From assembly GCF_003967195.1 (NCBI RefSeq), contig NZ_AP018725.1, forward strand, positions 2,232,001 through 2,296,000: a stretch of 64,000 nt of DNA, read 5' to 3'. This document shows positions 1 through 64,000 of this stretch, piece by piece; the stretch's first letter is position 1; every line of letters begins with the position of its first letter. The stretch comes from Sulfuriflexus mobilis (GTDB taxonomy: Bacteria > Pseudomonadota > Gammaproteobacteria > AKS1). The notes beneath the pieces were generated by a model that had not been told where the DNA came from, made no database searches, and saw nothing but the letters and a program-made list of their open reading frames with translations. Both the position numbers and the translations under genes were made by a program.

Positions 1-2
1 TT

Positions 3-692
3 AATGACCGTAGCGGCCAGGAACAGCATGTTGTCGCCAACTTCAATATGTATGTGAACCTGCCTCACAATTTCAAGGGCACCCACATGTCACGCTTTGT
101 TGAGATCCTCAACCTGCATGAGCGTGAACTGACCGTGAAGTCCTTCAAGGAAGTTCTGCACGAAATGATTGAGCGCCTCGATGCCGAGGCCGGCCACATT
201 GAGATGAGCTTCCCGTTCTTCGTCAACAAACAGGCCCCCATCTCCGGCGTAAAGAGTCTGCTCGACTATGACGTCACCTTCATCGGTGAGATCAGCCAAA
301 ACACCCCGTCTGTAACCGTTAAGGTCGTCGTGCCGGTGACCAGTCTGTGTCCGTGTTCGAAAAAGATCTCCGACTACGGCGCACACAACCAGCGTTCACA
401 TGTCACCGTGACCGTACTGCCTAACTGTTTTGTCTGGATCGAAGACCTGATCGATATCGTTGAGAGTGAGGCTTCATGCCAGCTCTATGGCCTGCTCAAG
501 CGTCCGGATGAAAAGCATGTAACCGAATATGCCTATGACAACCCGAAGTTCGTCGAGGACATGGTCCGTGACGTCGCTGCGCGTCTGAATAGCGATGACA
601 GGATCCTTGCCTACACGGTGGAATCCGAAAACTTCGAGTCAATCCATAACCACTCGGCCTACGCCCTGATCAGCAAGGATAAGCGCGACTAA
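3..692 (+). CDS. folE2: GTP cyclohydrolase FolE2 (GCYH-IB), 5' end cut by window
   Basis: Converts GTP to 7,8-dihydroneopterin triphosphate, the first step of folate (and often queuosine) synthesis, in the cytoplasm. The reading frame is open from the first bases of the window (it reads ...[10 protein letters not shown]... before the first internal ATG at 48), so the true start lies upstream. Family hallmarks are visible: the [10 protein letters not shown] segment with the metal/active-site cysteine, NQRSHVTV, and a C-terminal [13 protein letters not shown] stretch. FolE2 is the metal-flexible alternative to FolE and is often induced in zinc limitation; no Zur site can be judged because the upstream region is missing. 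Identification is secure; only the N-terminus is missing. Confidence 0.95.
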
Positions 693-823
693 TTGGATTG
701 ATGATTTATGAATGATGATCGATGAATGAAAAAATCATCATTTATTATTTGGCAGCCGTTCTCAGCCGCACTGTAGAATCCCTTCGGGCTTCATTCAGCA
801 CTACTTCACTCCCGTTTAGGTCG

Positions 824-868
824 TCCATGGCCTTCACGGCATAAGTACATCCCTGTACAAAATCATCA
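824..868. repeat. Dispersed repeat, copy A (pairs with 50252-50293)
   Basis: About 43 bases here are almost identical to 50252-50293: both contain catggccttcacggcataag followed by tacatcc, t, gtacaaa and tcatc. GTAC-containing half-sites suggest a small fold-back element. In both copies the last bases supply the TGA stop of a minus-strand gene. The rest of the 693-865 gap holds AT-rich imperfect gatgatt/aatcatc repeats and no gene. Confidence 0.75.
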
Positions 869-1513
869 ATATTTTTTCTTCAGTTTCATCGCCTCGTTGC
901 TGTTATTCATCTCGAGTCGGCCCAGAAAGGACATGCCAAGCAACACGCCCGAGCTGCTGACGGCATCGATCACCGTACCCTCAACATTGCGAAGTTCCAC
1001 GTCACCGACCTGGACCTGATCAAGCCGTACCCGCCAGCCACGTTCGAAACCCGAGGCGGTAGAAATCCCAATCGGCGTACCGTGCAGACGGTAATCAATT
1101 CCAAGACGATCGGCCTCTTTACGGTTCATGGCCACCGACGAGGCCCCGGTATCGACGAGAAAGTTGACCGGGAAGCCATTGATACTACCGACGGTGGTAA
1201 ACATGCCACGCTCATTACGAAAAATTGAAACACTCGGTTGCTTATCACGTTTGAAACGTGTGCTGATATGACTGCCGAGTACATAGGTATTGCGACTCCC
1301 CTCAAATTCCAGCACCGCGCCGTTACTGTCAGAGGCGATCAGCAATACCCCTTCTGGGCTGGCCTTGCCGGGTTTGAGGATATGTTGCTTGCCATCAATT
1401 TTAACAATGGCCTTGTTGCGAAACAGACCCATGACGATAATATCGATGGCCAGTGCATTTGCACTGAGGCCAAACAACAGCGCAAACACGACAAGTCTGA
1501 AACGAGGGGACAT
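866..1513 (-). CDS. Secreted retropepsin-like (clan AA) aspartic protease
   Basis: 215 aa with an N-terminal signal peptide (residues 1-22, ending ...SANALA). The C-terminal half carries one retropepsin-type catalytic motif, NFLVDTGASSVAMN (about residues 116-129), and a LLGMSFLGRLEM flap/dimer segment typical of the TIGR02281 family of single-domain bacterial aspartic proteases that act as homodimers. Probably periplasmic. Its substrate is unknown. The ATG overlaps the stop of the upstream 1513-1920 gene (TAATG), so the two are likely translated together. The terminal TGA lies inside a dispersed repeat. Confidence 0.82.
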   Translation of the reverse strand: MSPRFRLVVFALLFGLSANALAIDIIVMGLFRNKAIVKIDGKQHILKPGKASPEGVLLIASDSNGAVLEFEGSRNTYVLGSHISTRFKRDKQPSVSIFRNERGMFTTVGSINGFPVNFLVDTGASSVAMNRKEADRLGIDYRLHGTPIGISTASGFERGWRVRLDQVQVGDVELRNVEGTVIDAVSSSGVLLGMSFLGRLEMNNSNEAMKLKKKY

Positions 1514-1920
1514 TACTGACGGCGAATGTGGTAACGATCGCCGCTGGAGGTGCTCAGGTCCACCCTCACCCGCTGCCGGCTCCAGCCATGCTGCTTGTCA
1601 TGAGCCTCGACAAAGATGATATCGGTGCCTGGCGGGATATTGATATTACTCAGACTGCGGGTAAAGGGCTGTTCATTGACATGTGGGTGATAGAGGACAC
1701 GGGTAGCGATGAGTTTGCCCGTGGCATTGACGACTCGCCAGGCATCCGCATAATGTTCCCAGCCGGTATCAGCGTGTTTAAGCGTAACCTCGGCCTGCCA
1801 TGTCGAGTCATGCTGCTGTAAATAGACATTCTGGATCTCGACCTCACCGGCCCGCACCGCAGCCGTGACCAGCAGAGCCGATATCATTGCCCACATCATC
1901 GATCGCTTACACAGCCTCAC
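1513..1920 (-). CDS. Small exported protein of unknown function
   Basis: I chose the GTG at 1920 because AAAGGGGAAACGC, a strong Shine-Dalgarno, precedes it; the frame is open to an ATG at 1947. The product (about 135 aa) starts with a basic residue cluster and a hydrophobic signal peptide ending ...TAAVRA before GEVEIQ. The mature part looks like one small beta-rich domain (VYLQQHDSTWQAEVTLKH..., then PFTRSLSNINIPPGT...) with no motif I recognise. It is coupled to the aspartic protease downstream, so it may be that enzyme's partner or substrate; this is inference from position only. Confidence 0.7.
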   Translation of the reverse strand: MRLCKRSMMWAMISALLVTAAVRAGEVEIQNVYLQQHDSTWQAEVTLKHADTGWEHYADAWRVVNATGKLIATRVLYHPHVNEQPFTRSLSNINIPPGTDIIFVEAHDKQHGWSRQRVRVDLSTSSGDRYHIRRQ

Positions 1921-1994
1921 GCGTTTCCCCTTTTCTGAAATTGTCACCGCACCTGACTACTCAGACCGGTATCAGAGCAGAATGTTCATCCTTG

Positions 1995-2483
1995 TTACAG
2001 ACTATAGAGGTAGACGGCCAAATGTAACAGGCCCGCGGCATAGATCGCGGCCAGCAGGTCATCAACCATGATCCCGAAACCGCCTCCAACACCTTGATCC
2101 AGCAGGCGAATTGGCCAGGGTTTCCAGATATCAAAGAGGCGAAACAGGACAAAACCAAGCGCCATCCAGATCCAGCCGGCCGGTGCCATGAACATGGTCA
2201 CCAGGTAACCGACCACCTCGTCCCAGACGATGCCGGGATGATCATGCACCTGCAGACGCCTCGCGGCGTGGCCGCACAGGCCGATGCCGAGAATAAAAAA
2301 GGCGACCACCAGGAACAGATACAGCCAGGCGGACAGGGGCTGCATGAAATAATATAACGGCAACCCTACCAGGGTGCCGAAGGTGCCTGGCGCCACGCGT
2401 GCGGCCCCGGTGCCAAAGCCGCAGGCCAGCCACATGAGCGGGTCACGCCAAATCGTCACAGGCAAAGGTGTTGCCTTGGTCAT
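1995..2483 (-). CDS. pgpA: Phosphatidylglycerophosphatase A
   Basis: Inner-membrane phosphatase that dephosphorylates phosphatidylglycerophosphate to phosphatidylglycerol. 162 aa, usual family length. The N-terminal WLACGFGTGAARVAPGTFGTLVG segment, the VVGYLVTMFMAP helix and the C-terminal GVGGGFGIMVDDLLAAIYA segment with its acidic pair are family features. Several hydrophobic helices are present. The start overlaps the thiL stop by 4 nt (ATGA), so it is last in the nrdR...thiL-pgpA operon, the same thiL-pgpA order as in E. coli. Confidence 0.95.
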   Translation of the reverse strand: MTKATPLPVTIWRDPLMWLACGFGTGAARVAPGTFGTLVGLPLYYFMQPLSAWLYLFLVVAFFILGIGLCGHAARRLQVHDHPGIVWDEVVGYLVTMFMAPAGWIWMALGFVLFRLFDIWKPWPIRLLDQGVGGGFGIMVDDLLAAIYAAGLLHLAVYLYSL

Positions 2484-3472
2484 GAGAGTCCCTCGGTTTC
2501 AATCCCGGAAAAGTGTTCGTAGCCCATGCCTGGCGGCGTATAATATTCACCCCGTGCATCGAGGCAACGCAGACCGGCCTCGACTTCGACCTGGCCGATG
2601 CGTGTCACGCTGATATCCAGTCCGCTGAGTCTTTCCTGTAAATCGGCTTGCCGTTCCGCAGGCACGCTAAAACACAGTTCATAATCATCGCCGCCGGCCA
2701 AGGGCAGACTCCAGTCGCCGCTGTCGGTGATCGCTTGCACCGCGGCAGACAGCGGCAAGGCCTCCAGTTCAAGTCGTGCCCCGACGCCACTCGCCTCGAG
2801 GATATGCCCCAGATCGGCCAACAGACCATCGGAGATATCGATCATGGCACTGGCCACGCCGCGCAATGCCTGCCCCAATGCCACGCGGGGCATGGGACGG
2901 TGCAATCGCGGCAGGATTTCAGCGATGCCTGGTACGTTCATATTCCCCAATTCATGTTGCAGGGCCAGCCCCGCATCCCCGAGGCGGCCACTGACATAGA
3001 TCGCATCTCCGGCCCTGGCCCCGTCACGGCGCAACGCCTGTCCTTCGGGGACAAGGCCATGCAGGGTTATGCTCAGGGTCAGGGGGCCTCGCGTGGTATC
3101 CCCTCCCACCAGCGCAACATTGTAGGCATCGGCAAGCCCAAACAGACCCTGGCAGAAACCCGTTAGCCAGTCTTCATCCACCCCAGGCAAGGTCAGGGCC
3201 AAGGAGGCCCAGCGAGGTACCGCCCCCATTGCAGCGAGGTCACTCAGGTTCACGGCCAGGAGTTTATAACCGATATCTTCGGCAGTGGCGCTGGCGGGAA
3301 AGTGCACGCCAGCGACCATCGTATCCGTGGTCACTACCAGCTCATGCCCGGCGGGGACCCGCAAGACCGCAGCATCATCGCCGATACCGAGCACGACGTC
3401 ATCGTGCCCGCCATGCTGATGGACATGGTGGGCAAAATAACGATCAATAAGGCTGAATTCTGTGCCAGGCAT
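2480..3472 (-). CDS. thiL: Thiamine-monophosphate kinase
   Basis: ATP-dependent phosphorylation of thiamine monophosphate to the cofactor thiamine diphosphate. 330 aa, PurM-like fold. Visible motifs: GIGDDAAVL near residue 27, VGGDTTRGPL in the middle, DISDGLLADLGH, and GGDDYELCFSVP, which bind Mg-ATP and substrate. Sits 35 nt downstream of nusB and overlaps pgpA by 4 nt, the classical gammaproteobacterial nusB-thiL-pgpA arrangement. Confidence 0.96.
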   Translation of the reverse strand: MPGTEFSLIDRYFAHHVHQHGGHDDVVLGIGDDAAVLRVPAGHELVVTTDTMVAGVHFPASATAEDIGYKLLAVNLSDLAAMGAVPRWASLALTLPGVDEDWLTGFCQGLFGLADAYNVALVGGDTTRGPLTLSITLHGLVPEGQALRRDGARAGDAIYVSGRLGDAGLALQHELGNMNVPGIAEILPRLHRPMPRVALGQALRGVASAMIDISDGLLADLGHILEASGVGARLELEALPLSAAVQAITDSGDWSLPLAGGDDYELCFSVPAERQADLQERLSGLDISVTRIGQVEVEAGLRCLDARGEYYTPPGMGYEHFSGIETEGLS

Positions 3473-3507
3473 GTGCCTTCCCTATCAGGGGTTCACTCGT
3501 GGCCGGT

Positions 3508-3948
3508 TTATTTTTTTTTCTTCGCCGCAGCAGCAATCTCGACGCTGCGTAACTTGCGAGCCACTCGGTCAAGAATACCATTCACGTACTTGTGGCCGTG
3601 TTCTGCACCAAAGGTTTTGGCCATCTCGACGCCTTCGTTGATCACTGCCTTGTAGGGGACATCAAGACGTAACTCAAGTTCGTAGGTACTCATACGCAGG
3701 ATAGCGCGCTCCACCGGGTCGACTTCATCAATGGGTCTATCCAGATACTCGATAAGATGGTCATCGAGTTCGTGCAAGTGCAAAGGCACCTCACGCAACA
3801 ACTCGCGAAAATAGTCGACATCGACATTTGCCATATCGTGTTCGACGAGAAACTGTTCTTCGATAGTGCTCACGTCTGCACCAGTCAGCTGCCACTGGTA
3901 CAGGGCCTGAACAGCATTACGTCGTGCCTTGCTGCGCGCTTTACTCAA
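3508..3948 (-). CDS. nusB: Transcription antitermination protein NusB
   Basis: 146 aa all-helical RNA-binding protein that, with NusE (S10), binds boxA RNA and promotes antitermination on rRNA operons. The start SKARSKARRNAVQALYQWQ and the C-terminal VPYKAVINEGVEMAKTFG...KYVNGILDRVA are diagnostic. The tail ends in a lysine run (AAAKKKK). It lies 30 nt downstream of ribH, the usual coupling of riboflavin genes with nusB. Confidence 0.96.
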   Translation of the reverse strand: MSKARSKARRNAVQALYQWQLTGADVSTIEEQFLVEHDMANVDVDYFRELLREVPLHLHELDDHLIEYLDRPIDEVDPVERAILRMSTYELELRLDVPYKAVINEGVEMAKTFGAEHGHKYVNGILDRVARKLRSVEIAAAAKKKK

Positions 3949-3978
3949 AACAGTCTCCTAATAAAGAGAACCGGCATA

Positions 3979-4458
3979 TCAAGCTTCAAACTCACGTAAC
4001 AGGTTAACCATTTCAATCGCCGACAGGGCCGCTTCACCACCCTTGTTGCCGGCCTTGGTTCCGGCACGCTCGATGGCCTGTTCAATGCTGTCAACAGTCA
4101 GCACGCCAAAGGCTACCGGTAACCCATACTGCATACCAACATTGGCCAGGCCCTTGGAGCATTCACCAGCAACAAAATCAAAATGCGGGGTGGCACCACG
4201 GATCACGGCACCGAGTGCAATAATCGCATCATAACGGCCACTGGCGGCCATCTTCTGTGCGGCGAGCGGGATCTCGTGCGCACCAGGCACCCAGACGATC
4301 TCCATATCTTTCTCGGCAGCGCCGTGCTGCTTCAGCGCATGGGTAGCACCGCTGACCAGCGCATTGACAATAAAATCGTTAAAACGGCTGGCGAGGATAC
4401 CGAAGCGGGCACCGCGTACTGATAAATCGCCTTCAATAGTCTTAATCGTGGACATCAT
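3979..4458 (-). CDS. ribH: 6,7-dimethyl-8-ribityllumazine synthase
   Basis: Penultimate step of riboflavin synthesis: condenses 5-amino-6-ribitylaminouracil with 3,4-dihydroxy-2-butanone 4-phosphate. 159 aa, normal length. [16 protein letters not shown], the [11 protein letters not shown] loop and [17 protein letters not shown] (with the catalytic His region) are visible. The ATG is doubled (4458 or 4455). It lies between the ribB frame and nusB in the riboflavin operon. Confidence 0.96.
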
Positions 4459-4479
4459 TCTTACCCCTGCAAAATATTT

Positions 4480-5591
4480 TTACTCAAAACTCACGTATTC
4501 ATTTATCTCAAGACCAAAACCGGACAGGCCGTGCAGCTTAATCCTGGAGCCAAGAAGATTCATCTTGCTCACGCCCAGGTCCCGCAGTATCTGAGCACCA
4601 AGGCCATAAGTGCGCAAATCATCACTGTGCGCCAATTCTGGTGATTTTACACCTTTATCCTTGTCCTGATAATTCCTGATTTGCTGCAGGATCGCCTCGT
4701 TATCATCGGCGTTACGCAATACCAGGATGACTCCGGCCCCCTCTTCGGCGACACACTGCATGGCACTGTGCAGCGGGTGCGAACAACTCTCGAACTGGCC
4801 ACCGAGTACATCACACAGGGTATTTTGCATATGCACGCGAACCAGTACCGGTTCCTTCATGTCCGGCTCACCATAGATCATGGCCAGGTGCAGGCGTTGA
4901 TCATAGGCGTCGAGATAAGAGACCAGCCTGAAGTCCCCGAGCGCACTCGTCAGCGGACATTCCTCCATACGCTCGATAGTCTTTTCATTCTCAATGCGGT
5001 AGTGAATCAGGTCGGCGATCGTGCCAATCTTCAGACCGTGCTGTGCGGCAAAGACCTCAAGGTCATCACGGCGTGCCATGCTGCCATCTTCATTCAGTAT
5101 CTCGACGATAACACTGGCAGCCTCGTAACCGGCCAGACGGGCGAGGTCACAACCGGCCTCGGTATGCCCGGCACGAATCAATACCCCCCCGGCTGGGCCA
5201 TGAGCGGAAAGATGTGACCCGGCATGACGATATCATCGACACCGGCATCCTTGGCTACTGCGGCCTGTACGGTCACGGCGCGGTCCGCTGCAGATATCCC
5301 CGTGGTCACACCCTTGGCTGCCTCGATCGAAACGGTAAAGTTGGTGCCATGCATATCACCGGTGTCGGTGACCATGAGCGGCAGACGCAACTGCTGGCAA
5401 CGTTCCCGGCTCAAAGTCAGGCAGATCAGGCCACGACCATACTTGGCCATGAAGTTGATATCTTCCGGCTTCACGCATTGCGCGGGGATGATCAGATCAC
5501 CTTCATTCTCGCGATCTTCATCATCCATGAGGACGACCATCTTGCCCTGGCGCATGTCTTCTACAATGTCTTCAATCTTGCTTAATGGCAT
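4480..5591 (-). pseudogene. ribBA: RibB/RibBA (DHBP synthase plus degenerate GTP cyclohydrolase II domain), interrupted by a frameshift
   Basis: The N-terminal frame (start ATG 5591; open further up to 5636) encodes 3,4-dihydroxy-2-butanone-4-phosphate synthase with [24 protein letters not shown] and [13 protein letters not shown], then stops at 5178. The next frame (5181-4480) continues with RAGHTEAGCDLARLAG and a C-terminal domain. The join is a run of seven G (minus strand, about 5184-5190); one extra G would restore ...[11 protein letters not shown]... as one protein of about 370 aa. In an essential gene this is most likely a homopolymer base-call error, though G_GGG_GGG also has the form of a -1 slippery heptamer. 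The C-terminal domain has lost the cysteine cluster that binds zinc in GTP cyclohydrolase II (only TLC and a lone ESC remain), so only the RibB activity is expected. Confidence 0.88.
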
Positions 5592-5619
5592 AAGTTTTAC
5601 TTCTTGGTCTTGAAATTGT

Positions 5620-6291
5620 TCAGGCCTTACCGGCAAAGCCGTGTTCAGCCAAAAAGGCGCGGCTCAGGCCGGCGCCACTCACTCCAGGTTGTGCCGCCTT
5701 GTCACCGAGCAACATGCGCTCGAGGTAACGGGCGATTACATCGACTTCAATGTTTACATGCCGTCCGACATGATAGTCATTCATGGTAGTCTCGCTCAGG
5801 GTATGTGGCACGATGTTCAGTTCGAACACATTACCGTCTACAGCATTCACGGTCAGGCTCACGCCGTCCACGCAAATCGAGCCTTTCTCGGCGATATAAC
5901 GTGCCAGTTGATCCGGCACACGCACCTTGAAACGTACCGAACGCGCATCCTGACCACGATCAATAACCTCGGCAATACCATCAACATGGCCACTGACCAG
6001 ATGCCCTCCCAAGGGGGTCGTCGGGGTCAGGGCCTTTTCAAGATTCACCGCATCACCGGGGGCGAGCTTGCCAATGATGGTTCGCGACAGTGTTTCGCCT
6101 GAAACATCGGCACTAAAGCCATCGGCATGTTTTGCGATCACGGTCAGGCAGACACCACTGACAGCAATACTGTCACCCAGTTGCACATCTGTCAGCGGCA
6201 GCTTGCCCGTGGCGATACGCAACAGGACATCGCCACCCTTTGTCTGGGTACTGGCGATCTTGCCAACTGATTGAATGATTCCTGTAAACAT
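5620..6291 (-). CDS. ribE: Riboflavin synthase, alpha subunit
   Basis: Dismutates two 6,7-dimethyl-8-ribityllumazine molecules to riboflavin and the pyrimidine precursor. 223 aa made of two lumazine-binding repeats: the first starts [10 protein letters not shown] with SGVCLTV, the second has [11 protein letters not shown] and DGVSLTVN. The last residues are the C-terminal trimerisation helix plus a tail somewhat longer than in E. coli. Lies 28 nt upstream of the chosen ribB start and 17 nt after ribD. Confidence 0.95.
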
Positions 6292-6308
6292 AATCTCTAA
6301 CTGCCCTT

Positions 6309-7427
6309 CTAAACCGGCCTGTAAACCGGTCTTGCCGTGATACGCCAGTCGCGGCCCACGGCACGTATATCCATTATTTCCAGATCAATACGATCTGCCA
6401 TTGCCTCCAGTCCCGGCAGACAGAATAAACCCCGCGCACCATCGCCCATGAGTATCGGCGCCATGTAGATCACCAATTCATCAACCAGCCCCGCCTGCAA
6501 CATAGCGCCGGAGAGGGTAGCGCCAGCCTCGAGCATGACTTCATTCCTGCCATCCTCGGCAAGCTGCCTGAGCATTGCCGCTAAATCAATCTTGCCATCC
6601 ACAGCGGCAATGGCGACCACCTCGGCACCGGCCGCGCGCAATGCCGCAGCCTGTGGTGTCGCCGCATTCAGGGTCAGGATACGTGTTGCCCCTGTCTGAC
6701 GACTTAATATCTTCGCCTGCGGCGACATCTGAAGCTGTGAGTCCAGCACCACGCGTAACGGTGACTCACCATACTGCCCTTCATCGTCTGGCAGACGTAC
6801 CGTCATCGACGGGTCATCATGCAAGACAGTACCTATACCCGTAACAATGGCAGAACTACGCGCCCGCAGGCGATGTACATCGTTGCGTGCCGCCTCGGCG
6901 GTGATCCACTGGCTCTCGCCCGAGGCCATCGCGGTGCGGCCGTCCAGGCTCATCGCCAGCTTGCAGCGCACATAGGGCCGGCCTGTGTGCATACGCATTA
7001 AAAAGCCGGGGTTGATGGCCTCGGCCTGTGCCCGCATCAAACCACTTTCGACTGCGATACCCGCCTGCTGCAGACGCGCCAACCCTTGTCCGACCACGCG
7101 TGGATTCGGGTCCTGCATGGCGACGACGACACGGCTCACACCAGCATCAATCAAGGCCTCACTACACGGCGGCGTACGGCCATGGTGTGAACAGGGCTCG
7201 AGTGTGACATAGGCCGTGGCGCCCCGCGCCTGCCCGGCCCCGGCATTTTGCAAGGCATGCACCTCGGCGTGCCCTTCACCGGCACGCATGTGCCAGCCCT
7301 CGCCGACCACATCATTAGCCTTTACCAGTACACAACCCACACGCGGATTCGGGTCAGTGGTATACAAGCCGCGCTCGGCCAACTGCAAGGCACGCGCCAT
7401 GTAACGATGGTCGTCAGGACTAAACAT
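6309..7427 (-). CDS. ribD: Bifunctional diaminohydroxyphosphoribosylaminopyrimidine deaminase / reductase
   Basis: 372 aa. N-terminal zinc deaminase domain (residues about 1-145) with GHAEVHAL and the PCSHHGRTPPC zinc motif; C-terminal reductase domain with KLAMSLDGRTA, GIGTVLHDDPSMTVR and the GATLSGAML NADPH-binding segment. Performs steps two and three after GTP ring opening. It ends 17 nt before ribE and its start touches the nrdR stop, so nrdR and the rib genes form one unit. I saw no FMN riboswitch in front of the operon. Confidence 0.96.
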   Translation of the reverse strand: MFSPDDHRYMARALQLAERGLYTTDPNPRVGCVLVKANDVVGEGWHMRAGEGHAEVHALQNAGAGQARGATAYVTLEPCSHHGRTPPCSEALIDAGVSRVVVAMQDPNPRVVGQGLARLQQAGIAVESGLMRAQAEAINPGFLMRMHTGRPYVRCKLAMSLDGRTAMASGESQWITAEAARNDVHRLRARSSAIVTGIGTVLHDDPSMTVRLPDDEGQYGESPLRVVLDSQLQMSPQAKILSRQTGATRILTLNAATPQAAALRAAGAEVVAIAAVDGKIDLAAMLRQLAEDGRNEVMLEAGATLSGAMLQAGLVDELVIYMAPILMGDGARGLFCLPGLEAMADRIDLEIMDIRAVGRDWRITARPVYRPV

Positions 7428-7957
7428 CAGTCCCTAGACTTTTTATTTTTATTTCTGCCCGCCGAGGGCAGCAGGGACAACTGCTGGCGTCTGACCTCGG
7501 CCGAGGGTTCACGCTCGAGCCGTTCGATCTCCTCACGAAAGGCGTTTACGTCTTCAAAGCTGCGATATACCGAGGCAAAACGCACATAGGCGACGTGGTC
7601 CAGCTCTCGCAGCTCATCCATAACGTATTCACCCAACAACATCGATGAGACCTCACGGTCACCGGTAGCACGCAGGCGCTGCTTGATGTGATTCAGCGAC
7701 GCATCTATTTGCTCAGTGATCACTGGCCGCTTCTCCAGTGCCCGCATCATGCCGGCACTGAGTTTCTCTTCGTCAAACGGTACCCGATTGCCATTACTCT
7801 TGATGATACGCGGCATCACCAGTTCGGCGATCTCGTAGGTCGTAAAGCGTTCGGCGCAGGTCAGGCACTCGCGTCGACGACGCACCGCGTCACCCTCATT
7901 GGCCAGGCGTGAATCAATGACCTTGGTTTCTTCCGCATCACAAAACGGGCAGCGCAT
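7427..7957 (-). CDS. nrdR: Transcriptional repressor NrdR
   Basis: Zinc-ribbon plus ATP-cone regulator that senses (d)ATP and represses ribonucleotide reductase operons. [17 protein letters not shown] and [12 protein letters not shown] supply the four zinc cysteines; the ATP-cone follows ([16 protein letters not shown] region). 176 aa, about 20 longer than E. coli NrdR because of a charged tail ending KNKKSRD. Placed directly before ribD, as in E. coli. Confidence 0.96.
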
Positions 7958-8024
7958 GTCAGGACCTTATTACTCTCATGCTTTCTACCTTGGCTACTGT
8001 CACGCTGTGATTACCTGTACCCGT

Positions 8025-9281
8025 TCAGCTACCGTAAACCGGCAGGCGCTGACAGATATCAAGCACCTGCGCCTTAACACGTTCGATTACAGCCGTATCT
8101 TCCAGGTTTTCGAGGATGTCACACATCCAGCCGGCCAGCTGGCTGACATCGGCCTCGGTAAAACCACGCGTGGTGATCGCCGGGGTACCAACGCGAATAC
8201 CGCTGGTCACAAACGGTGACTGTGGATCATTTGGCACAGAGTTCTTATTGGTGGTGATGTTCGCGGCGCCCAGTGCGGCCTCGGCGGCCTTACCGGTAAT
8301 GCCTTTATCGATAAAGCTGACCAGGAACAAGTGATTATCCGTCCCCTTTGAGACTACATCAAAACCACGTTCCATGAATACCTCGGCCATGGCGCGGGCG
8401 TTATCTACCACCTGCTGCTGGTAATCCTTGAAGTCTGGTTGCAGGGCCTCTAGGAAGGCCACTGCCTTGGCGGCGATGACGTGCATCAGGGGGCCACCCT
8501 GGCTTCCCGGGAAGATAGCAGAATTCAGTTTCTTTTCGATTTCCGGATTGGCCTTGGCGAGAATGAGGCCGCCACGTGGGCCGCGCAGGGTCTTGTGCGT
8601 GGTACTGGTAGTAACGTCAGCGATCTGGGTCGGATTTGGGTAAACACCCGCCGCAATGAGACCCGCAACATGGGCCATATCTACCATCAGGTAGGCGCCG
8701 ATACTATCGGCAATATCCCGGAAACGTTGCCAGTCAACGATACGGGAATAGGCACTGAAACCGGCAATGATCATCTTCGGCTTGTGTTCCTTGGCCAGTG
8801 CCTCGACCTGTGCATAATCAATCTCGCCCGTAGATTCATCAAGACCATACTGCACGGCGTGATAGATCTTGCCAGAGAAGCTGACCTTGGCACCGTGGGT
8901 CAGGTGACCACCGTGGGCCAGGCTCATACCGAGCACGGTATCACCCGGCTCGAGCAGAGCCATGTAGACAGCGGCATTGGCCTGTGAACCGGAGTGTGGC
9001 TGCACATTGGCATAATCGGCACCGAATAACTGCTTGGCGCGATCGATGGCGAGCTGCTCGGCGACATCGACATACTCACAACCGCCGTAGTAGCGGCGGC
9101 CTGGATAGCCCTCGGCATACTTGTTGGTAAGCACCGAACCCTGGGCCTCCATCACTCGCGGACTGGCATGGTTTTCCGAGGCGATCAGCTCAATATGTTC
9201 CTCCTGGCGGGTACGCTCGGATTCCATCGCCGACCACAATTCATCGTCAAACCCTGCAATCGTCAAGCTTTTGTCAAACAT
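8025..9281 (-). CDS. glyA: Serine hydroxymethyltransferase
   Basis: PLP enzyme interconverting serine and glycine with tetrahydrofolate; main source of one-carbon units. I chose the ATG at 9281 ([10 protein letters not shown]...), giving 418 aa, matching the family; the frame runs 13 codons further up. The PLP lysine motif [13 protein letters not shown] is intact, as are [14 protein letters not shown] and [14 protein letters not shown]. Stands 67 nt upstream of nrdR, the common glyA-nrdR-rib order. The 9282-9441 spacer shows no riboswitch I can recognise. Confidence 0.97.
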
Positions 9282-9441
9282 TCTTCCACCCTCTATTCCA
9301 CCAGCGAGATTATAACCCACTGTTTAATATAAATAATTTAACTATCTGATAAATGGGCTTCGTGGCCCTGCAAACCCCTAAAAAGGCGCTTAAGGATACC
9401 CGATCTGGCCCCCGGTTGCATGGGCTGAAAGCGGGGAGATA

Positions 9442-11982
9442 TCAGTCGCGGGGACCGCAGGGGAGGATAAAACTGAAGGTACTACCCTGGCCGAGTTCGC
9501 TCTCGACCCAGATGCAACCGCCATGTAAATCCACAATCTGACGACACAGATGCAGACCCAAACCACTGCCTTCGTAGCGCCGGGTCAGGGAGGCATCGAC
9601 CTGTACGAAGGGTTTAAAGAGTTTGTCGATATCCTCTGCGGCGATGCCGATGCCGCTATCACTGACACTAAAACGTATAAATACCGACATATACGGTGCC
9701 GGCATTTCCGACGCACCACAGTTACTGACAAATTCGTCCATCCCCACCCGCTCAGCCCGGATCGTAATCTGACTGTTCTCGGTGGAGAACTTGATCGCAT
9801 TAGCCAACAGGTTACTAAGCACCTGCTTTAATTTACGCTCGTCTGCAACAATACTCTTGAGTGACGAGTCTATCTGCGTCAGCAGACTAATGCCGGACTC
9901 GCTAGCTTGGCCCTGAAACATGACCAGGGTCGCATCGAGCAATGATTGCACATCAAATGAAGTCGGCTGAATGAGCATCTTCCCGGCCTCGATCTTGCTG
10001 AGGTCAAGAATATCATTGATTAACTGCAACAGGTGCCAGGCGCTATCGAGGACATAGCCCAGTTTTTCACGACTTTCACTATTAATGACCTCTTCAGGTT
10101 CAATCATCAATAACTCGGTAAAACCGATGATCGAATTCAAAGGGGTGCGCAGTTCGTGTGACATGTTTGCAAGAAATTTGGTTTTCGCCAGATTGGCAGC
10201 TTCCGCTACCTGACTGGCACTTACCAATGCCGCTTCAATGCGGCAGCGCTCGGTTATCTCAGATTCCAGCCTGGAGACGACTTCCGTTAACTCCCGGGTA
10301 CGTTCTGCAACTTTGTCCTCAAGTTGCTCACGATAACGTACCAGTTTTTCATTAGCCTGCTTGCGCTCCGTAATATCCTGACATACCAGCAACACACAAG
10401 GCTCAGTGTTAATTTCCAGTAGTTCAATACTACCCAGGGCATAACGGACTTCTTCATTCTTAGTATGAAAGGGGATCTCCAGATCAGTGATACGCCCCTT
10501 GCTGCGCAAACCATTAATAATATTTTCCCGCTGTTCCGTATAGATAAACAGGCCAATTTCTACCGCCGAGTGTCCAATCAGTTCCTCTCGGCTATAACCG
10601 GTCATGGTAATAAAGCTCTCATTGACATCAACAAATTCACCCTTTGCGAAATCTTCTGTTAAGCGGCTAATACTGATCATTGCCGGGCTGCCATGAAAGG
10701 CTTTGCTAAACAATTCTTCCGATTCATGCAAGGCCTGTTCAGTCAATTTACGCGCAGTGATATTTCTTGAAATCCCCTCAACACCTGCCACAGCACCTGA
10801 AACAGGGTCATAATAATAATGAGCATTTATTGACACCCAGACAGTGCTGCCATCCTTGCGTCGTAAAGGCGTTTCATAATTAAAAATATTGCCATGACAC
10901 GCATCGAGTGCCTTTAGAAACTTTTCCCGTCCATCCTCTTCGACGTAAAAGTCAGACAGCCGCTTACCAATAACTTCTTCAGGTCGATAACCCATTAATT
11001 GATAGACGGAAGGCGACACATAATCCAGCATGCCATCCCCTCCTACCCGGTAAATGGTATCCTGAATATTGTCGAGGATGCCGCGCAGATATTCTTCAGA
11101 GTTCCGTAACTGCGTCTCTACGCTGACACGCTCTATCTCTGCCGCCGCACGCGTAGCGGAATACTGCAGGACATATTCCAGCAAACCGATCTTCGCAAAG
11201 GCCTTATCATCCACGGCCACTATCAAACCAATGACCTTGCCCAGGGTATTTCGCAATGGGAAACCCATGTACCCCTGTATAGGCATATCTGCCGGCAGGG
11301 AAAACTCCGGATACTGCCCCGCCACATCGTCGAGCAACACGACCTCTCCCTTTACTGTGCGCTCACAGGGCTTGTCAACTAGTGGGTAAGTGAAATTATC
11401 CAGAAAAACACCGTCATACCAACTGGACAGGGTATGTACATACTCGCTATCCAAACCAACAAATTCACCGATATGCACATAACGGACACCCAGCACCTGC
11501 CCCAGGCATTCACTGAGGGCACAAAAGAAGGCCTCTCCTGTTACCCCATACGTGGCCTGACCAAACATCTCGATCAAATCACGTAGCTGATGGCGTTCGC
11601 GACGTAAGGCCGCATCCTTAAGTTCACGTTCGATAGCGGGCATCAGCCGCGCAAGATTATCTTTCATGACATAGTCATGCGCACCCGCCAGCATGGTGGC
11701 GACCGCCTTTTCTTCACCGATATTGCCAGAGACAATAATAAAGGGAATATCTTCCCCATGTTCACGGGCAAGCTTGAGTGCATCCAGACCGCTGAAACAC
11801 GGCATGGTATAGTCGGAAATAATCAGATCCCACTGTTCCGAGGAAAGCGCCGCAAGCATCGTCTCACCGGTTTCAACACGGTGCGCCAGCACTTCCAGCC
11901 CCCCCTTTCGCAAGTGCCTGAGCAATAGCTCGGCATCCTGTTCAGAGTCTTCAACAAGTAACAAGCGTAAGGGCGTCGCCAA
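9442..11982 (-). CDS. Soluble hybrid histidine kinase: receiver-GAF-PAS-PAS-HisKA-HATPase
   Basis: 846 aa with no membrane segment. Order seen: receiver (1-120, phospho-Asp in LIISDYTMPCFSG), GAF-like domain (about 135-290), PAS/PAC (about 295-415, ending in GVEGISRNITARK), second PAS (about 420-545, ending in VCQDITERK), a coiled coil (EQLEDKVAERTRELTEVVSRL), HisKA with NMSHELRTPLNSIIGF, and HATPase with NLLANAIKF, DSGIGI and GSGLGLHL. An N-terminal receiver with a C-terminal kinase implies it is switched by another kinase, most simply the membrane kinase at 12476-14707. Output partner unknown; no DNA-binding domain in the module. Confidence 0.9.
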   Translation of the reverse strand: MATPLRLLLVEDSEQDAELLLRHLRKGGLEVLAHRVETGETMLAALSSEQWDLIISDYTMPCFSGLDALKLAREHGEDIPFIIVSGNIGEEKAVATMLAGAHDYVMKDNLARLMPAIERELKDAALRRERHQLRDLIEMFGQATYGVTGEAFFCALSECLGQVLGVRYVHIGEFVGLDSEYVHTLSSWYDGVFLDNFTYPLVDKPCERTVKGEVVLLDDVAGQYPEFSLPADMPIQGYMGFPLRNTLGKVIGLIVAVDDKAFAKIGLLEYVLQYSATRAAAEIERVSVETQLRNSEEYLRGILDNIQDTIYRVGGDGMLDYVSPSVYQLMGYRPEEVIGKRLSDFYVEEDGREKFLKALDACHGNIFNYETPLRRKDGSTVWVSINAHYYYDPVSGAVAGVEGISRNITARKLTEQALHESEELFSKAFHGSPAMISISRLTEDFAKGEFVDVNESFITMTGYSREELIGHSAVEIGLFIYTEQRENIINGLRSKGRITDLEIPFHTKNEEVRYALGSIELLEINTEPCVLLVCQDITERKQANEKLVRYREQLEDKVAERTRELTEVVSRLESEITERCRIEAALVSASQVAEAANLAKTKFLANMSHELRTPLNSIIGFTELLMIEPEEVINSESREKLGYVLDSAWHLLQLINDILDLSKIEAGKMLIQPTSFDVQSLLDATLVMFQGQASESGISLLTQIDSSLKSIVADERKLKQVLSNLLANAIKFSTENSQITIRAERVGMDEFVSNCGASEMPAPYMSVFIRFSVSDSGIGIAAEDIDKLFKPFVQVDASLTRRYEGSGLGLHLCRQIVDLHGGCIWVESELGQGSTFSFILPCGPRD

Positions 11983-12035
11983 AAACTTCCCCTGTTATCA
12001 ACAGCACCTTATATCGGCTGTATTTATCTTCTTAT

Positions 12036-12479
12036 TCAGAACTGTGTCGGACTCTGGTTCAATACCAGCCAGTACATACCCAGTTGTTCTACCGCAGAAA
12101 TAAACTGCACAAAGTCAACGGGCTTCCGGACATAGCTGTTCGCACCGAGATTATAACTGTCGACGATATCTTTTTCTTCATTCGATGAAGTCAATACCAC
12201 CACCGGAAGGGCGCTGGTACGCTCATTGGCCCTCATCTCCTTAAGCACCTCAAGGCCATCCACCTTGGGTAATTTCAAGTCCAGCAATACTACCTGAGGC
12301 AGGTCATTATCCGTATTCCCGGCGTACTTACCTCTGCAAAACAGATAATCAAGGGCCTCGACGCCATCCCGGGCCACCACAACATCGTTGGCAATATTAT
12401 GATGTTTCAGGGCACGAATAGTTAGTGCCTCATCATCAGGATTATCCTCAACCAAGAGGATTTTGGTATTCTTTATCAT
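12036..12479 (-). CDS. Single-domain response regulator (Rcp1/CheY-like)
   Basis: 147 aa, one receiver domain: acidic pocket VEDNPDDE, phosphoacceptor Asp in VVLLDLKLPKVDG, switch residues in VLTSSNEE and the conserved Lys in YVRKPVDF. The insertion after EALDYLFCRG... is typical of phytochrome-associated (Rcp1-type) receivers. Its ATG overlaps the end of the kinase gene (4 nt), so kinase and receiver are cognate. With no output domain it must relay the phosphoryl group or act by protein contact. Confidence 0.93.
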   Translation of the reverse strand: MIKNTKILLVEDNPDDEALTIRALKHHNIANDVVVARDGVEALDYLFCRGKYAGNTDNDLPQVVLLDLKLPKVDGLEVLKEMRANERTSALPVVVLTSSNEEKDIVDSYNLGANSYVRKPVDFVQFISAVEQLGMYWLVLNQSPTQF

Positions 12480-14707
12480 TCATAATCTCCAAGTGTGAAA
12501 TACACCGTTGCACCCTGGTCAATTTTTCCTTCCGCCCATACATCTCCGCCATGACGGTGCACAATACGTTGCACGGTAGCCAGGCCAACACCTGAGCCCT
12601 CATACTCCTGCATGGAATGCAGGCGCTGAAATGGCTCAAAAAGTTTATGCGCATAGGCCTCATCAAAACCCGCGCCATTATCCCTGACATAAAATACCTG
12701 CATGCCATCCTGCTCCTGTTTACCAACCTCAACAACCGCCGCAGGCTTGTTGGCAGTAAATTTCCAGGCATTACCCATAAGATTCTCCAGCACCGCGAGC
12801 AACAAACGCTCATCACCACGAACATACAAGTCCTCGCCCAGGTGGAATTGCACCTCGCGTTCAGGATAGCGTTCCCGCAACTGGGCATCTACATTGGTGG
12901 CAAGCAACGCCAGGTCAACCTGTGCCCGGGTCATCTCTGCACGCACAACCCTCGAGAGCTTGAGCAGGTCATCAATTAATTCTCCCATGCGTTGGGTAGA
13001 AGAGCGTACACGACCAAGGTAGTCTTTGGCGGTCCCCTCCAACTGGTCATCATAATCGTCCAGTAATGCCTGACTAAAGCCATCAATACTCCGTAGTGGC
13101 GCACGCAAGTCATGTGATACCGAGTAACAAAATGATTCCAGTTCACGATTAACGGCCTTGAGATTATGCGTACGTTCTTCAACCATATCTTCCAGGTGTT
13201 CCTGGTAAACATACAATTTCTGTTCTGCCTCTTTACGCTCGGTAATATCCATAATAATGGCAACGAATACCGGTGGGTCTTCCGCACGAGACAATTGCAA
13301 ATGCACGTCTACCGGGTAGGTCGTACCATCCTTGCGCTGATGCACGGTCTCAAAATTCAGTTCCTCGCATTCATGCCGCAGCAGGGGGCCGACATGCTCG
13401 CTGAATTCTTCCTTATCAAAATCCGGCTTGATGTCGTAGACAGTTTTCTGCCGCAGCTCATCGCGGCTATAACCAAGGTTTTCCTGCGCACCTCTATTAA
13501 CACGCAGAAAATGGAAATCCTCGCTATCAAAAATAAATATCTCGTTTAATGAATCATCGAGAACACGTCCCAGTCTGGCATTGATTTCTTCCGTATGTTT
13601 ACGTTCAGTGATATCTGTCTGAATGCCGATATACTGATAGGGAGTACCTGCTTCATCAATAAACGGAACGATCGTGGTATCAACCCAGTAGTATTCACCG
13701 GTCTTGCGTTTATCCTTTAACTCACCGTACCAGACGCGCCCACTTTGAATGGTCCTCCAGAGATCACTGTAAAGCGATCCCGAGTGTGTGTCAGAGCTGA
13801 GCTTGCTATAGCTATTACCCAGTAACTCTTCACGGGTATAACCCGAAATTTCACAAAACCTGTCATTCACATAGGTCAGCTTGCCCTGCTTGTCACTAAT
13901 ACCTACAATCGCATGCGCATCGAGTGCAAATTTGAAGTCATTCAGGGCCTTGTTGATATCATAAAGCCTGCGCGCAGCAAAATTCAGGGCATGCTCAAGT
14001 TGCTCGATTTCGTAAGCATTTTTCTCCACCGGCATCATCTTGCCCTGCATCTTATATAACTCGCGGGCAAATTCAGTGGCCTGGTTAATTGACCGCATGG
14101 GGCGTCTCAGTAATAGCACCAGTATGGCAATACTGAAGAAAATAGAGATAACTGCAGTAATGATGCCATTTCGCCAGATACTCGTCTGTACGGCATCAAT
14201 GGTGGCGAGGCTGTAATCCAGCTTTAACCAACCGAGTGTAGCGTTTTCTATTGGCGCCCAGACCACTAGCGCACCGTCCTCAAGGATTGACTGTGTTGCC
14301 ACCGTCTCGGGCAGGGACAGGGTAGTTTGCTCATACACAGCCTGCGGAATCCCCTGCTGGTTTCTTATTACGTTACCAAAGACCACACCCTCTCTGTCAC
14401 TCACCTTGATCGCCAGTACTTCACGGTAACTGGCCGACTGAACAAGCAGTTGTTCCAGTGCAGCATAATCCTCAGAGACAATATCGTTTCCAGATGCCGA
14501 GGCGATATTTGTTGCCAACGTCTGCGCCTGATCCTGGATCGCACCAAAGGCAAAGTCTGACTGATCATGTACGGTTTTCCAGGCGAACAGGAAGATCGTC
14601 ATTGCCAGTGCAATACTACCGAGCAGGGTCAATTGTACATAAAGCCGCCGGAAGAACGGCGGCTTACGGCGGCTTACAACTTTCTCTATCTCCGGGTTAC
14701 GGGTCAT
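12476..14707 (-). CDS. Membrane sensor histidine kinase with two PAS domains
   Basis: 743 aa. TM1 about residues 24-45 and TM2 about 180-203 flank a periplasmic sensor region of about 130 residues. Then a HAMP-like linker, PAS1 (from about 263, with GYTREELLGNSYSKL, closing in GIQTDITERK), PAS2 (about 385, closing in AIIMDITERK), HisKA (ESFCYSVSHDLRAPLRSIDGF, phospho-His) and HATPase (NLMGNAWKFT, DNGAGF, GSGVGLATV). The kinase core is of the bacteriophytochrome-like class that pairs with Rcp1-type receivers, as here. The gene follows the PhnD-like binding protein by 2 nt, suggesting that protein presents the signal. Confidence 0.92.
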   Translation of the reverse strand: MTRNPEIEKVVSRRKPPFFRRLYVQLTLLGSIALAMTIFLFAWKTVHDQSDFAFGAIQDQAQTLATNIASASGNDIVSEDYAALEQLLVQSASYREVLAIKVSDREGVVFGNVIRNQQGIPQAVYEQTTLSLPETVATQSILEDGALVVWAPIENATLGWLKLDYSLATIDAVQTSIWRNGIITAVISIFFSIAILVLLLRRPMRSINQATEFARELYKMQGKMMPVEKNAYEIEQLEHALNFAARRLYDINKALNDFKFALDAHAIVGISDKQGKLTYVNDRFCEISGYTREELLGNSYSKLSSDTHSGSLYSDLWRTIQSGRVWYGELKDKRKTGEYYWVDTTIVPFIDEAGTPYQYIGIQTDITERKHTEEINARLGRVLDDSLNEIFIFDSEDFHFLRVNRGAQENLGYSRDELRQKTVYDIKPDFDKEEFSEHVGPLLRHECEELNFETVHQRKDGTTYPVDVHLQLSRAEDPPVFVAIIMDITERKEAEQKLYVYQEHLEDMVEERTHNLKAVNRELESFCYSVSHDLRAPLRSIDGFSQALLDDYDDQLEGTAKDYLGRVRSSTQRMGELIDDLLKLSRVVRAEMTRAQVDLALLATNVDAQLRERYPEREVQFHLGEDLYVRGDERLLLAVLENLMGNAWKFTANKPAAVVEVGKQEQDGMQVFYVRDNGAGFDEAYAHKLFEPFQRLHSMQEYEGSGVGLATVQRIVHRHGGDVWAEGKIDQGATVYFTLGDYE

Positions 14708-14709
14708 GC

Positions 14710-15567
14710 CTATTCCAGCCCTATTGACTCAAGGGATGAGTAATCACGTTCATAATCTGCATCAATGGGTTGCGTGATTTGCACGGCCTCAAGTAAACCC
14801 CGCCCCTCCTCATCTTCAATAAATTTCTTCACTGCACTGACCAGCCGCTCACGGTCTTCCTGCGGTACACGTGCATGCACCGCCAGTGGATGTGCGACAA
14901 CACCCGGCACCTCGTAGAGGACGCGCAAATGCGCCTGCAGGCGTGGTGGCTGGTTAGCCAGTGTACTGTTTACGCCACTGCCGGCATCCACCTGCCCACG
15001 AATCACGTGTCGATAGACATTATCATGCGTGCCGACGTAAAGTGCCTCAAAATCGAGGCCCACCTCTTTGCGCAACCATGCCTGCATATACAGGGAAGCG
15101 GCAAAGGCGTTCGGTGACGGGAAGGCGATCGTTTTACCCTGCAACTCATGAATATTGTTGATGGCAGAATCCTTCCTCACCAGCAACAAACCCACCAGCT
15201 GCTTGGCAGCATCTCGCAAAAGCGGTTCGTAGTCCTGTGTGCGCCGGGCCAGTACCAGGTGATAGGGGGCAAGGTAACTGAAGTCCGGTTCACCATTACG
15301 CAAGGCGTCCAGGAACTGCCGAAAACTTGGGTAAGTTTTGATCTGGAGGTAAATACCGGTTTCCTCAGCCAGGCGTGTCACCAGTGGCTGCCAATTTCGG
15401 TAAATCAGTAGTGGCGTATATTGCGGTACCACGGCCAGCGTATAGTGGCGTTCGTCGGCCTGCACCTTGCCCTGCCAGCACAGTGCACAGAATGCCGACA
15501 AGAGCATGAGCCAGATCGCCCTATTCCGTCGCCTCACGACTGAGATGTTTGACGTGGATATCCGCAA
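14710..15567 (-). CDS. PhnD-like periplasmic substrate-binding protein linked to a sensor kinase
   Basis: 285 aa. Basic N-terminus and hydrophobic signal (IWLMLLSAFCALCWQGKVQA). The mature part resembles the phosphate/phosphonate ABC binding-protein family: YTLAVVPQYTPLLIYRNWQPLV at the start, FSYLAPYHLVLARR, LVGLLLVRKDS, LQGKTIAFPSPNAFAASLY and VIRGQVDAGSGVNST. No permease or ATPase gene is nearby; the next gene, 2 nt away, is the sensor kinase. It therefore probably acts as a ligand-binding sensor subunit. The ligand cannot be read from sequence. Confidence 0.85.
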   Translation of the reverse strand: MRISTSNISVVRRRNRAIWLMLLSAFCALCWQGKVQADERHYTLAVVPQYTPLLIYRNWQPLVTRLAEETGIYLQIKTYPSFRQFLDALRNGEPDFSYLAPYHLVLARRTQDYEPLLRDAAKQLVGLLLVRKDSAINNIHELQGKTIAFPSPNAFAASLYMQAWLRKEVGLDFEALYVGTHDNVYRHVIRGQVDAGSGVNSTLANQPPRLQAHLRVLYEVPGVVAHPLAVHARVPQEDRERLVSAVKKFIEDEEGRGLLEAVQITQPIDADYERDYSSLESIGLE

Positions 15568-15710
15568 TCCAGCCTCCGCACACAGCTAAACACTGTATTT
15601 TATTCTAGTTAATCAGGTAACTATAACAGATGACTCAGGTATTACATCAAGACTAACAGCTATCTCAGCTATTAACCATGTAATTAATGCCAGAACTGCT
15701 TGTTTTTGCG

Positions 15711-16310
15711 TCAAACAGTCCGCTGGTGTCGCTGCCACCAGGCGCGCAGGCCGAGTAATGCGATCAGAATCAGGGCGTAGATAACGGGGTCACGGCTGTC
15801 GGCCTTGACCAGCCACAGGTAATGCAACACACCAAAGGCGGCGATCACATAAACACTGCGGTGAAGCCTTTGCCAACGCCGGCCGAGCCGGCGCATGGCA
15901 TAGCGGTTTGAAGTCAGGGCCAGCGGGATGAGCAAGACAAAGGCAGAAAAGCCCACCGTGATATAGGGGCGCTTACCGATATCGACGAGGATCTCGCTGA
16001 AGAGGAATTGCTGGTCGAGCCACAGGTAGGTGAGGAAGTGCAATAACGCATAGAAAAAGGCATACAGGCCGAGCATGCGCCGCAGGCGCAGTAGCCAGAC
16101 CTGGCCACTAAGCCGTTTTAATGGCGTAACAGCGAGGGTAATGAGCAGAAAACGCAGCGCCCAGTCACCGCTGCGGTGGGTGATATCCTCAATCGGGTTG
16201 GCGCTGAGTTGTCCCTGAACAATGTCCCATACCAGCCACAGCAACGGCACCAGGCAGAGGAGGAAGACTGCGGGTTTAATCCCCCAGCGCAGACTACGCT
16301 CACTGACCAC
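15711..16310 (-). CDS. msrQ: MsrQ, heme-binding membrane subunit of the MsrPQ methionine sulfoxide reductase
   Basis: 199 aa integral membrane protein (YedZ family, ferric-reductase-like), about six hydrophobic helices. It carries electrons from the quinone pool to periplasmic MsrP. Histidines suited to heme ligation lie in FFYALLHFLTYLW and in WQRLHRSVYVIAAFGVLHYLWL. Starts 2 nt after the msrP stop. Short exposed loops and length match the family. Confidence 0.95.
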   Translation of the reverse strand: MVSERSLRWGIKPAVFLLCLVPLLWLVWDIVQGQLSANPIEDITHRSGDWALRFLLITLAVTPLKRLSGQVWLLRLRRMLGLYAFFYALLHFLTYLWLDQQFLFSEILVDIGKRPYITVGFSAFVLLIPLALTSNRYAMRRLGRRWQRLHRSVYVIAAFGVLHYLWLVKADSRDPVIYALILIALLGLRAWWQRHQRTV

Positions 16311-16312
16311 GC

Positions 16313-17296
16313 TTAGAAGTATTTACGCAGATCCATGCCTGCATACAGGTCTGCGACCTGTTCGGCATAGCCGTTGAATAGTTTTGTCTCAACCTTCGGT
16401 TCGAAGAAACCGGCACCGAGGCGACGCTCGCGGGCCTGACTCCAACGCGGGTGATCGACGCGCGGGTTCACATTGGAGTAGAAGCCGTACTCACGTGGTC
16501 CCGCCTTTTCCCACGAGGAGACGGGGCGTTGCTCGGTGAAACGGATCTTGGCAATAGACTTGATGCTCTTGAAGCCGTACTTCCACGGCACAATCAGGCG
16601 CAAGGGCGCACCATTCTGATTCGGCAGCACCTCGCCATACAGACCGACTACCATCATAGTCAGCGGGTTCATGGCCTCATCCATACGCAGGCCTTCCGTG
16701 TAAGGCCAGTCAAGGACGCGACGGCGCTGACCGGGCATCTGCTCGGGGTCATAGAGGGTCGTGAACTCCACGTACTTGGCCTTCGAGGTCGGTTGGAAAC
16801 GCTTGATCAGGTCAGCGAGTGGGAAGCCGACCCAGGGCACGACCATCGACCAGGCCTCGACACAGCGGAAACGATAAATACGTTCCTCGAGGTCGTGGGG
16901 CTTGAGGATGTCTTCGAGGTCATAGGCACCCGGTTTTTCGACCTCACCCTCGATGCTGACCTTCCACGGCCGGGTCTTCAGGGTATGTGCATTGCGCTCG
17001 GGGTCACGCTTGCCGGTGCCAAACTCGTAGAAATTGCAGTAACTGGTGATGTCTTTATAACTGTTTGGGGTATCGGTGCTACTGCTGAACGGGCCGGGCT
17101 TGACCCCGGCGATCTTCGCACGCGGGCTGGGTTGTGGCAGTGTGCCGGCCACCAGAGCCGGTGTGGTCAGCGAGGCCGCTGCCGCCAGGGCAAACTGGCC
17201 GCTTTGACGGATAAAGTCGCGACGCTGATGATAAACCTCCCGATCCGTGATCTCGGAGGGGAGGATGATATTACGGTCTTTGCTCTTAATCAGCAT
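16313..17296 (-). CDS. msrP: MsrP, periplasmic molybdopterin methionine-sulfoxide reductase catalytic subunit
   Basis: 327 aa (YedY family). Twin-arginine signal [12 protein letters not shown] followed by an alanine-rich hydrophobic stretch, so it is exported folded by Tat with its Mo-cofactor. The Mo-ligating cysteine lies in [18 protein letters not shown]. Repairs oxidised methionines in periplasmic proteins, with MsrQ as electron donor. The msrP-msrQ pair is complete. In E. coli this pair is induced by hypochlorite through a two-component system; no such regulator is seen here apart from the unrelated sensory module downstream. Confidence 0.96.
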
Positions 17297-17379
17297 CGGG
17301 CATTCCTTATCACTATAATTATTTTACTTAATCCTATGACCGGTAATGTAGCAAAAAGTTGCGCCCCGTTCTCTCCTGG

Positions 17380-20300
17380 CTAGCCCAGGGCCACCCGGGC
17401 ATTACGGAACATGCGCAACCACGGCCCATCCTCGCCCCACTCATCAGGATGCCAGGAGTATTGCAGGCTACGGAAGACGCGTTCCGGATGCGGCATCATG
17501 ATAGTGAAACGACCGTCGATCGTCGTCAAACCGGTTATACCACCCGGTGAACCATTCGGATTAAATGGGTATTGCTCGGTGGCACGACCGTAGTTATCGA
17601 CGTAACGCATTGTCACCAGACCCGTTTGCACGGCGCGGTCCTCACTGCTGCGGACAAACTCGGCTCGACCCTCGCCATGTGCGACGGCGATCGGCAGGCG
17701 GGACCCGCCCATGCCGGTCAATAACAGGGAGGGTGAACCCAGCACCTCAACCATCGAGTAACGCGCCTCGAACTGCTCGGAGAGATTACGCTCAAACTGT
17801 GGCCAGTGTTCAGCCCCCGGGATCAACTCGTGCAGGGATGACATCATCTGGCAACCATTACACACGCCAAGCCCCAGGGTATCGGTACGTTCGAAGAAGC
17901 TCGCAAACTGGTCACGCGCCCGCTCGTTAAACAGGACGGATTTTGCCCAGCCCTGCCCCGCACCGAGCACGTCACCGTAAGAGAAGCCCCCACAGGCGGC
18001 AAGGCCCTGGAAATCGGCCAGGTCGACACGGCCCTCAATGACATCACTCATGTGCACATCAACCGCCGTAAAACCGGCCCGATCGAAGGCCGCGGCCATT
18101 TCCAGCTGACCATTCACGCCCTGCTCACGCAGCACAGCCATACGCGGCCGCTGACCGCTGGCAATATACGCTGCGGCGATATTGTCACTGGCATCAAAAC
18201 TCAAAAACGGTTGCATGCCCGGATCTTTGGCATCGAGCAGGTGATCGTATTCCTGCCGGGCACAGTCCGGGTTGTCACGCAGGGTCTGCATGCGCCAGGT
18301 GGTTTCCGACCAGGCGCGCCGGAAGGCCTGGCGGCTGTCGCTCAGCACCGCCTCGTGATCAAAGGTAAATTCAATCTGGTCCTTGTCATTCAGTGCGCCG
18401 ATGACATGGCTATAGTGACCGAGACCGGCACGGTGCAGGACCTCCAGCACCTCGTCGGTATCGCTATGCCGCACCTGGATGACAGCACCAAGTTCTTCAC
18501 TGAACAGGGCCGCCGCCCGGTCATCACCGAGGGCATCGAGTTGCACCGAGACACCCGTGTGGCCGGCAAAGGCCATTTCCGCGATGGTCGCAAACAGGCC
18601 GCCATCGGCACGGTCATGGTAGGCGAGCAGTTTTGCCTCGGTATTGAGTTGTTGAATCATCTCGAAAAACGTTTTTAACGCCTGCGGGTCATCGAGGTCG
18701 GCCGGGTGATGGCCGACCTGCTTGTAGACCTGGGCGAGGGCCGAGCCACCGAGGCGGTTTTTGCCCTTGCCGAGGTCGATCAGGATCAGGTCTGTATCAC
18801 CCTTGTCGGTACGCAACTGCGGGGTCAGGGTATGACGACAATCGATAACCGGGGCAAAGGCCGAGATGATCAGCGACAACGGTGCGGTCACGCTGCGCGC
18901 CTCGCCGTCCTGCTCCCAGACCGTCTTCATCGACATCGAGTCCTTGCCGACCGGGATACAAATGCCCAGTTGCGGACACAGTTCCATACCCACGGCGCGC
19001 ACCGTATCATACAGTCCGGCATCCTCACCCGGGTGGCCGGCCGGGGCCATCCAGTTCGCAGAGAGTTTGATATCCGCGAGTCTGCCGATACGTGCGGCGG
19101 CGATATTCGTGATCGCCTCGCCGATTGCCATGCGCCCGGAGGCGGCGTGGTGCAACAAGGCCACCGGGGTACGCTCCCCCATGGACATGGCCTCACCGAC
19201 ATAGTGTTCATAACCACTGGCGGTGACGGCGACATCGGCCACCGGTATCTGCCAGGGACCGACCATCTGATCACGTGCGACCAGACCGGTAATACTGCGA
19301 TCACCTATCGTGATCAGGAAGGTCTTGTCGGCCACACTCGGCAGGTGCAGCACACGCATGGCCGCCTCCTGCAGGTCGATATCTGCGGTATTGAACGCCT
19401 GTTTATGGAATGTCCGGTGTTTCACATCGCGTAACATCTTCGGTGGCTTGCCGAGCAGGACATTCAATGACAGGTCGATCGGCGTATTATCAAAATGGCC
19501 ATCGCCGAGGACGAGTTGTTGTTCCTCGGTGACCTCACCAATCACGGCATACAGGCAGCGTTCACGCTGACAGAGGGCCTCGAATTCTTCCAGACGTGCC
19601 GGGTCGATGACCAGCACATAACGTTCCTGGGATTCGTTACACCAGATCTCCATCGGTGACATACCCGGCTCGTCGTTCGGCACGGCACGTAACTCAAATT
19701 TACCGCCACGCTGGCAGTCATTGACGATCTCCGGCACAGCATTGGAGAGGCCACCGGCGCCGACATCATGAATACTCATGATCGGGTTGTCGTGCATGGT
19801 CGTGCACTGGTCGATCACCTCCTGACAGCGGCGCTCCATTTCCGGGTTACCGCGCTGCACCGAGGCAAAGTCGAGGTCCTCGGCACTGGTGCCGCTGGCC
19901 ATCGACGAGGCCGCCCCGCCACCGAGGCCAATCAACATGGCCGGGCCACCGAGGACAATGACCGGCGCACCGGCCGGCAGGTCCAGCTTCGCGATATGTT
20001 CCTCGCGGATATTTCCCAGGCCACCGGCGAGCATGATCGGCTTGTGGTAACCCCGCACCTCGTCACCGTCCGGGCCCGGGACCCTTTCTTCAAAGGTACG
20101 GAAATAGCCGCAGAGGTTCGGCCGACCAAATTCATTATTAAAACCGGCGGCGCCAATCGGCCCCTCGAGCATGATCTCGAGTGCCGAGACGATACGGTCT
20201 GGCTTACCGAAATCGGTCTCCCAGGGTTGTTCGCCACCGGGCAGTTTCAGGTTTGAGACCGAAAAACCGGTCAGGCCGGCCTTGAAACGCGAGCCACGTC

Positions 20301-21270
20301 CGGTGGCCCCCTCGTCACGGATCTCACCACCCGAGCCGGTTGCCGCCCCCGCTGCCGGGGAGATCGCCGTGGGGTGATTATGTGTCTCCACCTTCATCAG
20401 GATCGGCATCTCGCCGGCCTCATAGCGATAATCATGCGTTTCCGGGTCCGGCTGGAAACGGCTCGCCGCCGAGCCCGCCATGACGGCGGCATTATCGTGG
20501 TAGGCCGACAACACACCCTCGGAGTGCAGTTCATGGGTATTACGGATCATGGCAAACAGGGAACGGTCCTGCTGCTCGCCATCAATGACCCAATCGGCGT
20601 TAAATATCTTGTGGCGACAATGCTCGGAGTTGGTCTGGGCGAACATCATCAGTTCGACGTCGGTCGGGTTGCGTTGCAGGGCAATGAAGTTCTCGACCAG
20701 GTAATCGATCTCGTCCGCGGACAGCGCCAGACCCAGTTCGGTATTGGCACCGTCCAGCGCCTCACGGCCGCCGCCGAGGACATCGACGCAGCGCAGGGGT
20801 GCCGGCTCCGCCTGGCTGAACAGATTGACGGCATCATCGAGGGACGGGAACACCGACTCAGTCATGCGATCATGCAAAAGTGCGGCGACCTTGTTCAATT
20901 CGCCCTCGGTCAGTGACTGGTCCTCGGTCTGGATATAGAAGGCCTTGCCGCGCTCCAGGCGCTGGAGCTGACCCAGACCGCAGTTATGCGCGATGTCAGT
21001 GGCCTTGCTCGACCACGGCGAGATCGTGCCGGGACGGGGCACCACCAGCAGCAGTTGTCCGCCTGGAAGGCCCTCATCGACCGCCGGCCCATAGCGCAAC
21101 AGGTGTTCGAGGACCTCGGTCTGGCTGGCAGAGAGTTTCTGCTCAAGCCAGGCAAAGTGCATAAACTCGGCACGGATGGCCGTCACCGCCGGGGCCTGTT
21201 CACGAACATTGTTAAGTAACTTATTGAGCCGGAAGGCTGATAGGGCAGGACAACCACGAAGACGCAGCAT
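17380..21270 (-). CDS. purL: Phosphoribosylformylglycinamidine synthase (single-chain PurL)
   Basis: Fourth step of purine synthesis: FGAR + glutamine + ATP to FGAM. Start ATG 21270 ([14 protein letters not shown]...) matches the family N-terminus; the frame is open 20 codons further up. About 1296 aa: N-terminal PurS-like domain, two AIRS-type halves ([37 protein letters not shown]) and a C-terminal class-I glutaminase (nucleophile in [11 protein letters not shown], His/Glu in [10 protein letters not shown]). The large single-chain form is typical of Gammaproteobacteria. Stands alone; no PurR-type operator recognised in the 21271-21384 spacer. Confidence 0.97.
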
Positions 21271-21384
21271 GAGAACTCTCTTCAATAACGGGGAAATTCC
21301 AAGGCTGCTATGATACTGAAAGCGCCGCATCCTAGCCAGCCGCAGCGACCCACGGTTGGCGAAAAAATCCCTACTGGAGCCGAT

Positions 21385-22959
21385 TTACTGAAATTGGCGC
21401 ACCATGGTCAGCATTTTCGAGGCCAACTGTGCCAGCTGGGCACTGGCCGCCGCCACCTCGCTGCTACTGGCCACGGTTTGGGCACCGGCATCATTGATCG
21501 AGGTGATATTACGATTCGCCTCTTCCGTGACCAGGGTTTGTTCTCGGGTGGCATTGGCGATCTGGGTATTCATCTCGTTAATACGTTCAACCGATTGTGT
21601 GATGGCGTTCAGTGCCGCCTCGGCCTCGGCGGCCTTCTCAACACCCGTTTGCGCCTGCTCACGGCCGCTCATCATCACCGACACGGCGTTATCAGCGGCC
21701 GTTTGCAGGCGTTCAATCATGTCACGGATCTCTTCGGTCGATGCCTGGGTCCGGCTGGCAAGGGTCCGCACCTCATCGGCGACCACGGCAAAACCCCGCC
21801 CCTGTTCGCCGGCGCGGGCCGCCTCGATCGCTGCGTTCAGGGCCAGCAGATTGGTCTGTTCGGCAATGCTGCTGATCACCTCGACCACGCCGTTAATGCC
21901 TTCACTGTCCTGTTTCAGGGCCTCGATGGCCTCGGCAACACGGTTCACCTCAGCGGCCACCGAACGCATAACGGCAATCGTCGCCTGCATCACCTGTTGC
22001 CCTGAAGCCGTATCCGCATTGGCAGTCCGCGCGGCCTCGGAGGCCTGTTCGGTATTGCGTGCCACTTCATGCACCGAGGCGCTCATTTCGTTCATGGCCG
22101 TCGCGACCTGGTCGGTCTCACCCTGCTGTCGGGTTATACCATCCAGAGACTGTTGCATGACCTCAGCTGTTTCGGTTGCCGTCTTCTCAAGTTGCTCGGC
22201 AGAATAGGCCGTACGTTGCAAAATCGTCGTGCTGCGTGCCTGCAGAAAGTGTTGTACCAGTTGTAACTGGCCGAGTGCGTCCATACGACCACTATAAATA
22301 AAACGCATAATCGGGTTATTGAAAATACCCTCGGACTCACGGGCAGCCCTGGTCAGTGGTCTCAGTAACCAGCCTGACAATCCCCAACCAGCGGCCGTCA
22401 GACCAGCAAAACCGGCCACCGCGCTCAGCATGTTCATCGAGGTAGTGGCAAACAGGATGCCAAAGGCCAGACCAGCAAGTATGGCAAAACCGAGACTAAA
22501 GCGCCCGACCAGACCCGGATGCTTCCAGGCTTGCAGGATCGGCTTGCCGGCATTTATACGCGCATAGAGTTTTTCTGCGCGCTTAACGTGTTCACGATTG
22601 GGCACCACCCGCACAGATTCATAACCGGTGATATCCCCCTGTTTATTCAACAGCGGTGTGACATAGGCATCTACCCAGTAGTGATCGCCATTCTTGCAGC
22701 GGTTTTTGACGATCCCCATCCAGGGGTGATGACCCTGCTTAATGGTCGTCCAGAGATTATCAAAGGCCGCCGGTGGCATATCCGGGTGACGGACAATGTT
22801 ATGGTTGGTGCCCTCAAGTTCCTCATGGCTGAAACCACAGACGTCAGAAAAGACATCATTGGCCTCGGTAATAATGCCTTTCAGGTCGGTTGAAGACACC
22901 AGCCGATCCGTGTCACTGAAGGTCTTTTCGTTACCCGTGACGGGGAAGTTCTTTTTCAT
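21385..22959 (-). CDS. PAS-containing methyl-accepting chemotaxis protein (Aer-like)
   Basis: 524 aa. N-terminal PAS domain (about 15-125; [52 protein letters not shown]), then two adjacent hydrophobic helices (about 150-200) and no periplasmic domain, as in the aerotaxis receptor Aer. The C-terminal signalling hairpin contains [19 protein letters not shown]-type tip sequence, so it should couple to CheA/CheW. Probably senses redox or oxygen through PAS-bound FAD; the cofactor is inferred. 39 nt downstream of the second receptor, likely co-transcribed from the FliA promoter at 25177. Confidence 0.92.
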
Positions 22960-22998
22960 TGTCTTGCTCTCAAGATATTTTTTCCGCGCGCACGCGGC

Positions 22999-25050
22999 TT
23001 ATTGCAGTTTGAATTGTGCCAACAAGTCTTGTAACTGCTGTGCGAGTCGTGACTGTTGCTCGCTGGAGGCCGAGGTTTGTTGTGCGTTTTCCATACTCTC
23101 ATGACCGATGCGGCTGATGTTTATGACGTTACGGTCCACATCCTGGGCGACGTTACTCTGTTGCTCCGAGGCATGGGCGATCTGCGCATTCATGTCATTG
23201 ATACTGGATACGGCACGGGTGATGGCCTCGAGCGACTCACCGGCCTTGGCCGCCTGTTCGACACTGCCGGCCGCCTGGCTGCGTCCGGACTCCATCGCCG
23301 TCACGGCCTGACGGGCGCCCCCCTGGACACGGCCAATGATCTCCATGATCTCTTCGGTAGACTGCTGAGTGCGGCTGGCCAGGGTACGGACCTCATCGGC
23401 GACCACGGCAAAACCACGCCCCTGTTCGCCGGCACGCGCGGCCTCGATGGCGGCATTCAGCGCCAACAGGTTGGTCTGCTCGGCAATCCCCTTGATGACA
23501 TCAATGACCTTACCTATGTCCTCGCTATCCGCTTCAAGCTGATCGATCACCGACGCGGCCTGCTCCACTTCATTGGCCAGGGACTCAATCGAGGATACCG
23601 TCGCACTCACCACGCCCTTGCCGTTATTGGCCTCACGATCGGCCTCCTGTGCCGATTCCGCAGCGATCGTGGCATTGTTCGCCACTTCCTGTACGGTGGC
23701 CACCATTTCGTTAATCGCCGTCGCCACCTGATCGGTTTCGTTTTGCTGTTCGGTGATCCCGGCATTGGTCTGCTCAGCCGCCCGCGACATCTGAGCCGCC
23801 GAGGCAGACAATTCTGAGGTCACACCATTAATGACTATCAACAGGTCAGCCATCTTGCCAACGAAGGTGTTAAAGGCATTGCCCAACTGTGAAATTTCAT
23901 CACGACCCTTTTCACTCAGTCGCTGAGTCAGGTCACCCTCGCCCTCGGCGATATCCTTCATCGCCGCCACGGCATCGCGCAAACGACCGGTAATGGTAGA
24001 GCAGGTCGCCCAGGCACTGCCCAGCCCCATAATCAGGCCAAAGATAAGCATGCTGATCGTCAGGGTGTGCATGGCAGACAGGTCCGCTGACATGGACTCA
24101 ACCGATTCGTTAACACGACCTTGCTGCAGACTGACCAGTTGCTCAATATTCTTCTTCACCTTGCCGAGCAAGGGGCCGATCTCACTACGCACCAGCCAGG
24201 CATCGGTACGCCACTGCTCACTGCCGTGCACGGCGATCAGCTCCTTGAGGTTGCCCATGAACGTCTCAACCAGATCATTGACCTGTGTAAGCGATTCAGA
24301 CTGATCCAGGGTCAATTCATCGCCGTAGGCGTTCAACCTTCCAATCAGGCTGGTGGTACTCTCGGAATAGAGTTTGACCTCATTCAAGGAAGTCTCGGCA
24401 CGAAAGGCCATGTAGGCGCGTACGCCATTCATCACATTCGCCCAGGCATAACGCAGGTCATTAATGTCATTGAGGATAGTCTTGCGCCGGGCGCTGGCCT
24501 CTTCATCCTCTTCGGCCACCAGCATCTGGCCAAGGTTTTGCAGGATCTGCTGGCTGAGCGGGTTCAGGTTCTGCCCAGCATAGAGCATGCCCGGAATATT
24601 CTTTGCCTCATCCCGGGTCAGCTCGATCATCCGCTCCTGATAGCCACGGTAGCTGGCGACATCTTGTGCGATCAAGTCTACCAATGCTGAAGATTCGGCA
24701 TCGGCCTGCAGACTCGGCATGGCCTGCAACTGACCGACCGTGGCCACGATATCCTTTAAACCATTTTCGTAGGCCACACGGTGCGCGTCCTCTCGACTCA
24801 ACAGGAAGAAACCCATGCTCTGTGCGCTGCTATTGAGCTGGTCACTCAGTTGCATGGACAGCAACATGGCGGGCTGATTTTCCTCGACAATCCCGGTAAA
24901 GGACTTGCGAATCCCCGTTTCGCTGACCAGCACGGTGGTAGAGATCACCACCAGAATGGCCAGGACGGCGATAAAACTTGCCCACAGCTTGTGGCGAATG
25001 GAAAAACGTGCAAATAAATTATTCACGGAATCAAACATGACAATCTTCAT
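22999..25050 (-). CDS. Transmembrane methyl-accepting chemotaxis protein
   Basis: 683 aa. TM1 about 20-40 ([21 protein letters not shown]), a periplasmic helical-bundle domain of roughly 290 residues, TM2 about 330-350 ([18 protein letters not shown]), a HAMP domain, then the long cytoplasmic signalling helices with the conserved tip ([20 protein letters not shown]) and repeated Q/E methylation-type stretches. Ligand unknown. A second ATG four codons in (MFDSVNN...) is an alternative start. The exact sigma-28 promoter upstream ties it to the flagellar regulon. Confidence 0.93.
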
Positions 25051-25176
25051 TGTAACTACCCCGGGGTACTCATCTCGGTCGTAAGGTTAAAGTTTGCATA
25101 AGGCGTTCGATCCCTCTCTGCGCACACTGACTGCCCGGTGCGTACTACTACCATTATGCTGCCTTCCTGCTAAGCG

Positions 25177-25203
25177 TTATCGGCAGGAAAAAAGAAAACT
25201 TTA
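25177..25203 (-). promoter_or_regulatory. FliA (sigma-28) promoter for the chemoreceptor pair
   Basis: Minus strand reads TAAAGTTT, exactly 11 bases, then GCCGATAA, identical to the enterobacterial flagellar class III consensus at every position. It is about 127 nt upstream of the receptor start at 25050 and points toward it. Confidence 0.88.
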
Positions 25204-25254
25204 TATCCGTAACAAAAAAAAGGTATTGAGATAAATTCTCAGTACATAAGGGGG

Positions 25255-26019
25255 TTATTGCTGCAGGCTATGCCAGTCGAGGCCGGTGGCCTGCTCGGCG
25301 ACCCGGACCTCGTCGGCCCGGCAACCCAGCCCCTCCGCGAGGGCCGCACAGGCCAGCGGGGCGGTGTTGTTCTTGTCACTGATATGGGCGGCAACGAGGT
25401 AGCGCAACCGTGAGGTATCCAGTTCGGCAATGATATCCCGGGACTGAACATTACTCAGGTGGCCAAAACGTCCGCCGACACGCGCCTTCAGCGAGGCCGG
25501 GTATGGGCCTTCGGCCAGCATCCCGGTATCGTGGTTACACTCCAGTATCAGGGCGTCACAGCCGCCCAGGGTATCGAGGATATGCTGGGTGCAACTGCCG
25601 GTGTCGGTGAGTACACCCAGGCGCAGGTCGCCATGGGAAAACACAAATTGCACCGGCTCGCGGGCATCGTGGGGAACGGGAAAGGGCTGCAGGTCGATAT
25701 CGCCAATCGAGAAGGCGTCATGGCTGTGGAACAGGTGGCGCTCGGGCAGTTCACCGGTTTTATTGGCAGCGGCCGTGCCATGCGTCAGGTAAACGGCCAA
25801 CCCGTGTTTACGTGCCACCGCACCGACACCATTGATATGATCGCTGTGCTCATGGGTGACGACAATCGCAGTGAGATCCGCCGGTGTCAGGCCGAAGGCA
25901 CCGAGACGCTTGCGCGTCTCGGTCTCGGAAAATCCACAGTCGAGCAGGAGTCGGGTATCGCCTGCCTCAATCAGGGTAGCGTTACCACGACTGCCACTGC
26001 CGAGTAAGGCAAAGCGCAA
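25255..26019 (-). CDS. Metallo-beta-lactamase-fold exonuclease-like hydrolase (WalJ/YycJ type)
   Basis: 254 aa cytoplasmic metallohydrolase. Metal motif VTHEHSDHINGVG (about residue 55) plus a downstream Asp/His set (LTDTG, ECNHD, AAHISDKNN). The start MRFALLGSGSRGNATLIE is typical of the YycJ/WalJ family, proposed single-strand DNA exonucleases. It is followed after 9 nt by the bamC stop side, so bamC and this gene are on one transcript with dapA (dapA-bamC-MBL), a common gammaproteobacterial arrangement. Confidence 0.85.
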   Translation of the reverse strand: MRFALLGSGSRGNATLIEAGDTRLLLDCGFSETETRKRLGAFGLTPADLTAIVVTHEHSDHINGVGAVARKHGLAVYLTHGTAAANKTGELPERHLFHSHDAFSIGDIDLQPFPVPHDAREPVQFVFSHGDLRLGVLTDTGSCTQHILDTLGGCDALILECNHDTGMLAEGPYPASLKARVGGRFGHLSNVQSRDIIAELDTSRLRYLVAAHISDKNNTAPLACAALAEGLGCRADEVRVAEQATGLDWHSLQQ

Positions 26020-26028
26020 AGGCCGACC

Positions 26029-27192
26029 TTACTTGAGCTGTTCGTGCAACAGGCTGAGGATACGGTAAGCCGTGTTCGACTTCTCCGTTTCACCCTTGTC
26101 ATTCAACACCACCACCTGGGTCTGTATATCCTGCTCCTGCAGGCGGATCAGGTAGGTGCTCTTGTCCTGCACGTCGTCATCACCGCTGAAGATGTTGAAG
26201 GTCAGCTTGTCGAGCAGGCCTTTCTCTTTCTTCGCATTGCTGTCCTTGATCGGGTCGATGTAACGCACGTAGTACAGGCCACGCGAGCGGTCACGGTCTT
26301 CGACAGTAAAACCAACACGGTCCAGCGCCAGGCCGGTACGGCGCCAGGCACGGGCAAAGTCATCCTTCACGGTGAGGCTGGCATCGCCGTCCACACCCTG
26401 GCTGAGCACGGCGCGTTCGACCCGGTTCTGACGACTGGCAAACTGGTTGCGGGCCTTGTCTTCCTCGACACCGAAGAACACCATCATACGACGCAGCATT
26501 TCCACTTCCAGTTCCGGGTCAGACGGACGCGGTTTCCAGATGGTGCTGCTGCCGGTCGACTGGTCGATAACCTCTTCGGCGCCACGGTGGGTCAGGAACA
26601 ACTCGGTGGTGCCCGCCTCGCTACCCTGCTCAAGACGCACACGGTACTTGTCGCGCGTGGCCGAGGAATAAATAGAATCAAACAACTTGCTGATATTGCG
26701 GGTGATGAAATCCTGCGGGATATCGGCGCGGTTTTCGGCCCAGTCGGTCTCGAGGATACCAATGCGCGGGTCTTCACGTTTAATGAGCAGGCCGCTCTGC
26801 AGCCAGAACTCGCGCATGCGCGGCCAGACCTCCTGCGGTGAACCCTGGATCACCAGCCAGCGCGTGTTTTTATCACGCATGACACGGATGTTGTCCTGCT
26901 TGGGCAACACACCCGCGGTACGGATGGTCTGCGTATCAACGCGCTCACGACGATAGTCGGAAAGGCTGGCGCTACCTGACGCCGGTGCGATATCGGGCAC
27001 CACCAGGCCATCATCAATGCTTGACGAGGTCAGGTCGGGCGGGACCTCCAGAGTCGGGGCCTCACTGGCCTCACGGTAATCCGTTTTCTTTTTATCCGGC
27101 AGGAACTCTTTCTTAGCCTTATCGAAGGTTCCACAACCGGTCGTCCATGCCAGCACTATACTCACACACAAAATTCTTGCTACGGCCTTCAT
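26029..27192 (-). CDS. bamC: Outer-membrane assembly lipoprotein BamC
   Basis: Lipoprotein subunit of the BAM complex that inserts beta-barrels. I chose the ATG at 27192 (MKAVARILCVSIVLAWTTGC) because it gives a clean lipoprotein signal with the lipobox cysteine in WTTGCG; the frame extends 8 codons into the dapA end. A proline-rich unstructured segment (SEAPTLEVPPDLTSSS) precedes two helix-grip domains, as in E. coli NlpB/BamC. Position directly after dapA is the classical arrangement. Confidence 0.92.
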   Translation of the reverse strand: MKAVARILCVSIVLAWTTGCGTFDKAKKEFLPDKKKTDYREASEAPTLEVPPDLTSSSIDDGLVVPDIAPASGSASLSDYRRERVDTQTIRTAGVLPKQDNIRVMRDKNTRWLVIQGSPQEVWPRMREFWLQSGLLIKREDPRIGILETDWAENRADIPQDFITRNISKLFDSIYSSATRDKYRVRLEQGSEAGTTELFLTHRGAEEVIDQSTGSSTIWKPRPSDPELEVEMLRRMMVFFGVEEDKARNQFASRQNRVERAVLSQGVDGDASLTVKDDFARAWRRTGLALDRVGFTVEDRDRSRGLYYVRYIDPIKDSNAKKEKGLLDKLTFNIFSGDDDVQDKSTYLIRLQEQDIQTQVVVLNDKGETEKSNTAYRILSLLHEQLK

Positions 27193-27205
27193 TATGTTAC
27201 CCCAG

Positions 27206-28090
27206 TTACTTTTCATCCAGCACGCCGGCCATTCTCAGCGCAGCGCGTACTGACTCATGATACGGTTCTGACAACAAGGTCATCGGCAGGCGGATGCCGG
27301 TCGGGATCTTGCCCATTTCCATTAATGCCCATTTCACAGGGATTGGATTTGCCTCGAGAAACAGGTCCCGGTGCAGTGCCTCCAGTGGCGCATTGATCGC
27401 ACGTGCCTTGTCGGCATCGCCCGCCAGGGCCGCCGTACACATCGCGTGCATGGCGGCAGGCGCCACATTGGCGGTCACGGAGATATCCCCCTTGGCCCCG
27501 GCGAGGATGCAATCCAGCGCGGTCGCATCATCACCACTATAAAGGTCAATCTTATCACCACAGCGGTCAAGAATCTCGCCTGCCCGCGCGAGGTTACCCG
27601 TAGCCTCCTTGATACCGACAATATTCGGGATCTCGGCGAGGCGTACCACGGTATCGGGCAGCATGTCACAGGCGGTCCGCCCTGGTACATTGTAAAGGAT
27701 CTGTGGCACCGGTACGGCCTCAGCCACGGCCTTGTGGTGCAGGTACAGGCCCTGCTGGGTCGGCTTGTTGTAATAGGGCGTGACCAGCAGGCAGGCATCG
27801 GCCCCGGCCTGCATGGCGCAGCGGGTCAGTTCAATGGCCTCGCGGGTGGAATTGGCACCGGTGCCGGCAATAACGGGGATCCGCCCGGCGACATGCTGCA
27901 CGGTCAGGCGGATGACGTGGCAGTGCTCCGCCGGGTCGAGGGTGGCCGACTCGCCGGTCGTGCCAACAATCACAATGGCATCGGTGCCCTGTTCGACGTG
28001 CCAGTCGATTAATGCGCGCAGGGATTCCTCATCGACGGCCCCGTCCGGGTGCATCGGTGTGACCAGCGCGACCATACTGCCGTGAAACAT
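27206..28090 (-). CDS. dapA: 4-hydroxy-tetrahydrodipicolinate synthase
   Basis: First committed step of lysine/diaminopimelate synthesis: condenses pyruvate with aspartate semialdehyde. 294 aa. Schiff-base lysine in [15 protein letters not shown], catalytic tyrosine in [13 protein letters not shown], and TTGESATL near residue 44. Followed by bamC (13 nt gap). Divergent from the GalT-like gene, with about 180 nt of shared upstream region. Confidence 0.97.
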
Positions 28091-28269
28091 CTATAAATCT
28101 CCGCAAAAACTTAGCAGGCGCATGGTACTTTCGCCCCCGCCCGAACACAAGCCAAAGCATGCCAACAGGCGATAAACTGTTACTATGGCCGTATTCAGCA
28201 ATTCAGCGTGTCTTGGTGTAAATAGGCGTGTTTAATGACATAAATCGCCACAGCCATATGGAACACAGC

Positions 28270-29367
28270 ATGAGCCAGGATTCCCCCAAAACGCCGAAAA
28301 ACGTCCGCGAAATCCGCATCAACCCGGTCCTGCCCAGCGAGTCGGTGCTGGTTGCCACGGCCCGCGGCATGCGCCCACGCAAGGAGGAAGAACGCCTCGA
28401 GCGCAAGACCGAGGCCCACGTCGAGCGCTGCCCCTTCTGTACCGGCAACGAGGACAAGACCCCGCCGACTATCGCCGCCTGGCCAAATGAGCAGGACTGG
28501 GACGTGCGCGTGGTGGAAAACCTCTACCCGGTGCTCGGCGAAGAACCCCCGGACAGCAACCTGGTCTTCGGCCTGCAACAGGTGATCGTCGGTTATGGTC
28601 GCCACGAGGTCATCATCGACCACAGTAACCACGGCATCAGCATGTACGAAATGAGTCGGGAACATCTCGTCACCCTGCTCCTGGCCTACCGCGAACGCAT
28701 GATTGCCCTTTACGAGGCCGACAAGCGTATTCGCTACGTGCTCGTCTTCAAAAACTTCGGCCCGGCCGCCGGGGCGAGTATCCCGCATACACACAGCCAG
28801 GTCATCGCCATGCCGGTGGTACCGGAGAACGTCCTCAACGAGGTGCAATACGCCCGCCTGCATCATGACAAACACCATCAGTGTATCTACTGCTCGCTGA
28901 TCAACGAGGCCCTGACCTTCGAGGCGACGATTTATGATCGCGACTCCGGCGAGATCCGTCGCAAGATCAATGTTGGCCAGTACATCATCGATCGTGGTGA
29001 AAAGTTTATCGCCATCAAGCCCTTCGCCAGTCGTTACGAATGGGAGGTCCACATCCTGCCGCTGCAGCACGAGGCCGATTTCACCAACATCCACGAGGAA
29101 GACCTCGAAGACCTGGCGCGTATCCTGAAACGCACCATGGCCCGGCTGGACGCCGTCATCGGTGGCGCGCAGTACAACTTCTTCCTCCACTCGCTACCGC
29201 ATGGCGAGGAATATGCCGATGGTGCACCGAGTTATCACTGGCACCTGGAGATCTGCCCGCGCACCAGTATCCCCACCGGCTTTGAACTGGGCTCCGGTCT
29301 GTTCGTCAGCACCATCAGCCCGGAAGATGCCGCCGCACAACTCCGTGCAGTACAACTTGATGACTGA
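28270..29367 (+). CDS. Galactose-1-phosphate uridylyltransferase family (GalT-like, HIT superfamily) protein
   Basis: About 365 aa. Zinc-type CPFCTGNEDKTPP near the N-terminus, CIYC in the middle, and a HIT-type active-site segment ASIPHTHSQVIAMP where classical GalT has HPHxQ. A second-half domain (YEWEVHILPLQHEADFTNI...; HSLPHGEEYADGAPSYHWHLEI) resembles the GalT C-terminal half. No other Leloir gene is nearby, so the nucleotidyl acceptor may be another sugar phosphate (ADP-glucose phosphorylase-like enzymes have the same layout). ATG 28270 was preferred; the frame is open from a GTG at 28228. The antisense reading is a shadow. Confidence 0.85.
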   Translation: MSQDSPKTPKNVREIRINPVLPSESVLVATARGMRPRKEEERLERKTEAHVERCPFCTGNEDKTPPTIAAWPNEQDWDVRVVENLYPVLGEEPPDSNLVFGLQQVIVGYGRHEVIIDHSNHGISMYEMSREHLVTLLLAYRERMIALYEADKRIRYVLVFKNFGPAAGASIPHTHSQVIAMPVVPENVLNEVQYARLHHDKHHQCIYCSLINEALTFEATIYDRDSGEIRRKINVGQYIIDRGEKFIAIKPFASRYEWEVHILPLQHEADFTNIHEEDLEDLARILKRTMARLDAVIGGAQYNFFLHSLPHGEEYADGAPSYHWHLEICPRTSIPTGFELGSGLFVSTISPEDAAAQLRAVQLDD

Positions 29368-29403
29368 CGTGCTAGACTGGATTTCAGGAGACTGAGCGCG
29401 CAC

Positions 29404-29934
29404 ATGAATAATTATCTTGTTATATCGGCCATCGGTGCCGACCGGCCAGGCATCGTCAATGCCCTGTCCTCAAACATTCTCGAACATAACTGCAATATCG
29501 TCGATAGCCGCATGACCGTGCTCGGTGGTGAGTTCGCAATTATCATCATGATTTCAGGAAGTTGGGACAAGATTGCCAAGCTGGAAGGCTCACTGCCTTC
29601 ACTCGAAAATAAGCTCGGTTTGACCATCATCAGCAAACGCACCGAACAACGTGGCAAGCCAGGCAAAATGCTGCCTTACCTGGTCGAGGTCATCTCCATG
29701 GACCACGAGGGGATTGTCTATAATGTCGCCGAGTTCTTCTCCAGTCGCCAGATCAACATCGAAGACCTGTCCACCGGCAGTTATTCCGCTGCGCATACCG
29801 GCACACCGATGTTCAACATGAATATGATCATCAGTATCCCGGCGGAAATCCAGATCGGCGAATTACGTGAACAATTTACTGAATTTTGTGATGCACTAAA
29901 CCTTGATGCGGTGATGGAACCGGTCAAGGCCTGA
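29404..29934 (+). CDS. gcvR: GcvR-like tandem ACT-domain regulator
   Basis: 176 aa with two ACT domains (about 4-80 and 92-170): YLVISAIGADRPGIVNALS and LVEVISMDHEGIVYNVAEFF. In E. coli GcvR binds GcvA and represses the glycine cleavage operon when glycine is scarce. Context dapA / gcvR-bcp is conserved in E. coli. A Shine-Dalgarno (caggaga) precedes the ATG at some distance. No gcvA or gcv genes in the window. Confidence 0.85.
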   Translation: MNNYLVISAIGADRPGIVNALSSNILEHNCNIVDSRMTVLGGEFAIIIMISGSWDKIAKLEGSLPSLENKLGLTIISKRTEQRGKPGKMLPYLVEVISMDHEGIVYNVAEFFSSRQINIEDLSTGSYSAAHTGTPMFNMNMIISIPAEIQIGELREQFTEFCDALNLDAVMEPVKA

Positions 29935-29958
29935 GACAAAAAATACGACGAGGACTCT

Positions 29959-30438
29959 ATGGCGAAGGCAAAAACAGGCAAGAAGGTCACCGATATCAAG
30001 CTTGAGGCGACCGGTGAACAGGAAATCAAGCTCTCCGACTACCAGGGCAAGAACATCGTCCTGTACTTTTACCCAAAAGACAGTACCTCCGGCTGTACCC
30101 GCGAGGGCCAGGACTTTCGCGACAATATTAGCAAATTCCGCCGTGCCGACACCGTGATCCTCGGCGTCTCGCGCGACAGCGTCAAGTCACATGAAAACTT
30201 CAAGGCCAAGGAGGCATTCCCCTTTGAGCTGCTCTCCGACAAGGAAGAAAAACTCTGCGCGCAGTTCGATGTCATCAAAGAAAAAAATATGTATGGCAAA
30301 AAGGTCATGGGTATTGAACGCAGCACCTTTTTAATAGATAAAAAAGGACTGCTGCGTGAAGAATGGCGCAAGGTCAAGGTCGATGGCCACGTTGATGAAG
30401 TCCTTGCCCGCGTCAAGGAGTTGAATAAAAACCCGTAG
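29959..30438 (+). CDS. bcp: Thioredoxin-dependent peroxiredoxin (Bcp/PrxQ family)
   Basis: 159 aa cytoplasmic peroxidase reducing hydrogen and organic peroxides. Peroxidatic Cys46 in YFYPKDSTSGCTREG. The residue five places on, the resolving Cys in E. coli Bcp, is Gln here; the Xanthomonas-type resolving Cys after SHENF is Lys. The only other cysteine is Cys100 (EEKLCAQF). It may work as a 1-Cys enzyme. Follows gcvR by 24 nt, as in E. coli. Confidence 0.92.
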   Translation: MAKAKTGKKVTDIKLEATGEQEIKLSDYQGKNIVLYFYPKDSTSGCTREGQDFRDNISKFRRADTVILGVSRDSVKSHENFKAKEAFPFELLSDKEEKLCAQFDVIKEKNMYGKKVMGIERSTFLIDKKGLLREEWRKVKVDGHVDEVLARVKELNKNP

Positions 30439-30472
30439 CAACACCCTCATCGGCAATATGGAGTAAGCAGAC

Positions 30473-31879
30473 TTGCAACACACAGATAGCGGCGAAAAAC
30501 GCACCTTCGTTCTCGACACGAACGTCCTTATGCACGACCCCACTGCCATCTTTCGTTTCAAGGAACATGACGTCTACATTCCCATGATCGTGCTCGAAGA
30601 GCTCGATGACAATAAGCGTGGTACCTCGGAAGTTGCGCGCAATGCCCGTCAGGCCAGTCGTTTCCTTGATGACCTGCTCAAGGGTATGAGCAGTGAACAC
30701 ATCGAGCAGGGTGTCGAACTTCCGCATACGAGTACAACTGAAAACGGTAACGGCATCGGTCGCCTGTTATTACAAACCCAGCTGCTACACGAGGAACTGC
30801 CCAACACCCTGCCCGGCGACAAAGCCGATAACCATATATTGGGCACCGCCCTGGCCCTGCAACATACCCGGCCCGAGCTTGCCATCACCCTGGTGTCGAA
30901 GGATATTAACCTGCGCATCAAGGCCTCGATCCTCGGTATCCATAACGAAGACTACTACAACGACCAGGTACTCGATGACGTCGCCCTGCTCTATGCCGGT
31001 CACAAAGAACTGCCCGACAGTTTCTGGCAGGAGCATGAAAAGAACATGGAGTCCTGGCAGGAAGAGGGTCGGACCTTTTATCGTATCACTGGCCCCCAGG
31101 TTGCCGACTGGTATCCGAACCAGTGCCTGTCTATCGGCGGGGAGCGCTTCGAGGCCATCGTTCGTGAAGTCGACGAAGACAGAGCCATCATTGAGCGGAG
31201 TGTTAATTACCTGCAACCAAATAATGCCGTCTGGGGGATCATCGCCCGTAATCGTGAACAGAGCTTTGCCCTCAATCTGCTCATGGACCCGGAGATCGAT
31301 TTTGTCAGTCTGCTCGGCATGGCCGGCACCGGCAAGACCCTGTTGACCCTGGCCGCCGGGCTTGCGCAAACCCTCGACAACAACCTTTATAACGAGATCA
31401 TCATGACCCGTGTCACCATCCCCATGGGTGAGGACATCGGCTTTTTGCCGGGTACTGAAGAGGAAAAAATGACGCCATGGATGGGGGCGCTGATGGACAA
31501 CCTGGAGGTACTCACCGGCGTGGAAGAAGAGGGTGAATGGGAACGCGCCGCCACCGATGCCTTATTGCAAAACCGCATAAAGATCCGCTCCATGAACTTT
31601 ATGCGTGGCCGCACCTTTTTGAACAAATACATCATTATCGACGAAGCGCAAAACCTGACATCAAAACAAATGAAGTCTCTCATTACCCGCGCCGGCCCCG
31701 GCACCAAGGTCGTCTGCCTTGGTAATGTCGCCCAGATCGATACCCCGTATCTATCGGAAACCACCTCCGGCCTGACCTATGTTGTAGACCGCTTCAAAAA
31801 CTGGCCGCACAGTGGACACATTACCCTGCTGCGTGGCGAACGTTCACGCCTGGCGGATTACGCCTCGGATAATTTATAA
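30473..31879 (+). CDS. PIN-domain/PhoH-family ATPase (YlaK-like)
   Basis: 468 aa. N-terminal PIN ribonuclease-like domain (TFVLDTNVLMHDP, ELDDNKRG, and later Asp residues, residues about 8-150) fused to a C-terminal PhoH ATPase (Walker A LGMAGTGKTLLTL near 280; Walker B KYIIIDEAQNLT; arginine-containing GNVAQIDTPYL). Such proteins are proposed RNA helicase/nucleases (PhoH2 type). Start is TTG at 30473 (MQHTDSG...), with ggagtaag as ribosome-binding site. Cytoplasmic. Followed after 38 nt by a small Cys-containing protein. Confidence 0.9.
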   Translation: MQHTDSGEKRTFVLDTNVLMHDPTAIFRFKEHDVYIPMIVLEELDDNKRGTSEVARNARQASRFLDDLLKGMSSEHIEQGVELPHTSTTENGNGIGRLLLQTQLLHEELPNTLPGDKADNHILGTALALQHTRPELAITLVSKDINLRIKASILGIHNEDYYNDQVLDDVALLYAGHKELPDSFWQEHEKNMESWQEEGRTFYRITGPQVADWYPNQCLSIGGERFEAIVREVDEDRAIIERSVNYLQPNNAVWGIIARNREQSFALNLLMDPEIDFVSLLGMAGTGKTLLTLAAGLAQTLDNNLYNEIIMTRVTIPMGEDIGFLPGTEEEKMTPWMGALMDNLEVLTGVEEEGEWERAATDALLQNRIKIRSMNFMRGRTFLNKYIIIDEAQNLTSKQMKSLITRAGPGTKVVCLGNVAQIDTPYLSETTSGLTYVVDRFKNWPHSGHITLLRGERSRLADYASDNL

Positions 31880-31917
31880 ACCACGCAAGCCAACAACACT
31901 ATATAGAGGTAATTATT

Positions 31918-32166
31918 ATGACTGGAGAACACATTACAACCGAGGTTGGCGCCCCCGATCCGGAACTGGAAACCTCACCCATTGCCGATGAGGGTGATGA
32001 GGAGTTTGACGTCATCGCCCAGGAGGTTGAGGATTTACCCGTCTGTTATTTCAACAGCGTGAGTTACCCGGCGGGTAAATATGTATGCAGCAGCAGCAAG
32101 GAATTACTCCAATGCCAGAAAGGCTTGTGGGTACGGATGGGGACCTGTGATCCGGATAACCTGTGA
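31918..32166 (+). CDS. Small acidic protein with a C-terminal four-cysteine domain
   Basis: 82 aa. The first 40 residues are acidic and probably disordered (PDPELETSPIADEGDEEFD...). The last 40 form a compact module with four cysteines (CYFNSVSYPAGKYVC...LLQCQKGLWVRMGTC), reminiscent of DUF1496-type small domains. A good ribosome-binding site (agaggtaa) precedes the ATG. No signal peptide, so disulfides are unlikely in place; metal binding is possible. Function unknown. Confidence 0.75.
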   Translation: MTGEHITTEVGAPDPELETSPIADEGDEEFDVIAQEVEDLPVCYFNSVSYPAGKYVCSSSKELLQCQKGLWVRMGTCDPDNL

Positions 32167-32258
32167 CCATACGGGTTTTTTTCATGCCTTCACAGACAGC
32201 CTGACCACCTTTTCTGATGAACAGCAGCCTTAACGTTCTTATGCAAATATTTATTCCA

Positions 32259-32285
32259 GCCCCGGGCCGGGGCGCGGTATTTTTA
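32259..32285 (+). terminator. Possible weak terminator
   Basis: GCCCC GGGCC GGGGC hairpin followed a few bases later by tattttta, downstream of the small protein gene at 31918. The T run is offset from the stem, so efficiency is doubtful. Confidence 0.35.
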
Positions 32286-32314
32286 TGTACTGCGGATACC
32301 TTTAAGACACTGTT

Positions 32315-32764
32315 ATGTTAATAGCAATAATAAAGAACACTGCACGGTTATTGCTTCCCGGCCTGATCGCATTTGGCATATCTATTCAGCCACTACAGGC
32401 CGAAGAGAGTTATATCAATGAATCTCAGCAAATCCTCGATGTCATTGATCGTTGGGCCGAGGCCTGGATCAATCTCGATGCCGAGACCTACATAAGCTAC
32501 TACAGCAAACACTACCGCCCTGACAACAACACATCACACCGCGCCTGGGTCGGCGGCCGCAAGGAGCGTTTTAGTCAACAGAAATGGGTAAAACTCGGCA
32601 TCAGCGGCATCGCAATCGCCAAACAGGATGGCGGATTATATACGGCGACTTTTAAACAGCGCTATAAGTCAGACAGCTTTCGTGACAGCGTGCGCAAGGA
32701 ACTGGTTTTCAAAAGAGAACAGGCACAATGGAAAATCATTGCCGAAAAAATTATCGCCCACTAG
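32315..32764 (+). CDS. Secreted SnoaL/NTF2-like protein
   Basis: 149 aa with signal peptide (hydrophobic 9-27, ending SIQPLQA before EESYINE). The mature part is one NTF2-like cone: ILDVIDRWAEAWINLDAETYISYYSKHY... ending VFKREQAQWKIIAEK, the pattern found at the C-terminus of some L,D-transpeptidase-type proteins and in free-standing periplasmic proteins. No catalytic residues can be assigned. Convergent with the permease at 32787. Confidence 0.7.
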   Translation: MLIAIIKNTARLLLPGLIAFGISIQPLQAEESYINESQQILDVIDRWAEAWINLDAETYISYYSKHYRPDNNTSHRAWVGGRKERFSQQKWVKLGISGIAIAKQDGGLYTATFKQRYKSDSFRDSVRKELVFKREQAQWKIIAEKIIAH

Positions 32765-32786
32765 GTCTTAGCGTGGTCGAAAAAAA

Positions 32787-33851
32787 CTAGACCGGAGCAA
32801 CCAGTTCGGCCCTCGGCCAGGCCGTCAACACCGCCTTCACCAGGGTTGCCAGCGGGATCGCGAAGAATACCCCCCACAGCCCCCACAGCCCGCCAAATAG
32901 CAGTACCGCAACGATGATCGCAATCGGGTGCAGGTTCACGGCCTCGGAGAAGAGCAGCGGTACAAGTACGTTGCCGTCGAGCGCCTGGATGATGCCATAG
33001 GCGACCATTAGATAAATAAACTCATTCGTCGTACCCCACTGGAAGAAGGCGATGATCGCCACCGGAAAGGTTACTACCGCAGCACCGATATATGGCACGA
33101 TCACGGAAAGCCCGACCAGCGCACCGAGCAGCATCGCATAGTGCAGACCCATGGCTTCAAAGGTGATGTAACTGACCACACCGACAACGAGGATTTCCCA
33201 GAATTTACCGCGCACGTAATTGGTTAACTGGCCATTCACTTCTTCCCAGACATTACTCGCCAGGCGGCGGTCTTTCGGCAAGTAACTGCACACCCAGTCG
33301 AGAATAAGTTGTTTGTCCTTGATAAAGAAAAACACCAGTAAGGGTAATAACACCAGATACACCACCAGGGTAACGACACTGGTGATCGATGAAAGCGAAA
33401 AGGCCAACAGGCCTTGTGCTGCTGCCGCGATCTCGGCACGAATACTGTTCAGCAGGTCGGCCAGTTGTTGCTGGTTGATAAAATCCGGATAGCGTTCGGG
33501 CAATTGCATGATTGCGCCCTGCCCCGTGGCGATCATAGTCGGCAGTTCTTTCACAAACTGCGCCACCTGTGTCGATAACAGTGGTACCAGGCCAAAGATC
33601 AGGAACACCAACACTACGACAAATAACAGGAAGGCCGTCCATACGCCGATCAAGCGCGGTACGCCGCGCCGTTGCAGCAAACCGATCAGGCCCTCGAGCA
33701 GATAAGCAATCACCAGGCCAGCCAATACCGGCGCGAGCATCTCGCCAAGGTAAATAACCACCAGGAAACCAAACAGCAACAGCACGGCCAGCATGACTAC
33801 CTGCGGGTCGGAGAAGTGTCGTTTAAACCAGCTCCCTATCACCTCAAACAT
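32787..33851 (-). CDS. AI-2E family transporter (PerM/YhhQ-type permease)
   Basis: 354 aa polytopic membrane protein with about eight hydrophobic helices: two at the N-terminus (VVMLAVLLLFGFLVVIYLGEMLAPVLAGL), a soluble alpha-helical insertion (about 80-150), then clustered C-terminal helices with the family segment VPYIGAAVVTFPVAIIAFF and GLWGLWGVFFAIPLATLVKA. Members export AI-2 or act as Na+/H+ antiporters; substrate here unknown. 18 nt downstream of the 33870-34217 gene, so the two may be co-transcribed. Confidence 0.88.
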   Translation of the reverse strand: MFEVIGSWFKRHFSDPQVVMLAVLLLFGFLVVIYLGEMLAPVLAGLVIAYLLEGLIGLLQRRGVPRLIGVWTAFLLFVVVLVFLIFGLVPLLSTQVAQFVKELPTMIATGQGAIMQLPERYPDFINQQQLADLLNSIRAEIAAAAQGLLAFSLSSITSVVTLVVYLVLLPLLVFFFIKDKQLILDWVCSYLPKDRRLASNVWEEVNGQLTNYVRGKFWEILVVGVVSYITFEAMGLHYAMLLGALVGLSVIVPYIGAAVVTFPVAIIAFFQWGTTNEFIYLMVAYGIIQALDGNVLVPLLFSEAVNLHPIAIIVAVLLFGGLWGLWGVFFAIPLATLVKAVLTAWPRAELVAPV

Positions 33852-33869
33852 ACCAAGCCATCCTTATTA

Positions 33870-34217
33870 TTATTTTTGTTCAATGAGAATTTCGTAATGA
33901 CGATGAAACAACACCTGAAGGTCGTCAATGACCATATGCGCCTCACGGCCCTGCATGACATGCGCGGACATCAGGCCAGCCGCCTCGTGTAAAATCTTGT
34001 CTTTATTCAACATCGGGTAAGTGTCGGATAAGCGACGCATCGCCGCAAGTACGGTCTCTTGCTCGGGACGTGGGATATCCACAGGTTCACGAATCGACAG
34101 GGTTTTTGCATGCTCGGAACGTGAGAGCATGAATTCGGCATAGTCGAGCAAGGCCGCTTGTTCATCACGACTCAGTTGGGCGAGGATTTCCAGTAAGCTG
34201 TTTTTTACCGATGCCAT
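33870..34217 (-). CDS. Conserved hypothetical helical protein
   Basis: 115 aa, soluble, mostly helical. The N-terminal LLEILAQLSRDEQAALLDYAEFMLSR resembles the short helix of DUF2281-type antitoxin-like proteins, then a spacer and AAMRRLSDTYPMLNKDKILHEAAGLMSAHVMQG. No catalytic motif. Lies between the LysR regulator and the permease on the same strand. Confidence 0.7.
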   Translation of the reverse strand: MASVKNSLLEILAQLSRDEQAALLDYAEFMLSRSEHAKTLSIREPVDIPRPEQETVLAAMRRLSDTYPMLNKDKILHEAAGLMSAHVMQGREAHMVIDDLQVLFHRHYEILIEQK

Positions 34218-34251
34218 AATAAGATAAATAAAGACAACGGCTTAACGACCT

Positions 34252-35160
34252 TCACACCTTGGCTTCTGAATGGGTCTTGCAGTAATTCTGAGCAAACTCA
34301 AGCAATTCGTCCATGGCACGCAAGCGGAATTTCTGTTTCTGGTGCACAAAAGAGAACGGCCGTTCCAGAGGCGGTTCCAGTTTCAGCGCCACCAGGGTAC
34401 CGAGTTTCAGTTCCTTGCTGACTGTGGCGAGTGAGACCACGGAGATCCCCATGCCCGCTTCCACAGCGCCCTTGACCGCCTCGGGGCTGCCCAATTCCAT
34501 GTTGATATTCAGTGTGCCCTTCATACCATGGCTCTGCATGTACTCGGCGATCACCTCACGGGTACCGGAGCCTTCTTCACGACAGATGTACGGGTAGTCG
34601 ACCAGCTTGCTGATCTCGACACTGCTTTCCTTGGCCAATGCGTGATCCGTGGGCACGATCAAGACGAGTTGATCCATGCGACAGACTTCCACGGCCAGGT
34701 TCTTGTTGCTGACCGGGGCCTCGACCACACCGAGGTCGATGATATTGTTCTCGACCATCTGCACGATGCCATCGGTATTCGACACCTTCAGGCGGACATT
34801 CACATCCGGGTACTTGGCCTTGAAGTCACCGAGCAGGGCCGGCAGCATGTATTCGGCGATCGTGGTACTCGCACCGATGATCACCAGGCCGCTGATCTCA
34901 CCGGTGAGCTCACGCACCGCATTTTCCATTTCCCCGTACAGCTCAAAAATACGATCCGCATAACCATAGACGCGATGCCCGGCATCGGTCAGACTGATGC
35001 GATTGTGCGTGCGATCGAACAGACGGGTGTTAAAATACTCCTCCAGTTGTCGAACCTGGAAGGTTACCGCCGGCTGCGTCATATGCAGGGCCTCGGCGGC
35101 CTTGGTAAAGCTCAGATGACGAGCAACGGTATGAAAAACTTGTAGTCTGCGATCAGCCAT
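34252..35160 (-). CDS. LysR-family transcriptional regulator
   Basis: 302 aa from the ATG at 35160 (MADRRLQVFHTVARHLSFTK). N-terminal winged helix-turn-helix (AAEALHMTQPAVTFQVRQLEEYFNTRLFDRT), linker helix, then a type-2 periplasmic-binding-fold effector domain (SGLVIIGASTTIAEYMLPALL; DYPYICREEGSGTREV). The N-terminal style is that of the YeiE/CbbR-like branch. The open frame upstream to 35934 is only the antisense of rnt. Divergent from rnt (148 nt), so it could regulate its own promoter region; the target is unknown. Confidence 0.92.
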   Translation of the reverse strand: MADRRLQVFHTVARHLSFTKAAEALHMTQPAVTFQVRQLEEYFNTRLFDRTHNRISLTDAGHRVYGYADRIFELYGEMENAVRELTGEISGLVIIGASTTIAEYMLPALLGDFKAKYPDVNVRLKVSNTDGIVQMVENNIIDLGVVEAPVSNKNLAVEVCRMDQLVLIVPTDHALAKESSVEISKLVDYPYICREEGSGTREVIAEYMQSHGMKGTLNINMELGSPEAVKGAVEAGMGISVVSLATVSKELKLGTLVALKLEPPLERPFSFVHQKQKFRLRAMDELLEFAQNYCKTHSEAKV

Positions 35161-35307
35161 GACGATCCTGTTATCTAATTCTGGGTTATAGTCGACCCAC
35201 TCAATCCCTGATAGTGGTCTCGGCGCGGTTCCGAACAGGCCGGGTCGGCGATTATATGCCATTTGGCACCCATTAGAACAGTTTATAAAGTATTGACTGA
35301 TATAGTT

Positions 35308-35940
35308 ATGAGCCCAAGTAACCACACAAAAACTAAAAAATCCGCTATTCACCAGCGTTTCCGCGGCTTTTTGCCCGTCGTCGTCGATGTTGAGACCGGT
35401 GGTTTTAATGCCGAGACAGACGCCTTGCTCGAGGTCGCCGCCATTACTATCGGCATGGACAAGGACGGCATGCTCTACCAGCGCGAGAGTGTCTCCGTGC
35501 ACGTCGAGCCGTTCCCGGGTGCGAACCTCGAGCAGAAATCGCTCGATTTCACCGGCATCGACCCCCATCACCCGTTCCGTTTCGCCAAACGCGAGGACGA
35601 GGCGCTGGACAAGATCTTCACACCGATCCGCGCCGAGCTGAAACAGACCGGCTGCAGCCGCGCCATCCTCGTCGGCCACAATCCGTTTTTTGACCTCGGC
35701 TTTCTCAACGCCGCCGTCAAGCGCGCCAAACTGAAGAGCCCCTTCCACGCCTTCAGCAGCTTCGACACCGCCACCCTCGGCGCACTCGCCTATGGCCAGA
35801 CCGTGCTGGCGCGTTCCGTACAGGCCGCCGGCCTCGAATGGGACGAAAAGGAGGCCCACTCGGCCCTTTACGATACCGAGCGGACCGCGGCGCTGTTCTG
35901 CAAGATCATGAATACCTGGAATCGCCTGCAACAAAGTTAA
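35308..35940 (+). CDS. rnt: Ribonuclease T
   Basis: 210 aa DEDD-family 3'-5' exoribonuclease trimming tRNA and other stable RNA 3' ends. Start ATG 35308 ([11 protein letters not shown]...); the frame is open upstream to 35263. Motifs: [10 protein letters not shown] (DxE), [17 protein letters not shown] (second Asp), and [13 protein letters not shown] (His and Asp), in the order known for RNase T. In E. coli rnt and grxD are near neighbours; here about 5 kb of other genes lies between. Confidence 0.95.
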
Positions 35941-35958
35941 TACGCCGTAGCCGAGTAT

Positions 35959-35990
35959 AAAAAAACGGCGCCCCGGAAACGGGGCGCCGT
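35959..35990 (-). terminator. Intrinsic terminator of the SDR gene (left copy of a duplicated hairpin)
   Basis: Stem cggcgcccc/ggggcgccg closed by a short loop, followed on the minus strand by seven T. The same stem recurs at 40880-40904. On the plus strand (end of rnt) no T run follows, so it serves the minus-strand SDR gene. Confidence 0.9.
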
Positions 35991-36006
35991 ACTCTATGGC
36001 CCGATT

Positions 36007-36765
36007 TTAGTGCCGACCTGCAGTAACACCGCCATCAACAGGTAATATTACCCCGGTAATCCAGCCAGACGAATCCTCATCTGCAAGGAACAGTACTGCT
36101 CTTGAAATATCATTAGTCACACCATTTCTACCTAAAGGATGAAAACTCTTGAAGGTGGAGAGTTGTTGCCTTGTCATAATCGGGTCATATAGAGGTGTTT
36201 CCACAACGGCCGGGGCGATTGCATTAACACGAATATTTTTATGTGCAAACTCGATCGCAAGGTTGCGTGTCAGCGCATGTACTCCGCCTTTTGCCGTTGC
36301 CGCAGCACTATTTGGTGTTGCCGCGATGCCCTGCAACGACCACATGGAACCGATATTAATGATAGCGCTATGACGGTTATTCAGCATATTTTTTACTGCC
36401 AGTTGAGTAAGAAAGAAGTAGCCGCGTAAAACATTTAAATACTGCTCAAGGTCACTTTCAGTATGTTCAAGAAATGGCTTGGGGAAAAATATACCTGCGT
36501 TATTAACCAGGATATCAAGGCCATTAAAACTGGACAGCGCAGTATCGATAATATTCTGACGAGTTTCGTGTTTACCGATATCACCGCTGATACAGGCTAT
36601 ATTATTTCCCTCAGGGTCAATATCCTTGGCAACATCGGATAGTTTTTTGCTATTGCGGCCATTAATGACGACTTTGGCGCCCGAATTAACAAGCTTGCGC
36701 GCTATATCGGCACCCATTCCACTGCCACCACCTGTGACTACAGCCACTTTGCCCTGTAAACTCAT
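36007..36765 (-). CDS. Short-chain dehydrogenase/reductase lacking the catalytic tyrosine
   Basis: 252 aa Rossmann-fold SDR. NAD(P) motif TGGGSGMGADIARKL, NNAGIFF and the C-terminal GWITGVILPVDGGVTAGRH are standard. At the active site the usual YxxxK is replaced: TPNSAAATAKGGVHAL has Lys but Ala four residues before it, one residue short of the common TPNSAxYxxxKGG. The Ser in INIGSMWS remains. It may be inactive or a binding/regulatory SDR. Divergent from an HxlR regulator 45 bp away, which probably controls it. Confidence 0.85.
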   Translation of the reverse strand: MSLQGKVAVVTGGGSGMGADIARKLVNSGAKVVINGRNSKKLSDVAKDIDPEGNNIACISGDIGKHETRQNIIDTALSSFNGLDILVNNAGIFFPKPFLEHTESDLEQYLNVLRGYFFLTQLAVKNMLNNRHSAIINIGSMWSLQGIAATPNSAAATAKGGVHALTRNLAIEFAHKNIRVNAIAPAVVETPLYDPIMTRQQLSTFKSFHPLGRNGVTNDISRAVLFLADEDSSGWITGVILPVDGGVTAGRH

Positions 36766-36810
36766 AAATAGTACTCCCGATTATTAACAAGACTGAAATA
36801 CTAGGGTGGA

Positions 36811-37212
36811 ATGGATATACTGAACAGCACGCACTTATTTGATAGTCGACTTTCTTTTGTGAAAAAAATGGAAAAAACCAAGACAAAACCAGATGATTTT
36901 TCTAACGCCAGCCCGGATGTTGCCCTCACGGTTGAGGCAGTATTTGGCTGTAAGTGGTCATTGCGTATCCTCAAACTGATTTCTGAGGGCACAACGAGAC
37001 CAGGCGAAATCGAACGTCGCCTGACCGGCCTTACTCCAAAAGTAAAAAATCATTATTTTAAAAGAATGATGGAGTTAGGCATATTAAAGAGAATCGCCTA
37101 CCCGGAAGTGCCACCCAGGGTCGAGTACCATTTGACAGAATTCGGCAAGGAATTTTTGCCTCTACTGGATGCGATTAAGGAACTACAGTACAAGCTTGAG
37201 AGAAAGTCATAA
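36811..37212 (+). CDS. HxlR-family transcriptional regulator
   Basis: 133 aa winged-helix dimer. VFGCKWSLRILKLISEGTTRPGEIERRLTG... contains the Cys near the start of helix 2 that is redox-active in HypR-like members. A GGGTGGA site precedes the ATG at 36811; an internal ATG at 36868 is the alternative start. Members of this family usually repress a divergent neighbour, here the SDR gene. Confidence 0.9.
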   Translation: MDILNSTHLFDSRLSFVKKMEKTKTKPDDFSNASPDVALTVEAVFGCKWSLRILKLISEGTTRPGEIERRLTGLTPKVKNHYFKRMMELGILKRIAYPEVPPRVEYHLTEFGKEFLPLLDAIKELQYKLERKS

Positions 37213-37367
37213 TAAAACTCATGTACAAAAGCACAAAAGGGATTGGTGACATATTTAACCTGCAGGATTTGGCTTAGTGCTTATTCCATTACTTAAAGAA
37301 ACCGTTCCATATGACAATGAATATATACCGGTTAACCAAGGTTCGTAATTAAACTTAAGGACAAATC

Positions 37368-37390
37368 AAAAAAACGGCACCCCGTTGCCG
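37368..37390 (-). terminator. Intrinsic terminator of the HbpS-like gene
   Basis: CGGCA/TGCCG stem followed on the minus strand by seven T, about 50 nt after the 37442 stop. The flanking aaaaaacggc..cccg resembles a decayed copy of the 35959 and 40874 hairpins. Confidence 0.6.
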
Positions 37391-37441
37391 CGGCGCCCTA
37401 TTCTGAACCCGGTTTGTCATGTGGCTCAAATGCCGTGCTAA

Positions 37442-37957
37442 CTAGTCAAATTCAAGGTTTTCACGAATAGCCTCAACACCAGCAAGCGCACATGCACCAT
37501 CAATGCTCTCACGTTCTGATTTCCCGGGAGGCGCCCCAGAGACACCAATGCCCCCAATGATTTCACCCTGTGAGGTTATCAGCACGCCACCACCCACCAG
37601 TAATGCCCCAGGATTGTGTTGTACCTGCTCAGGGATAACACCTTGTTTCAGTAATGTCGCCAATTCACCGGTGTTTTGCCGGAAACTGTTTGCTGTCCAG
37701 GCCTTGCCTATAGCGGTTTCTGGTGTATGCGGCCCGGCAAACTGATCTCTGAAAAGGGCCTGCACATTTCCACCACGGTCAACCACGGCTGTTGCAACGG
37801 AATAACCCCGTTTGCGACAATCCAGTAACGCCTTCCAGGCGGCCTTCGAAGCCAGGTCAACCGATAAACTACGCGTACTAAATATACCAGCGGCTTCTTC
37901 TGCCTGAGTTACTGACGATATCAATAAAGTTAACATTAATACTGCTATGCGAGACAT
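37442..37957 (-). CDS. Exported HbpS/GlcG-like (DUF336) protein
   Basis: 171 aa from ATG 37957 (MSRIAVLMLTLLISSVTQAEE), which gives a proper signal peptide. The mature domain follows the GlcG/HbpS pattern: A(A)WKALLDCRKRGYSVATAVVDRGGNVQALFRDQFAGPHT...AIGKAWTANSF... and GGGVLITSQGEIIGGIGVSGA. HbpS binds heme in Streptomyces redox sensing; heme binding here is inferred from family only. Periplasmic. Confidence 0.85.
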   Translation of the reverse strand: MSRIAVLMLTLLISSVTQAEEAAGIFSTRSLSVDLASKAAWKALLDCRKRGYSVATAVVDRGGNVQALFRDQFAGPHTPETAIGKAWTANSFRQNTGELATLLKQGVIPEQVQHNPGALLVGGGVLITSQGEIIGGIGVSGAPPGKSERESIDGACALAGVEAIRENLEFD

Positions 37958-38054
37958 GATCGCTTCTCCTGAATGATTGCAACATCCAGTATGGATCAAT
38001 AGAGACGTGTGAGAATATCCTCAAATAGACACACAATATCGCGTATCAGACATT

Positions 38055-38852
38055 TCAGTGCAGCGTGAATTTTTTTGCGTAAGTGGAAGGCGTGTGACCC
38101 GCTATCTTCTTAAACATGGAAATAAAGGCACTGGCCTGATTGTAACCTACATCAAAGGCCACGCATTTCACGGACTCTCCACCTTCGAGCAACTCAATTG
38201 CCTTTAATACTCGCAAATGATGTAGCCATTGCACCGGAGTCAGGCCGGTTTCTTTCTTGAACAACCGTGCAAGAGTCCTCTCACTCATTGATAACCTGGT
38301 TGCCCAGTGCGTCATATCAATGCCCTCTGCCGGATTATTTATGAAGTGCTCCACCATCACATACAGGCGTTCCGAGGACGGAACGGGCACCGCAACCTGG
38401 GTCGGTTGCAGTAACTGTAATTGATCCAGTATAACCGCATTAAGCCGTTCCTCGGCACCCGTCACACAAGAATGATCATCTTCCGCCGCAGTCCTTGTCA
38501 GCTCTTTTAGCAATGGTGTCAAATGCAATAACTGCGATTGCATAGACATCATATCACTTGAGGTTTCATCAATAAATAATGAACAGTAATCAATCGACTG
38601 AGAGGCAGTAACAGAGTGCGTTACGCCCGGCGGAATCCAGACGGCGAATTGTGGCGGCACTACAAATACCGGGCCACCACTTTTAATATTCAAGCTGCCG
38701 CTCGTGGCATAAATCAACTGCCCTCGCACATGACTGTGCGGCGCAATCGAATGCGGCTCATGCACCCAACTGATATCCGCCAGTACCGACCGCGAGGGAT
38801 CCCTGATATTTCCGGCATCGGATGATGAAACTACTGGCAAGTGCTTTTTCAT
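38055..38852 (-). CDS. AraC-family regulator with N-terminal cupin
   Basis: 265 aa. Cupin-like sensor half (SIAPHSHVRGQLIYATSGSLNIKSGG... PPQFAVWIPPGVTHSV) and C-terminal double helix-turn-helix (MTHWATRLSMSERTLARLFKKETGLTPVQWLHHLRVLKAIELL; VAFDVGYNQASAFISMFKKIAGHTPSTYAKKF). Resembles the small-molecule/efflux-type AraC regulators with metal-cupin. Lies between the HbpS-like and metallo-beta-lactamase-fold genes on the same strand; likely a local regulator. Confidence 0.9.
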   Translation of the reverse strand: MKKHLPVVSSSDAGNIRDPSRSVLADISWVHEPHSIAPHSHVRGQLIYATSGSLNIKSGGPVFVVPPQFAVWIPPGVTHSVTASQSIDYCSLFIDETSSDMMSMQSQLLHLTPLLKELTRTAAEDDHSCVTGAEERLNAVILDQLQLLQPTQVAVPVPSSERLYVMVEHFINNPAEGIDMTHWATRLSMSERTLARLFKKETGLTPVQWLHHLRVLKAIELLEGGESVKCVAFDVGYNQASAFISMFKKIAGHTPSTYAKKFTLH

Positions 38853-38978
38853 GTTTAGCTATTCTTTAATAATGACTACTTCTGATGCAGTATCTTAAAC
38901 ATGGACTTATCATTATCTTTTTCTGAGAACGGTTACCGGTGCATAGCAAACAGACCGCAAGCCAATCCGAGCATAGCA

Positions 38979-39998
38979 TTAATGCGAAGCATTAACGCCA
39001 ATTTGCTTCAGAAACAGCTGATGCCCGGCCTCCTGGACTACCTGCTGATACATGGCATTAACATTGACTGGAAAACGATTTTCGAAACCAGACATATCCC
39101 GGTACATGCCAACATTAATTTTTTCCATCATGTCACGGTCAGTCAGGCCCAAATCGTAATATTTCTTTACCTCTTTATATAATAAAGATAGATAATTACG
39201 CATATAATTCAAGCCATGCTTGTTGGTTATCGGGCCATGCCCGGGAATAACATGATCAATATCAAGTTCTATCAGTTTATCCAGGGCTTGGGCATTTCCC
39301 TTGGTACTCGCATGCTGCAAACCTGGAGTGCGTTTATAAAAAAACACATCCCCCGTGACTATAGTTTTAAGTTCCGGCACATAAACCATCAGGTCCCCCG
39401 TGGTATGTGCATGTCGAGGATGTATAAGCTTGAAGGTCAAGCCCCCAATATTGAGTTCTTCACCCCCATTCACCAAGGTATTCGGTAAAACGGCCCGGGT
39501 ATCAGCATGCGCCCCCTTAGTCAGATTGTTTAGTCGCTTTATGGCGCTTTCTGAGGTTTTATTTGCCATTACCTTCATATTGGGATGGGCAATAATTTTT
39601 GGCGGTGGCATTAATTCAGAAAAAGCCTGATTACCCAGCCAGTGATCGGGATGAAAGTGACTATTGATCACATGTGTTACTGGCTTATTAGTAATCTTTT
39701 TGATCTCATTGATTGCCATGCGTCCAATCCGAGCTGAACTTCCCGGATCGACCACGACCACCGATGACCTTGTGATAAAAAATGTAATATTGGAATTAAA
39801 ACCCTGGTTTTCGACTGTTTGTCTGTCCATGTCCCCCACCAGCACATACGCCTGTCGATTGATCTGCTGCAGGTTTGGGTTTGATAAACTGGGCACACGG
39901 GCCAGTACCTGGCTACTATTTACGAGTAACATCACAGGCACAAAAAAAAGGCCAACGGTATTTGATATACGCCTTCGCCATTTTTTATTTATTTTCAT
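38979..39998 (-). CDS. Exported metallo-beta-lactamase-fold hydrolase (SoxH/QPR-type)
   Basis: 339 aa with N-terminal hydrophobic signal (TVGLFFVPVMLLVNSSQVLA). Metal ligands in VINSHFHPDHWLGNQAF, HPRHAHTTGDLMVY, a following VTGDVFF, and HVIPGHGPITN. Belongs to the exported quinoprotein-relay/SoxH-like branch of the superfamily, whose substrates are largely unknown. AT-rich relative to flanking housekeeping genes. Confidence 0.85.
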   Translation of the reverse strand: MKINKKWRRRISNTVGLFFVPVMLLVNSSQVLARVPSLSNPNLQQINRQAYVLVGDMDRQTVENQGFNSNITFFITRSSVVVVDPGSSARIGRMAINEIKKITNKPVTHVINSHFHPDHWLGNQAFSELMPPPKIIAHPNMKVMANKTSESAIKRLNNLTKGAHADTRAVLPNTLVNGGEELNIGGLTFKLIHPRHAHTTGDLMVYVPELKTIVTGDVFFYKRTPGLQHASTKGNAQALDKLIELDIDHVIPGHGPITNKHGLNYMRNYLSLLYKEVKKYYDLGLTDRDMMEKINVGMYRDMSGFENRFPVNVNAMYQQVVQEAGHQLFLKQIGVNASH

Positions 39999-40220
39999 TT
40001 ATCTCTCCCTGTGAGCAAATGACGATAATCTGGCCGACAATAGCGCCGTCCGGCTACAAGTACCACAATGACATATGACACAACCCGGCCTTCGAGGAAC
40101 CTTCATGGTTGTGTTAATAAGACATACGAAATAAACACTGGCGGTCCGCCTTGAGCTGATGCCAATGTTTTCCTGGGAATACGGCGCTGTATAATCAACA
40201 GCTTTTGCTATTGTCTTCAG

Positions 40221-40682
40221 TTATTGCAGTGCCGCGATAGCATGGCTGCGGTTTTTTTCAGCCGCAGAAACCAGACTGGCTTTATCATTTACAGCATTTT
40301 CCACAATGGCTACATTTCCAAGTCGGTCAGTAAAAATAACGGCAGGTAATTTACTGATGCCTTTTATAAACATAAATTCATTATTGGCAAATTCTTCTCC
40401 ATTCGGGCAAATGACATTAAAACCTGCTGACACATCCGTTTTGTAAAGCATGTAACTGTCATCCAGATCTGTGCCTAAATTTATATCGTTACAGACCGCG
40501 CATTCGTCCTGATAATATACAATCATCAGTTGTTTGTTCTTTTCTGCTGCATCTCCTGCAAGTACAGCCAGATCGGCAATATCAACCTCGGGTATAACAC
40601 TATTTCCTGCATACGATGCATTCACACTGAATCCAAGTATCAAAACCATGGCAGCATAATGTAATTTATTTGGCATTTTCAT
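40221..40682 (-). CDS. Periplasmic thioredoxin-like protein
   Basis: 153 aa. Signal peptide (residues 7-25, ...SVNASYA). Thioredoxin-like fold with LMIVYYQDECAVCNDI (CxxC, about residues 60-63), a third cysteine in NVICPNGEEF, and a cis-Pro segment KGISKLPAVIFTDRLGN. Resembles SoxW/SoxS-type periplasmic thioredoxins. Adjacent to the SoxH-like hydrolase on the same strand, separated by 222 bp. Confidence 0.78.
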   Translation of the reverse strand: MKMPNKLHYAAMVLILGFSVNASYAGNSVIPEVDIADLAVLAGDAAEKNKQLMIVYYQDECAVCNDINLGTDLDDSYMLYKTDVSAGFNVICPNGEEFANNEFMFIKGISKLPAVIFTDRLGNVAIVENAVNDKASLVSAAEKNRSHAIAALQ

Positions 40683-40873
40683 GATTAACCTCTCGTGTTG
40701 TATATGAAAGACATACGGTTGCTGATAAATGACGCTAAATAGTTTATTTCCTCTTGTTTGAAAGTATGCGCACTAATATGCTTAAGTGGTATCGTGATAA
40801 AGACATGAAATATCGAAATATGGACAAGCCGCTCAGTAACGGAGGTGACTTGTTGTAATGTGGCACGATGCAT

Positions 40874-40909
40874 AAAAAACGGCGCCCCGGTTTCCGGGGC
40901 GCCGTTTTT
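40874..40909. terminator. Bidirectional intrinsic terminator after grxD (right copy of the duplicated hairpin)
   Basis: Stem cggcgccccgg / ccggggcgccg with a three-base loop, flanked by six A on the left and five T on the right. It can terminate both strands; its natural user is grxD on the minus strand. Stem identical to that at 35966-35989. Confidence 0.9.
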
Positions 40910-40932
40910 GCTCAGAGAAATTCCTGAACCTG

Positions 40933-41271
40933 TTACGCTTCAGAACTCGCTTCTGAACTACCGGCCGCGGCCTGGGCCATTTTCTGCAGCTCACCACTCT
41001 GGAACAGCTCGAGGGTGATGTCACAACCACCAACCAGTTCGCCATTGATATAAAGCTGCGGGAAGGTCGGCCAGTCGGCAAAGGCTGGCAGGTTTTCGTA
41101 GACTTCCTGGTCGGCGAGGACGTTCACATAACCAAACTCGACGCCACAGTTCTGCAGGGCCTGGGCGGTACGGCTGGAAAAACCACACTGCGGGAACTGG
41201 GGCGTGCCCTTCATGTACAGCACGATCGGGGTGCTCTCGACCTGCTGTTTGATGCGCTCTAATGGATCCAT
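40933..41271 (-). CDS. grxD: Monothiol glutaredoxin Grx4 (CGFS type)
   Basis: 112 aa. Active-site KGTPQFPQCGFS near residue 28 and LPAFADWPTFPQLYINGELVGGCDI are diagnostic of CGFS glutaredoxins that carry 2Fe-2S clusters with glutathione and BolA partners. Alanine/serine-rich tail (AAAGSSEASSEA). Terminated by the strong hairpin at 40874. Confidence 0.96.
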   Translation of the reverse strand: MDPLERIKQQVESTPIVLYMKGTPQFPQCGFSSRTAQALQNCGVEFGYVNVLADQEVYENLPAFADWPTFPQLYINGELVGGCDITLELFQSGELQKMAQAAAGSSEASSEA

Positions 41272-41410
41272 AACAAATACAACCTCATGTTTTTACAACG
41301 AATACGGGTGCTACCTACCTTTGATATGGGGGCATCTACCCGCATTTCAAATACCTGACTGTTTTACCCTGGATATAGGCGGCTAGTCTACAGGGTTTGG
41401 GCGAGGGGTT

Positions 41411-43192
41411 CTAGCCCGCCCCATCGACGTTACGCTGCAACCAGAATTCCAGCAGGGCCAGGTGCCAGAGCTTACTGCCCATAATCGGCGTCAGGTAGCG
41501 TTCCGGGGCGGCCAGCAGCTGCTCGACATAGGCCTGCTGGAATAGGCCCCGCTGGCGGCAGGCCTGTGAGTGCAGGATGTCACGCATGAAATCAAGAAAC
41601 TCGCCACGCACATACTTCAAGGCCGGCATCGGGAAGTAACCCTTGGGTCGGTCGATAACCGCATCCGGGATGCGACCACGCGAAATAGCCTTGAGCGGGT
41701 ACTTGCCGCCCTCGCGCAGGCGCATTTCCGGTGGCATCTGCATGGCCAGCTCGACCAGTTCGTGATCGAGGAAGGGCACACGCGCCTCCAGCCCCCAGGC
41801 CATGGTCATGTTATCGACACGCTTGACCGGGTCATCGGTGATAAGCATGGTCGTATCCATGCGCAACACCTGATCCATGAAGCTGTCTGCGCCCTCGCGA
41901 TGCAGGCGCTCGCCGATCAACCCGCCGGTGTAATCCAGCCCATGCCAGACCGGCTCCAGCGCGGCGAGCAATTCGTGATGCGGGCGGTCAAAATAATGTT
42001 TACGGAAACGCTCGAGGTAGTCACCCTTTTCAGCGGCCATTCGGTGGTACCAGAAATAGCCGCCGAAGACCTCGTCAGCGCCCTGGCCACTCTGCACGAC
42101 CTTAACTTCCTGCGAGACACGCTCGGAGAGCAGATAAAAGGCTACTGCGTCCTGGCCCACCATGGGCTCGGCCATGCTGTCCACGGCCTCGGGCAGCCGT
42201 GTCAGGACCTGATCGTTGGGGATGAGGAATTTGTAGTGCTCAGTGCCATAGCGTTCCACGACCTGGTCAGAGAACTCAAATTCACTGCCCTTCTCCTCGG
42301 GCTGATCTTCAAAACCGATCGAGAAGGTTTTTAAATCTTTCTGCCCCGCTTCGCACAACATCGCCACCAGCAGGCTCGAATCGAGGCCGCCGGAGAGCAG
42401 CACACCGACCGGCACATCCGCGGCGAGGCGGCGACGATCCACGGCGGTACGCAGCGCAACATGGGTCGCCTCGACCCACTCGTCTTCACTCATGTCTTGT
42501 GCAGGGCGCTGGGCCGTGAGTTGCCAGTAACGACGATGCTCCGTCTTGCCATCGGCCTGGATGGTCAGGGTCGTGCCCGGCTCCAGTTTGCGTACCCCGC
42601 TCAGCACGGTGCGCGGCGCCGGCACCACGGCATGCAAGGTCAGTTGATGATGCAGGGCGACTGCATCAAGAGAGGTATCGACGCCGCCCGCGGCGAGCAG
42701 GGCCTGCGGGTTGGAGGCAAAGCGCAGACGACCACGTTGACGCGCATAATAAAACGGTTTGATGCCGAGACGGTCGCGGGCCATGAACAACTGACGACGC
42801 TTTACATCCCAGAGGGCAAAGGCAAACATGCCGTGAAAATGCTCAACACACTGCTCACCCCACTCGGCATAACTTTTGAGGATAACCTCACTGTCGCCAT
42901 CACTGGTAAAACTGTGGCCGCGCTTGCGCAGGTCATCGCGCAATGCACGGTAATTATAGATAGTGCCGTTAAATACCAGCCGGTTACCGGTTTCGGTATC
43001 AAGCATCGGCTGATTCGCGCGAGCAGACAGATCAATGATCGCCAGACGACGATGTCCGAGCGCTAAAGCCCCTTCCAGATAACTGTCGCCCGAATCCGGG
43101 CCACGCGGTACCAGTACCTTGAGCATGCGATCGATCGCCGCCTGCTCGGGTTGCGAGCCATCAAAACGTAATTCACCACAAATACCGCACAC
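41411..43192 (-). CDS. Glutamine-dependent amidotransferase, asparagine synthetase B family (possibly N-acetylglutaminylglutamine amidotransferase)
   Basis: 593 aa. N-terminal class-II glutaminase with Cys2 nucleophile (MCGICGELRFDG, PRGPDSGD, NGTIYNYRALRD), C-terminal ATP-pyrophosphatase synthetase domain with VGVLLSGGLDSSLLVAML and SGQGADEVFGGYFWY. Details such as GELRFDG and TLHAVVPAPRTVLSGVRKLEPGT recall the subfamily (TIGR03104) that amidates N-acetylglutaminylglutamine, an osmolyte, rather than aspartate. Its usual partner, the GNAT/ATP-grasp ligase, is not in the window, so the substrate stays open. Confidence 0.88.
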   Translation of the reverse strand: MCGICGELRFDGSQPEQAAIDRMLKVLVPRGPDSGDSYLEGALALGHRRLAIIDLSARANQPMLDTETGNRLVFNGTIYNYRALRDDLRKRGHSFTSDGDSEVILKSYAEWGEQCVEHFHGMFAFALWDVKRRQLFMARDRLGIKPFYYARQRGRLRFASNPQALLAAGGVDTSLDAVALHHQLTLHAVVPAPRTVLSGVRKLEPGTTLTIQADGKTEHRRYWQLTAQRPAQDMSEDEWVEATHVALRTAVDRRRLAADVPVGVLLSGGLDSSLLVAMLCEAGQKDLKTFSIGFEDQPEEKGSEFEFSDQVVERYGTEHYKFLIPNDQVLTRLPEAVDSMAEPMVGQDAVAFYLLSERVSQEVKVVQSGQGADEVFGGYFWYHRMAAEKGDYLERFRKHYFDRPHHELLAALEPVWHGLDYTGGLIGERLHREGADSFMDQVLRMDTTMLITDDPVKRVDNMTMAWGLEARVPFLDHELVELAMQMPPEMRLREGGKYPLKAISRGRIPDAVIDRPKGYFPMPALKYVRGEFLDFMRDILHSQACRQRGLFQQAYVEQLLAAPERYLTPIMGSKLWHLALLEFWLQRNVDGAG

Positions 43193-43249
43193 AAGGAGCT
43201 TCCTGAATATTAATCAAAGAGAAAAAACGATAACGATAAACAATACCGT

Positions 43250-43618
43250 CTAGGGGGCAACGGACAGCTTCGACACCACCCGGCTGACACCGCTAACCCC
43301 ACGGGCAATACCCACTGCACGATCGGCGATGCGACGACTGGCGACCTGCCCATAGAGGGTAACGACATTACGATAAGTACTCACCTGGATGTCCGCTGCA
43401 CTGAGCAGACTATCACTGCGATAACGTGAGCGGATGCTCGAGGTGATGGCACCGTCTGTACTGATTTGTGCATGACTGCGATCCGTGTTCGACCCCTGAT
43501 ACGTCCCCGGTTGTGTGTTACCCACCAGGGCACCTGCGCAACCGCTCAGGCCCATGATCATAATTACACTACTTAGTATGAGTAAACGTGTTGTCATCTT
43601 GCCAAACCCCTTGTTCAT
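43250..43618 (-). CDS. BON-domain lipoprotein
   Basis: 122 aa. Lipoprotein signal with lipobox in IMGLSGCAG; start at 43618 overlaps the hyuB stop (ATGA), a later ATG at 43597 is possible. One BON domain follows (ITSSIRSRYRSDSLLSAADIQVSTYRNVVTLYGQV...AVGIARGVSGVSRVVSKL). Single-BON envelope lipoproteins (relatives of DolP/OsmY, which have two) bind phospholipid and help envelope integrity. Coupled to hyuB only by position. Confidence 0.85.
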   Translation of the reverse strand: MNKGFGKMTTRLLILSSVIMIMGLSGCAGALVGNTQPGTYQGSNTDRSHAQISTDGAITSSIRSRYRSDSLLSAADIQVSTYRNVVTLYGQVASRRIADRAVGIARGVSGVSRVVSKLSVAP

Positions 43619-45195
43619 GGCTTACCCCAACCACCGCCACCCGGCGTGCTGATGCGGATCCTGTCACCGGCTGCAACCCACAGGCTGACCTTACCCGCCA
43701 CAATCTTATCATTGTAACGGTTCTCACCGGCCTGTCCTGCCTCGCCGTCGGCCACGCCCCAGGGACGATGCCGCCGCCGTTCCGTCAGCAAGGTTACCGA
43801 AGTCGGTGCCAAAAATTCATATTCACGCACCAGGCCATCACCACCCCGGTGCTGCCCGCTACCCCCCGACCCCTCTCGGACCGCGTAACGATTAATACGC
43901 AAGGGATAGTGCATCTCCAACACCTCGATGGGTGTATTCAGCGTGTTGGTCATATGCGTTTGCACGGCACTCAGGCCACCGCCCTGCTGACCCGCGCCCA
44001 TGCCGCCGCCGAGGGTCTCGTAATAGTCCCACGGCTGCTCGCCGCGTGCGCCCATGGCGATGTTGTTCATACTGCCGTGACTGGCCGCCGGGATGCGCTG
44101 CGGGATTGCCTGCGCCAGTGCCCCCATAATGACATCGACCACCCGCGTGCTGGTCTCGACATTGCCTGCCGCGACCGCGGCCGGGCGCTTCGCATTGAGC
44201 AAACAACCTGCCGGCGCGCTGAGGCGGATACTGCGAAAGCTGCCGGCACAGGCCGGCGTATGCGCCGGCATCAGGCAACGAAACACGTAGTAGACCCCGG
44301 CCGCGGCGACCGACAAGGGGCAGTTGATGTTGCCCGGCGTCTGCGCGGCCGTGCCGGTAAAATCCACTGCGATGTCATCACCGCTAACCGTAAGCGTGGC
44401 GATAATCGGCAAATCTTCATGGCCGAGGCCGTCATCATCCATGACGTCCTCGAAGCGGTACACACCATCGGGGATGTCACTCAAGGCACTCCGTGCCAGG
44501 CGTTCGGCATAGTCATTCAGTTCCACCAACCCCTGCGCAAAAGACTCGCGACCCAGGCCGCTAACGAGTTCCTGCAGGCGGGCAAGACCGGCCTGGTTGG
44601 CACTGATCTGTGCAGCGAAATCGCCGCGCGCCTGCTGTTCGTGCTGCAGGTGACCGATAATGTGCCTAAACAGGTCTTCATCAATATTGCCGCCACGCAG
44701 CAATTTTGACGGTGGGATGATCAACCCCTCTTCCTGCAGGCTGTGGCTGATCGGCATCGAGCCGGGCGAGTCGGCACCGATGTCGGCATGGTGGGCACGG
44801 TTGACGACGAAGGCCATTAACTGCCCATCAATAAATAGCGGTGCAATCAGGGTCACATCGGGCAGGTGGGTGCCACCAAAGAAGGGGTCGTTGAGCACGA
44901 CCATGTCACCGACATGCCAATCCACCTCGGCGACGATATCGCGCATGGCAAAGGCCATGCTGCCCAGGTGCACCGGGATATGCGCGGCCTGTGCGCATAA
45001 CTCACCCGCGGCATCGAACACAGCACAGGAAAAATCCAGACGGTCTTTTATATTCGGTGAGAAGGCCGCACATTGCAGGCGTGCGCCCATCTCCTCGCAG
45101 ACGGCCTCGATACGGCTGGCAAATAAAGTCAGTTCAACGGCATCCATGCGAGCAAAGTCTACACAGAGTTGGCCGGGGCGGACAGGGCCGCTCAT
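43615..45195 (-). CDS. hyuB: Hydantoinase B / oxoprolinase alpha-like protein (HyuB)
   Basis: 526 aa. Pattern of N-methylhydantoinase B: MDAVELTLFASRIEAVCEEMGARLQ..., AAHIPVHLGSMAFAMRDIV, VLNDPFFGGTHLPDVTLIAP, VVNRAHHADIGADSPGSMP and the C-terminal GGGGWGKP. In most genomes HyuB works with HyuA (ATP-binding half); none lies next to it here. ATG at 45147 is an alternative start. Likely hydrolyses a cyclic amide or 5-oxoproline-like compound if HyuA is encoded elsewhere. Confidence 0.9.
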   Translation of the reverse strand: MSGPVRPGQLCVDFARMDAVELTLFASRIEAVCEEMGARLQCAAFSPNIKDRLDFSCAVFDAAGELCAQAAHIPVHLGSMAFAMRDIVAEVDWHVGDMVVLNDPFFGGTHLPDVTLIAPLFIDGQLMAFVVNRAHHADIGADSPGSMPISHSLQEEGLIIPPSKLLRGGNIDEDLFRHIIGHLQHEQQARGDFAAQISANQAGLARLQELVSGLGRESFAQGLVELNDYAERLARSALSDIPDGVYRFEDVMDDDGLGHEDLPIIATLTVSGDDIAVDFTGTAAQTPGNINCPLSVAAAGVYYVFRCLMPAHTPACAGSFRSIRLSAPAGCLLNAKRPAAVAAGNVETSTRVVDVIMGALAQAIPQRIPAASHGSMNNIAMGARGEQPWDYYETLGGGMGAGQQGGGLSAVQTHMTNTLNTPIEVLEMHYPLRINRYAVREGSGGSGQHRGGDGLVREYEFLAPTSVTLLTERRRHRPWGVADGEAGQAGENRYNDKIVAGKVSLWVAAGDRIRISTPGGGGWGKP

Positions 45196-45224
45196 CCTGG
45201 CGAAATAAAAGCCGTTTAACCGTA

Positions 45225-45252
45225 TTGCATTCGCTACCCGCTGGATTATAAT
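45225..45252 (+). promoter_or_regulatory. Putative sigma-70 promoter for the PuuD-like gene
   Basis: TTGCAT, 16-base spacer, then a perfect TATAAT, 46 nt upstream of the ATG at 45299, with a gaaaggggat ribosome-binding site in the leader. Confidence 0.55.
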
Positions 45253-45298
45253 GGCCCACTAATTTGCTAAGTTATTCAATAAGAAAGGGGATCCATCC

Positions 45299-45892
45299 AT
45301 GAATCCATTAAAGTCTATCCCGGGTACGATTATTTCAGGTGTCATATTGGCCCTCATTATGGTCTTCGTTATGAAGGGCGAAGCCGGAACAGGCAACCCT
45401 ATTGAGTGGACCATCTGGTTCCATGCCATTGTCGGTGTCCTCTGGATCGGCCTGCTGTACTACTTCAACTTCGTTCAGGTTCCCGGCGTTGGCCAGGCCC
45501 TTGCCGAAAAAGAACCCGGTCCAGCGGCTATTAACAAGTATATCGCCCCACGCGCCCTGGCCTGGTTCCGCTGGGCCGCCCTGCTGACCTGGCTGTCTGG
45601 TGCTGCTGCCCTGTGGAAACTGGGTATCCTGCACGCCGCCTTCACCCTGCAACCTCACGCTGCCGTTATCGGTGTCGGTGCCTGGTTGGGTACTATCATG
45701 CTGCTGAACGTCTGGGGCATCATCTGGCCTTGCCAGAAGCGTATCCTCGGTATGAAGGAAGCCTCACCGGAGAAGATTGCCAAGTGCAAGGTCTGGGCGC
45801 TTATGGCCTCACGTACCAACACCCTGTTGTCAATCCCGATGCTGCTGGCCATGACCGCCAGCACCTTCCACAACGGTGGTATGCCACTGTAA
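45299..45892 (+). CDS. PuuD-like integral membrane protein (urate hydroxylase N-terminal-domain family)
   Basis: 197 aa with five hydrophobic helices: TIISGVILALIMVFVM, WTIWFHAIVGVLWIGLLYYFNF, WFRWAALLTWLSGAAALW, AAVIGVGAWLGTIMLLNVWGIIWP, and MASRTNTLLSIPMLLAMTAS. Family-type His residues for heme (FHAIVG) are present. In PuuD urate hydroxylases this membrane part is fused to cytochrome c; here the domain stands alone, as in many marine proteobacteria. No purine-catabolism genes nearby, so urate as substrate is uncertain. Own promoter and terminator; a single-gene unit. Confidence 0.82.
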   Translation: MNPLKSIPGTIISGVILALIMVFVMKGEAGTGNPIEWTIWFHAIVGVLWIGLLYYFNFVQVPGVGQALAEKEPGPAAINKYIAPRALAWFRWAALLTWLSGAAALWKLGILHAAFTLQPHAAVIGVGAWLGTIMLLNVWGIIWPCQKRILGMKEASPEKIAKCKVWALMASRTNTLLSIPMLLAMTASTFHNGGMPL

Positions 45893-45916
45893 GCTCTCTG
45901 GCAGGGTCTGAATGCG

Positions 45917-45950
45917 AAACCCGGTGCCTCGGCACCGGGTTTTGTCTTTT
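45917..45950 (+). terminator. Intrinsic terminator of the PuuD-like gene
   Basis: Perfect stem aaacccggtgcc / ggcaccgggttt with a tc loop, followed by ttgtctttt, 25 nt after the stop codon. Confidence 0.92.
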
Positions 45951-45970
45951 CAAAGCAAGTATTAAATGGC

Positions 45971-45998
45971 TTGATTTATAGTCATTTAGGTTTAAAAT
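45971..45998 (+). promoter_or_regulatory. Putative sigma-70 promoter of argD
   Basis: TTGATT, 16 bases, TAAAAT. Expected start of transcription near 46005, only about 10 nt before the leader hairpin at 46016. Confidence 0.5.
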
Positions 45999-46015
45999 TC
46001 AGTCTTTATCTTGAT

Positions 46016-46050
46016 GGCGGTGCCCTTGTGGGACTGCCTTTTTTGTTTTT
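46016..46050 (+). terminator. Terminator-like hairpin in the argD leader
   Basis: ggcggtgccc ttgt gggactgcc (imperfect stem, one mismatch and one bulge) followed by ttttttgttttt, ending 9 nt before the first argD ATG. It could end read-through from upstream or attenuate argD. Confidence 0.6.
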
Positions 46051-46059
46051 ACGGACACG

Positions 46060-47259
46060 ATGATGATGGATGCACTCATGAACACCTACACCCGCCTGCC
46101 GGTAAACTTCACCCGTGGTGAAGGCGCCTGGCTGTGGGACAGTGAAGGTAACAAATATCTCGACGCGCTCGGCGGTATTGCCGTCTGTGGCCTCGGCCAT
46201 GCCCACCCGGCCGTGACCAAGGCCATTTGTGACCAGGCCGCGACGCTCGTACACACCTCGAACCTGTATGGCATCGAGGTGCAGGGCCTGCTGGCAGAAA
46301 AGCTCACCACGCTTTCTGGTTTGCAGCGTGCCTTCTTCAGCAACTCCGGCGCCGAGGCCAACGAGGCCGCGATCAAGATCGCCCGCCTCTATGGTCACAA
46401 AAAGGGCATCGCCCAGCCGAACATCATTGTTGCCGATGGCAGTTTCCATGGCCGCACCATGGCCACCCTCTCCGCCACCGGTAACCGCAAGGTGCAGGCC
46501 GGCTTTGAGCCACTGGTACAGGGCTTCATCCGTGTGCCGTATAACGACCTCGGGGCAATCCGCAACGTGGCCAGGAACACCGATGGCGTCGTCGCCGTAC
46601 TCGTTGAACCGATACAGGGCGAAGGCGGGATCAACATCCCCGCCGCCGACTACCTCAACGGCCTGCGTGCGATCTGTGATGAAAACGACTGGTTGCTGAT
46701 GCTGGATGAAATACAGACCGGTATGGGTCGCTCCGGTAAATGGTTTGCCTTCCAGCACAACGGCATCCAGCCGGATGTCATGACCCTGGCCAAGGCACTC
46801 GGCAATGGTGTGCCTATCGGTGCCTGCCTGGCCGGTGGCAAGGCCGCCGAGGTCTTTCAACCGGGTAACCATGGCTCGACCTTTGGCGGTAACCCGCTGG
46901 CCTGTCGCGCGGCATTGGCCGTGATTGATAGCATCGAACAGCAAGGCCTGATTGAGCGCGCCAACGTCCTCAGTCAGAAATTCCTTGATGGCTTCAAGGC
47001 GCGGCTCGGCGATAACGCCCATGTGGTCGATATCCGTGCCCAGGGCCTGCTGCTGGGTATCGAACTCGATAGCCCCTGTGCGGCGCTGGTAGGCGAGGCC
47101 CTGGCGAATGGCCTGCTGATCAACGTCACCGCCGACAAGGTCATTCGTCTGCTGCCACCACTGATCATCAGCGACGCCGAGGCCGACATGATCATTGACA
47201 AGGTCAGTAGCCTGGTTGAAGCCTTTGTTGCCGAGCAAGCGACCAGCGCAGCAGTGTAA
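46060..47259 (+). CDS. argD: Acetylornithine aminotransferase
   Basis: Class-III PLP aminotransferase, 393-399 aa: N-acetylglutamate semialdehyde to N-acetylornithine in arginine synthesis (often also succinyl-DAP). Several ATGs (46060, 46063, 46078); [21 protein letters not shown] at 46078 fits the family start best. PLP lysine in [49 protein letters not shown] and [15 protein letters not shown] are intact. argF follows after 11 nt. Confidence 0.95.
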
Positions 47260-47270
47260 GGAAACGTATC

Positions 47271-48176
47271 ATGGCCGTCAGACACTTTTTAACCCTCCTG
47301 GACCTGGCACCGAATGAGGCACAGGCGCTGATCGATCGCGCCATTGAACTCAAACGCCAGCACAAGACCGGTGATGTTCTTTACGAACCGCTGAAAAACA
47401 AGGTGCTGGGCATGGTCTTCGAGAAGTCCTCGACCCGTACCCGTGTCTCCTTTGAAACAGGCATGGCGCACTTCGGTGGCCAGGCGATCTTCCTCTCGCC
47501 GCGCGATACCCAGCTCGGCCGTGGTGAGCCGATAGAAGACAGTGCCCGCGTCTTGTCACGCATGGTCGATATCATCATGATCCGGACCTTCGAACATGAA
47601 AAGATCGAACTGTTCGCCGAGTACTCACAGGTGCCCGTGATCAATGCCCTCACCGACAGCTATCACCCCTGCCAGCTGCTCGCCGATGTGCAAACCTACA
47701 TCGAACACCGTGGCTGCATTCAGGGTAAGACCGTGACCTATATCGGTGATGGCAACAACATGTGCCATTCCTATATTAATGCCGCACAGCTATTTGACTT
47801 CAAACTACGCATCGCCTGTCCACAAGGTTACGAACCGGATACAACGATTGTCGAGGCTGCCGCCGACCGCGTCGAGGTCATGCGTGACCCGCTTGCAGCC
47901 AGCATAGGCGCCGACCTGGTGGTCACCGACGTCTGGGCGAGCATGGGCCAGGAAAACGAGACCGACGGTCGTGCCCGGGCCTTTGACAACTACCAGGTCA
48001 ATGCCGAGGTCATGGCACAGGCCCATGACAATGCCCTGTTCATGCACTGCCTGCCTGCACACCGTGGTGAAGAGGTCACTGCCGAGGTCATTGATGGCCC
48101 GCAGAGTGTGGTTTGGGATGAGGCGGAAAACCGCCTGCATGCGCAAAAGGCCCTGCTCGAATTCCTCATGCGTTAA
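47271..48176 (+). CDS. argF: Ornithine carbamoyltransferase
   Basis: Makes citrulline from ornithine and carbamoyl phosphate. 301 aa. Carbamoyl-phosphate motif [33 protein letters not shown], ornithine-binding [12 protein letters not shown], and the [13 protein letters not shown] cysteine motif, all present. Operon partner of argD. A small aaacc/ggttt fold after the stop is the only terminator candidate. Confidence 0.97.
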
Positions 48177-48220
48177 ACCTCCGGTTTAATAGTTTTGCTT
48201 AAAGCCTCTATACTCAACGC

Positions 48221-49270
48221 ATGAAACCACTTCTCGAACTCAAGGACATCGATTGCCGCTATGACGACAGGCCGGCAGTCAGCGGCCTGTCGATGCACGT
48301 CAACGAGGGTAATATCATTTGTCTGCTCGGGCCCAGTGGTTGCGGCAAGACCACGGTGCTGCGCGCCATCGCCGGCTTCGAACAAATTCATGCCGGTAGT
48401 ATCACGCTGGCGGGAAAGCTCCTGTCCTCGCCTACGGTATCCGTGCCCCCGCACAAACGTAACCTCGGCATGGTCTTTCAGGACTACGCCCTGTTCCCGC
48501 ACATGACGGTGTGCCAGAATATTTGCTTTGGCCTGCGTGGTCTGTCGAAGCTAGCCATGAAAACCATAGCCGAGGATATGCTCGAAGTCGTCGGTCTGGG
48601 TGGTTATGGCGACCGTTATCCGCATGAACTTTCCGGTGGCCAGCAACAACGCGTGGCCCTGGCGCGCGCCCTGGCACCGAACCCCGATGTCATCCTGCTC
48701 GATGAGCCCTTTTCCAATCTCGACGTGGAATTGCGTGAACGCCTGAGCATCGATGTGCGTAACATCCTCAAGGGCCAGGGCATTACTGCCATCCTCGTCA
48801 CCCATGATCAAAACGAGGCGTTTGCCATCGGTGATCAGATCGGCGTCATGCATGAGGGCCGCATCATGCAATGGGATACGCCCTACAACCTCTATCACGA
48901 ACCGGCCAACCGCTTTGTCGCCGACTTTATCGGTCAGGGTGTGTTCCTGCCCGGTGAACTGCTCGCCCCGGATACCATCAAGACCGAGGTCGGCAACATT
49001 AGTGGCAACCGTGCCTACGAATGGCCACAGGGCAGTCGGGTCGATCTGCTGCTACGCCCTGATGATATCGTCCCCGATAGCAACAGCCCCCTGCTCGGCA
49101 AGGTCATCAACAAGGCCTTCAAGGGTGCCGAGATCATGTACACCCTGCAACTGCCTACCGGCAGCCGCATCCTTTCCATGTTCCCGAGCCACCATGACCA
49201 CAGCATCGGTGAAGAGGTCGCCATTCGCATCGCCGCCGATCATATGGTGGCCTTCCCGCACAAGGCCTGA
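48221..49270 (+). CDS. FbpC-like ABC transporter ATP-binding protein without cognate permease
   Basis: 349 aa. Walker [22 protein letters not shown]-loop [14 protein letters not shown], signature [15 protein letters not shown], Walker [13 protein letters not shown], switch His in [15 protein letters not shown]-terminal TOBE-like domain ([12 protein letters not shown]...[11 protein letters not shown]...). This is the architecture of the iron(III)/spermidine/sulfate importer ATPases. No permease or binding-protein gene adjoins it, so it may energise a transporter encoded elsewhere. Confidence 0.9.
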
Positions 49271-49388
49271 AATCCGCACAGACTTGCGTTAAACTGTGAA
49301 CCGTAGCACTCTTTAAACCCTGTATCTGCAACTACAATACCTTTCAGTTATTCCGAATAATAATCTGGGCATCCGGAAGGAGAACGTC

Positions 49389-50069
49389 GTGAACAGGTGG
49401 TTATTTTTTATCGTCCTGCTGCTGGGAAGCACACACCTCATCGCCGATACCCGTTATGTGGTCGATGAACTCATCATTACGGTGCGCAGTGGCCCCAGCA
49501 ACCAGCATCAGATCGTCAAACTGATCCGCTCCGGCGCCAGACTCAATGTCCTCGAAGAGGTGGAAAACGATGGCAAACAGTATGCCCACGTCCAGGCTGG
49601 CGAGATGCAGGGCTGGGTATTATCCCAGTACCTGAGCACCACCCCAATCGCCCGCGATGCACTTGAGGCAGCACTCAACACCACCGAGAAATATCGTGAA
49701 GAGAACACTCGCCTGAAAAAGCAACTTGCCGAACTGCAGCGCGCACGCACTACTGTGGAACAACAACGTGATCAGCTCAAGCAGAGCGCGCAAAAAATGG
49801 ATCAGCAACTGCAGCAACTCAGGCGTGTCTCTGCCCGGCCACTGGACATCGAGAAAAACAATGAACAACTGCGTGACGAACTCGCTACGCGTCTAAGCGA
49901 GGTCAAGCTGCTAAGTCAGGAAAATGTCAGGCTGAAAAGCCGGGCTGAACGCAACTGGTTCATGGTCGGTGCCGGGGTCGTGTTTATCAGTATACTGTTC
50001 GGCATCATTATCACCCGCATCCGCTGGCGTCGTAATTCTGACTGGAGTGGTAGCTCGTTATCACTATGA
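49389..50069 (+). CDS. TIGR04211-type SH3-domain envelope protein (YgiM-like)
   Basis: 226 aa. GTG start at 49389 set by a strong ggaaggaga site. Signal peptide (LFFIVLLLGSTHLIA), bacterial SH3 domain (TRYVVDELIITVRSGPSNQHQIVKLIRSGARLNVLEEV... AGEMQGWVLSQYL), a long coiled coil (about 100-185, EKYREENTRLKKQLAELQRAR...), then one C-terminal transmembrane helix (WFMVGAGVVFISILFGIIIT) and a basic tail. Anchored in the inner membrane, SH3 in the periplasm. Confidence 0.9.
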   Translation: MNRWLFFIVLLLGSTHLIADTRYVVDELIITVRSGPSNQHQIVKLIRSGARLNVLEEVENDGKQYAHVQAGEMQGWVLSQYLSTTPIARDALEAALNTTEKYREENTRLKKQLAELQRARTTVEQQRDQLKQSAQKMDQQLQQLRRVSARPLDIEKNNEQLRDELATRLSEVKLLSQENVRLKSRAERNWFMVGAGVVFISILFGIIITRIRWRRNSDWSGSSLSL

Positions 50070-50090
50070 CATTGATGAATGATGAATGCA

Positions 50091-50173
50091 GGGTGCGCTT
50101 GCGCACCCTGATTTGATTGCCAGAATTAATATCAGTTCCTGTTTTTATTTTTCTGGTGCGCAAGCGCACCCTA
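50091..50173 (+). repeat. Palindrome-ended interspersed repeat, copy R1
   Basis: Starts gggtgcgcttgcgcaccc and ends ggtgcgcaagcgcaccc, each arm self-complementary and the two arms inverted repeats of each other. Core cagaattaatatcagttcct then gtttttatttttctgg matches R2 (54941) and the reverse complement of R3 (55975). Looks like a MITE or REP-type element. Confidence 0.85.
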
Positions 50174-50251
50174 CTACATTCAGCAAGCCGTTCCCGGCCA
50201 GTCACTTCGGGCTCCTGCCCTCACGTGACATTCGTACGTCCATGTACATCA

Positions 50252-50293
50252 TCCATGGCCTTCACGGCATAAGTACATCCTTGTACAAATCAT
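50252..50293. repeat. Dispersed repeat, copy B (pairs with 824-868)
   Basis: Shares catggccttcacggcataag, tacatcct and tgtacaaatcatc with copy A. Here an extra gtacgtccatgtacatcatc precedes it, giving several GTAC palindromic half-sites. Its end provides the TGA of the methyltransferase gene. Confidence 0.75.
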
Positions 50294-51120
50294 CCATCTC
50301 GAGCGGGACACTCGGCGCGGCTGAACAGGACATTCACGTTCAACCAGAGCCCGTCTTTCACTTCATGCTGTTTTATCTCTTCGAGGTGCCTGCTGCGCAG
50401 CCGCGCCAGGGCATCGGCCGGTAACTGCATAAGCAGCCCGCGCAGGGCCGTGTGCCAGAGCACCTCCCACCACTCATCGACGTTGCGCAGGTGATAACCC
50501 ATATTCTTCTCACTGACCTCTATATTTTCATAGCTGGCCGCAGACAATAATTCCTCGCAGGCCTGTTGCGTTGCGACATGCTGCAGGGCATCCAGGCCAA
50601 GGTCTGGAATCTCGCCTTGCAAGTGGCCAAGGAAATTATCCATCAATGGCTGAAAGGCGTCTTCGGCAAAGGTGGTGAGCACGATCGGTGCGCCCGGTTT
50701 CATGACGCGTTGCCAGCCACGCAAGGCCTGCTGCATATCGGGGAAAAAGAAAATACCGAAGGAACACATGAGGGCATCGAAGTAGTCATTACGAAACGTC
50801 AGCTCCATGGCATCCATTTCCTGCAGGTCGATATTGTTGAGGCCGGCTCGTTGTACATTGGCGAAGGCCTGGTCGAGCATGCCGGCAGAGATATCGATGC
50901 CCTGCACACGCCCCTTCGGGGCGATCAGGCGCGCTGCCGAGAGTGCTGCCACACCCGTTCCCGTGGCCACATCCAGCAACCGCCAGCCCGGTAACGGGCG
51001 CAGGGACTCGATCATGCAGTCGGCACTGAAGGGGAAAAAACGCAATGCCTCACGGTCATAGCCCCCGGCGACGACATCAAAAACATGTGCCGTGCGCGCC
51101 TGTTGTTCTTCCAATTGCAT
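50290..51120 (-). CDS. Class I SAM-dependent methyltransferase (UbiE-like)
   Basis: 276 aa. Motif I LLDVATGTGVAALSAAR, motif post-I VQGIDISAGMLDQAFANVQ, MDAMELTFRNDYFDALMCSFGIFFF and PGAPIVLTTFAE. N-terminal AHVFDVVAGGYDRE is typical of UbiE/COQ5-type enzymes, but substrate is unknown. The last residues (...RAECPARDG) and the stop come from sequence shared with a dispersed repeat, so the C-terminus may have been altered by the repeat. Confidence 0.9.
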   Translation of the reverse strand: MQLEEQQARTAHVFDVVAGGYDREALRFFPFSADCMIESLRPLPGWRLLDVATGTGVAALSAARLIAPKGRVQGIDISAGMLDQAFANVQRAGLNNIDLQEMDAMELTFRNDYFDALMCSFGIFFFPDMQQALRGWQRVMKPGAPIVLTTFAEDAFQPLMDNFLGHLQGEIPDLGLDALQHVATQQACEELLSAASYENIEVSEKNMGYHLRNVDEWWEVLWHTALRGLLMQLPADALARLRSRHLEEIKQHEVKDGLWLNVNVLFSRAECPARDG

Positions 51121-51227
51121 ACCAACCTCATAGAAATTTTATATAAATCAGTAACTATAGCCAACTTGTGCCCTACGCTGGCAGGGCAGTATAATTAGAC
51201 CTCATTCTTTCTGTTGTAAATCATATC

Positions 51228-51599
51228 ATGTCAAACCTAAACAATAGCCCCTTGCTGTTAAGCGAGGCATTACGCATCCTCGACAAATGGCGTATTGAAC
51301 ACAGCGCCCAGTTGCAACTGCTCGACCTGCCGGACATGCACCCGCGTATACTCAAGCGTATGCGTCGCGGTGACGGCGTGGTTGAGGAAGACCCCGGCCA
51401 GATGCAGCGGATCCACAGCATTTTTGAAATTCACCATACCCTGCAGACCTTGTACCCGCATAACGGTGACATGGCAGACTACTGGGTGACCACACCCAAT
51501 ATACAACTGCAGGAGCGTAGCCCGCTTGAGGTCATGCTTGCTCACGGCCATGATGGCATGCAGACCGTGGCCGACCAACTCACGGGTAACAGCTGGTAA
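51228..51599 (+). CDS. Xre/MbcA/ParS-type antitoxin-domain protein (DUF2384)
   Basis: 123 aa. N-terminal helical region resembling an Xre DNA-binding part (ALRILDKWRIEHSAQLQLLDLP...ILKRMRRGDG), then the ParS/MbcA toxin-binding domain: RIHSIFEIHHTLQTLYPHNGDMADYWVTTPNIQLQERSPLEVML...GMQTVADQL. Usually paired with a RES-domain NAD-degrading toxin, but none is next to it; the following gene, 5 nt away, is a metallo-beta-lactamase-fold hydrolase. It may act as a regulator rather than an antitoxin. Confidence 0.78.
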   Translation: MSNLNNSPLLLSEALRILDKWRIEHSAQLQLLDLPDMHPRILKRMRRGDGVVEEDPGQMQRIHSIFEIHHTLQTLYPHNGDMADYWVTTPNIQLQERSPLEVMLAHGHDGMQTVADQLTGNSW

Positions 51600-51604
51600 A
51601 ACCG

Positions 51605-52297
51605 ATGCCTGACAAGACTCCGTTCACTATCGAGGCCATAGAACTCGGGCCGATGGAGAACTTTGTCTACCTCATTGAAGACAAGGCCTCTAAACGTGCG
51701 GCCGTGGTCGACCCCGCCTGGGATGTCGACGCCATCATCCAGCGTGCCAAAGAAGCTGGCGTGACGATCACCGACATCCTCCTCACGCACAGTCATTACG
51801 ATCACATCAACGGTATCAACGCGGTGCTCGAGCACTATGATGCACAGTTACACCTGCTCAAGGCCGAGGCGCAGTTTTGGAACAGCGAACTCGAACATCC
51901 CAGCCTGCATCATGGCGGCGACATCATCCAACTCGGTGACACCGAAATAAAGGTGCTGCATACGCCCGGTCACACACCCGGCTCGGCCTGTTACCAGCTC
52001 GGTGACGATTTGATCACCGGCGACACCCTGTTTGTCTTCGGTTGCGGCCGCTGTGACCTGCACGGGGGCGACCCGAATGTCATGTACAACACACTAAAGA
52101 AACTTGGGAAACTACCGGCCTGCACCTGCATCCACCCCGGGCATAACTACGGTGACAAAACCGTCTCGACCATGCAGGAGCAGCTTGAGGGTAATCCGTT
52201 CATGCACTTCGACAAGGCCGGGGAGTTTATCGATTACCGCATGCATGAACACGATCGTATCCGCAGCACGCCTTACCACCCCGTGTTGAAGCGCTGA
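51605..52297 (+). CDS. Metallo-beta-lactamase-fold hydrolase (glyoxalase II-like)
   Basis: 230 aa cytoplasmic enzyme. Metal motif LLTHSHYDHINGIN, then VLHTPGHTPGSACYQ, ITGDTLFVFGCGRCDL and CIHPGHNYGDK, the complete dinuclear ligand set of the glyoxalase II/YcbL group. Typical substrates are thioesters such as S-lactoylglutathione; not determined here. Likely co-translated with the ParS-like gene. Confidence 0.9.
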   Translation: MPDKTPFTIEAIELGPMENFVYLIEDKASKRAAVVDPAWDVDAIIQRAKEAGVTITDILLTHSHYDHINGINAVLEHYDAQLHLLKAEAQFWNSELEHPSLHHGGDIIQLGDTEIKVLHTPGHTPGSACYQLGDDLITGDTLFVFGCGRCDLHGGDPNVMYNTLKKLGKLPACTCIHPGHNYGDKTVSTMQEQLEGNPFMHFDKAGEFIDYRMHEHDRIRSTPYHPVLKR

Positions 52298-52306
52298 TCT
52301 TTTAAT

Positions 52307-52482
52307 AAAACGCCCAACGCAGAGACGCGAAGGCGCAAAGGAAGTAAAAAATATTCTTTCTCTCCGGCGAGAATGAAAATAAAAAATGTTAGGAAAGTAG
52401 TTAGAACCTTGAGTAAAACAAGTGGTGCCAGCCACAATAATTATTTTTCTCTGCGTTCTTCGCGTCTCGGCGTTGGGCTTTT
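52307..52482. repeat. Inverted repeat with cgcagagacgcgaag arms
   Basis: Left arm 52307-52340 (aaaacgcccaacgcagagac then gcgaaggcgcaaag) and right arm 52450-52482 are near-perfect inverted copies about 110 bp apart. A related shorter sequence (aacgcaaagacgcaaagacc) occurs at 54851-54870. Non-coding; resembles dispersed 'cgcaaagacgc' repeats seen in many environmental genomes. Confidence 0.75.
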
Positions 52483-52492
52483 AGAAAATTCA

Positions 52493-52900
52493 TCAACCTC
52501 TTTTCCGTTTCTTGTTCTGGTGCGCCTTGATATAAGGCAATAAGGCTTCCGCGGGAATGTCCTCGATCGCACCGTAATGGGCTATTGCTTCGTTGAGCAG
52601 GGCATGAATATCACTAATAGGCTGTTCCGTTTCTTTTACCAGCACCTGCAGGCCCTGCAACCCCCCGTGCTGTACCCTCATCAACTTGCCATGGGTCAGG
52701 CTATCCGTACCTTTGACATACTGCAGGGCAAACTGCGCGGCATTAATCATATGTTCGAGAAGCTGTTCGCACTGTCCAAAGGCATCCGGCGAGGCACAGG
52801 TCACGCTGCACCCCGTTGGCAGGTGTGCCATGGCAGCCTGACTGCAGCGGCAGCCACTGCCAAGAATGGTTTTACGAAAGGGGCAATGGGCGCGGCTCAT
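52493..52900 (-). CDS. Cysteine-rich N-terminus hypothetical protein
   Basis: 135 aa, cytoplasmic. Six cysteines within the first 45 residues (MSRAHCPFRKTILGSGCRCSQ...TGCSVTCASPDAFGQC) suggest a metal or Fe-S site; the rest is helical (EQLLEHMINAAQFALQYVKG...) with a basic end (HQNKKRKRG). I do not recognise a family. Start supported by spacing from the 52922 gene (21 nt). Confidence 0.72.
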   Translation of the reverse strand: MSRAHCPFRKTILGSGCRCSQAAMAHLPTGCSVTCASPDAFGQCEQLLEHMINAAQFALQYVKGTDSLTHGKLMRVQHGGLQGLQVLVKETEQPISDIHALLNEAIAHYGAIEDIPAEALLPYIKAHQNKKRKRG

Positions 52901-52921
52901 CGATTATGCGCCACATAACAT

Positions 52922-53251
52922 TCAGGACAGGGCACGATAAAAGAACGGTGCCCACAAACCAATCAAGACCAGCAGCACCATGCCTTCCAGCTTAAAGATA
53001 AAGGCAAATTTTTTCCGTGCCTCACCCTCACTATCTGTCTGAAAGACACGGCTCATGAGCATGTCGAGCAGTATGCCAAACACCAGCATAAACGACACCA
53101 CCGGGGCCAGTACATCCGGGAACAGCCCCCAGCCCTCAAGACGAATCTCGTCATTGGTGAACGGGATAAAGGCTATGCAGATCACCGCGGTGGCAATCAA
53201 CATCGTCCGTAATTCACCTATATAGAGCATAAAGGCCTTTAGCTGTTGCAT
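52922..53251 (-). CDS. Small inner-membrane protein
   Basis: 109 aa with three hydrophobic helices (TMLIATAVICIAFIPF; LAPVVSFMLVFGILLDMLM; GMVLLVLIGLWAPFFYRAL). No recognised family. Likely transcribed with the Cys-rich protein and the 53289 gene, all on the minus strand. Confidence 0.75.
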   Translation of the reverse strand: MQQLKAFMLYIGELRTMLIATAVICIAFIPFTNDEIRLEGWGLFPDVLAPVVSFMLVFGILLDMLMSRVFQTDSEGEARKKFAFIFKLEGMVLLVLIGLWAPFFYRALS

Positions 53252-53288
53252 AATGACTTCCCGGATTCTGAGTACGTAGTGACACAGT

Positions 53289-53873
53289 TTACCGTGTTAC
53301 GCGGTAAAAATACTCCCACTCACCGACATCCAGCGCCCGCAGGCAGTTCAACAGGGACTCATTCGGCACGGCCTCGCTCTCGTGTACGCCCCAGATGTGC
53401 ACGCTGGTCCGTGCCACGGCCGCCGTCCGCCGCCAGTTCAGGGCTGTGTAGGCGTGCTCCTGCCCGCAGTGCTCGCACTGCCAGCACATGCCCTCGCTCA
53501 CGGTCTGCCAGGGGCTAATCGTCAGTTGCCCGCCCTGCTGGCGCTTGCGGCAGGAAGGACAGCTCGGTGCACCCAGGTTATCACCGGCCAGGAATAAGGG
53601 CGCATCGGCAACTAACAGGGAGACATGACAAAACTCGGTATCATACTCCTGCCCGGCCTCGGCCGGTTGCAGGTTGATATGTGGGCTGCAACCGAGAAAA
53701 CTCACATGCTCGATAAAGCGCTCCCCGGCAAAGTAACGCTTCTCACCCTCGATCATAAAGGGCTCGGCGATAAAATCGATTCCGCGCAGGGCCTCTTCGA
53801 GGACCCTCTCGGATACTACCGTCGTCGATTCTCGTGGGTACAACACCAGGCGGTTATCGGCTAAGCTGGACAT
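53289..53873 (-). CDS. Hypothetical protein with zinc-ribbon-like cysteines
   Basis: 194 aa from ATG 53873 (a GTG at 53897 is in frame). Middle section has CPSCRKRQQ and CWQCEHCGQEH, two CxxC knuckles that could bind zinc. Remaining sequence is unremarkable and soluble. Function unknown. The gene faces the divergent TraB-family gene across a 54-bp gap. Confidence 0.75.
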   Translation of the reverse strand: MSSLADNRLVLYPRESTTVVSERVLEEALRGIDFIAEPFMIEGEKRYFAGERFIEHVSFLGCSPHINLQPAEAGQEYDTEFCHVSLLVADAPLFLAGDNLGAPSCPSCRKRQQGGQLTISPWQTVSEGMCWQCEHCGQEHAYTALNWRRTAAVARTSVHIWGVHESEAVPNESLLNCLRALDVGEWEYFYRVTR

Positions 53874-53927
53874 GGTGACTATTAACCTGCGTGACACATA
53901 AAGACCGGATTATAGGATGGAACCCCA

Positions 53928-54827
53928 ATGCAAAGGAAACTGACTGTCCCCCTCGGCCGCTTGCTGTTTGGTCTGCACCTGTTACTGGCGGCCGTGGTGC
54001 AGGCCGAACCCACGATCACCTTCCTGCCCGCAGAGGGCAAGGGCATTCTCTGGCAGCTCGATTCCCCACAGGGCAAGACCAGTTATCTGTTCGGCACCAT
54101 CCATGTCGATGACCCGCGCATCACCAACCTGCACCCGAGTATCAGCCAGGCCATCGCCCGCTCGCGCTCCATGACCCTGGAGCTCGTGCCCGACCCACAG
54201 ACCCTGCGCGCCTCGATGATGCGCATGTTCTTCTCCGATGGCCAGACCCTGCAACAGGCCATTGGTGACAAGCTCTACAAGGAGGCCAGCCAGGCCATGG
54301 CCGGGCACGGTATGCCACCGCAGATGGTCGCGATTATGAAGCCCTGGGCGGTGATGATGACCCTGAGCGTGCCAAAGCAGAAAAGTGGCGAGTTTCTTGA
54401 CCTGAAACTCTACAACATCGCCAGCCAGCGCGGCATGCAGACCCACGCCCTGGAGAGTTACGAGGAACAGCTCTCCATATTCGATTCCATGAGCCCCGCT
54501 GACCAGAAGAAGATGCTCGCCCACACCCTCGCCGATCTCGACCAGCTCCCCGCCCAGTTTGAAAAACTGCGCCGTGCCTGGCTGGATCGGGATCTCGCAC
54601 AACTGGAAAGAATCAGTAATGAACAACTACCAGGCGATGACCCGGCCGCTGAGCGATTCATGAACAAACTGCTTGATGAACGCAACCAGAAGATGCTGCA
54701 ACGCATGCAACCGAGGTTGAGAGAAGGCAATGCCTTTATCGCCGTCGGCGCCCTGCACCTGGCCGGTGAACAGGGCCTGTTGAACCTGCTCGAACGGCAA
54801 GGTTATATGATAAAAGCGATCTATTGA
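53928..54827 (+). CDS. TraB/GumN-family exported protein
   Basis: 299 aa. Signal peptide (LLFGLHLLLAAVVQA). Conserved TraB-family motifs: YLFGTIHVDDPRI near residue 45 and the C-terminal FIAVGALHLAGEQGLLNLL, which carry the paired GxxH motifs. The fold resembles Tiki/erythromycin-esterase-like hydrolases; bacterial members are thought to be periplasmic metal-dependent proteases, not proven. ATG 53928. Confidence 0.88.
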   Translation: MQRKLTVPLGRLLFGLHLLLAAVVQAEPTITFLPAEGKGILWQLDSPQGKTSYLFGTIHVDDPRITNLHPSISQAIARSRSMTLELVPDPQTLRASMMRMFFSDGQTLQQAIGDKLYKEASQAMAGHGMPPQMVAIMKPWAVMMTLSVPKQKSGEFLDLKLYNIASQRGMQTHALESYEEQLSIFDSMSPADQKKMLAHTLADLDQLPAQFEKLRRAWLDRDLAQLERISNEQLPGDDPAAERFMNKLLDERNQKMLQRMQPRLREGNAFIAVGALHLAGEQGLLNLLERQGYMIKAIY

Positions 54828-54940
54828 TAAAGAGCTGTATTAATTCTTACAACGCAAAGACGCAAAGACCACTAAGGAAACCAAAAATAAAGCTGTCATC
54901 TCCTTCACATCTTTGTATCCTCTGCGCGAAGCACCGAATG

Positions 54941-55025
54941 TAGGGTGCGCTTTGCGCACCATGGTCTGCTCGCCGATATTAATATCCGTTCCTGTTTCAT
55001 TTTCCGGTGCGCAAAGCGCACCCTA
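54941..55025 (+). repeat. Palindrome-ended interspersed repeat, copy R2
   Basis: Same element as R1: tagggtgcgctttgcgcacc at the left, ggtgcgcaaagcgcacccta at the right, core with ctgctcgccgatattaatat and ccgttcctgtttcattttcc. Both ends are bounded by TA. Confidence 0.88.
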
Positions 55026-55099
55026 CTGAAAATCAATTACGCAGAAAGAACGCCGTATTACTCTTCATCCAACTTACTTGTTTACATTCATCAATCCAG

Positions 55100-55386
55100 T
55101 CAGTCTGCGTCGGCATTCTGGGCCACCATGGCGATCTCATCGCCATCCCGCAGCACGGCGTAGCCACCGACCGGCTTAATGGCCGTAATCGAGACATTTT
55201 CCTTGCCGAACAGAGTTGCCCGGCATCACGCGCATCGGCGACCGGTGAACATACATGCAGGTACTCACAGGGCAGACTGAAGACCTTGCCATCAACAAAT
55301 GACACCTCCAGTATGCGGCAGGCCTGGTGCAGCGTAAGCTCGACCGGTAACGGCCTGTGGTCTTCTTCACCCCTGTTCATACCCAA
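55100..55386 (-). pseudogene. DUF971-family gene with a frameshift
   Basis: First frame (from ATG 55386) reads PVELTLHQACRILEVSFVDG and FSLPCEYLHVCSPVADARDAGQL, the typical DUF971 (gamma-butyrobetaine-hydroxylase-N-like) start. It then goes out of frame. The next frame continues LFGKENVSITAIKPVGGYAV and RDGDEIAMVAQNADAD to a stop at 55100. A net one-base loss (or two-base gain) in CAACTCTGTTCGGC (about 55203-55216) explains it. Unlike ribB it is not in a homopolymer. Could be decay or an assembly error. Not essential. Confidence 0.75.
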
Positions 55387-55547
55387 TAATTCAATGATAA
55401 ACAGTTAGTTACATGCCAGACCGGGCCGCGCCACCGCGATGACTGAACTTTTCTTTGAATATTAATGAGTTACCCAACAGGTGGGCAAACTTTATACAAT
55501 GCGACACATTTTTCAGAGTAATTTAGTAAGTATGTAATATTCTAATA

Positions 55548-55576
55548 TTGCATGTTGGACGCGTAGTCTCTACAAT
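55548..55576 (+). promoter_or_regulatory. Putative sigma-70 promoter of the 64-aa protein
   Basis: TTGCAT, exactly 17 bases, TACAAT; about 54 nt to the ATG, with ttaggagaaattt as ribosome-binding site. Confidence 0.55.
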
Positions 55577-55629
55577 TTGCACCCTGATTATTAACACCAT
55601 AGATTCATAATCTTGCTTAGGAGAAATTT

Positions 55630-55824
55630 ATGGAGCAAAGCTATTACGACACCGTTACTGCCATGGAAAAAGATGGTATTGACCCGGAATACATGGACGG
55701 CTGGATGAGCGGCTATCTTCAGAACCCTCTTCGTGAAGAGCAGCGCATCACTGAAGCCTACCAGGCAGGTTATGATGACGGTCAGGAAAAGAAGACTGAC
55801 AACATGGGTAAGTATAAGAAATAA
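55630..55824 (+). CDS. 64-aa acidic conserved small protein
   Basis: Soluble, no signal peptide. Sequence has tyrosine-rich helices (YYDTVTAMEKDGIDPEYMDGW, EAYQAGYDDGQEKK) and a lysine-rich end. The AYQAGYDDG piece faintly recalls ribosome modulation factor, but length and charge differ. Own promoter, strong ribosome-binding site and clean terminator make it a real, probably well-expressed gene of unknown function. Confidence 0.8.
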   Translation: MEQSYYDTVTAMEKDGIDPEYMDGWMSGYLQNPLREEQRITEAYQAGYDDGQEKKTDNMGKYKK

Positions 55825-55844
55825 GTTTCTTTCCCATGTTGGTT

Positions 55845-55871
55845 AAAAAGGCAGCTTAGGCTGCCTTTTTT
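55845..55871 (+). terminator. Intrinsic terminator of the 64-aa gene
   Basis: aaaaaggcagc ttag gctgccttttt, a perfect 11-bp stem with a four-base loop and T run. Confidence 0.92.
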
Positions 55872-55884
55872 ATTGCTCGTCCAA

Positions 55885-55918
55885 TAGATTGGTGATTTTG
55901 GTAGATTGGTGATTTTGG
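55885..55918. repeat. 17-bp tandem duplication
   Basis: tagattggtgattttgg occurs twice head to tail. Non-coding, between the terminator and repeat R3. Confidence 0.85.
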
Positions 55919-55974
55919 TGATTAATGATTGGCATGCAATCTTAGCCTATCGACCATCATTATAGGGTCTCAAG

Positions 55975-56060
55975 TAGGGTGCGCTTTGCGCACCAGAAAA
56001 TAAAAACAGGAACGGATAGTGATTCTGGCGAGCAAACCATGGCGCGCAAAGCGCACCCTA
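55975..56060 (-). repeat. Palindrome-ended interspersed repeat, copy R3 (inverted)
   Basis: Reverse-complement orientation of R1/R2; its core reads ccagaaaataaaaacaggaa on the plus strand. Arms tagggtgcgctttgcgcacc and gcgcaaagcgcaccctac. R2 and R3 lie about 1 kb apart in opposite orientation with the DUF971 pseudogene and 64-aa gene between. Confidence 0.88.
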
Positions 56061-56103
56061 CGACTCACAATGAACACGAAGGGTTCTGTGAGCCAGGCCA
56101 TCA

Positions 56104-56379
56104 TCAATTACCCTTACGCCTTTCGTGAATCAGCCACAGCACGGCGGAGAGTATCAGGCTGGCCAATACGGTGATCACCAACAAGCCCGGTTCGACGCGG
56201 TGCACTGGCGGGGTCTGCAGCATGCCCCTGACCAGGTAGACCGTCAGTGCCAGCGGTGGCAACAGCGGCAGCACGACCCAGTAGCGAAAACGCCCCTGCC
56301 AGACCTGCCAGCCACGCAGCGGCAGGTAGAGCGCAAACAAGGCGCAGGCCATAAATACCGTTCCAGTAATGTAGATCAC
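56104..56379 (-). CDS. Small three-helix membrane protein
   Basis: 91 aa from a GTG at 56379, chosen because GGGGAGGAAAC sits just upstream; the longer open frame to 56814 only runs antisense to DUF1820. Three hydrophobic helices: ITGTVFMACALFALYLPL, WVVLPLLPPLALTVYLV, GLLVITVLASLILSAVLWLI, ending HERRKGN. Looks like the C-type cytochrome-maturation helper style (CcmH-like) by shape only; function unknown. Confidence 0.78.
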   Translation of the reverse strand: MIYITGTVFMACALFALYLPLRGWQVWQGRFRYWVVLPLLPPLALTVYLVRGMLQTPPVHRVEPGLLVITVLASLILSAVLWLIHERRKGN

Positions 56380-56496
56380 GTTTCCTCCCCACTTAACTAA
56401 CTGTTTCTCAAAGAATATAGTGCCTGAACTCCGCCTCGACAAGCCACTCGGCTGTGGTATCCTATGCGACCTTTTTCCAGTAATGCGGTTACCAGC

Positions 56497-56838
56497 ATGG
56501 CACAGCCACTCTTCAAAGTCGTCTTTGTAAACCAGTCCAGGGTCTACGAGGTCTATGCCCGCCAGGTTCAACAGAGCAGCCTGTTTGGTTTTATCGAGAT
56601 CGAGGAGTTCGTCTTCGGCGAGCACAGTGGCGTGCTCATCGACCCGAGCGAAGAGCGCCTCAAAGACGAGTTCGGTGCCGTCAAGCGTAGTTATATCCCT
56701 ATGCATGCGGTAGTACGTATTGACGAGGTCGAAAAGCGCGGCACCGCCAGGATCGTCGCCTTTGATGGCAAGGCCGAGGATGTCTATAGTTTCTCCGCCA
56801 GCCCCGCTGCCCATACGCCGGGCAACAAACAGGACTAA
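56497..56838 (+). CDS. DUF1820-family protein
   Basis: 113 aa, cytoplasmic. Family pattern: [50 protein letters not shown]-type middle and [21 protein letters not shown] 56497 chosen; the frame is open from 56464. Function unknown in any organism to my knowledge, but the family is widespread in gammaproteobacteria. Ends 4 nt before ttcA, so the two are coupled. Confidence 0.9.
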
Positions 56839-56842
56839 ACCG

Positions 56843-57655
56843 ATGGCCTACAACAAACTGGAAAAGAAACTTCTCCACTACATGGGCAAGGCGATTGCCG
56901 ACTACAACATGATCCAGACCGGTGACCGGATCATGGTCTGCCTGTCGGGTGGCAAGGACTCCTTCACCTTGCTGCAACTGCTGCACAAACTGGCCCTGCG
57001 CGCGCACAAGAAACTCGAGGTATTTTCCTTCACCCTCGACCAGAGCCAGCCGGGCTGGGACGACAGCAGTCTGCGTGACTGGCTCGATGACAAGGGTTTT
57101 AATTACGAGATCCTCACCCGTGATACCTATTCGGTGGTCATTGATAAGGTCCCGGAGGGCAAGACCTATTGCTCGATGTGTTCACGCCTGCGCCGCGGCA
57201 ACATCTACACCTATGCCGAGCGCAACGGCTTTGTGAAGGTCGCCCTCGGCCACCACCGCGATGACATGATTGAAAGCCTGCTCATGTCGATCATGTTCAG
57301 CGGCTCGGTACGCTCGATGCCACCGAAACTGCTCACCGACAACAAGAAGCATATCGTCATTCGCCCACTGGCCTACTGCCAGGAGGCCGACATCGCCGAG
57401 TATGCCGAACAACAGCAGTTCCCGATCATCCCCTGCAACCTCTGCGGCACACAGGAAAACATGACCCGGCAAAAGGTGAAGGAACTGATTCGCGGCCTCG
57501 CCAGTGATAACCCGAAGATCCCCGGCAACATCCTCGCCGCCATGGGCAATATCAGCCCCAGCCAACTCATGGACCACGCGCATTTTGATTTCAAGGGTCT
57601 GGAAGAGGAATTACTCGACGCCGTAGAAGGCATCGACCTGCTCAAGCAGGGTTAG
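56843..57655 (+). CDS. ttcA: tRNA 2-thiocytidine(32) synthetase TtcA
   Basis: 270 aa. PP-loop [16 protein letters not shown], the [10 protein letters not shown] Fe-S cysteines, and CNLCG near residue 200, a layout typical of the Fe-S dependent TtcA that thiolates C32 in some tRNAs. ATG 56843 chosen over an upstream open stretch that lies in the DUF1820 gene. Downstream of DUF1820; faces the thioredoxin-like gene with 20 bp between. Confidence 0.96.
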
Positions 57656-57675
57656 GGGTCAGACAGACGCCTGGC

Positions 57676-58716
57676 CTATTTCCACAGGTCGACGGTCTTG
57701 CCGGTCGCGCGGATACGGCCGGCACGGTGCTCGATATAACGCTGGAAACTGCCCTCGGTCTTGTAACCACCCGATAACACATAGTCGAATACCGACTGCA
57801 CGTGGAAGGTCTTGAGGAAGGCCTCAATGCGGATGACCTCCTTGCCGCCATCAAACAGCACTACCGAGGGCGCATAGGCGATATTCAGTTTATCCGCCCA
57901 CTGCCTGGCCGTGGTCTTCTCCCCCGTCGGCGTCAGCAACGGGGTATCGGCATGGCGGTCGAGCTGGATGACGTGGAAACCGTTAATGACCGCCAGCGTG
58001 TCCGGGTCTTTCAGTGTGGTTTGATGCATCCGGTCGCATTCGCTACAGCCAGACTGCTCAAAAAACACGGCCACGGGTCTTTCGCCCTTACTCAGGCTCG
58101 CCAGGTCGTAAGGGGGGTTACTAAAGAACGCTTCGCTGTTGAGGGCCGCGTGGACCTTTGGTGTGGTGAACTGCTGATAATACTCCGCAAAAGTCATGCG
58201 GGTTTCGTGTTTCTCGGCGACATAACGCAACACGTGCATGAACTTCGCCGGGTCATAGTAGCCGTTAATGCGGAGGATGACCTTGCCCTGCTCGTTAAAA
58301 AACAGGATGGTCGGCGTAAACCAGACCTTGAGGCCGGCGGCATAGGTCTTTTCGTTATAGTCCTTGCCATCAAGGTCGACCACAGAACGGTCACCCCACA
58401 TGTTCATGTCGATAACATCGAAGTGTTGCTGGGTATAAGACACGACTTCCCGGCTCTGGGTGAAATTGTCATTCACCAGCTTGGCGCAGTAGGGACAGCC
58501 ATCCTGGTGGAAATACAGCATTAAGCGCTTGCCGGACTCGGTGGCCTCTTCGACGTCGGCCCTCACATCCAGAAAGGACTGTTTGAACCAGCTGGGCATA
58601 TCGACAAAGTGCGCGCCTTTAAACTCGCCACGTTTCGGCGCGGCGGCGGGGGCCTCTGCGGCGAAGACCGGCAGCCCCAGGGTCAGTATCACGATAAAGA
58701 CAAACAGGTTTCGCAT
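57676..58716 (-). CDS. Periplasmic protein with two thioredoxin-fold domains (SoxW-like)
   Basis: 346 aa from ATG 58716 with signal peptide (FVFIVILTLGLPVFAAE). First thioredoxin domain: LMLYFHQDGCPYCAKLV (CxxC) and a FTPTILFF cis-Pro. Second: VAVFFEQSGCSECDRMH (CxxC) and APSVVLFDGGKEV. Two active sites in tandem are unusual; this could be a disulfide relay or isomerase-type protein for sulfur or cytochrome metabolism. Nearby secreted genes (58794, 59480) may share the compartment. Confidence 0.88.
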   Translation of the reverse strand: MRNLFVFIVILTLGLPVFAAEAPAAAPKRGEFKGAHFVDMPSWFKQSFLDVRADVEEATESGKRLMLYFHQDGCPYCAKLVNDNFTQSREVVSYTQQHFDVIDMNMWGDRSVVDLDGKDYNEKTYAAGLKVWFTPTILFFNEQGKVILRINGYYDPAKFMHVLRYVAEKHETRMTFAEYYQQFTTPKVHAALNSEAFFSNPPYDLASLSKGERPVAVFFEQSGCSECDRMHQTTLKDPDTLAVINGFHVIQLDRHADTPLLTPTGEKTTARQWADKLNIAYAPSVVLFDGGKEVIRIEAFLKTFHVQSVFDYVLSGGYKTEGSFQRYIEHRAGRIRATGKTVDLWK

Positions 58717-58793
58717 TGTTTCGCCCTCGTCACGCGTTGTTGCAGAGTATGGCAGAGCCGACTGCCGACGCAAGGGGGTATCAATACCGATGC

Positions 58794-59402
58794 CTAGCGA
58801 GTCTCCTCCTCTGCCTCATGCATGACCTTATCCGCCTCATCCTTCATGTCCGGTATCACCTTGCAGGCCGGCGCATAACTCGCCGGCAGGTGTTCACGTA
58901 TCTCCGGCATACAGATGATATCCACCGTCACCAGGCCCGAGCACTTGGTAAACTGGATGGCCGTGCTGCCGTCATAGGCCACCATATATTTCCGTGGCCA
59001 ATTACCCGCCGGAGTCTCCAGCAGCAGGTGCTTGGCGTAGACATTCTTGTTGCCGGCGCGAAGTTTTTCCAGTTTGCCCAACGAGGCCTGTATATAGGAC
59101 ACCCCGCGTAAGGGGTCGGTCGCCCTGTCCCAGTTAAAAGGATAGTCCTTATTGTATTTACGGAACAGGCTTGCGCGGGTCTTGGAATCGGCACGACAGG
59201 ACTCCAGCAAGGTCCTCAATGCAGCGGAGACCTTGTCCTGCGTGGCCTCGTCGAGGCTGACCTTTTTCCCCTGGAGATAGATCATGGCCTCCGCCGGAGT
59301 CGCGCCGACCTCGTCGATGAGGTCAATCATATCGGCCAGGGAGGCCGCCGGGGGCAATAATGCCGCACACAGGCCCATGACTTGAAGAATTCTATATGCC
59401 AC
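58794..59402 (-). CDS. Exported hypothetical protein
   Basis: 202 aa. Signal peptide (VMGLCAALLPPAASLA). Mature part mixed helix/strand, with cysteines in LLESCRAD, FTKCSGLVTVDIICMPE and PACKVIPD, four in total, consistent with disulfides in the periplasm. Acidic end (MHEAEEETR). Family not recognised. Upstream of the two-thioredoxin protein on the same strand, a plausible substrate or partner. Confidence 0.72.
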   Translation of the reverse strand: MAYRILQVMGLCAALLPPAASLADMIDLIDEVGATPAEAMIYLQGKKVSLDEATQDKVSAALRTLLESCRADSKTRASLFRKYNKDYPFNWDRATDPLRGVSYIQASLGKLEKLRAGNKNVYAKHLLLETPAGNWPRKYMVAYDGSTAIQFTKCSGLVTVDIICMPEIREHLPASYAPACKVIPDMKDEADKVMHEAEEETR

Positions 59403-59479
59403 AGCAACTACCCTTAATGGCCCTGCTGGAATGAGGGCTTCCCTATCTATATCGTCAGATCGCCGGAATTATTTAATAT

Positions 59480-59917
59480 TCAGGGCCGCCAATAGCGGTA
59501 GCCCTCCATTTGCAGGCGGATCATCTCCACCGCACCGGCCGGGACAAACTCGACTTCAAGGGGAAAATCGTCGTCTACCAGCTCACTGGCACGCATGCTG
59601 ATACGACAGGCCTTGAATACCACACCACGGCGGTTCAGGGCCGCGAGCAGTCCGGCCGTTTGTTCATTATTTTTCAATAGCGATAATATCCCGCCCTCAT
59701 AGGCCACTACCTCAATGTGCACCTTGTCTTCGCCGATATCATCCAGCACCTTGGCAATCTGTAATAAGGCACGGCGATGCGAGAACCCCTCGCCGGAGCG
59801 CGTCAGCTGCATAACAAAGGGGACTGGCGCCGTCGTGTCGGCGGGTGCCGCCCAGAGGGTGTCGGAGACAAACATCGTCGGCATCACGATGACCAGCATA
59901 GCCAGAATTCTTTTCAT
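59480..59917 (-). CDS. Exported DsrE/DsrF-like protein
   Basis: 145 aa from ATG 59917 (MKRILAMLVIVMPTMF; an ATG at 59935 is in frame). Signal peptide, then a DsrE-type domain: VPFVMQLTRSGEGFSHRRALLQIAKVL, VHIEVVAYEGGILSLL, LNRRGVVFKACRISMR with the conserved-type cysteine. DsrE-family members carry sulfur or act in peroxide/sulfur relay; the secreted subgroup is poorly studied. Periplasmic. Confidence 0.82.
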   Translation of the reverse strand: MKRILAMLVIVMPTMFVSDTLWAAPADTTAPVPFVMQLTRSGEGFSHRRALLQIAKVLDDIGEDKVHIEVVAYEGGILSLLKNNEQTAGLLAALNRRGVVFKACRISMRASELVDDDFPLEVEFVPAGAVEMIRLQMEGYRYWRP

Positions 59918-60053
59918 AGACGGTGTCCTGCTCATTCAAGGTTGGGTATGACGGGCAATACGCAAAAAAACCACGGCATCAAGGCCTGACAGGCCATAGT
60001 GCACCAACCGTATCCATCTGGCCGTTTCAGGCCGGCACGCCCTCGTCGGCGGC

Positions 60054-60827
60054 TTAATAGTCCAGCCTGTAGTGCTTCCTTATTTTCTCCACCTCTGCCC
60101 GTTGCGCGTTAAGAAAACGGTTGAACAGCCTGATCAATTCCGGGTGGCGTGTCGAGGCCAGCAGGAAATCTCCACGGGTAGAGGGTACGGAGGTATCAAA
60201 CACCAGGGCACCGGGCCGCTTAAGCACCTCGCGCAAGATGTACTCACCCACCGAGCGTTCGACGTAGGCCGCATCACTGCGGCCATCAAGGGTTGCCCGC
60301 AGCACATCAGCAGTGGTGTCGAATGCCAGGAACTCGACAGTGCCGGCATTGCGTTGGGCCTCGTAGCCGGTGGGGGTAAAACCGCGCAGGATGGCAATAC
60401 GTTTCACCGCCACCAGGCCCGCACCACGCCGTTGCGGGCGCACCATCAGACCTTCGACATAGGTCACCACCGGCTGGCTATACGCCACACGGGCACCATG
60501 TTTCTGCCCAGTATGCCAGGCCGGATTGGCCGGGTACTTGAGATCGACTGTTCCGGATAGCAACGCATCGAACAGGCGGTTTACCGTCAGGCCCCGATAC
60601 TGCAGCGTCACACCGGCCCACCGGGAGAAGGCATCCAGCAGGTCCCGGCCATAGCCACTGTAACGGCCATCCAGATAGCGATAGTGGGGAAAGTAATCCT
60701 CATTCTCGACACCCACCACGTAGCCGGCCGGCTCATCATCCGCGCGGACACTCTGCCACGGCAGGCCAACAAACGTGAGGATAAACGCCACAAGCAGCCA
60801 GCGGTGTTTCACTGTATTCCACAGCAT
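60054..60827 (-). CDS. Periplasmic solute-binding protein (SBP_bac_3 type)
   Basis: 257 aa. Signal peptide (WLLVAFILTFVGLPWQSVRA). Type-2 binding-protein pattern: YVVGVENEDYFPHYRYLDGRYSGYGRDLLDAFSRWAGVTLQYR (strand/helix start), DLKYPANPAW, VKRIAILRGFTPTGYEA, DGRSDAAYVERSVGEYIL. No transporter genes accompany it; may be a sensory or amino-acid-scavenging protein. Starts 1 nt after the ferritin-like gene stop, so the two are one unit. Confidence 0.85.
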   Translation of the reverse strand: MLWNTVKHRWLLVAFILTFVGLPWQSVRADDEPAGYVVGVENEDYFPHYRYLDGRYSGYGRDLLDAFSRWAGVTLQYRGLTVNRLFDALLSGTVDLKYPANPAWHTGQKHGARVAYSQPVVTYVEGLMVRPQRRGAGLVAVKRIAILRGFTPTGYEAQRNAGTVEFLAFDTTADVLRATLDGRSDAAYVERSVGEYILREVLKRPGALVFDTSVPSTRGDFLLASTRHPELIRLFNRFLNAQRAEVEKIRKHYRLDY

Positions 60828-60828
60828 C

Positions 60829-61116
60829 TTATTTGTGCGCTATAGGTTTATCCGTGAAAAGATAGTCCTTTAACTCTTTATCCATAGCCGGGTCCTGTCG
60901 GCGTATCCACTCCAGAACCATGGCGGCATGTTCTTTTTCCTCGTCTCGGTTATGCGCGAGGATTGCCCTTAACTCAGCATCTTTACAGGCATCCACCCGC
61001 TGGTTGTACCAGTCGACGGCCTCCAGTTCTTCCATTAGGGATGTAATGGCGCGATGCATATCGCGTGTTGCATCAGTCAGCTCATCAATGGGTTCATGGT
61101 AACCTTCATTTGACAT
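60829..61116 (-). CDS. Encapsulin-associated ferritin-like protein (EncFtn family)
   Basis: 95 aa, almost colinear with the R. rubrum encapsulated ferritin: SLMEELEAVDWYNQRVDACKDAELRAILAHNRDEEKEHAAMVLEW. By alignment the ferroxidase ligands are Glu30, Glu60 and His63. Forms annular decamers that oxidise Fe(II) and in known systems hand it to an encapsulin shell. This copy ends DYLFTDKPIAHK with no encapsulin-targeting peptide and no shell gene nearby. Translationally coupled to the solute-binding protein. Confidence 0.9.
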   Translation of the reverse strand: MSNEGYHEPIDELTDATRDMHRAITSLMEELEAVDWYNQRVDACKDAELRAILAHNRDEEKEHAAMVLEWIRRQDPAMDKELKDYLFTDKPIAHK

Positions 61117-61206
61117 GGTTCTCTCCTGTAAATAACCTCATGGTGTCTACTTTTCCTCGCCAGACCAGTCATCTAACGATAACCGCTTGAGCGCCGGTTA
61201 GGGCCT

Positions 61207-61845
61207 TTATACCCTAAATTTTTCATAATTACCTGGCAACGCTGAATTTATCATTTCCCATGCGCCATTCTTAGTAACTTCGCAGGAATCGAACACAAAT
61301 GGAACCGGCGTCGCCCTGCGCAAGTCGTATTCTCGCATGAGTTGAAAGTGCAGATGAGGCTGGATGGTGTTACCCGAGTTGCCCACTTTGCCAATTAACT
61401 CGCCCGCCCTCACGCTCTGTCCTTCACTTACCGTCATACTTCCCTGCTGTAGATGTGCAAATACCGCGAGCACACCGTCTTCTGACTCTATCACGACGTA
61501 ATTACCCAAGAAATAGCCAACATCTTTGTTCCGGAGTCTTCTGGCCAGCACCAAACCCTTAACCAGGTCGTGTACCAGGTTCAGATAAATCCTGTCAGGG
61601 GCGGTATTTTCGGCTTTAAGCACAAGCCCGCTAAAGGGAGAAAACACCTCTTTGCCCCATGCATAGGTGTCTGTCACGCGTAGTTTATAAAACAGGTGTT
61701 GCAAGACCCTGAGGCGATTATATGGCGCACCCTGCGCATTCACGGCGACGAAGTCTTTTGCATCAGGATGGTGTCCGGGCGGGTTCATAAATGACCAGGT
61801 TCCCTTCACCGGGCTGTGAATTCTAACGGGGCGCATGCATGTCAC
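61207..61845 (-). CDS. M23-family (LytM) metallopeptidase domain protein
   Basis: 212 aa, no clear signal peptide. Central M23 fold: GYFLGNYVVIESEDGVLAVFAHLQQGSMTVSEGQSVRAGELIGKVGNSGNTIQPHLHFQLM; HLHFQ and the earlier FAHLQ give the zinc and catalytic histidines. M23 enzymes cut peptidoglycan cross-links; the lack of an export signal makes this odd. Some members are relatives that handle other substrates. No terminator recognised between it and the ferritin gene. Confidence 0.8.
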   Translation of the reverse strand: MTCMRPVRIHSPVKGTWSFMNPPGHHPDAKDFVAVNAQGAPYNRLRVLQHLFYKLRVTDTYAWGKEVFSPFSGLVLKAENTAPDRIYLNLVHDLVKGLVLARRLRNKDVGYFLGNYVVIESEDGVLAVFAHLQQGSMTVSEGQSVRAGELIGKVGNSGNTIQPHLHFQLMREYDLRRATPVPFVFDSCEVTKNGAWEMINSALPGNYEKFRV

Positions 61846-61908
61846 TATTCAGGCATCACTATTATACCAACAGGCAGGTGTTTTTCGCGCGTCTGACTGA
61901 GTCGCTCA

Positions 61909-62631
61909 TTAAACACCCAACAGTATATTATTGCCCAGCATTGCTACGCTAAATCCCAGCACAGCCCCTAAAGGTGGCGCCCAATGACGTTGCATACGCG
62001 ACTGGGGGGCAATATCCTGAAAAATTAAATACAGGATCCCGCCGGACGCAAACAACATTGTTGCACCCAGGAGCAGGACGTTATGACTAAAATATACCCA
62101 GCCGAGAATGGCGATAACCGGTCCTAATGGCACAAGCAATAACATAAAAACAAGGATTTGCCGACCGTTAAACTGTTGCGTAGAACGTAATTCACGGTAA
62201 GCATTAAATCCTTCAGGGATATTTTGTAACCCTATAAATAATGCTAGCAAGGGTGCGGATTGGGCGCCTATTGCGAAGGCACCACCTAAGGCCAATGACT
62301 CCGGCACATAATCCAACAGCATTGCAGTAAATTGTGGCTTTTCCCGACGCCGCGTCCCCAGGAAACGTTCCAGGGCAAAAAAACAAAGCCCCCCAGAGAG
62401 CAAAAAGATCACACTTAATACAGCGTGATCGACATATTCAATACCCTCCGGCACAAGCACCAAAGCGACGGCGGCAACTAAAATACCGCCGCCAAAAGCG
62501 ATAATAGAATGCCGAAACTCATTTTCCAGCCACCCGGGGCGAATCCGTTCAATCTTCGCAAGCATTCCCCCCAGCGGAATGCATGCGCCTGCACCCAGGG
62601 TATACAGAATTATTTTTATCACATCATCCAT
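61909..62631 (-). CDS. ZIP-family metal transporter
   Basis: 240 aa, about eight hydrophobic helices. Metal-site helix LLDYVPESLALGGAFAIGAQSAPLLALFIGLQNIPEGFNAYREL carries the paired PES/IPEG motif of ZIP proteins. Expected to import zinc or iron. It lies directly after the last attC-like site of the cassette array, on the same strand as the cassettes; it may be the first chromosomal gene or a cassette that has lost its attC. Confidence 0.9.
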   Translation of the reverse strand: MDDVIKIILYTLGAGACIPLGGMLAKIERIRPGWLENEFRHSIIAFGGGILVAAVALVLVPEGIEYVDHAVLSVIFLLSGGLCFFALERFLGTRRREKPQFTAMLLDYVPESLALGGAFAIGAQSAPLLALFIGLQNIPEGFNAYRELRSTQQFNGRQILVFMLLLVPLGPVIAILGWVYFSHNVLLLGATMLFASGGILYLIFQDIAPQSRMQRHWAPPLGAVLGFSVAMLGNNILLGV

Positions 62632-62651
62632 TTTTCGTGGGTAGGTCGGGT

Positions 62652-62742
62652 ATATAACGGCTAGGCTGAGGGTTTTGTTACTGCAGAGTGTCGCGCAGCG
62701 GAACGACGCGGTAACAAGTCCCTCTCTAGCCTTTTGTTAGGC
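62652..62742 (-). other. Putative integron attC site 1 (after GyrI-like cassette)
   Basis: On the minus strand the site starts GCCTAAC (R'') at 62742, 24 nt after the cassette stop, and ends GTTATAT (R') at 62652. Total 91 bp. Long imperfect palindrome: AACAAAAGGCTAGAGAGGG / CCCTCAGCCTAGCCGTTAT and inner TTGTTAC / GTAACAA. These are the length, ends and fold of attC recombination sites. Confidence 0.75.
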
Positions 62743-62765
62743 GAGGGCATATTTCAATTTTCTTT

Positions 62766-63233
62766 CTATCGACCAGTCTTGATTGGCAGAAAGATCTTGG
62801 TTTCTAATTTTTCTGGCGGTGTTTGATCTGGATCGTTCAAATACATTTCGTATGCTACCCCAGTTGCCTCATAGCCACTATCTTTAATCCATTTGAAAAG
62901 CGCATTGTATGTAGATTCTACGTCACTATATGGACCAATATGAAGACAGGATACTGATTTCCCGCTTGGTGTTTCATTAGAGTGTATGTTGTCTCTTCCC
63001 GTAAGATTCGTGGAAATAGGAAAGCCAAATTCCACATCTAAGTCTTGCATATCCATATTGTAATATATAGCAAATGGAGGTCCTGCAGGCTGCGCCTGAA
63101 CTTCCCCTAGATACTGAGCTATCTCGCCATACCCTTTGCCAAAAATCTGCGGCAAATCTTCTGCGGCAGCTCTCATACGAATTGACAATGCAGGCTGGGG
63201 GGCAAGTTCCACAAGTTCACATCTAAATGACAT
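62766..63233 (-). CDS. GyrI-like small-molecule-binding protein (cassette gene)
   Basis: 155 aa from ATG 63233 (MSFRCELVELAPQPALSIRM), preceded by AAAGGAGGAAAG, a strong Shine-Dalgarno. GyrI/AraC effector-binding fold: VSCLHIGPYSDVESTYNALFKWI and the closing AYEMYLNDPDQTPPEKLETKIFLPI. Free-standing GyrI-like domains bind amphipathic small molecules and can protect gyrase; function here unknown. Between attC-like sites, a typical cassette product. Confidence 0.88.
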   Translation of the reverse strand: MSFRCELVELAPQPALSIRMRAAAEDLPQIFGKGYGEIAQYLGEVQAQPAGPPFAIYYNMDMQDLDVEFGFPISTNLTGRDNIHSNETPSGKSVSCLHIGPYSDVESTYNALFKWIKDSGYEATGVAYEMYLNDPDQTPPEKLETKIFLPIKTGR

Positions 63234-63274
63234 TTTCTTTCCTCCTTTATAACTACTCTCTTTGAGTGTTATTC

Positions 63275-63376
63275 GCCTAACGGTTGAGTTAAATAGCAAT
63301 TAACTGTGAGCAAAGCGAGCGGTTAACTGTCCAAGTTGCGCGTTTTTTGCGCAGCGGTTTAAGTGACTTGTTATGT
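63275..63376 (-). other. Putative integron attC site 2 (after GNAT cassette)
   Basis: Minus strand begins ACATAAC (63376) and ends GTTAGGC (63275), 102 bp. The TAA stop of the GNAT gene lies inside the first box. Inner inverted segments (GCGCAAAAAACGCGC; AGTTAACCG...; TTAACTCAACCG) give a fold-back. Confidence 0.75.
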
Positions 63377-63802
63377 GTTAATTGCGCCATAATTAAATTT
63401 ATAAGGACTATCCTTTTTGAACCCCATTTTTTCATAAAAACCTGATGCGCTAGTATTTTCGTTAGCTACTAGCCAAGCCCTGGCATTTTTTCCGTTACCC
63501 GCACTATTTAATAATGGTTTAGCAATGCCTTTATTTCTATGTTTTATTGAAACAAATAGCTCTTGAATATATACCAATGTTTCAGATTGCCAAGGATATG
63601 AATATGAAAATATTGCACCAACTATTTCATTATTGATAATTGCCACGAAACAACCAGATGGCTCTATTTCATAAAATCTTTTGATATAATTGTATGCATC
63701 AGCATGCTTCCAGTTTTCTTCATACTCTGGTTCAGCATAAACTTGTGTTAACAAGGATGCACAAGTTTTTATATGTTCTGTTAAGCAAGGCACTATGTTC
63801 AT
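63371..63802 (-). CDS. GNAT-family N-acetyltransferase (cassette gene)
   Basis: 143 aa from ATG 63802 (MNIVPCLTEHIKTCASLLTQVY; a further ATG at 63820 overlaps the attC end). GNAT fold: GCFVAIINNEIVGAIFSY, VYIQELFVSIKHRNKGIAKPLLN (acetyl-CoA loop, with KHRNKGI for the Q/RxxGxG/A motif), and ANENTSASGFYEKMGFKKDS. Strongly AT-rich compared with the window. Substrate unknown; GNATs of this kind are common cassette cargo. Its stop is inside attC 2. Confidence 0.88.
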   Translation of the reverse strand: MNIVPCLTEHIKTCASLLTQVYAEPEYEENWKHADAYNYIKRFYEIEPSGCFVAIINNEIVGAIFSYSYPWQSETLVYIQELFVSIKHRNKGIAKPLLNSAGNGKNARAWLVANENTSASGFYEKMGFKKDSPYKFNYGAINT

Positions 63803-63816
63803 GTTTTTATTTTTAC

Positions 63817-63879
63817 ACATAACGTTTTAGTTAAAAGGCGCGACGCTTTATCGCGTCATTTTTGAAAGACCTGTTAGCT
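63817..63879 (-). other. Putative integron attC site 3
   Basis: Minus strand begins AGCTAAC (63879) and ends GTTATGT (63817), 63 bp with an inner GACGC gataaa GCGTC hairpin. The TAA stop of the small upstream ORF lies inside the first box. Weaker palindrome than sites 1 and 2. Confidence 0.6.
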
Positions 63880-63999
63880 GTTTTTTGTATTATCATATGG
63901 GAACTTAGTGTGACCATATCTAATTGCAAGTATAGATATAGCAAGAATTAGCACAGCACCAGTGAGACCAAGCACTCTTAATGTATCTAAGTTCTTCAT
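63874..63999 (-). CDS. Small membrane peptide (cassette gene, possibly 5'-truncated)
   Basis: 41 codons from the ATG at 63999: MKNLDTLRVLGLTGAVLILA, then a hydrophobic helix continuing to ILAIRYGH and a short polar end NTKNS. One transmembrane segment. AT-rich. The ORF may begin beyond the window edge. Stop codon inside attC 3. No homolog recognised. Confidence 0.55.
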   Translation of the reverse strand: MKNLDTLRVLGLTGAVLILAISILAIRYGHTKFPYDNTKNS

Positions 64000-64000
64000 A

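What the first reader, a model, noticed from the sequence alone, without database searches (positions are those of the whole stretch)
60054..61116. EncFtn-type ferritin without encapsulin shell or targeting peptide, coupled to a periplasmic binding protein
The 95-aa protein keeps the ferroxidase residues of encapsulated ferritins but lacks the C-terminal extension and targeting peptide, and no encapsulin gene is nearby. Its downstream partner, 1 nt away, is a secreted SBP. This suggests a free-standing ferroxidase or an unusual iron-handling pair, or a shell encoded elsewhere.
Basis: partly seen in the sequence, partly recalled or inferred. Interest (0 to 1): 0.65.

Follow-up and report, generated by a model that had tools for sequence, protein, structure and literature searches.

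The report
Shell-less encapsulin-type ferritin, chance neighbour
The gene encodes a small iron-oxidising ferritin of a known type that usually works inside a protein shell but here has none; its pairing with a secreted binding protein is a local accident beside a mobile gene array, while across related bacteria the same ferritin is instead tied to a peroxide-defence gene cluster.

Summary
The 95-aa ORF at 60829-61116(-) is an EncFtn-type ferritin with all ferroxidase residues, no targeting peptide, and a signal-bearing SBP_bac_3 gene 1 nt downstream. It belongs to a known class, the "s-FLP" of Nitrosomonas europaea NE0167 (PDB 3k6c, about 83% identical). The single-contig genome has no Family 1 encapsulin.

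The proposed ferritin-SBP pair is not supported. No SBP homologue lies beside any of the 80 nearest homologues or in three congeners. The ferritin sits at the distal edge of a chromosomal integron (IntI 7 kb away; five cassettes with perfect R'/R'' matches), abutting an unrelated gene.

A 274-genome survey of the class adds something. EncFtns not linked to a shell gene occur in 66 genomes, 62 of them without encapsulin; all 14 encapsulin genomes have a separate EncFtn beside the shell gene. The unlinked forms mostly end in a His-bearing tail (145/155 against 0/14). They co-occur with the "aerobic-type" rubrerythrin/RFO/DUF3501 cluster and lie in or beside it in 19 genomes (17 families). The window genome carries that cluster 67 kb away.

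Best reading: a free-standing cytosolic ferroxidase serving iron/peroxide defence. The class is known; the context and tail signature I found undescribed.

The parts
60829..61116 (-). s-FLP: short EncFtn-type ferritin-like protein, 95 aa, no signal peptide, no targeting peptide, C-terminal KPIAHK
   Evidence: Pfam PF22277 6e-45; TIGR04535; PDB 3k6c phmmer E 8.8e-48; AF2 model pLDDT 88.7, Foldseek to 3k6c TM 0.85-0.88
60054..60827 (-). Orphan SBP_bac_3 solute-binding protein with N-terminal signal sequence; adjacency to the ferritin judged incidental
   Evidence: Pfam PF00497 1.6e-8; closest PDB 3h7m sensor domain; not near any other s-FLP; absent from three congeners; GC3 0.68 against 0.51 for the ferritin
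61168..61206 (-). Degenerate attC-like remnant (CCCTAACCGGCGCTCAAGCGGTTATCGTTAGATG): distal end of the integron cassette array, immediately upstream of the ferritin
   Evidence: Sequence read, resembles the start of the o259 attC (CCTAACAAGGCGCTCAAGCAGG); no fold signal, z about 0
61207..61845 (-). M23 peptidase gene, last gene of the array (true start probably downstream of the listed GTG)
   Evidence: PF01551 1.9e-18; GC3 0.55
61909..62631 (-). ZIP-like metal transporter gene in the array
   Evidence: PF02535 4e-8, 33.3 bits, just under its cut-off of 35.1
62632..62765 (-). attC site between the GyrI-like and ZIP genes
   Evidence: R' GTTAGGCG before and R'' CGCCTAAC after the GyrI gene match 8/8; folds with z -2.8
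62766..63299 (-). GyrI-like domain protein, integron cassette
   Evidence: PF06445 2e-26; 8/8 R'/R'' boundary match
63300..63370 (-). attC site between the GNAT and GyrI-like genes
   Evidence: 8/8 boundary match for GNAT: GTTATGTG before, CACATAAC after
63371..63820 (-). GNAT acetyltransferase, integron cassette, GC3 0.23
   Evidence: PF00583 7e-14; 8/8 boundary match; GC3

Best explanation
The gene makes a free-standing, cytosolic EncFtn ferroxidase of the known s-FLP class. Shown: the fold, the complete ferroxidase centre, the absence of a targeting peptide and of a Family 1 shell, and the lack of a conserved link to the SBP. Inferred: by homology to NE0167 and R. rubrum EncFtn it forms a metal-stabilised ring of ten with a di-iron centre at each dimer interface, and oxidises Fe(II) with oxygen. 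It cannot store iron itself, so it most likely acts as a fast Fe(II) sink during oxidative stress, together with the rubrerythrin-type peroxidase system (RBR, the Fe-S oxidoreductase RFO, and DUF3501), and passes iron on to the bacterioferritin-like protein of the genome or, in congeners, works next to the FetAB iron exporter. The His-bearing tail that stands where the targeting peptide would be may bind metal or dock a partner. The SBP beside it is unrelated: the ferritin lies at the edge of a chromosomal integron array.
For: Class and fold. Ferroxidase residues E30, Y37, E60, H63 are 100% conserved in 155 unlinked homologues. No encapsulin in the genome. In 274 genomes of the class, 66 have an unlinked EncFtn, 62 of them without encapsulin; presence of the unlinked form is independent of the shell (odds ratio 1.3, p 0.75). 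Linked EncFtns carry tails of 21-41 aa; unlinked ones 0-12 aa with one exception of 29 aa. His within the last six residues: 145/155 unlinked, 0/14 linked. Unlinked EncFtn co-occurs with DUF3501 in 47/66 genomes against 72/208 of the others (p 2e-7) and lies within 2.5 kb of it in 19 genomes of 17 families, typically in the order RBR-RFO-sFLP-DUF3501 with gaps of a few bases or 4-nt overlaps. The window genome has RBR-RFO-DUF3501 at 2225690-2228134, 67 kb away, and a bacterioferritin-like gene. Two congeners have FetA-FetB directly upstream of the s-FLP. Isolated EncFtn is an active ferroxidase but precipitates iron without its shell (PMC5012862).
Against: No biochemistry exists for any s-FLP in the papers I could find. 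In most s-FLP loci the gene stands alone, and in the window itself it is not in the rubrerythrin cluster. R. rubrum EncFtn showed no peroxidase activity, so the link to peroxide defence can only be through iron removal. Co-occurrence counts are not corrected for phylogeny beyond counting families. Encapsulin families other than 1 and SrpI-like 2A were not searched, and the 2A search had no control that rang. Handing iron to the bacterioferritin is a guess.
Confidence: 0.6

Rival explanations
1. Ferritin and SBP form a dedicated iron-handling operon: the SBP captures a ligand in the periplasm and the ferritin handles the imported iron.
For: Stop and start codons are 1 nt apart on one strand, so co-transcription is likely.
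Against: No SBP homologue beside any of the 80 nearest s-FLPs; none in three congeners, and only 21-27% identical matches in 56 genomes. The SBP is of the amino-acid-type family 3, no permease or ATPase gene is adjacent, the Shine-Dalgarno is weak, and codon GC3 jumps from 0.51 to 0.68 exactly at the junction.
Confidence: 0.04
2. The s-FLP is cargo of an encapsulin (or another shell) that it enters through a short, unrecognised C-terminal motif such as KPIAH.
For: The 2024 review leaves this open because the decamer resembles encapsulated ones and the tail is disordered (PMC11202242). The C-terminal motif is strongly conserved (H94 in 85%). Four surveyed genomes have both an unlinked EncFtn and an encapsulin.
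Against: 62 of 66 genomes with an unlinked EncFtn have no Family 1 encapsulin at all, and in the four that do, a second EncFtn with the usual linkage accompanies the shell. The window genome is a single contig estimated 100% complete.
Confidence: 0.07
3. The s-FLP is itself an integron gene cassette, a mobile stress gene captured and shuffled by IntI.
For: It directly follows an attC-like remnant ending in GTTAGATG and has the lower GC3 of the array side. IntI is confirmed (TIGR02249, 421 bits), and five genes of the array have perfect cassette boundaries.
Against: No attC follows the ferritin; its best boundary match is 5/8, the level of the null. None of the other s-FLP loci shows a credible attC.
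Confidence: 0.15
4. The s-FLP is a vestigial protein left over after loss of encapsulin.
For: It lacks shell and tail, and tail-less forms seem to have arisen more than once (three label changes on a weakly resolved tree).
Against: Ferroxidase residues 100% conserved in 155 sequences and strong purifying selection; a conserved His tail and retained operon links.
Confidence: 0.02

Closest known systems
s-FLP class, NE0167 of Nitrosomonas europaea (PDB 3k6c)
   Same: Length 95 aa, no targeting peptide, same C-terminal YLFT(D/N)KPIAH, about 83% identity over 90 residues, same fold; ten chains in the crystal entry.
   Different: Different genome context; nothing else found. The window protein is a new member, not a new class.
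Encapsulated ferritin EncFtn (R. rubrum Rru_A0973, H. ochraceum; FLP-TP class)
   Same: Same fold (TM 0.86), same ferroxidase, entry and exit residues.
   Different: No 21-41 aa tail with (I/V)G(S/N/D/P)L(K)-type targeting peptide and no adjacent encapsulin; has a His-bearing tail and usually C44 instead.
Aerobic-type rubrerythrin cluster RBR-RFO-DUF3501 (PMC5114695)
   Same: In 19 of 66 surveyed genomes the s-FLP lies in or beside this cluster, often between RFO and DUF3501.
   Different: The s-FLP is not described as a part of the cluster in that paper (no encapsulin-type ferritin is mentioned); in the window genome the cluster is intact without it, 67 kb away.
Dps and bacterioferritin
   Same: Ferroxidase chemistry in the cytosol, iron detoxification.
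   Different: Those form closed storage cages; EncFtn-type rings have no storage cavity (PMC5012862). The genome has a separate bacterioferritin-like gene.

Membership tests
EncFtn-like ferritin (PF22277 / TIGR04535) | Sequence above the curated cut-off | tested here: met
   151.4 against 27 bits; 136.5 against 125 bits
EncFtn-like ferritin (PF22277 / TIGR04535) | Ferroxidase residues E32, Y39, E62, H65 (R. rubrum numbering) | tested here: met
   E30, Y37, E60, H63 present, 100% conserved in 155 homologues
EncFtn-like ferritin (PF22277 / TIGR04535) | Two-helix protomer forming a D5 decamer | tested here: inconclusive
   Monomer fold met. The decamer is inferred from the close homologue 3k6c; no oligomer was modelled
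s-FLP class (NE0167 type) | About 95 aa, no disordered extension, no apparent targeting peptide | tested here: met
   95 aa; no TP-like motif in it or in any of the 154 unlinked homologues scanned
Encapsulin cargo (FLP-TP) | C-terminal targeting peptide | tested here: not met
   Absent
Encapsulin cargo (FLP-TP) | Encapsulin shell gene in the genome | tested here: not met
   No PF04454 match in 3.11 Mb, controls ring; SrpI-like PF19307 also absent but without a positive control
Ferritin-SBP functional pair | Conserved adjacency in relatives | tested here: not met
   0 of 80 loci; SBP absent from three congeners
RBR-RFO-DUF3501 cluster component | Located in the cluster | tested here: not met
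   In the window genome 67 kb away; in 19 other genomes it is within 2.5 kb of DUF3501
RBR-RFO-DUF3501 cluster component | Functional participation in peroxide defence | not testable with these tools
   Needs deletion and assay
Integron gene cassette | attC site 3' of the ORF with R'' matching the R' before it | tested here: not met
   Best match 5/8, as in the null; SBP starts 1 nt after the stop
Integron (the neighbouring array) | Integron integrase divergent from an array of attC-flanked ORFs | tested here: met
   TIGR02249 421 bits against 265; five cassettes with 8/8 R'/R'' match, 0 of 300 in the null; a degenerate set of attC elsewhere in the array

The most novel reading that the evidence does not exclude
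Shell-less EncFtn rings are a separate, widespread iron-detoxification branch in which the targeting peptide has been replaced by a His-bearing docking or metal-transfer tail, and they act as the Fe(II)-removing partner of the aerobic-type rubrerythrin/RFO/DUF3501 peroxide-defence system, which would give DUF3501 and RFO a functional context.
Probability: 0.35. Interest if true: 0.65.

Novelty: new member of a known kind. Interest (0 to 1): 0.4.

Why it matters
A 2024 review (PMC11202242) left open whether short EncFtns are encapsulated. The survey here answers it at the genomic level: their distribution is independent of encapsulin genes, and shell-linked EncFtns are distinct genes with long tails. 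It also gives a testable context, the aerobic-type rubrerythrin cluster and FetAB, for a class with a crystal structure but no reported function, and a tail signature that separates shell-less from shelled forms. For this locus it shows that an attractive-looking operon is an accident at an integron edge.

Tried and rejected
SBP pairing: rejected by 80 loci and by congeners. A conserved neighbour among the 80 nearest loci alone: none was visible; the rubrerythrin cluster only appeared once the even class survey was added. Fur box upstream of s-FLPs: best matches are only slightly above shuffled sequence, 11/19 in the window, and enriched 7-mers look like coding bias, so I draw nothing from it. 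s-FLP as an integron cassette: boundary test fails, and only one weak attC-like hit among 161 loci, which lies mostly in coding sequence. Family 2A encapsulin search: negative but uninformative, as nothing rang in the controls. Tree of short and tailed EncFtns: too few columns to resolve the number of origins.

Full report
Observation. The first is an EncFtn-like ferritin (PF22277 6e-45; TIGR04535 above cut-off) and the second a family 3 solute-binding protein with a signal sequence. All residues that PMC5012862 assigns to the ferroxidase centre, the iron entry site and the exit site are present. There is no tail and no targeting peptide. The window lies at 2232001-2296000 of a single-contig 3.11 Mb genome rated 100% complete, in which no Family 1 encapsulin was found.

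What it is. The closest solved protein is NE0167 of Nitrosomonas europaea (3k6c), also 95 aa. An AlphaFold2 model from 26 homologues (pLDDT 88.7) matches it with TM 0.85-0.88 and 83% identity, and R. rubrum EncFtn with TM 0.86. The 2024 review PMC11202242 calls this class s-FLP, notes that it was first classified as non-encapsulated, and leaves open whether it is encapsulated after all. So the class is known, and the window protein is a member of it.

The SBP is a chance neighbour. None of the 80 nearest homologue loci has an SBP of this kind nearby. Three congeners lack it; two of them have an s-FLP, and there the gene follows a FetA-FetB pair (PF03649 and ABC ATPase; best NCBIfam models are the iron-efflux FetB and FetA, below their equivalog cut-offs) and precedes a DUF4124 protein. 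In the s-FLP of the congener G274 the gene is split over two contig ends, so its context was read from both pieces.

Why it sits there. Codon GC3 falls from about 0.7 in the SBP and the genes beyond it to 0.51 in the ferritin, 0.55, 0.46, 0.35 and 0.23 in the next genes upstream. The low-GC stretch ends about 7 kb beyond the ferritin at an integron integrase (TIGR02249, 421 bits, cut-off 265) that is divergent from the leftward genes. Between these genes lie attC-type sites. The hallmark of cassettes, an R'' after each gene that is the reverse complement of the R' before it, holds 8/8 for five genes (o108, o99, o132, GNAT, GyrI-like) and in none of 300 random controls. An IS3 element interrupts one attC. 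The last attC, after the M23 gene, is a short remnant directly upstream of the ferritin. The ferritin has no attC of its own. It is therefore either chromosomal sequence at the end of the array or a terminal cassette that has lost its attC; in both cases its contact with the SBP is a junction. Two of seven attC candidates fold significantly better than shuffled sequence and the others do not, so the integron rests on IntI and on the boundary test, not on folding.

Shell or no shell. In an even sample of 274 genomes of the class, 76 have a full-length EncFtn domain and 14 have a Family 1 encapsulin. Each of the 14 has an EncFtn right beside the shell gene. Unlinked EncFtns occur in 66 genomes, 62 of them without encapsulin; the two are statistically independent. 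Linked EncFtns have tails of 21-41 aa past the domain, nearly all ending in an (I/V)G(S/N/D/P)L-type targeting peptide; one linked copy, in G196, reads as one open frame with the encapsulin. Unlinked ones have tails of 0-12 aa, except one of 29 aa without a targeting peptide. In the phylum sample, EncFtns in genomes without encapsulin also lack the tail. This argues at the genomic level that s-FLPs work without a shell.

A tail signature. Of 155 distinct unlinked sequences, 145 have a His within the last six residues, against 0 of 14 linked ones. Several distant tail-less sequences that fall among the shelled forms in the tree (L147, L149, L150, L151, L211) also end in a His-bearing tail. The cysteine at position 44 is present in 94% of unlinked and 35% of linked sequences. 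In R. rubrum EncFtn the C-terminus projects from the outer rim of the ring (PMC5012862), so ten His-bearing tails would ring the decamer. What they do is unknown. The unlinked set includes the 80 nearest homologues and is not an unbiased sample; in the survey part alone the count is 66 of 75.

A conserved context. In 23 of 156 distinct unlinked loci (partly limited by short flanks) a gene of the aerobic-type rubrerythrin cluster lies in reach, most often in the order RBR, RFO, s-FLP, DUF3501 with gaps of a few bases or 4-nt overlaps. In the class survey DUF3501 is present in 47 of 66 genomes with an unlinked EncFtn against 72 of 208 without (p 2e-7), and within 2.5 kb in 19 genomes of 17 families. 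PMC5114695 describes RBR, RFO and DUF3501 as a co-localised set of the oxidative stress response and does not mention an encapsulin-type ferritin. A relative of this rubrerythrin from Hydrogenobacter is a peroxidase essential for aerobic growth (PMC3317640). The window genome has RBR, RFO and DUF3501 intact at 2225690-2228134, with 17 nt between RFO and DUF3501, 67 kb from the ferritin.

Mechanism. Isolated R. rubrum EncFtn oxidises Fe(II) but precipitates iron and aggregates without its shell, and shows no peroxidase activity (PMC5012862). A shell-less form must therefore either work at low iron load or hand Fe(III) on. The genome has a bacterioferritin-like protein, and the congeners have FetAB beside the ferritin. 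The most economical reading is a cytosolic Fe(II) sink that lowers Fenton chemistry while the rubrerythrin system removes peroxide. The fold, the residues, the lack of a shell and the genomic associations are shown; activity, oligomer, partner and hand-over are inferred.

Limits. Counts are per genome and were corrected for relatedness only by counting families. Sets for one search were copied from the output. Only Family 1 encapsulins were searched with a working control. A plasmid absent from the assembly cannot be excluded.

Noticed in passing
window 61168-64000 and on to G000:C1:2301036 (locus L225): A chromosomal integron: IntI at 2300047-2301036(+) divergent from an array of small low-GC genes (unknown proteins, OmdA-like, PsiE-like, GNAT, GyrI-like, ZIP-like, M23), five with perfect cassette boundaries, one attC split by an IS3 element.
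   Followed up: partly
L215:10012-11728 and L216/L217 (congeners): FetA-FetB-like iron-exporter genes directly upstream of the s-FLP and a DUF4124 gene downstream.
   Followed up: partly
L175, L094, L109, L104, L189, L195, L199, L200 and others: s-FLP inserted between RFO and DUF3501 of the aerobic-type rubrerythrin cluster, often with 4-nt gene overlaps.
   Followed up: yes
L214 (G196:C227): An EncFtn and an encapsulin in one continuous 492-aa open frame in a genome of the same class; possibly a fusion like the archaeal type, or a frameshift.
   Followed up: no
L192 (G074): An unlinked EncFtn with a 29-aa Lys/Pro/Ala-rich tail without targeting peptide, in a genome without encapsulin.
   Followed up: no
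L152-L155 (G336, G316, G385, G535): Divergent 104-aa EncFtn-like proteins (about 85 bits) with tails of 11 aa; two of these genomes also have an encapsulin at a distant place.
   Followed up: no
window 57676-59935: High-GC3 leftward genes after the SBP: DsrE-like protein, a 202-aa protein without Pfam match, and a two-domain thioredoxin-like protein, all with apparent export signals; possibly a periplasmic sulfur or thiol system.
   Followed up: no
L219:3254-3703 (G000:C1 about 521 kb): A 149-aa bacterioferritin-like protein below the NCBIfam bacterioferritin cut-off (75 against 126 bits).
   Followed up: partly
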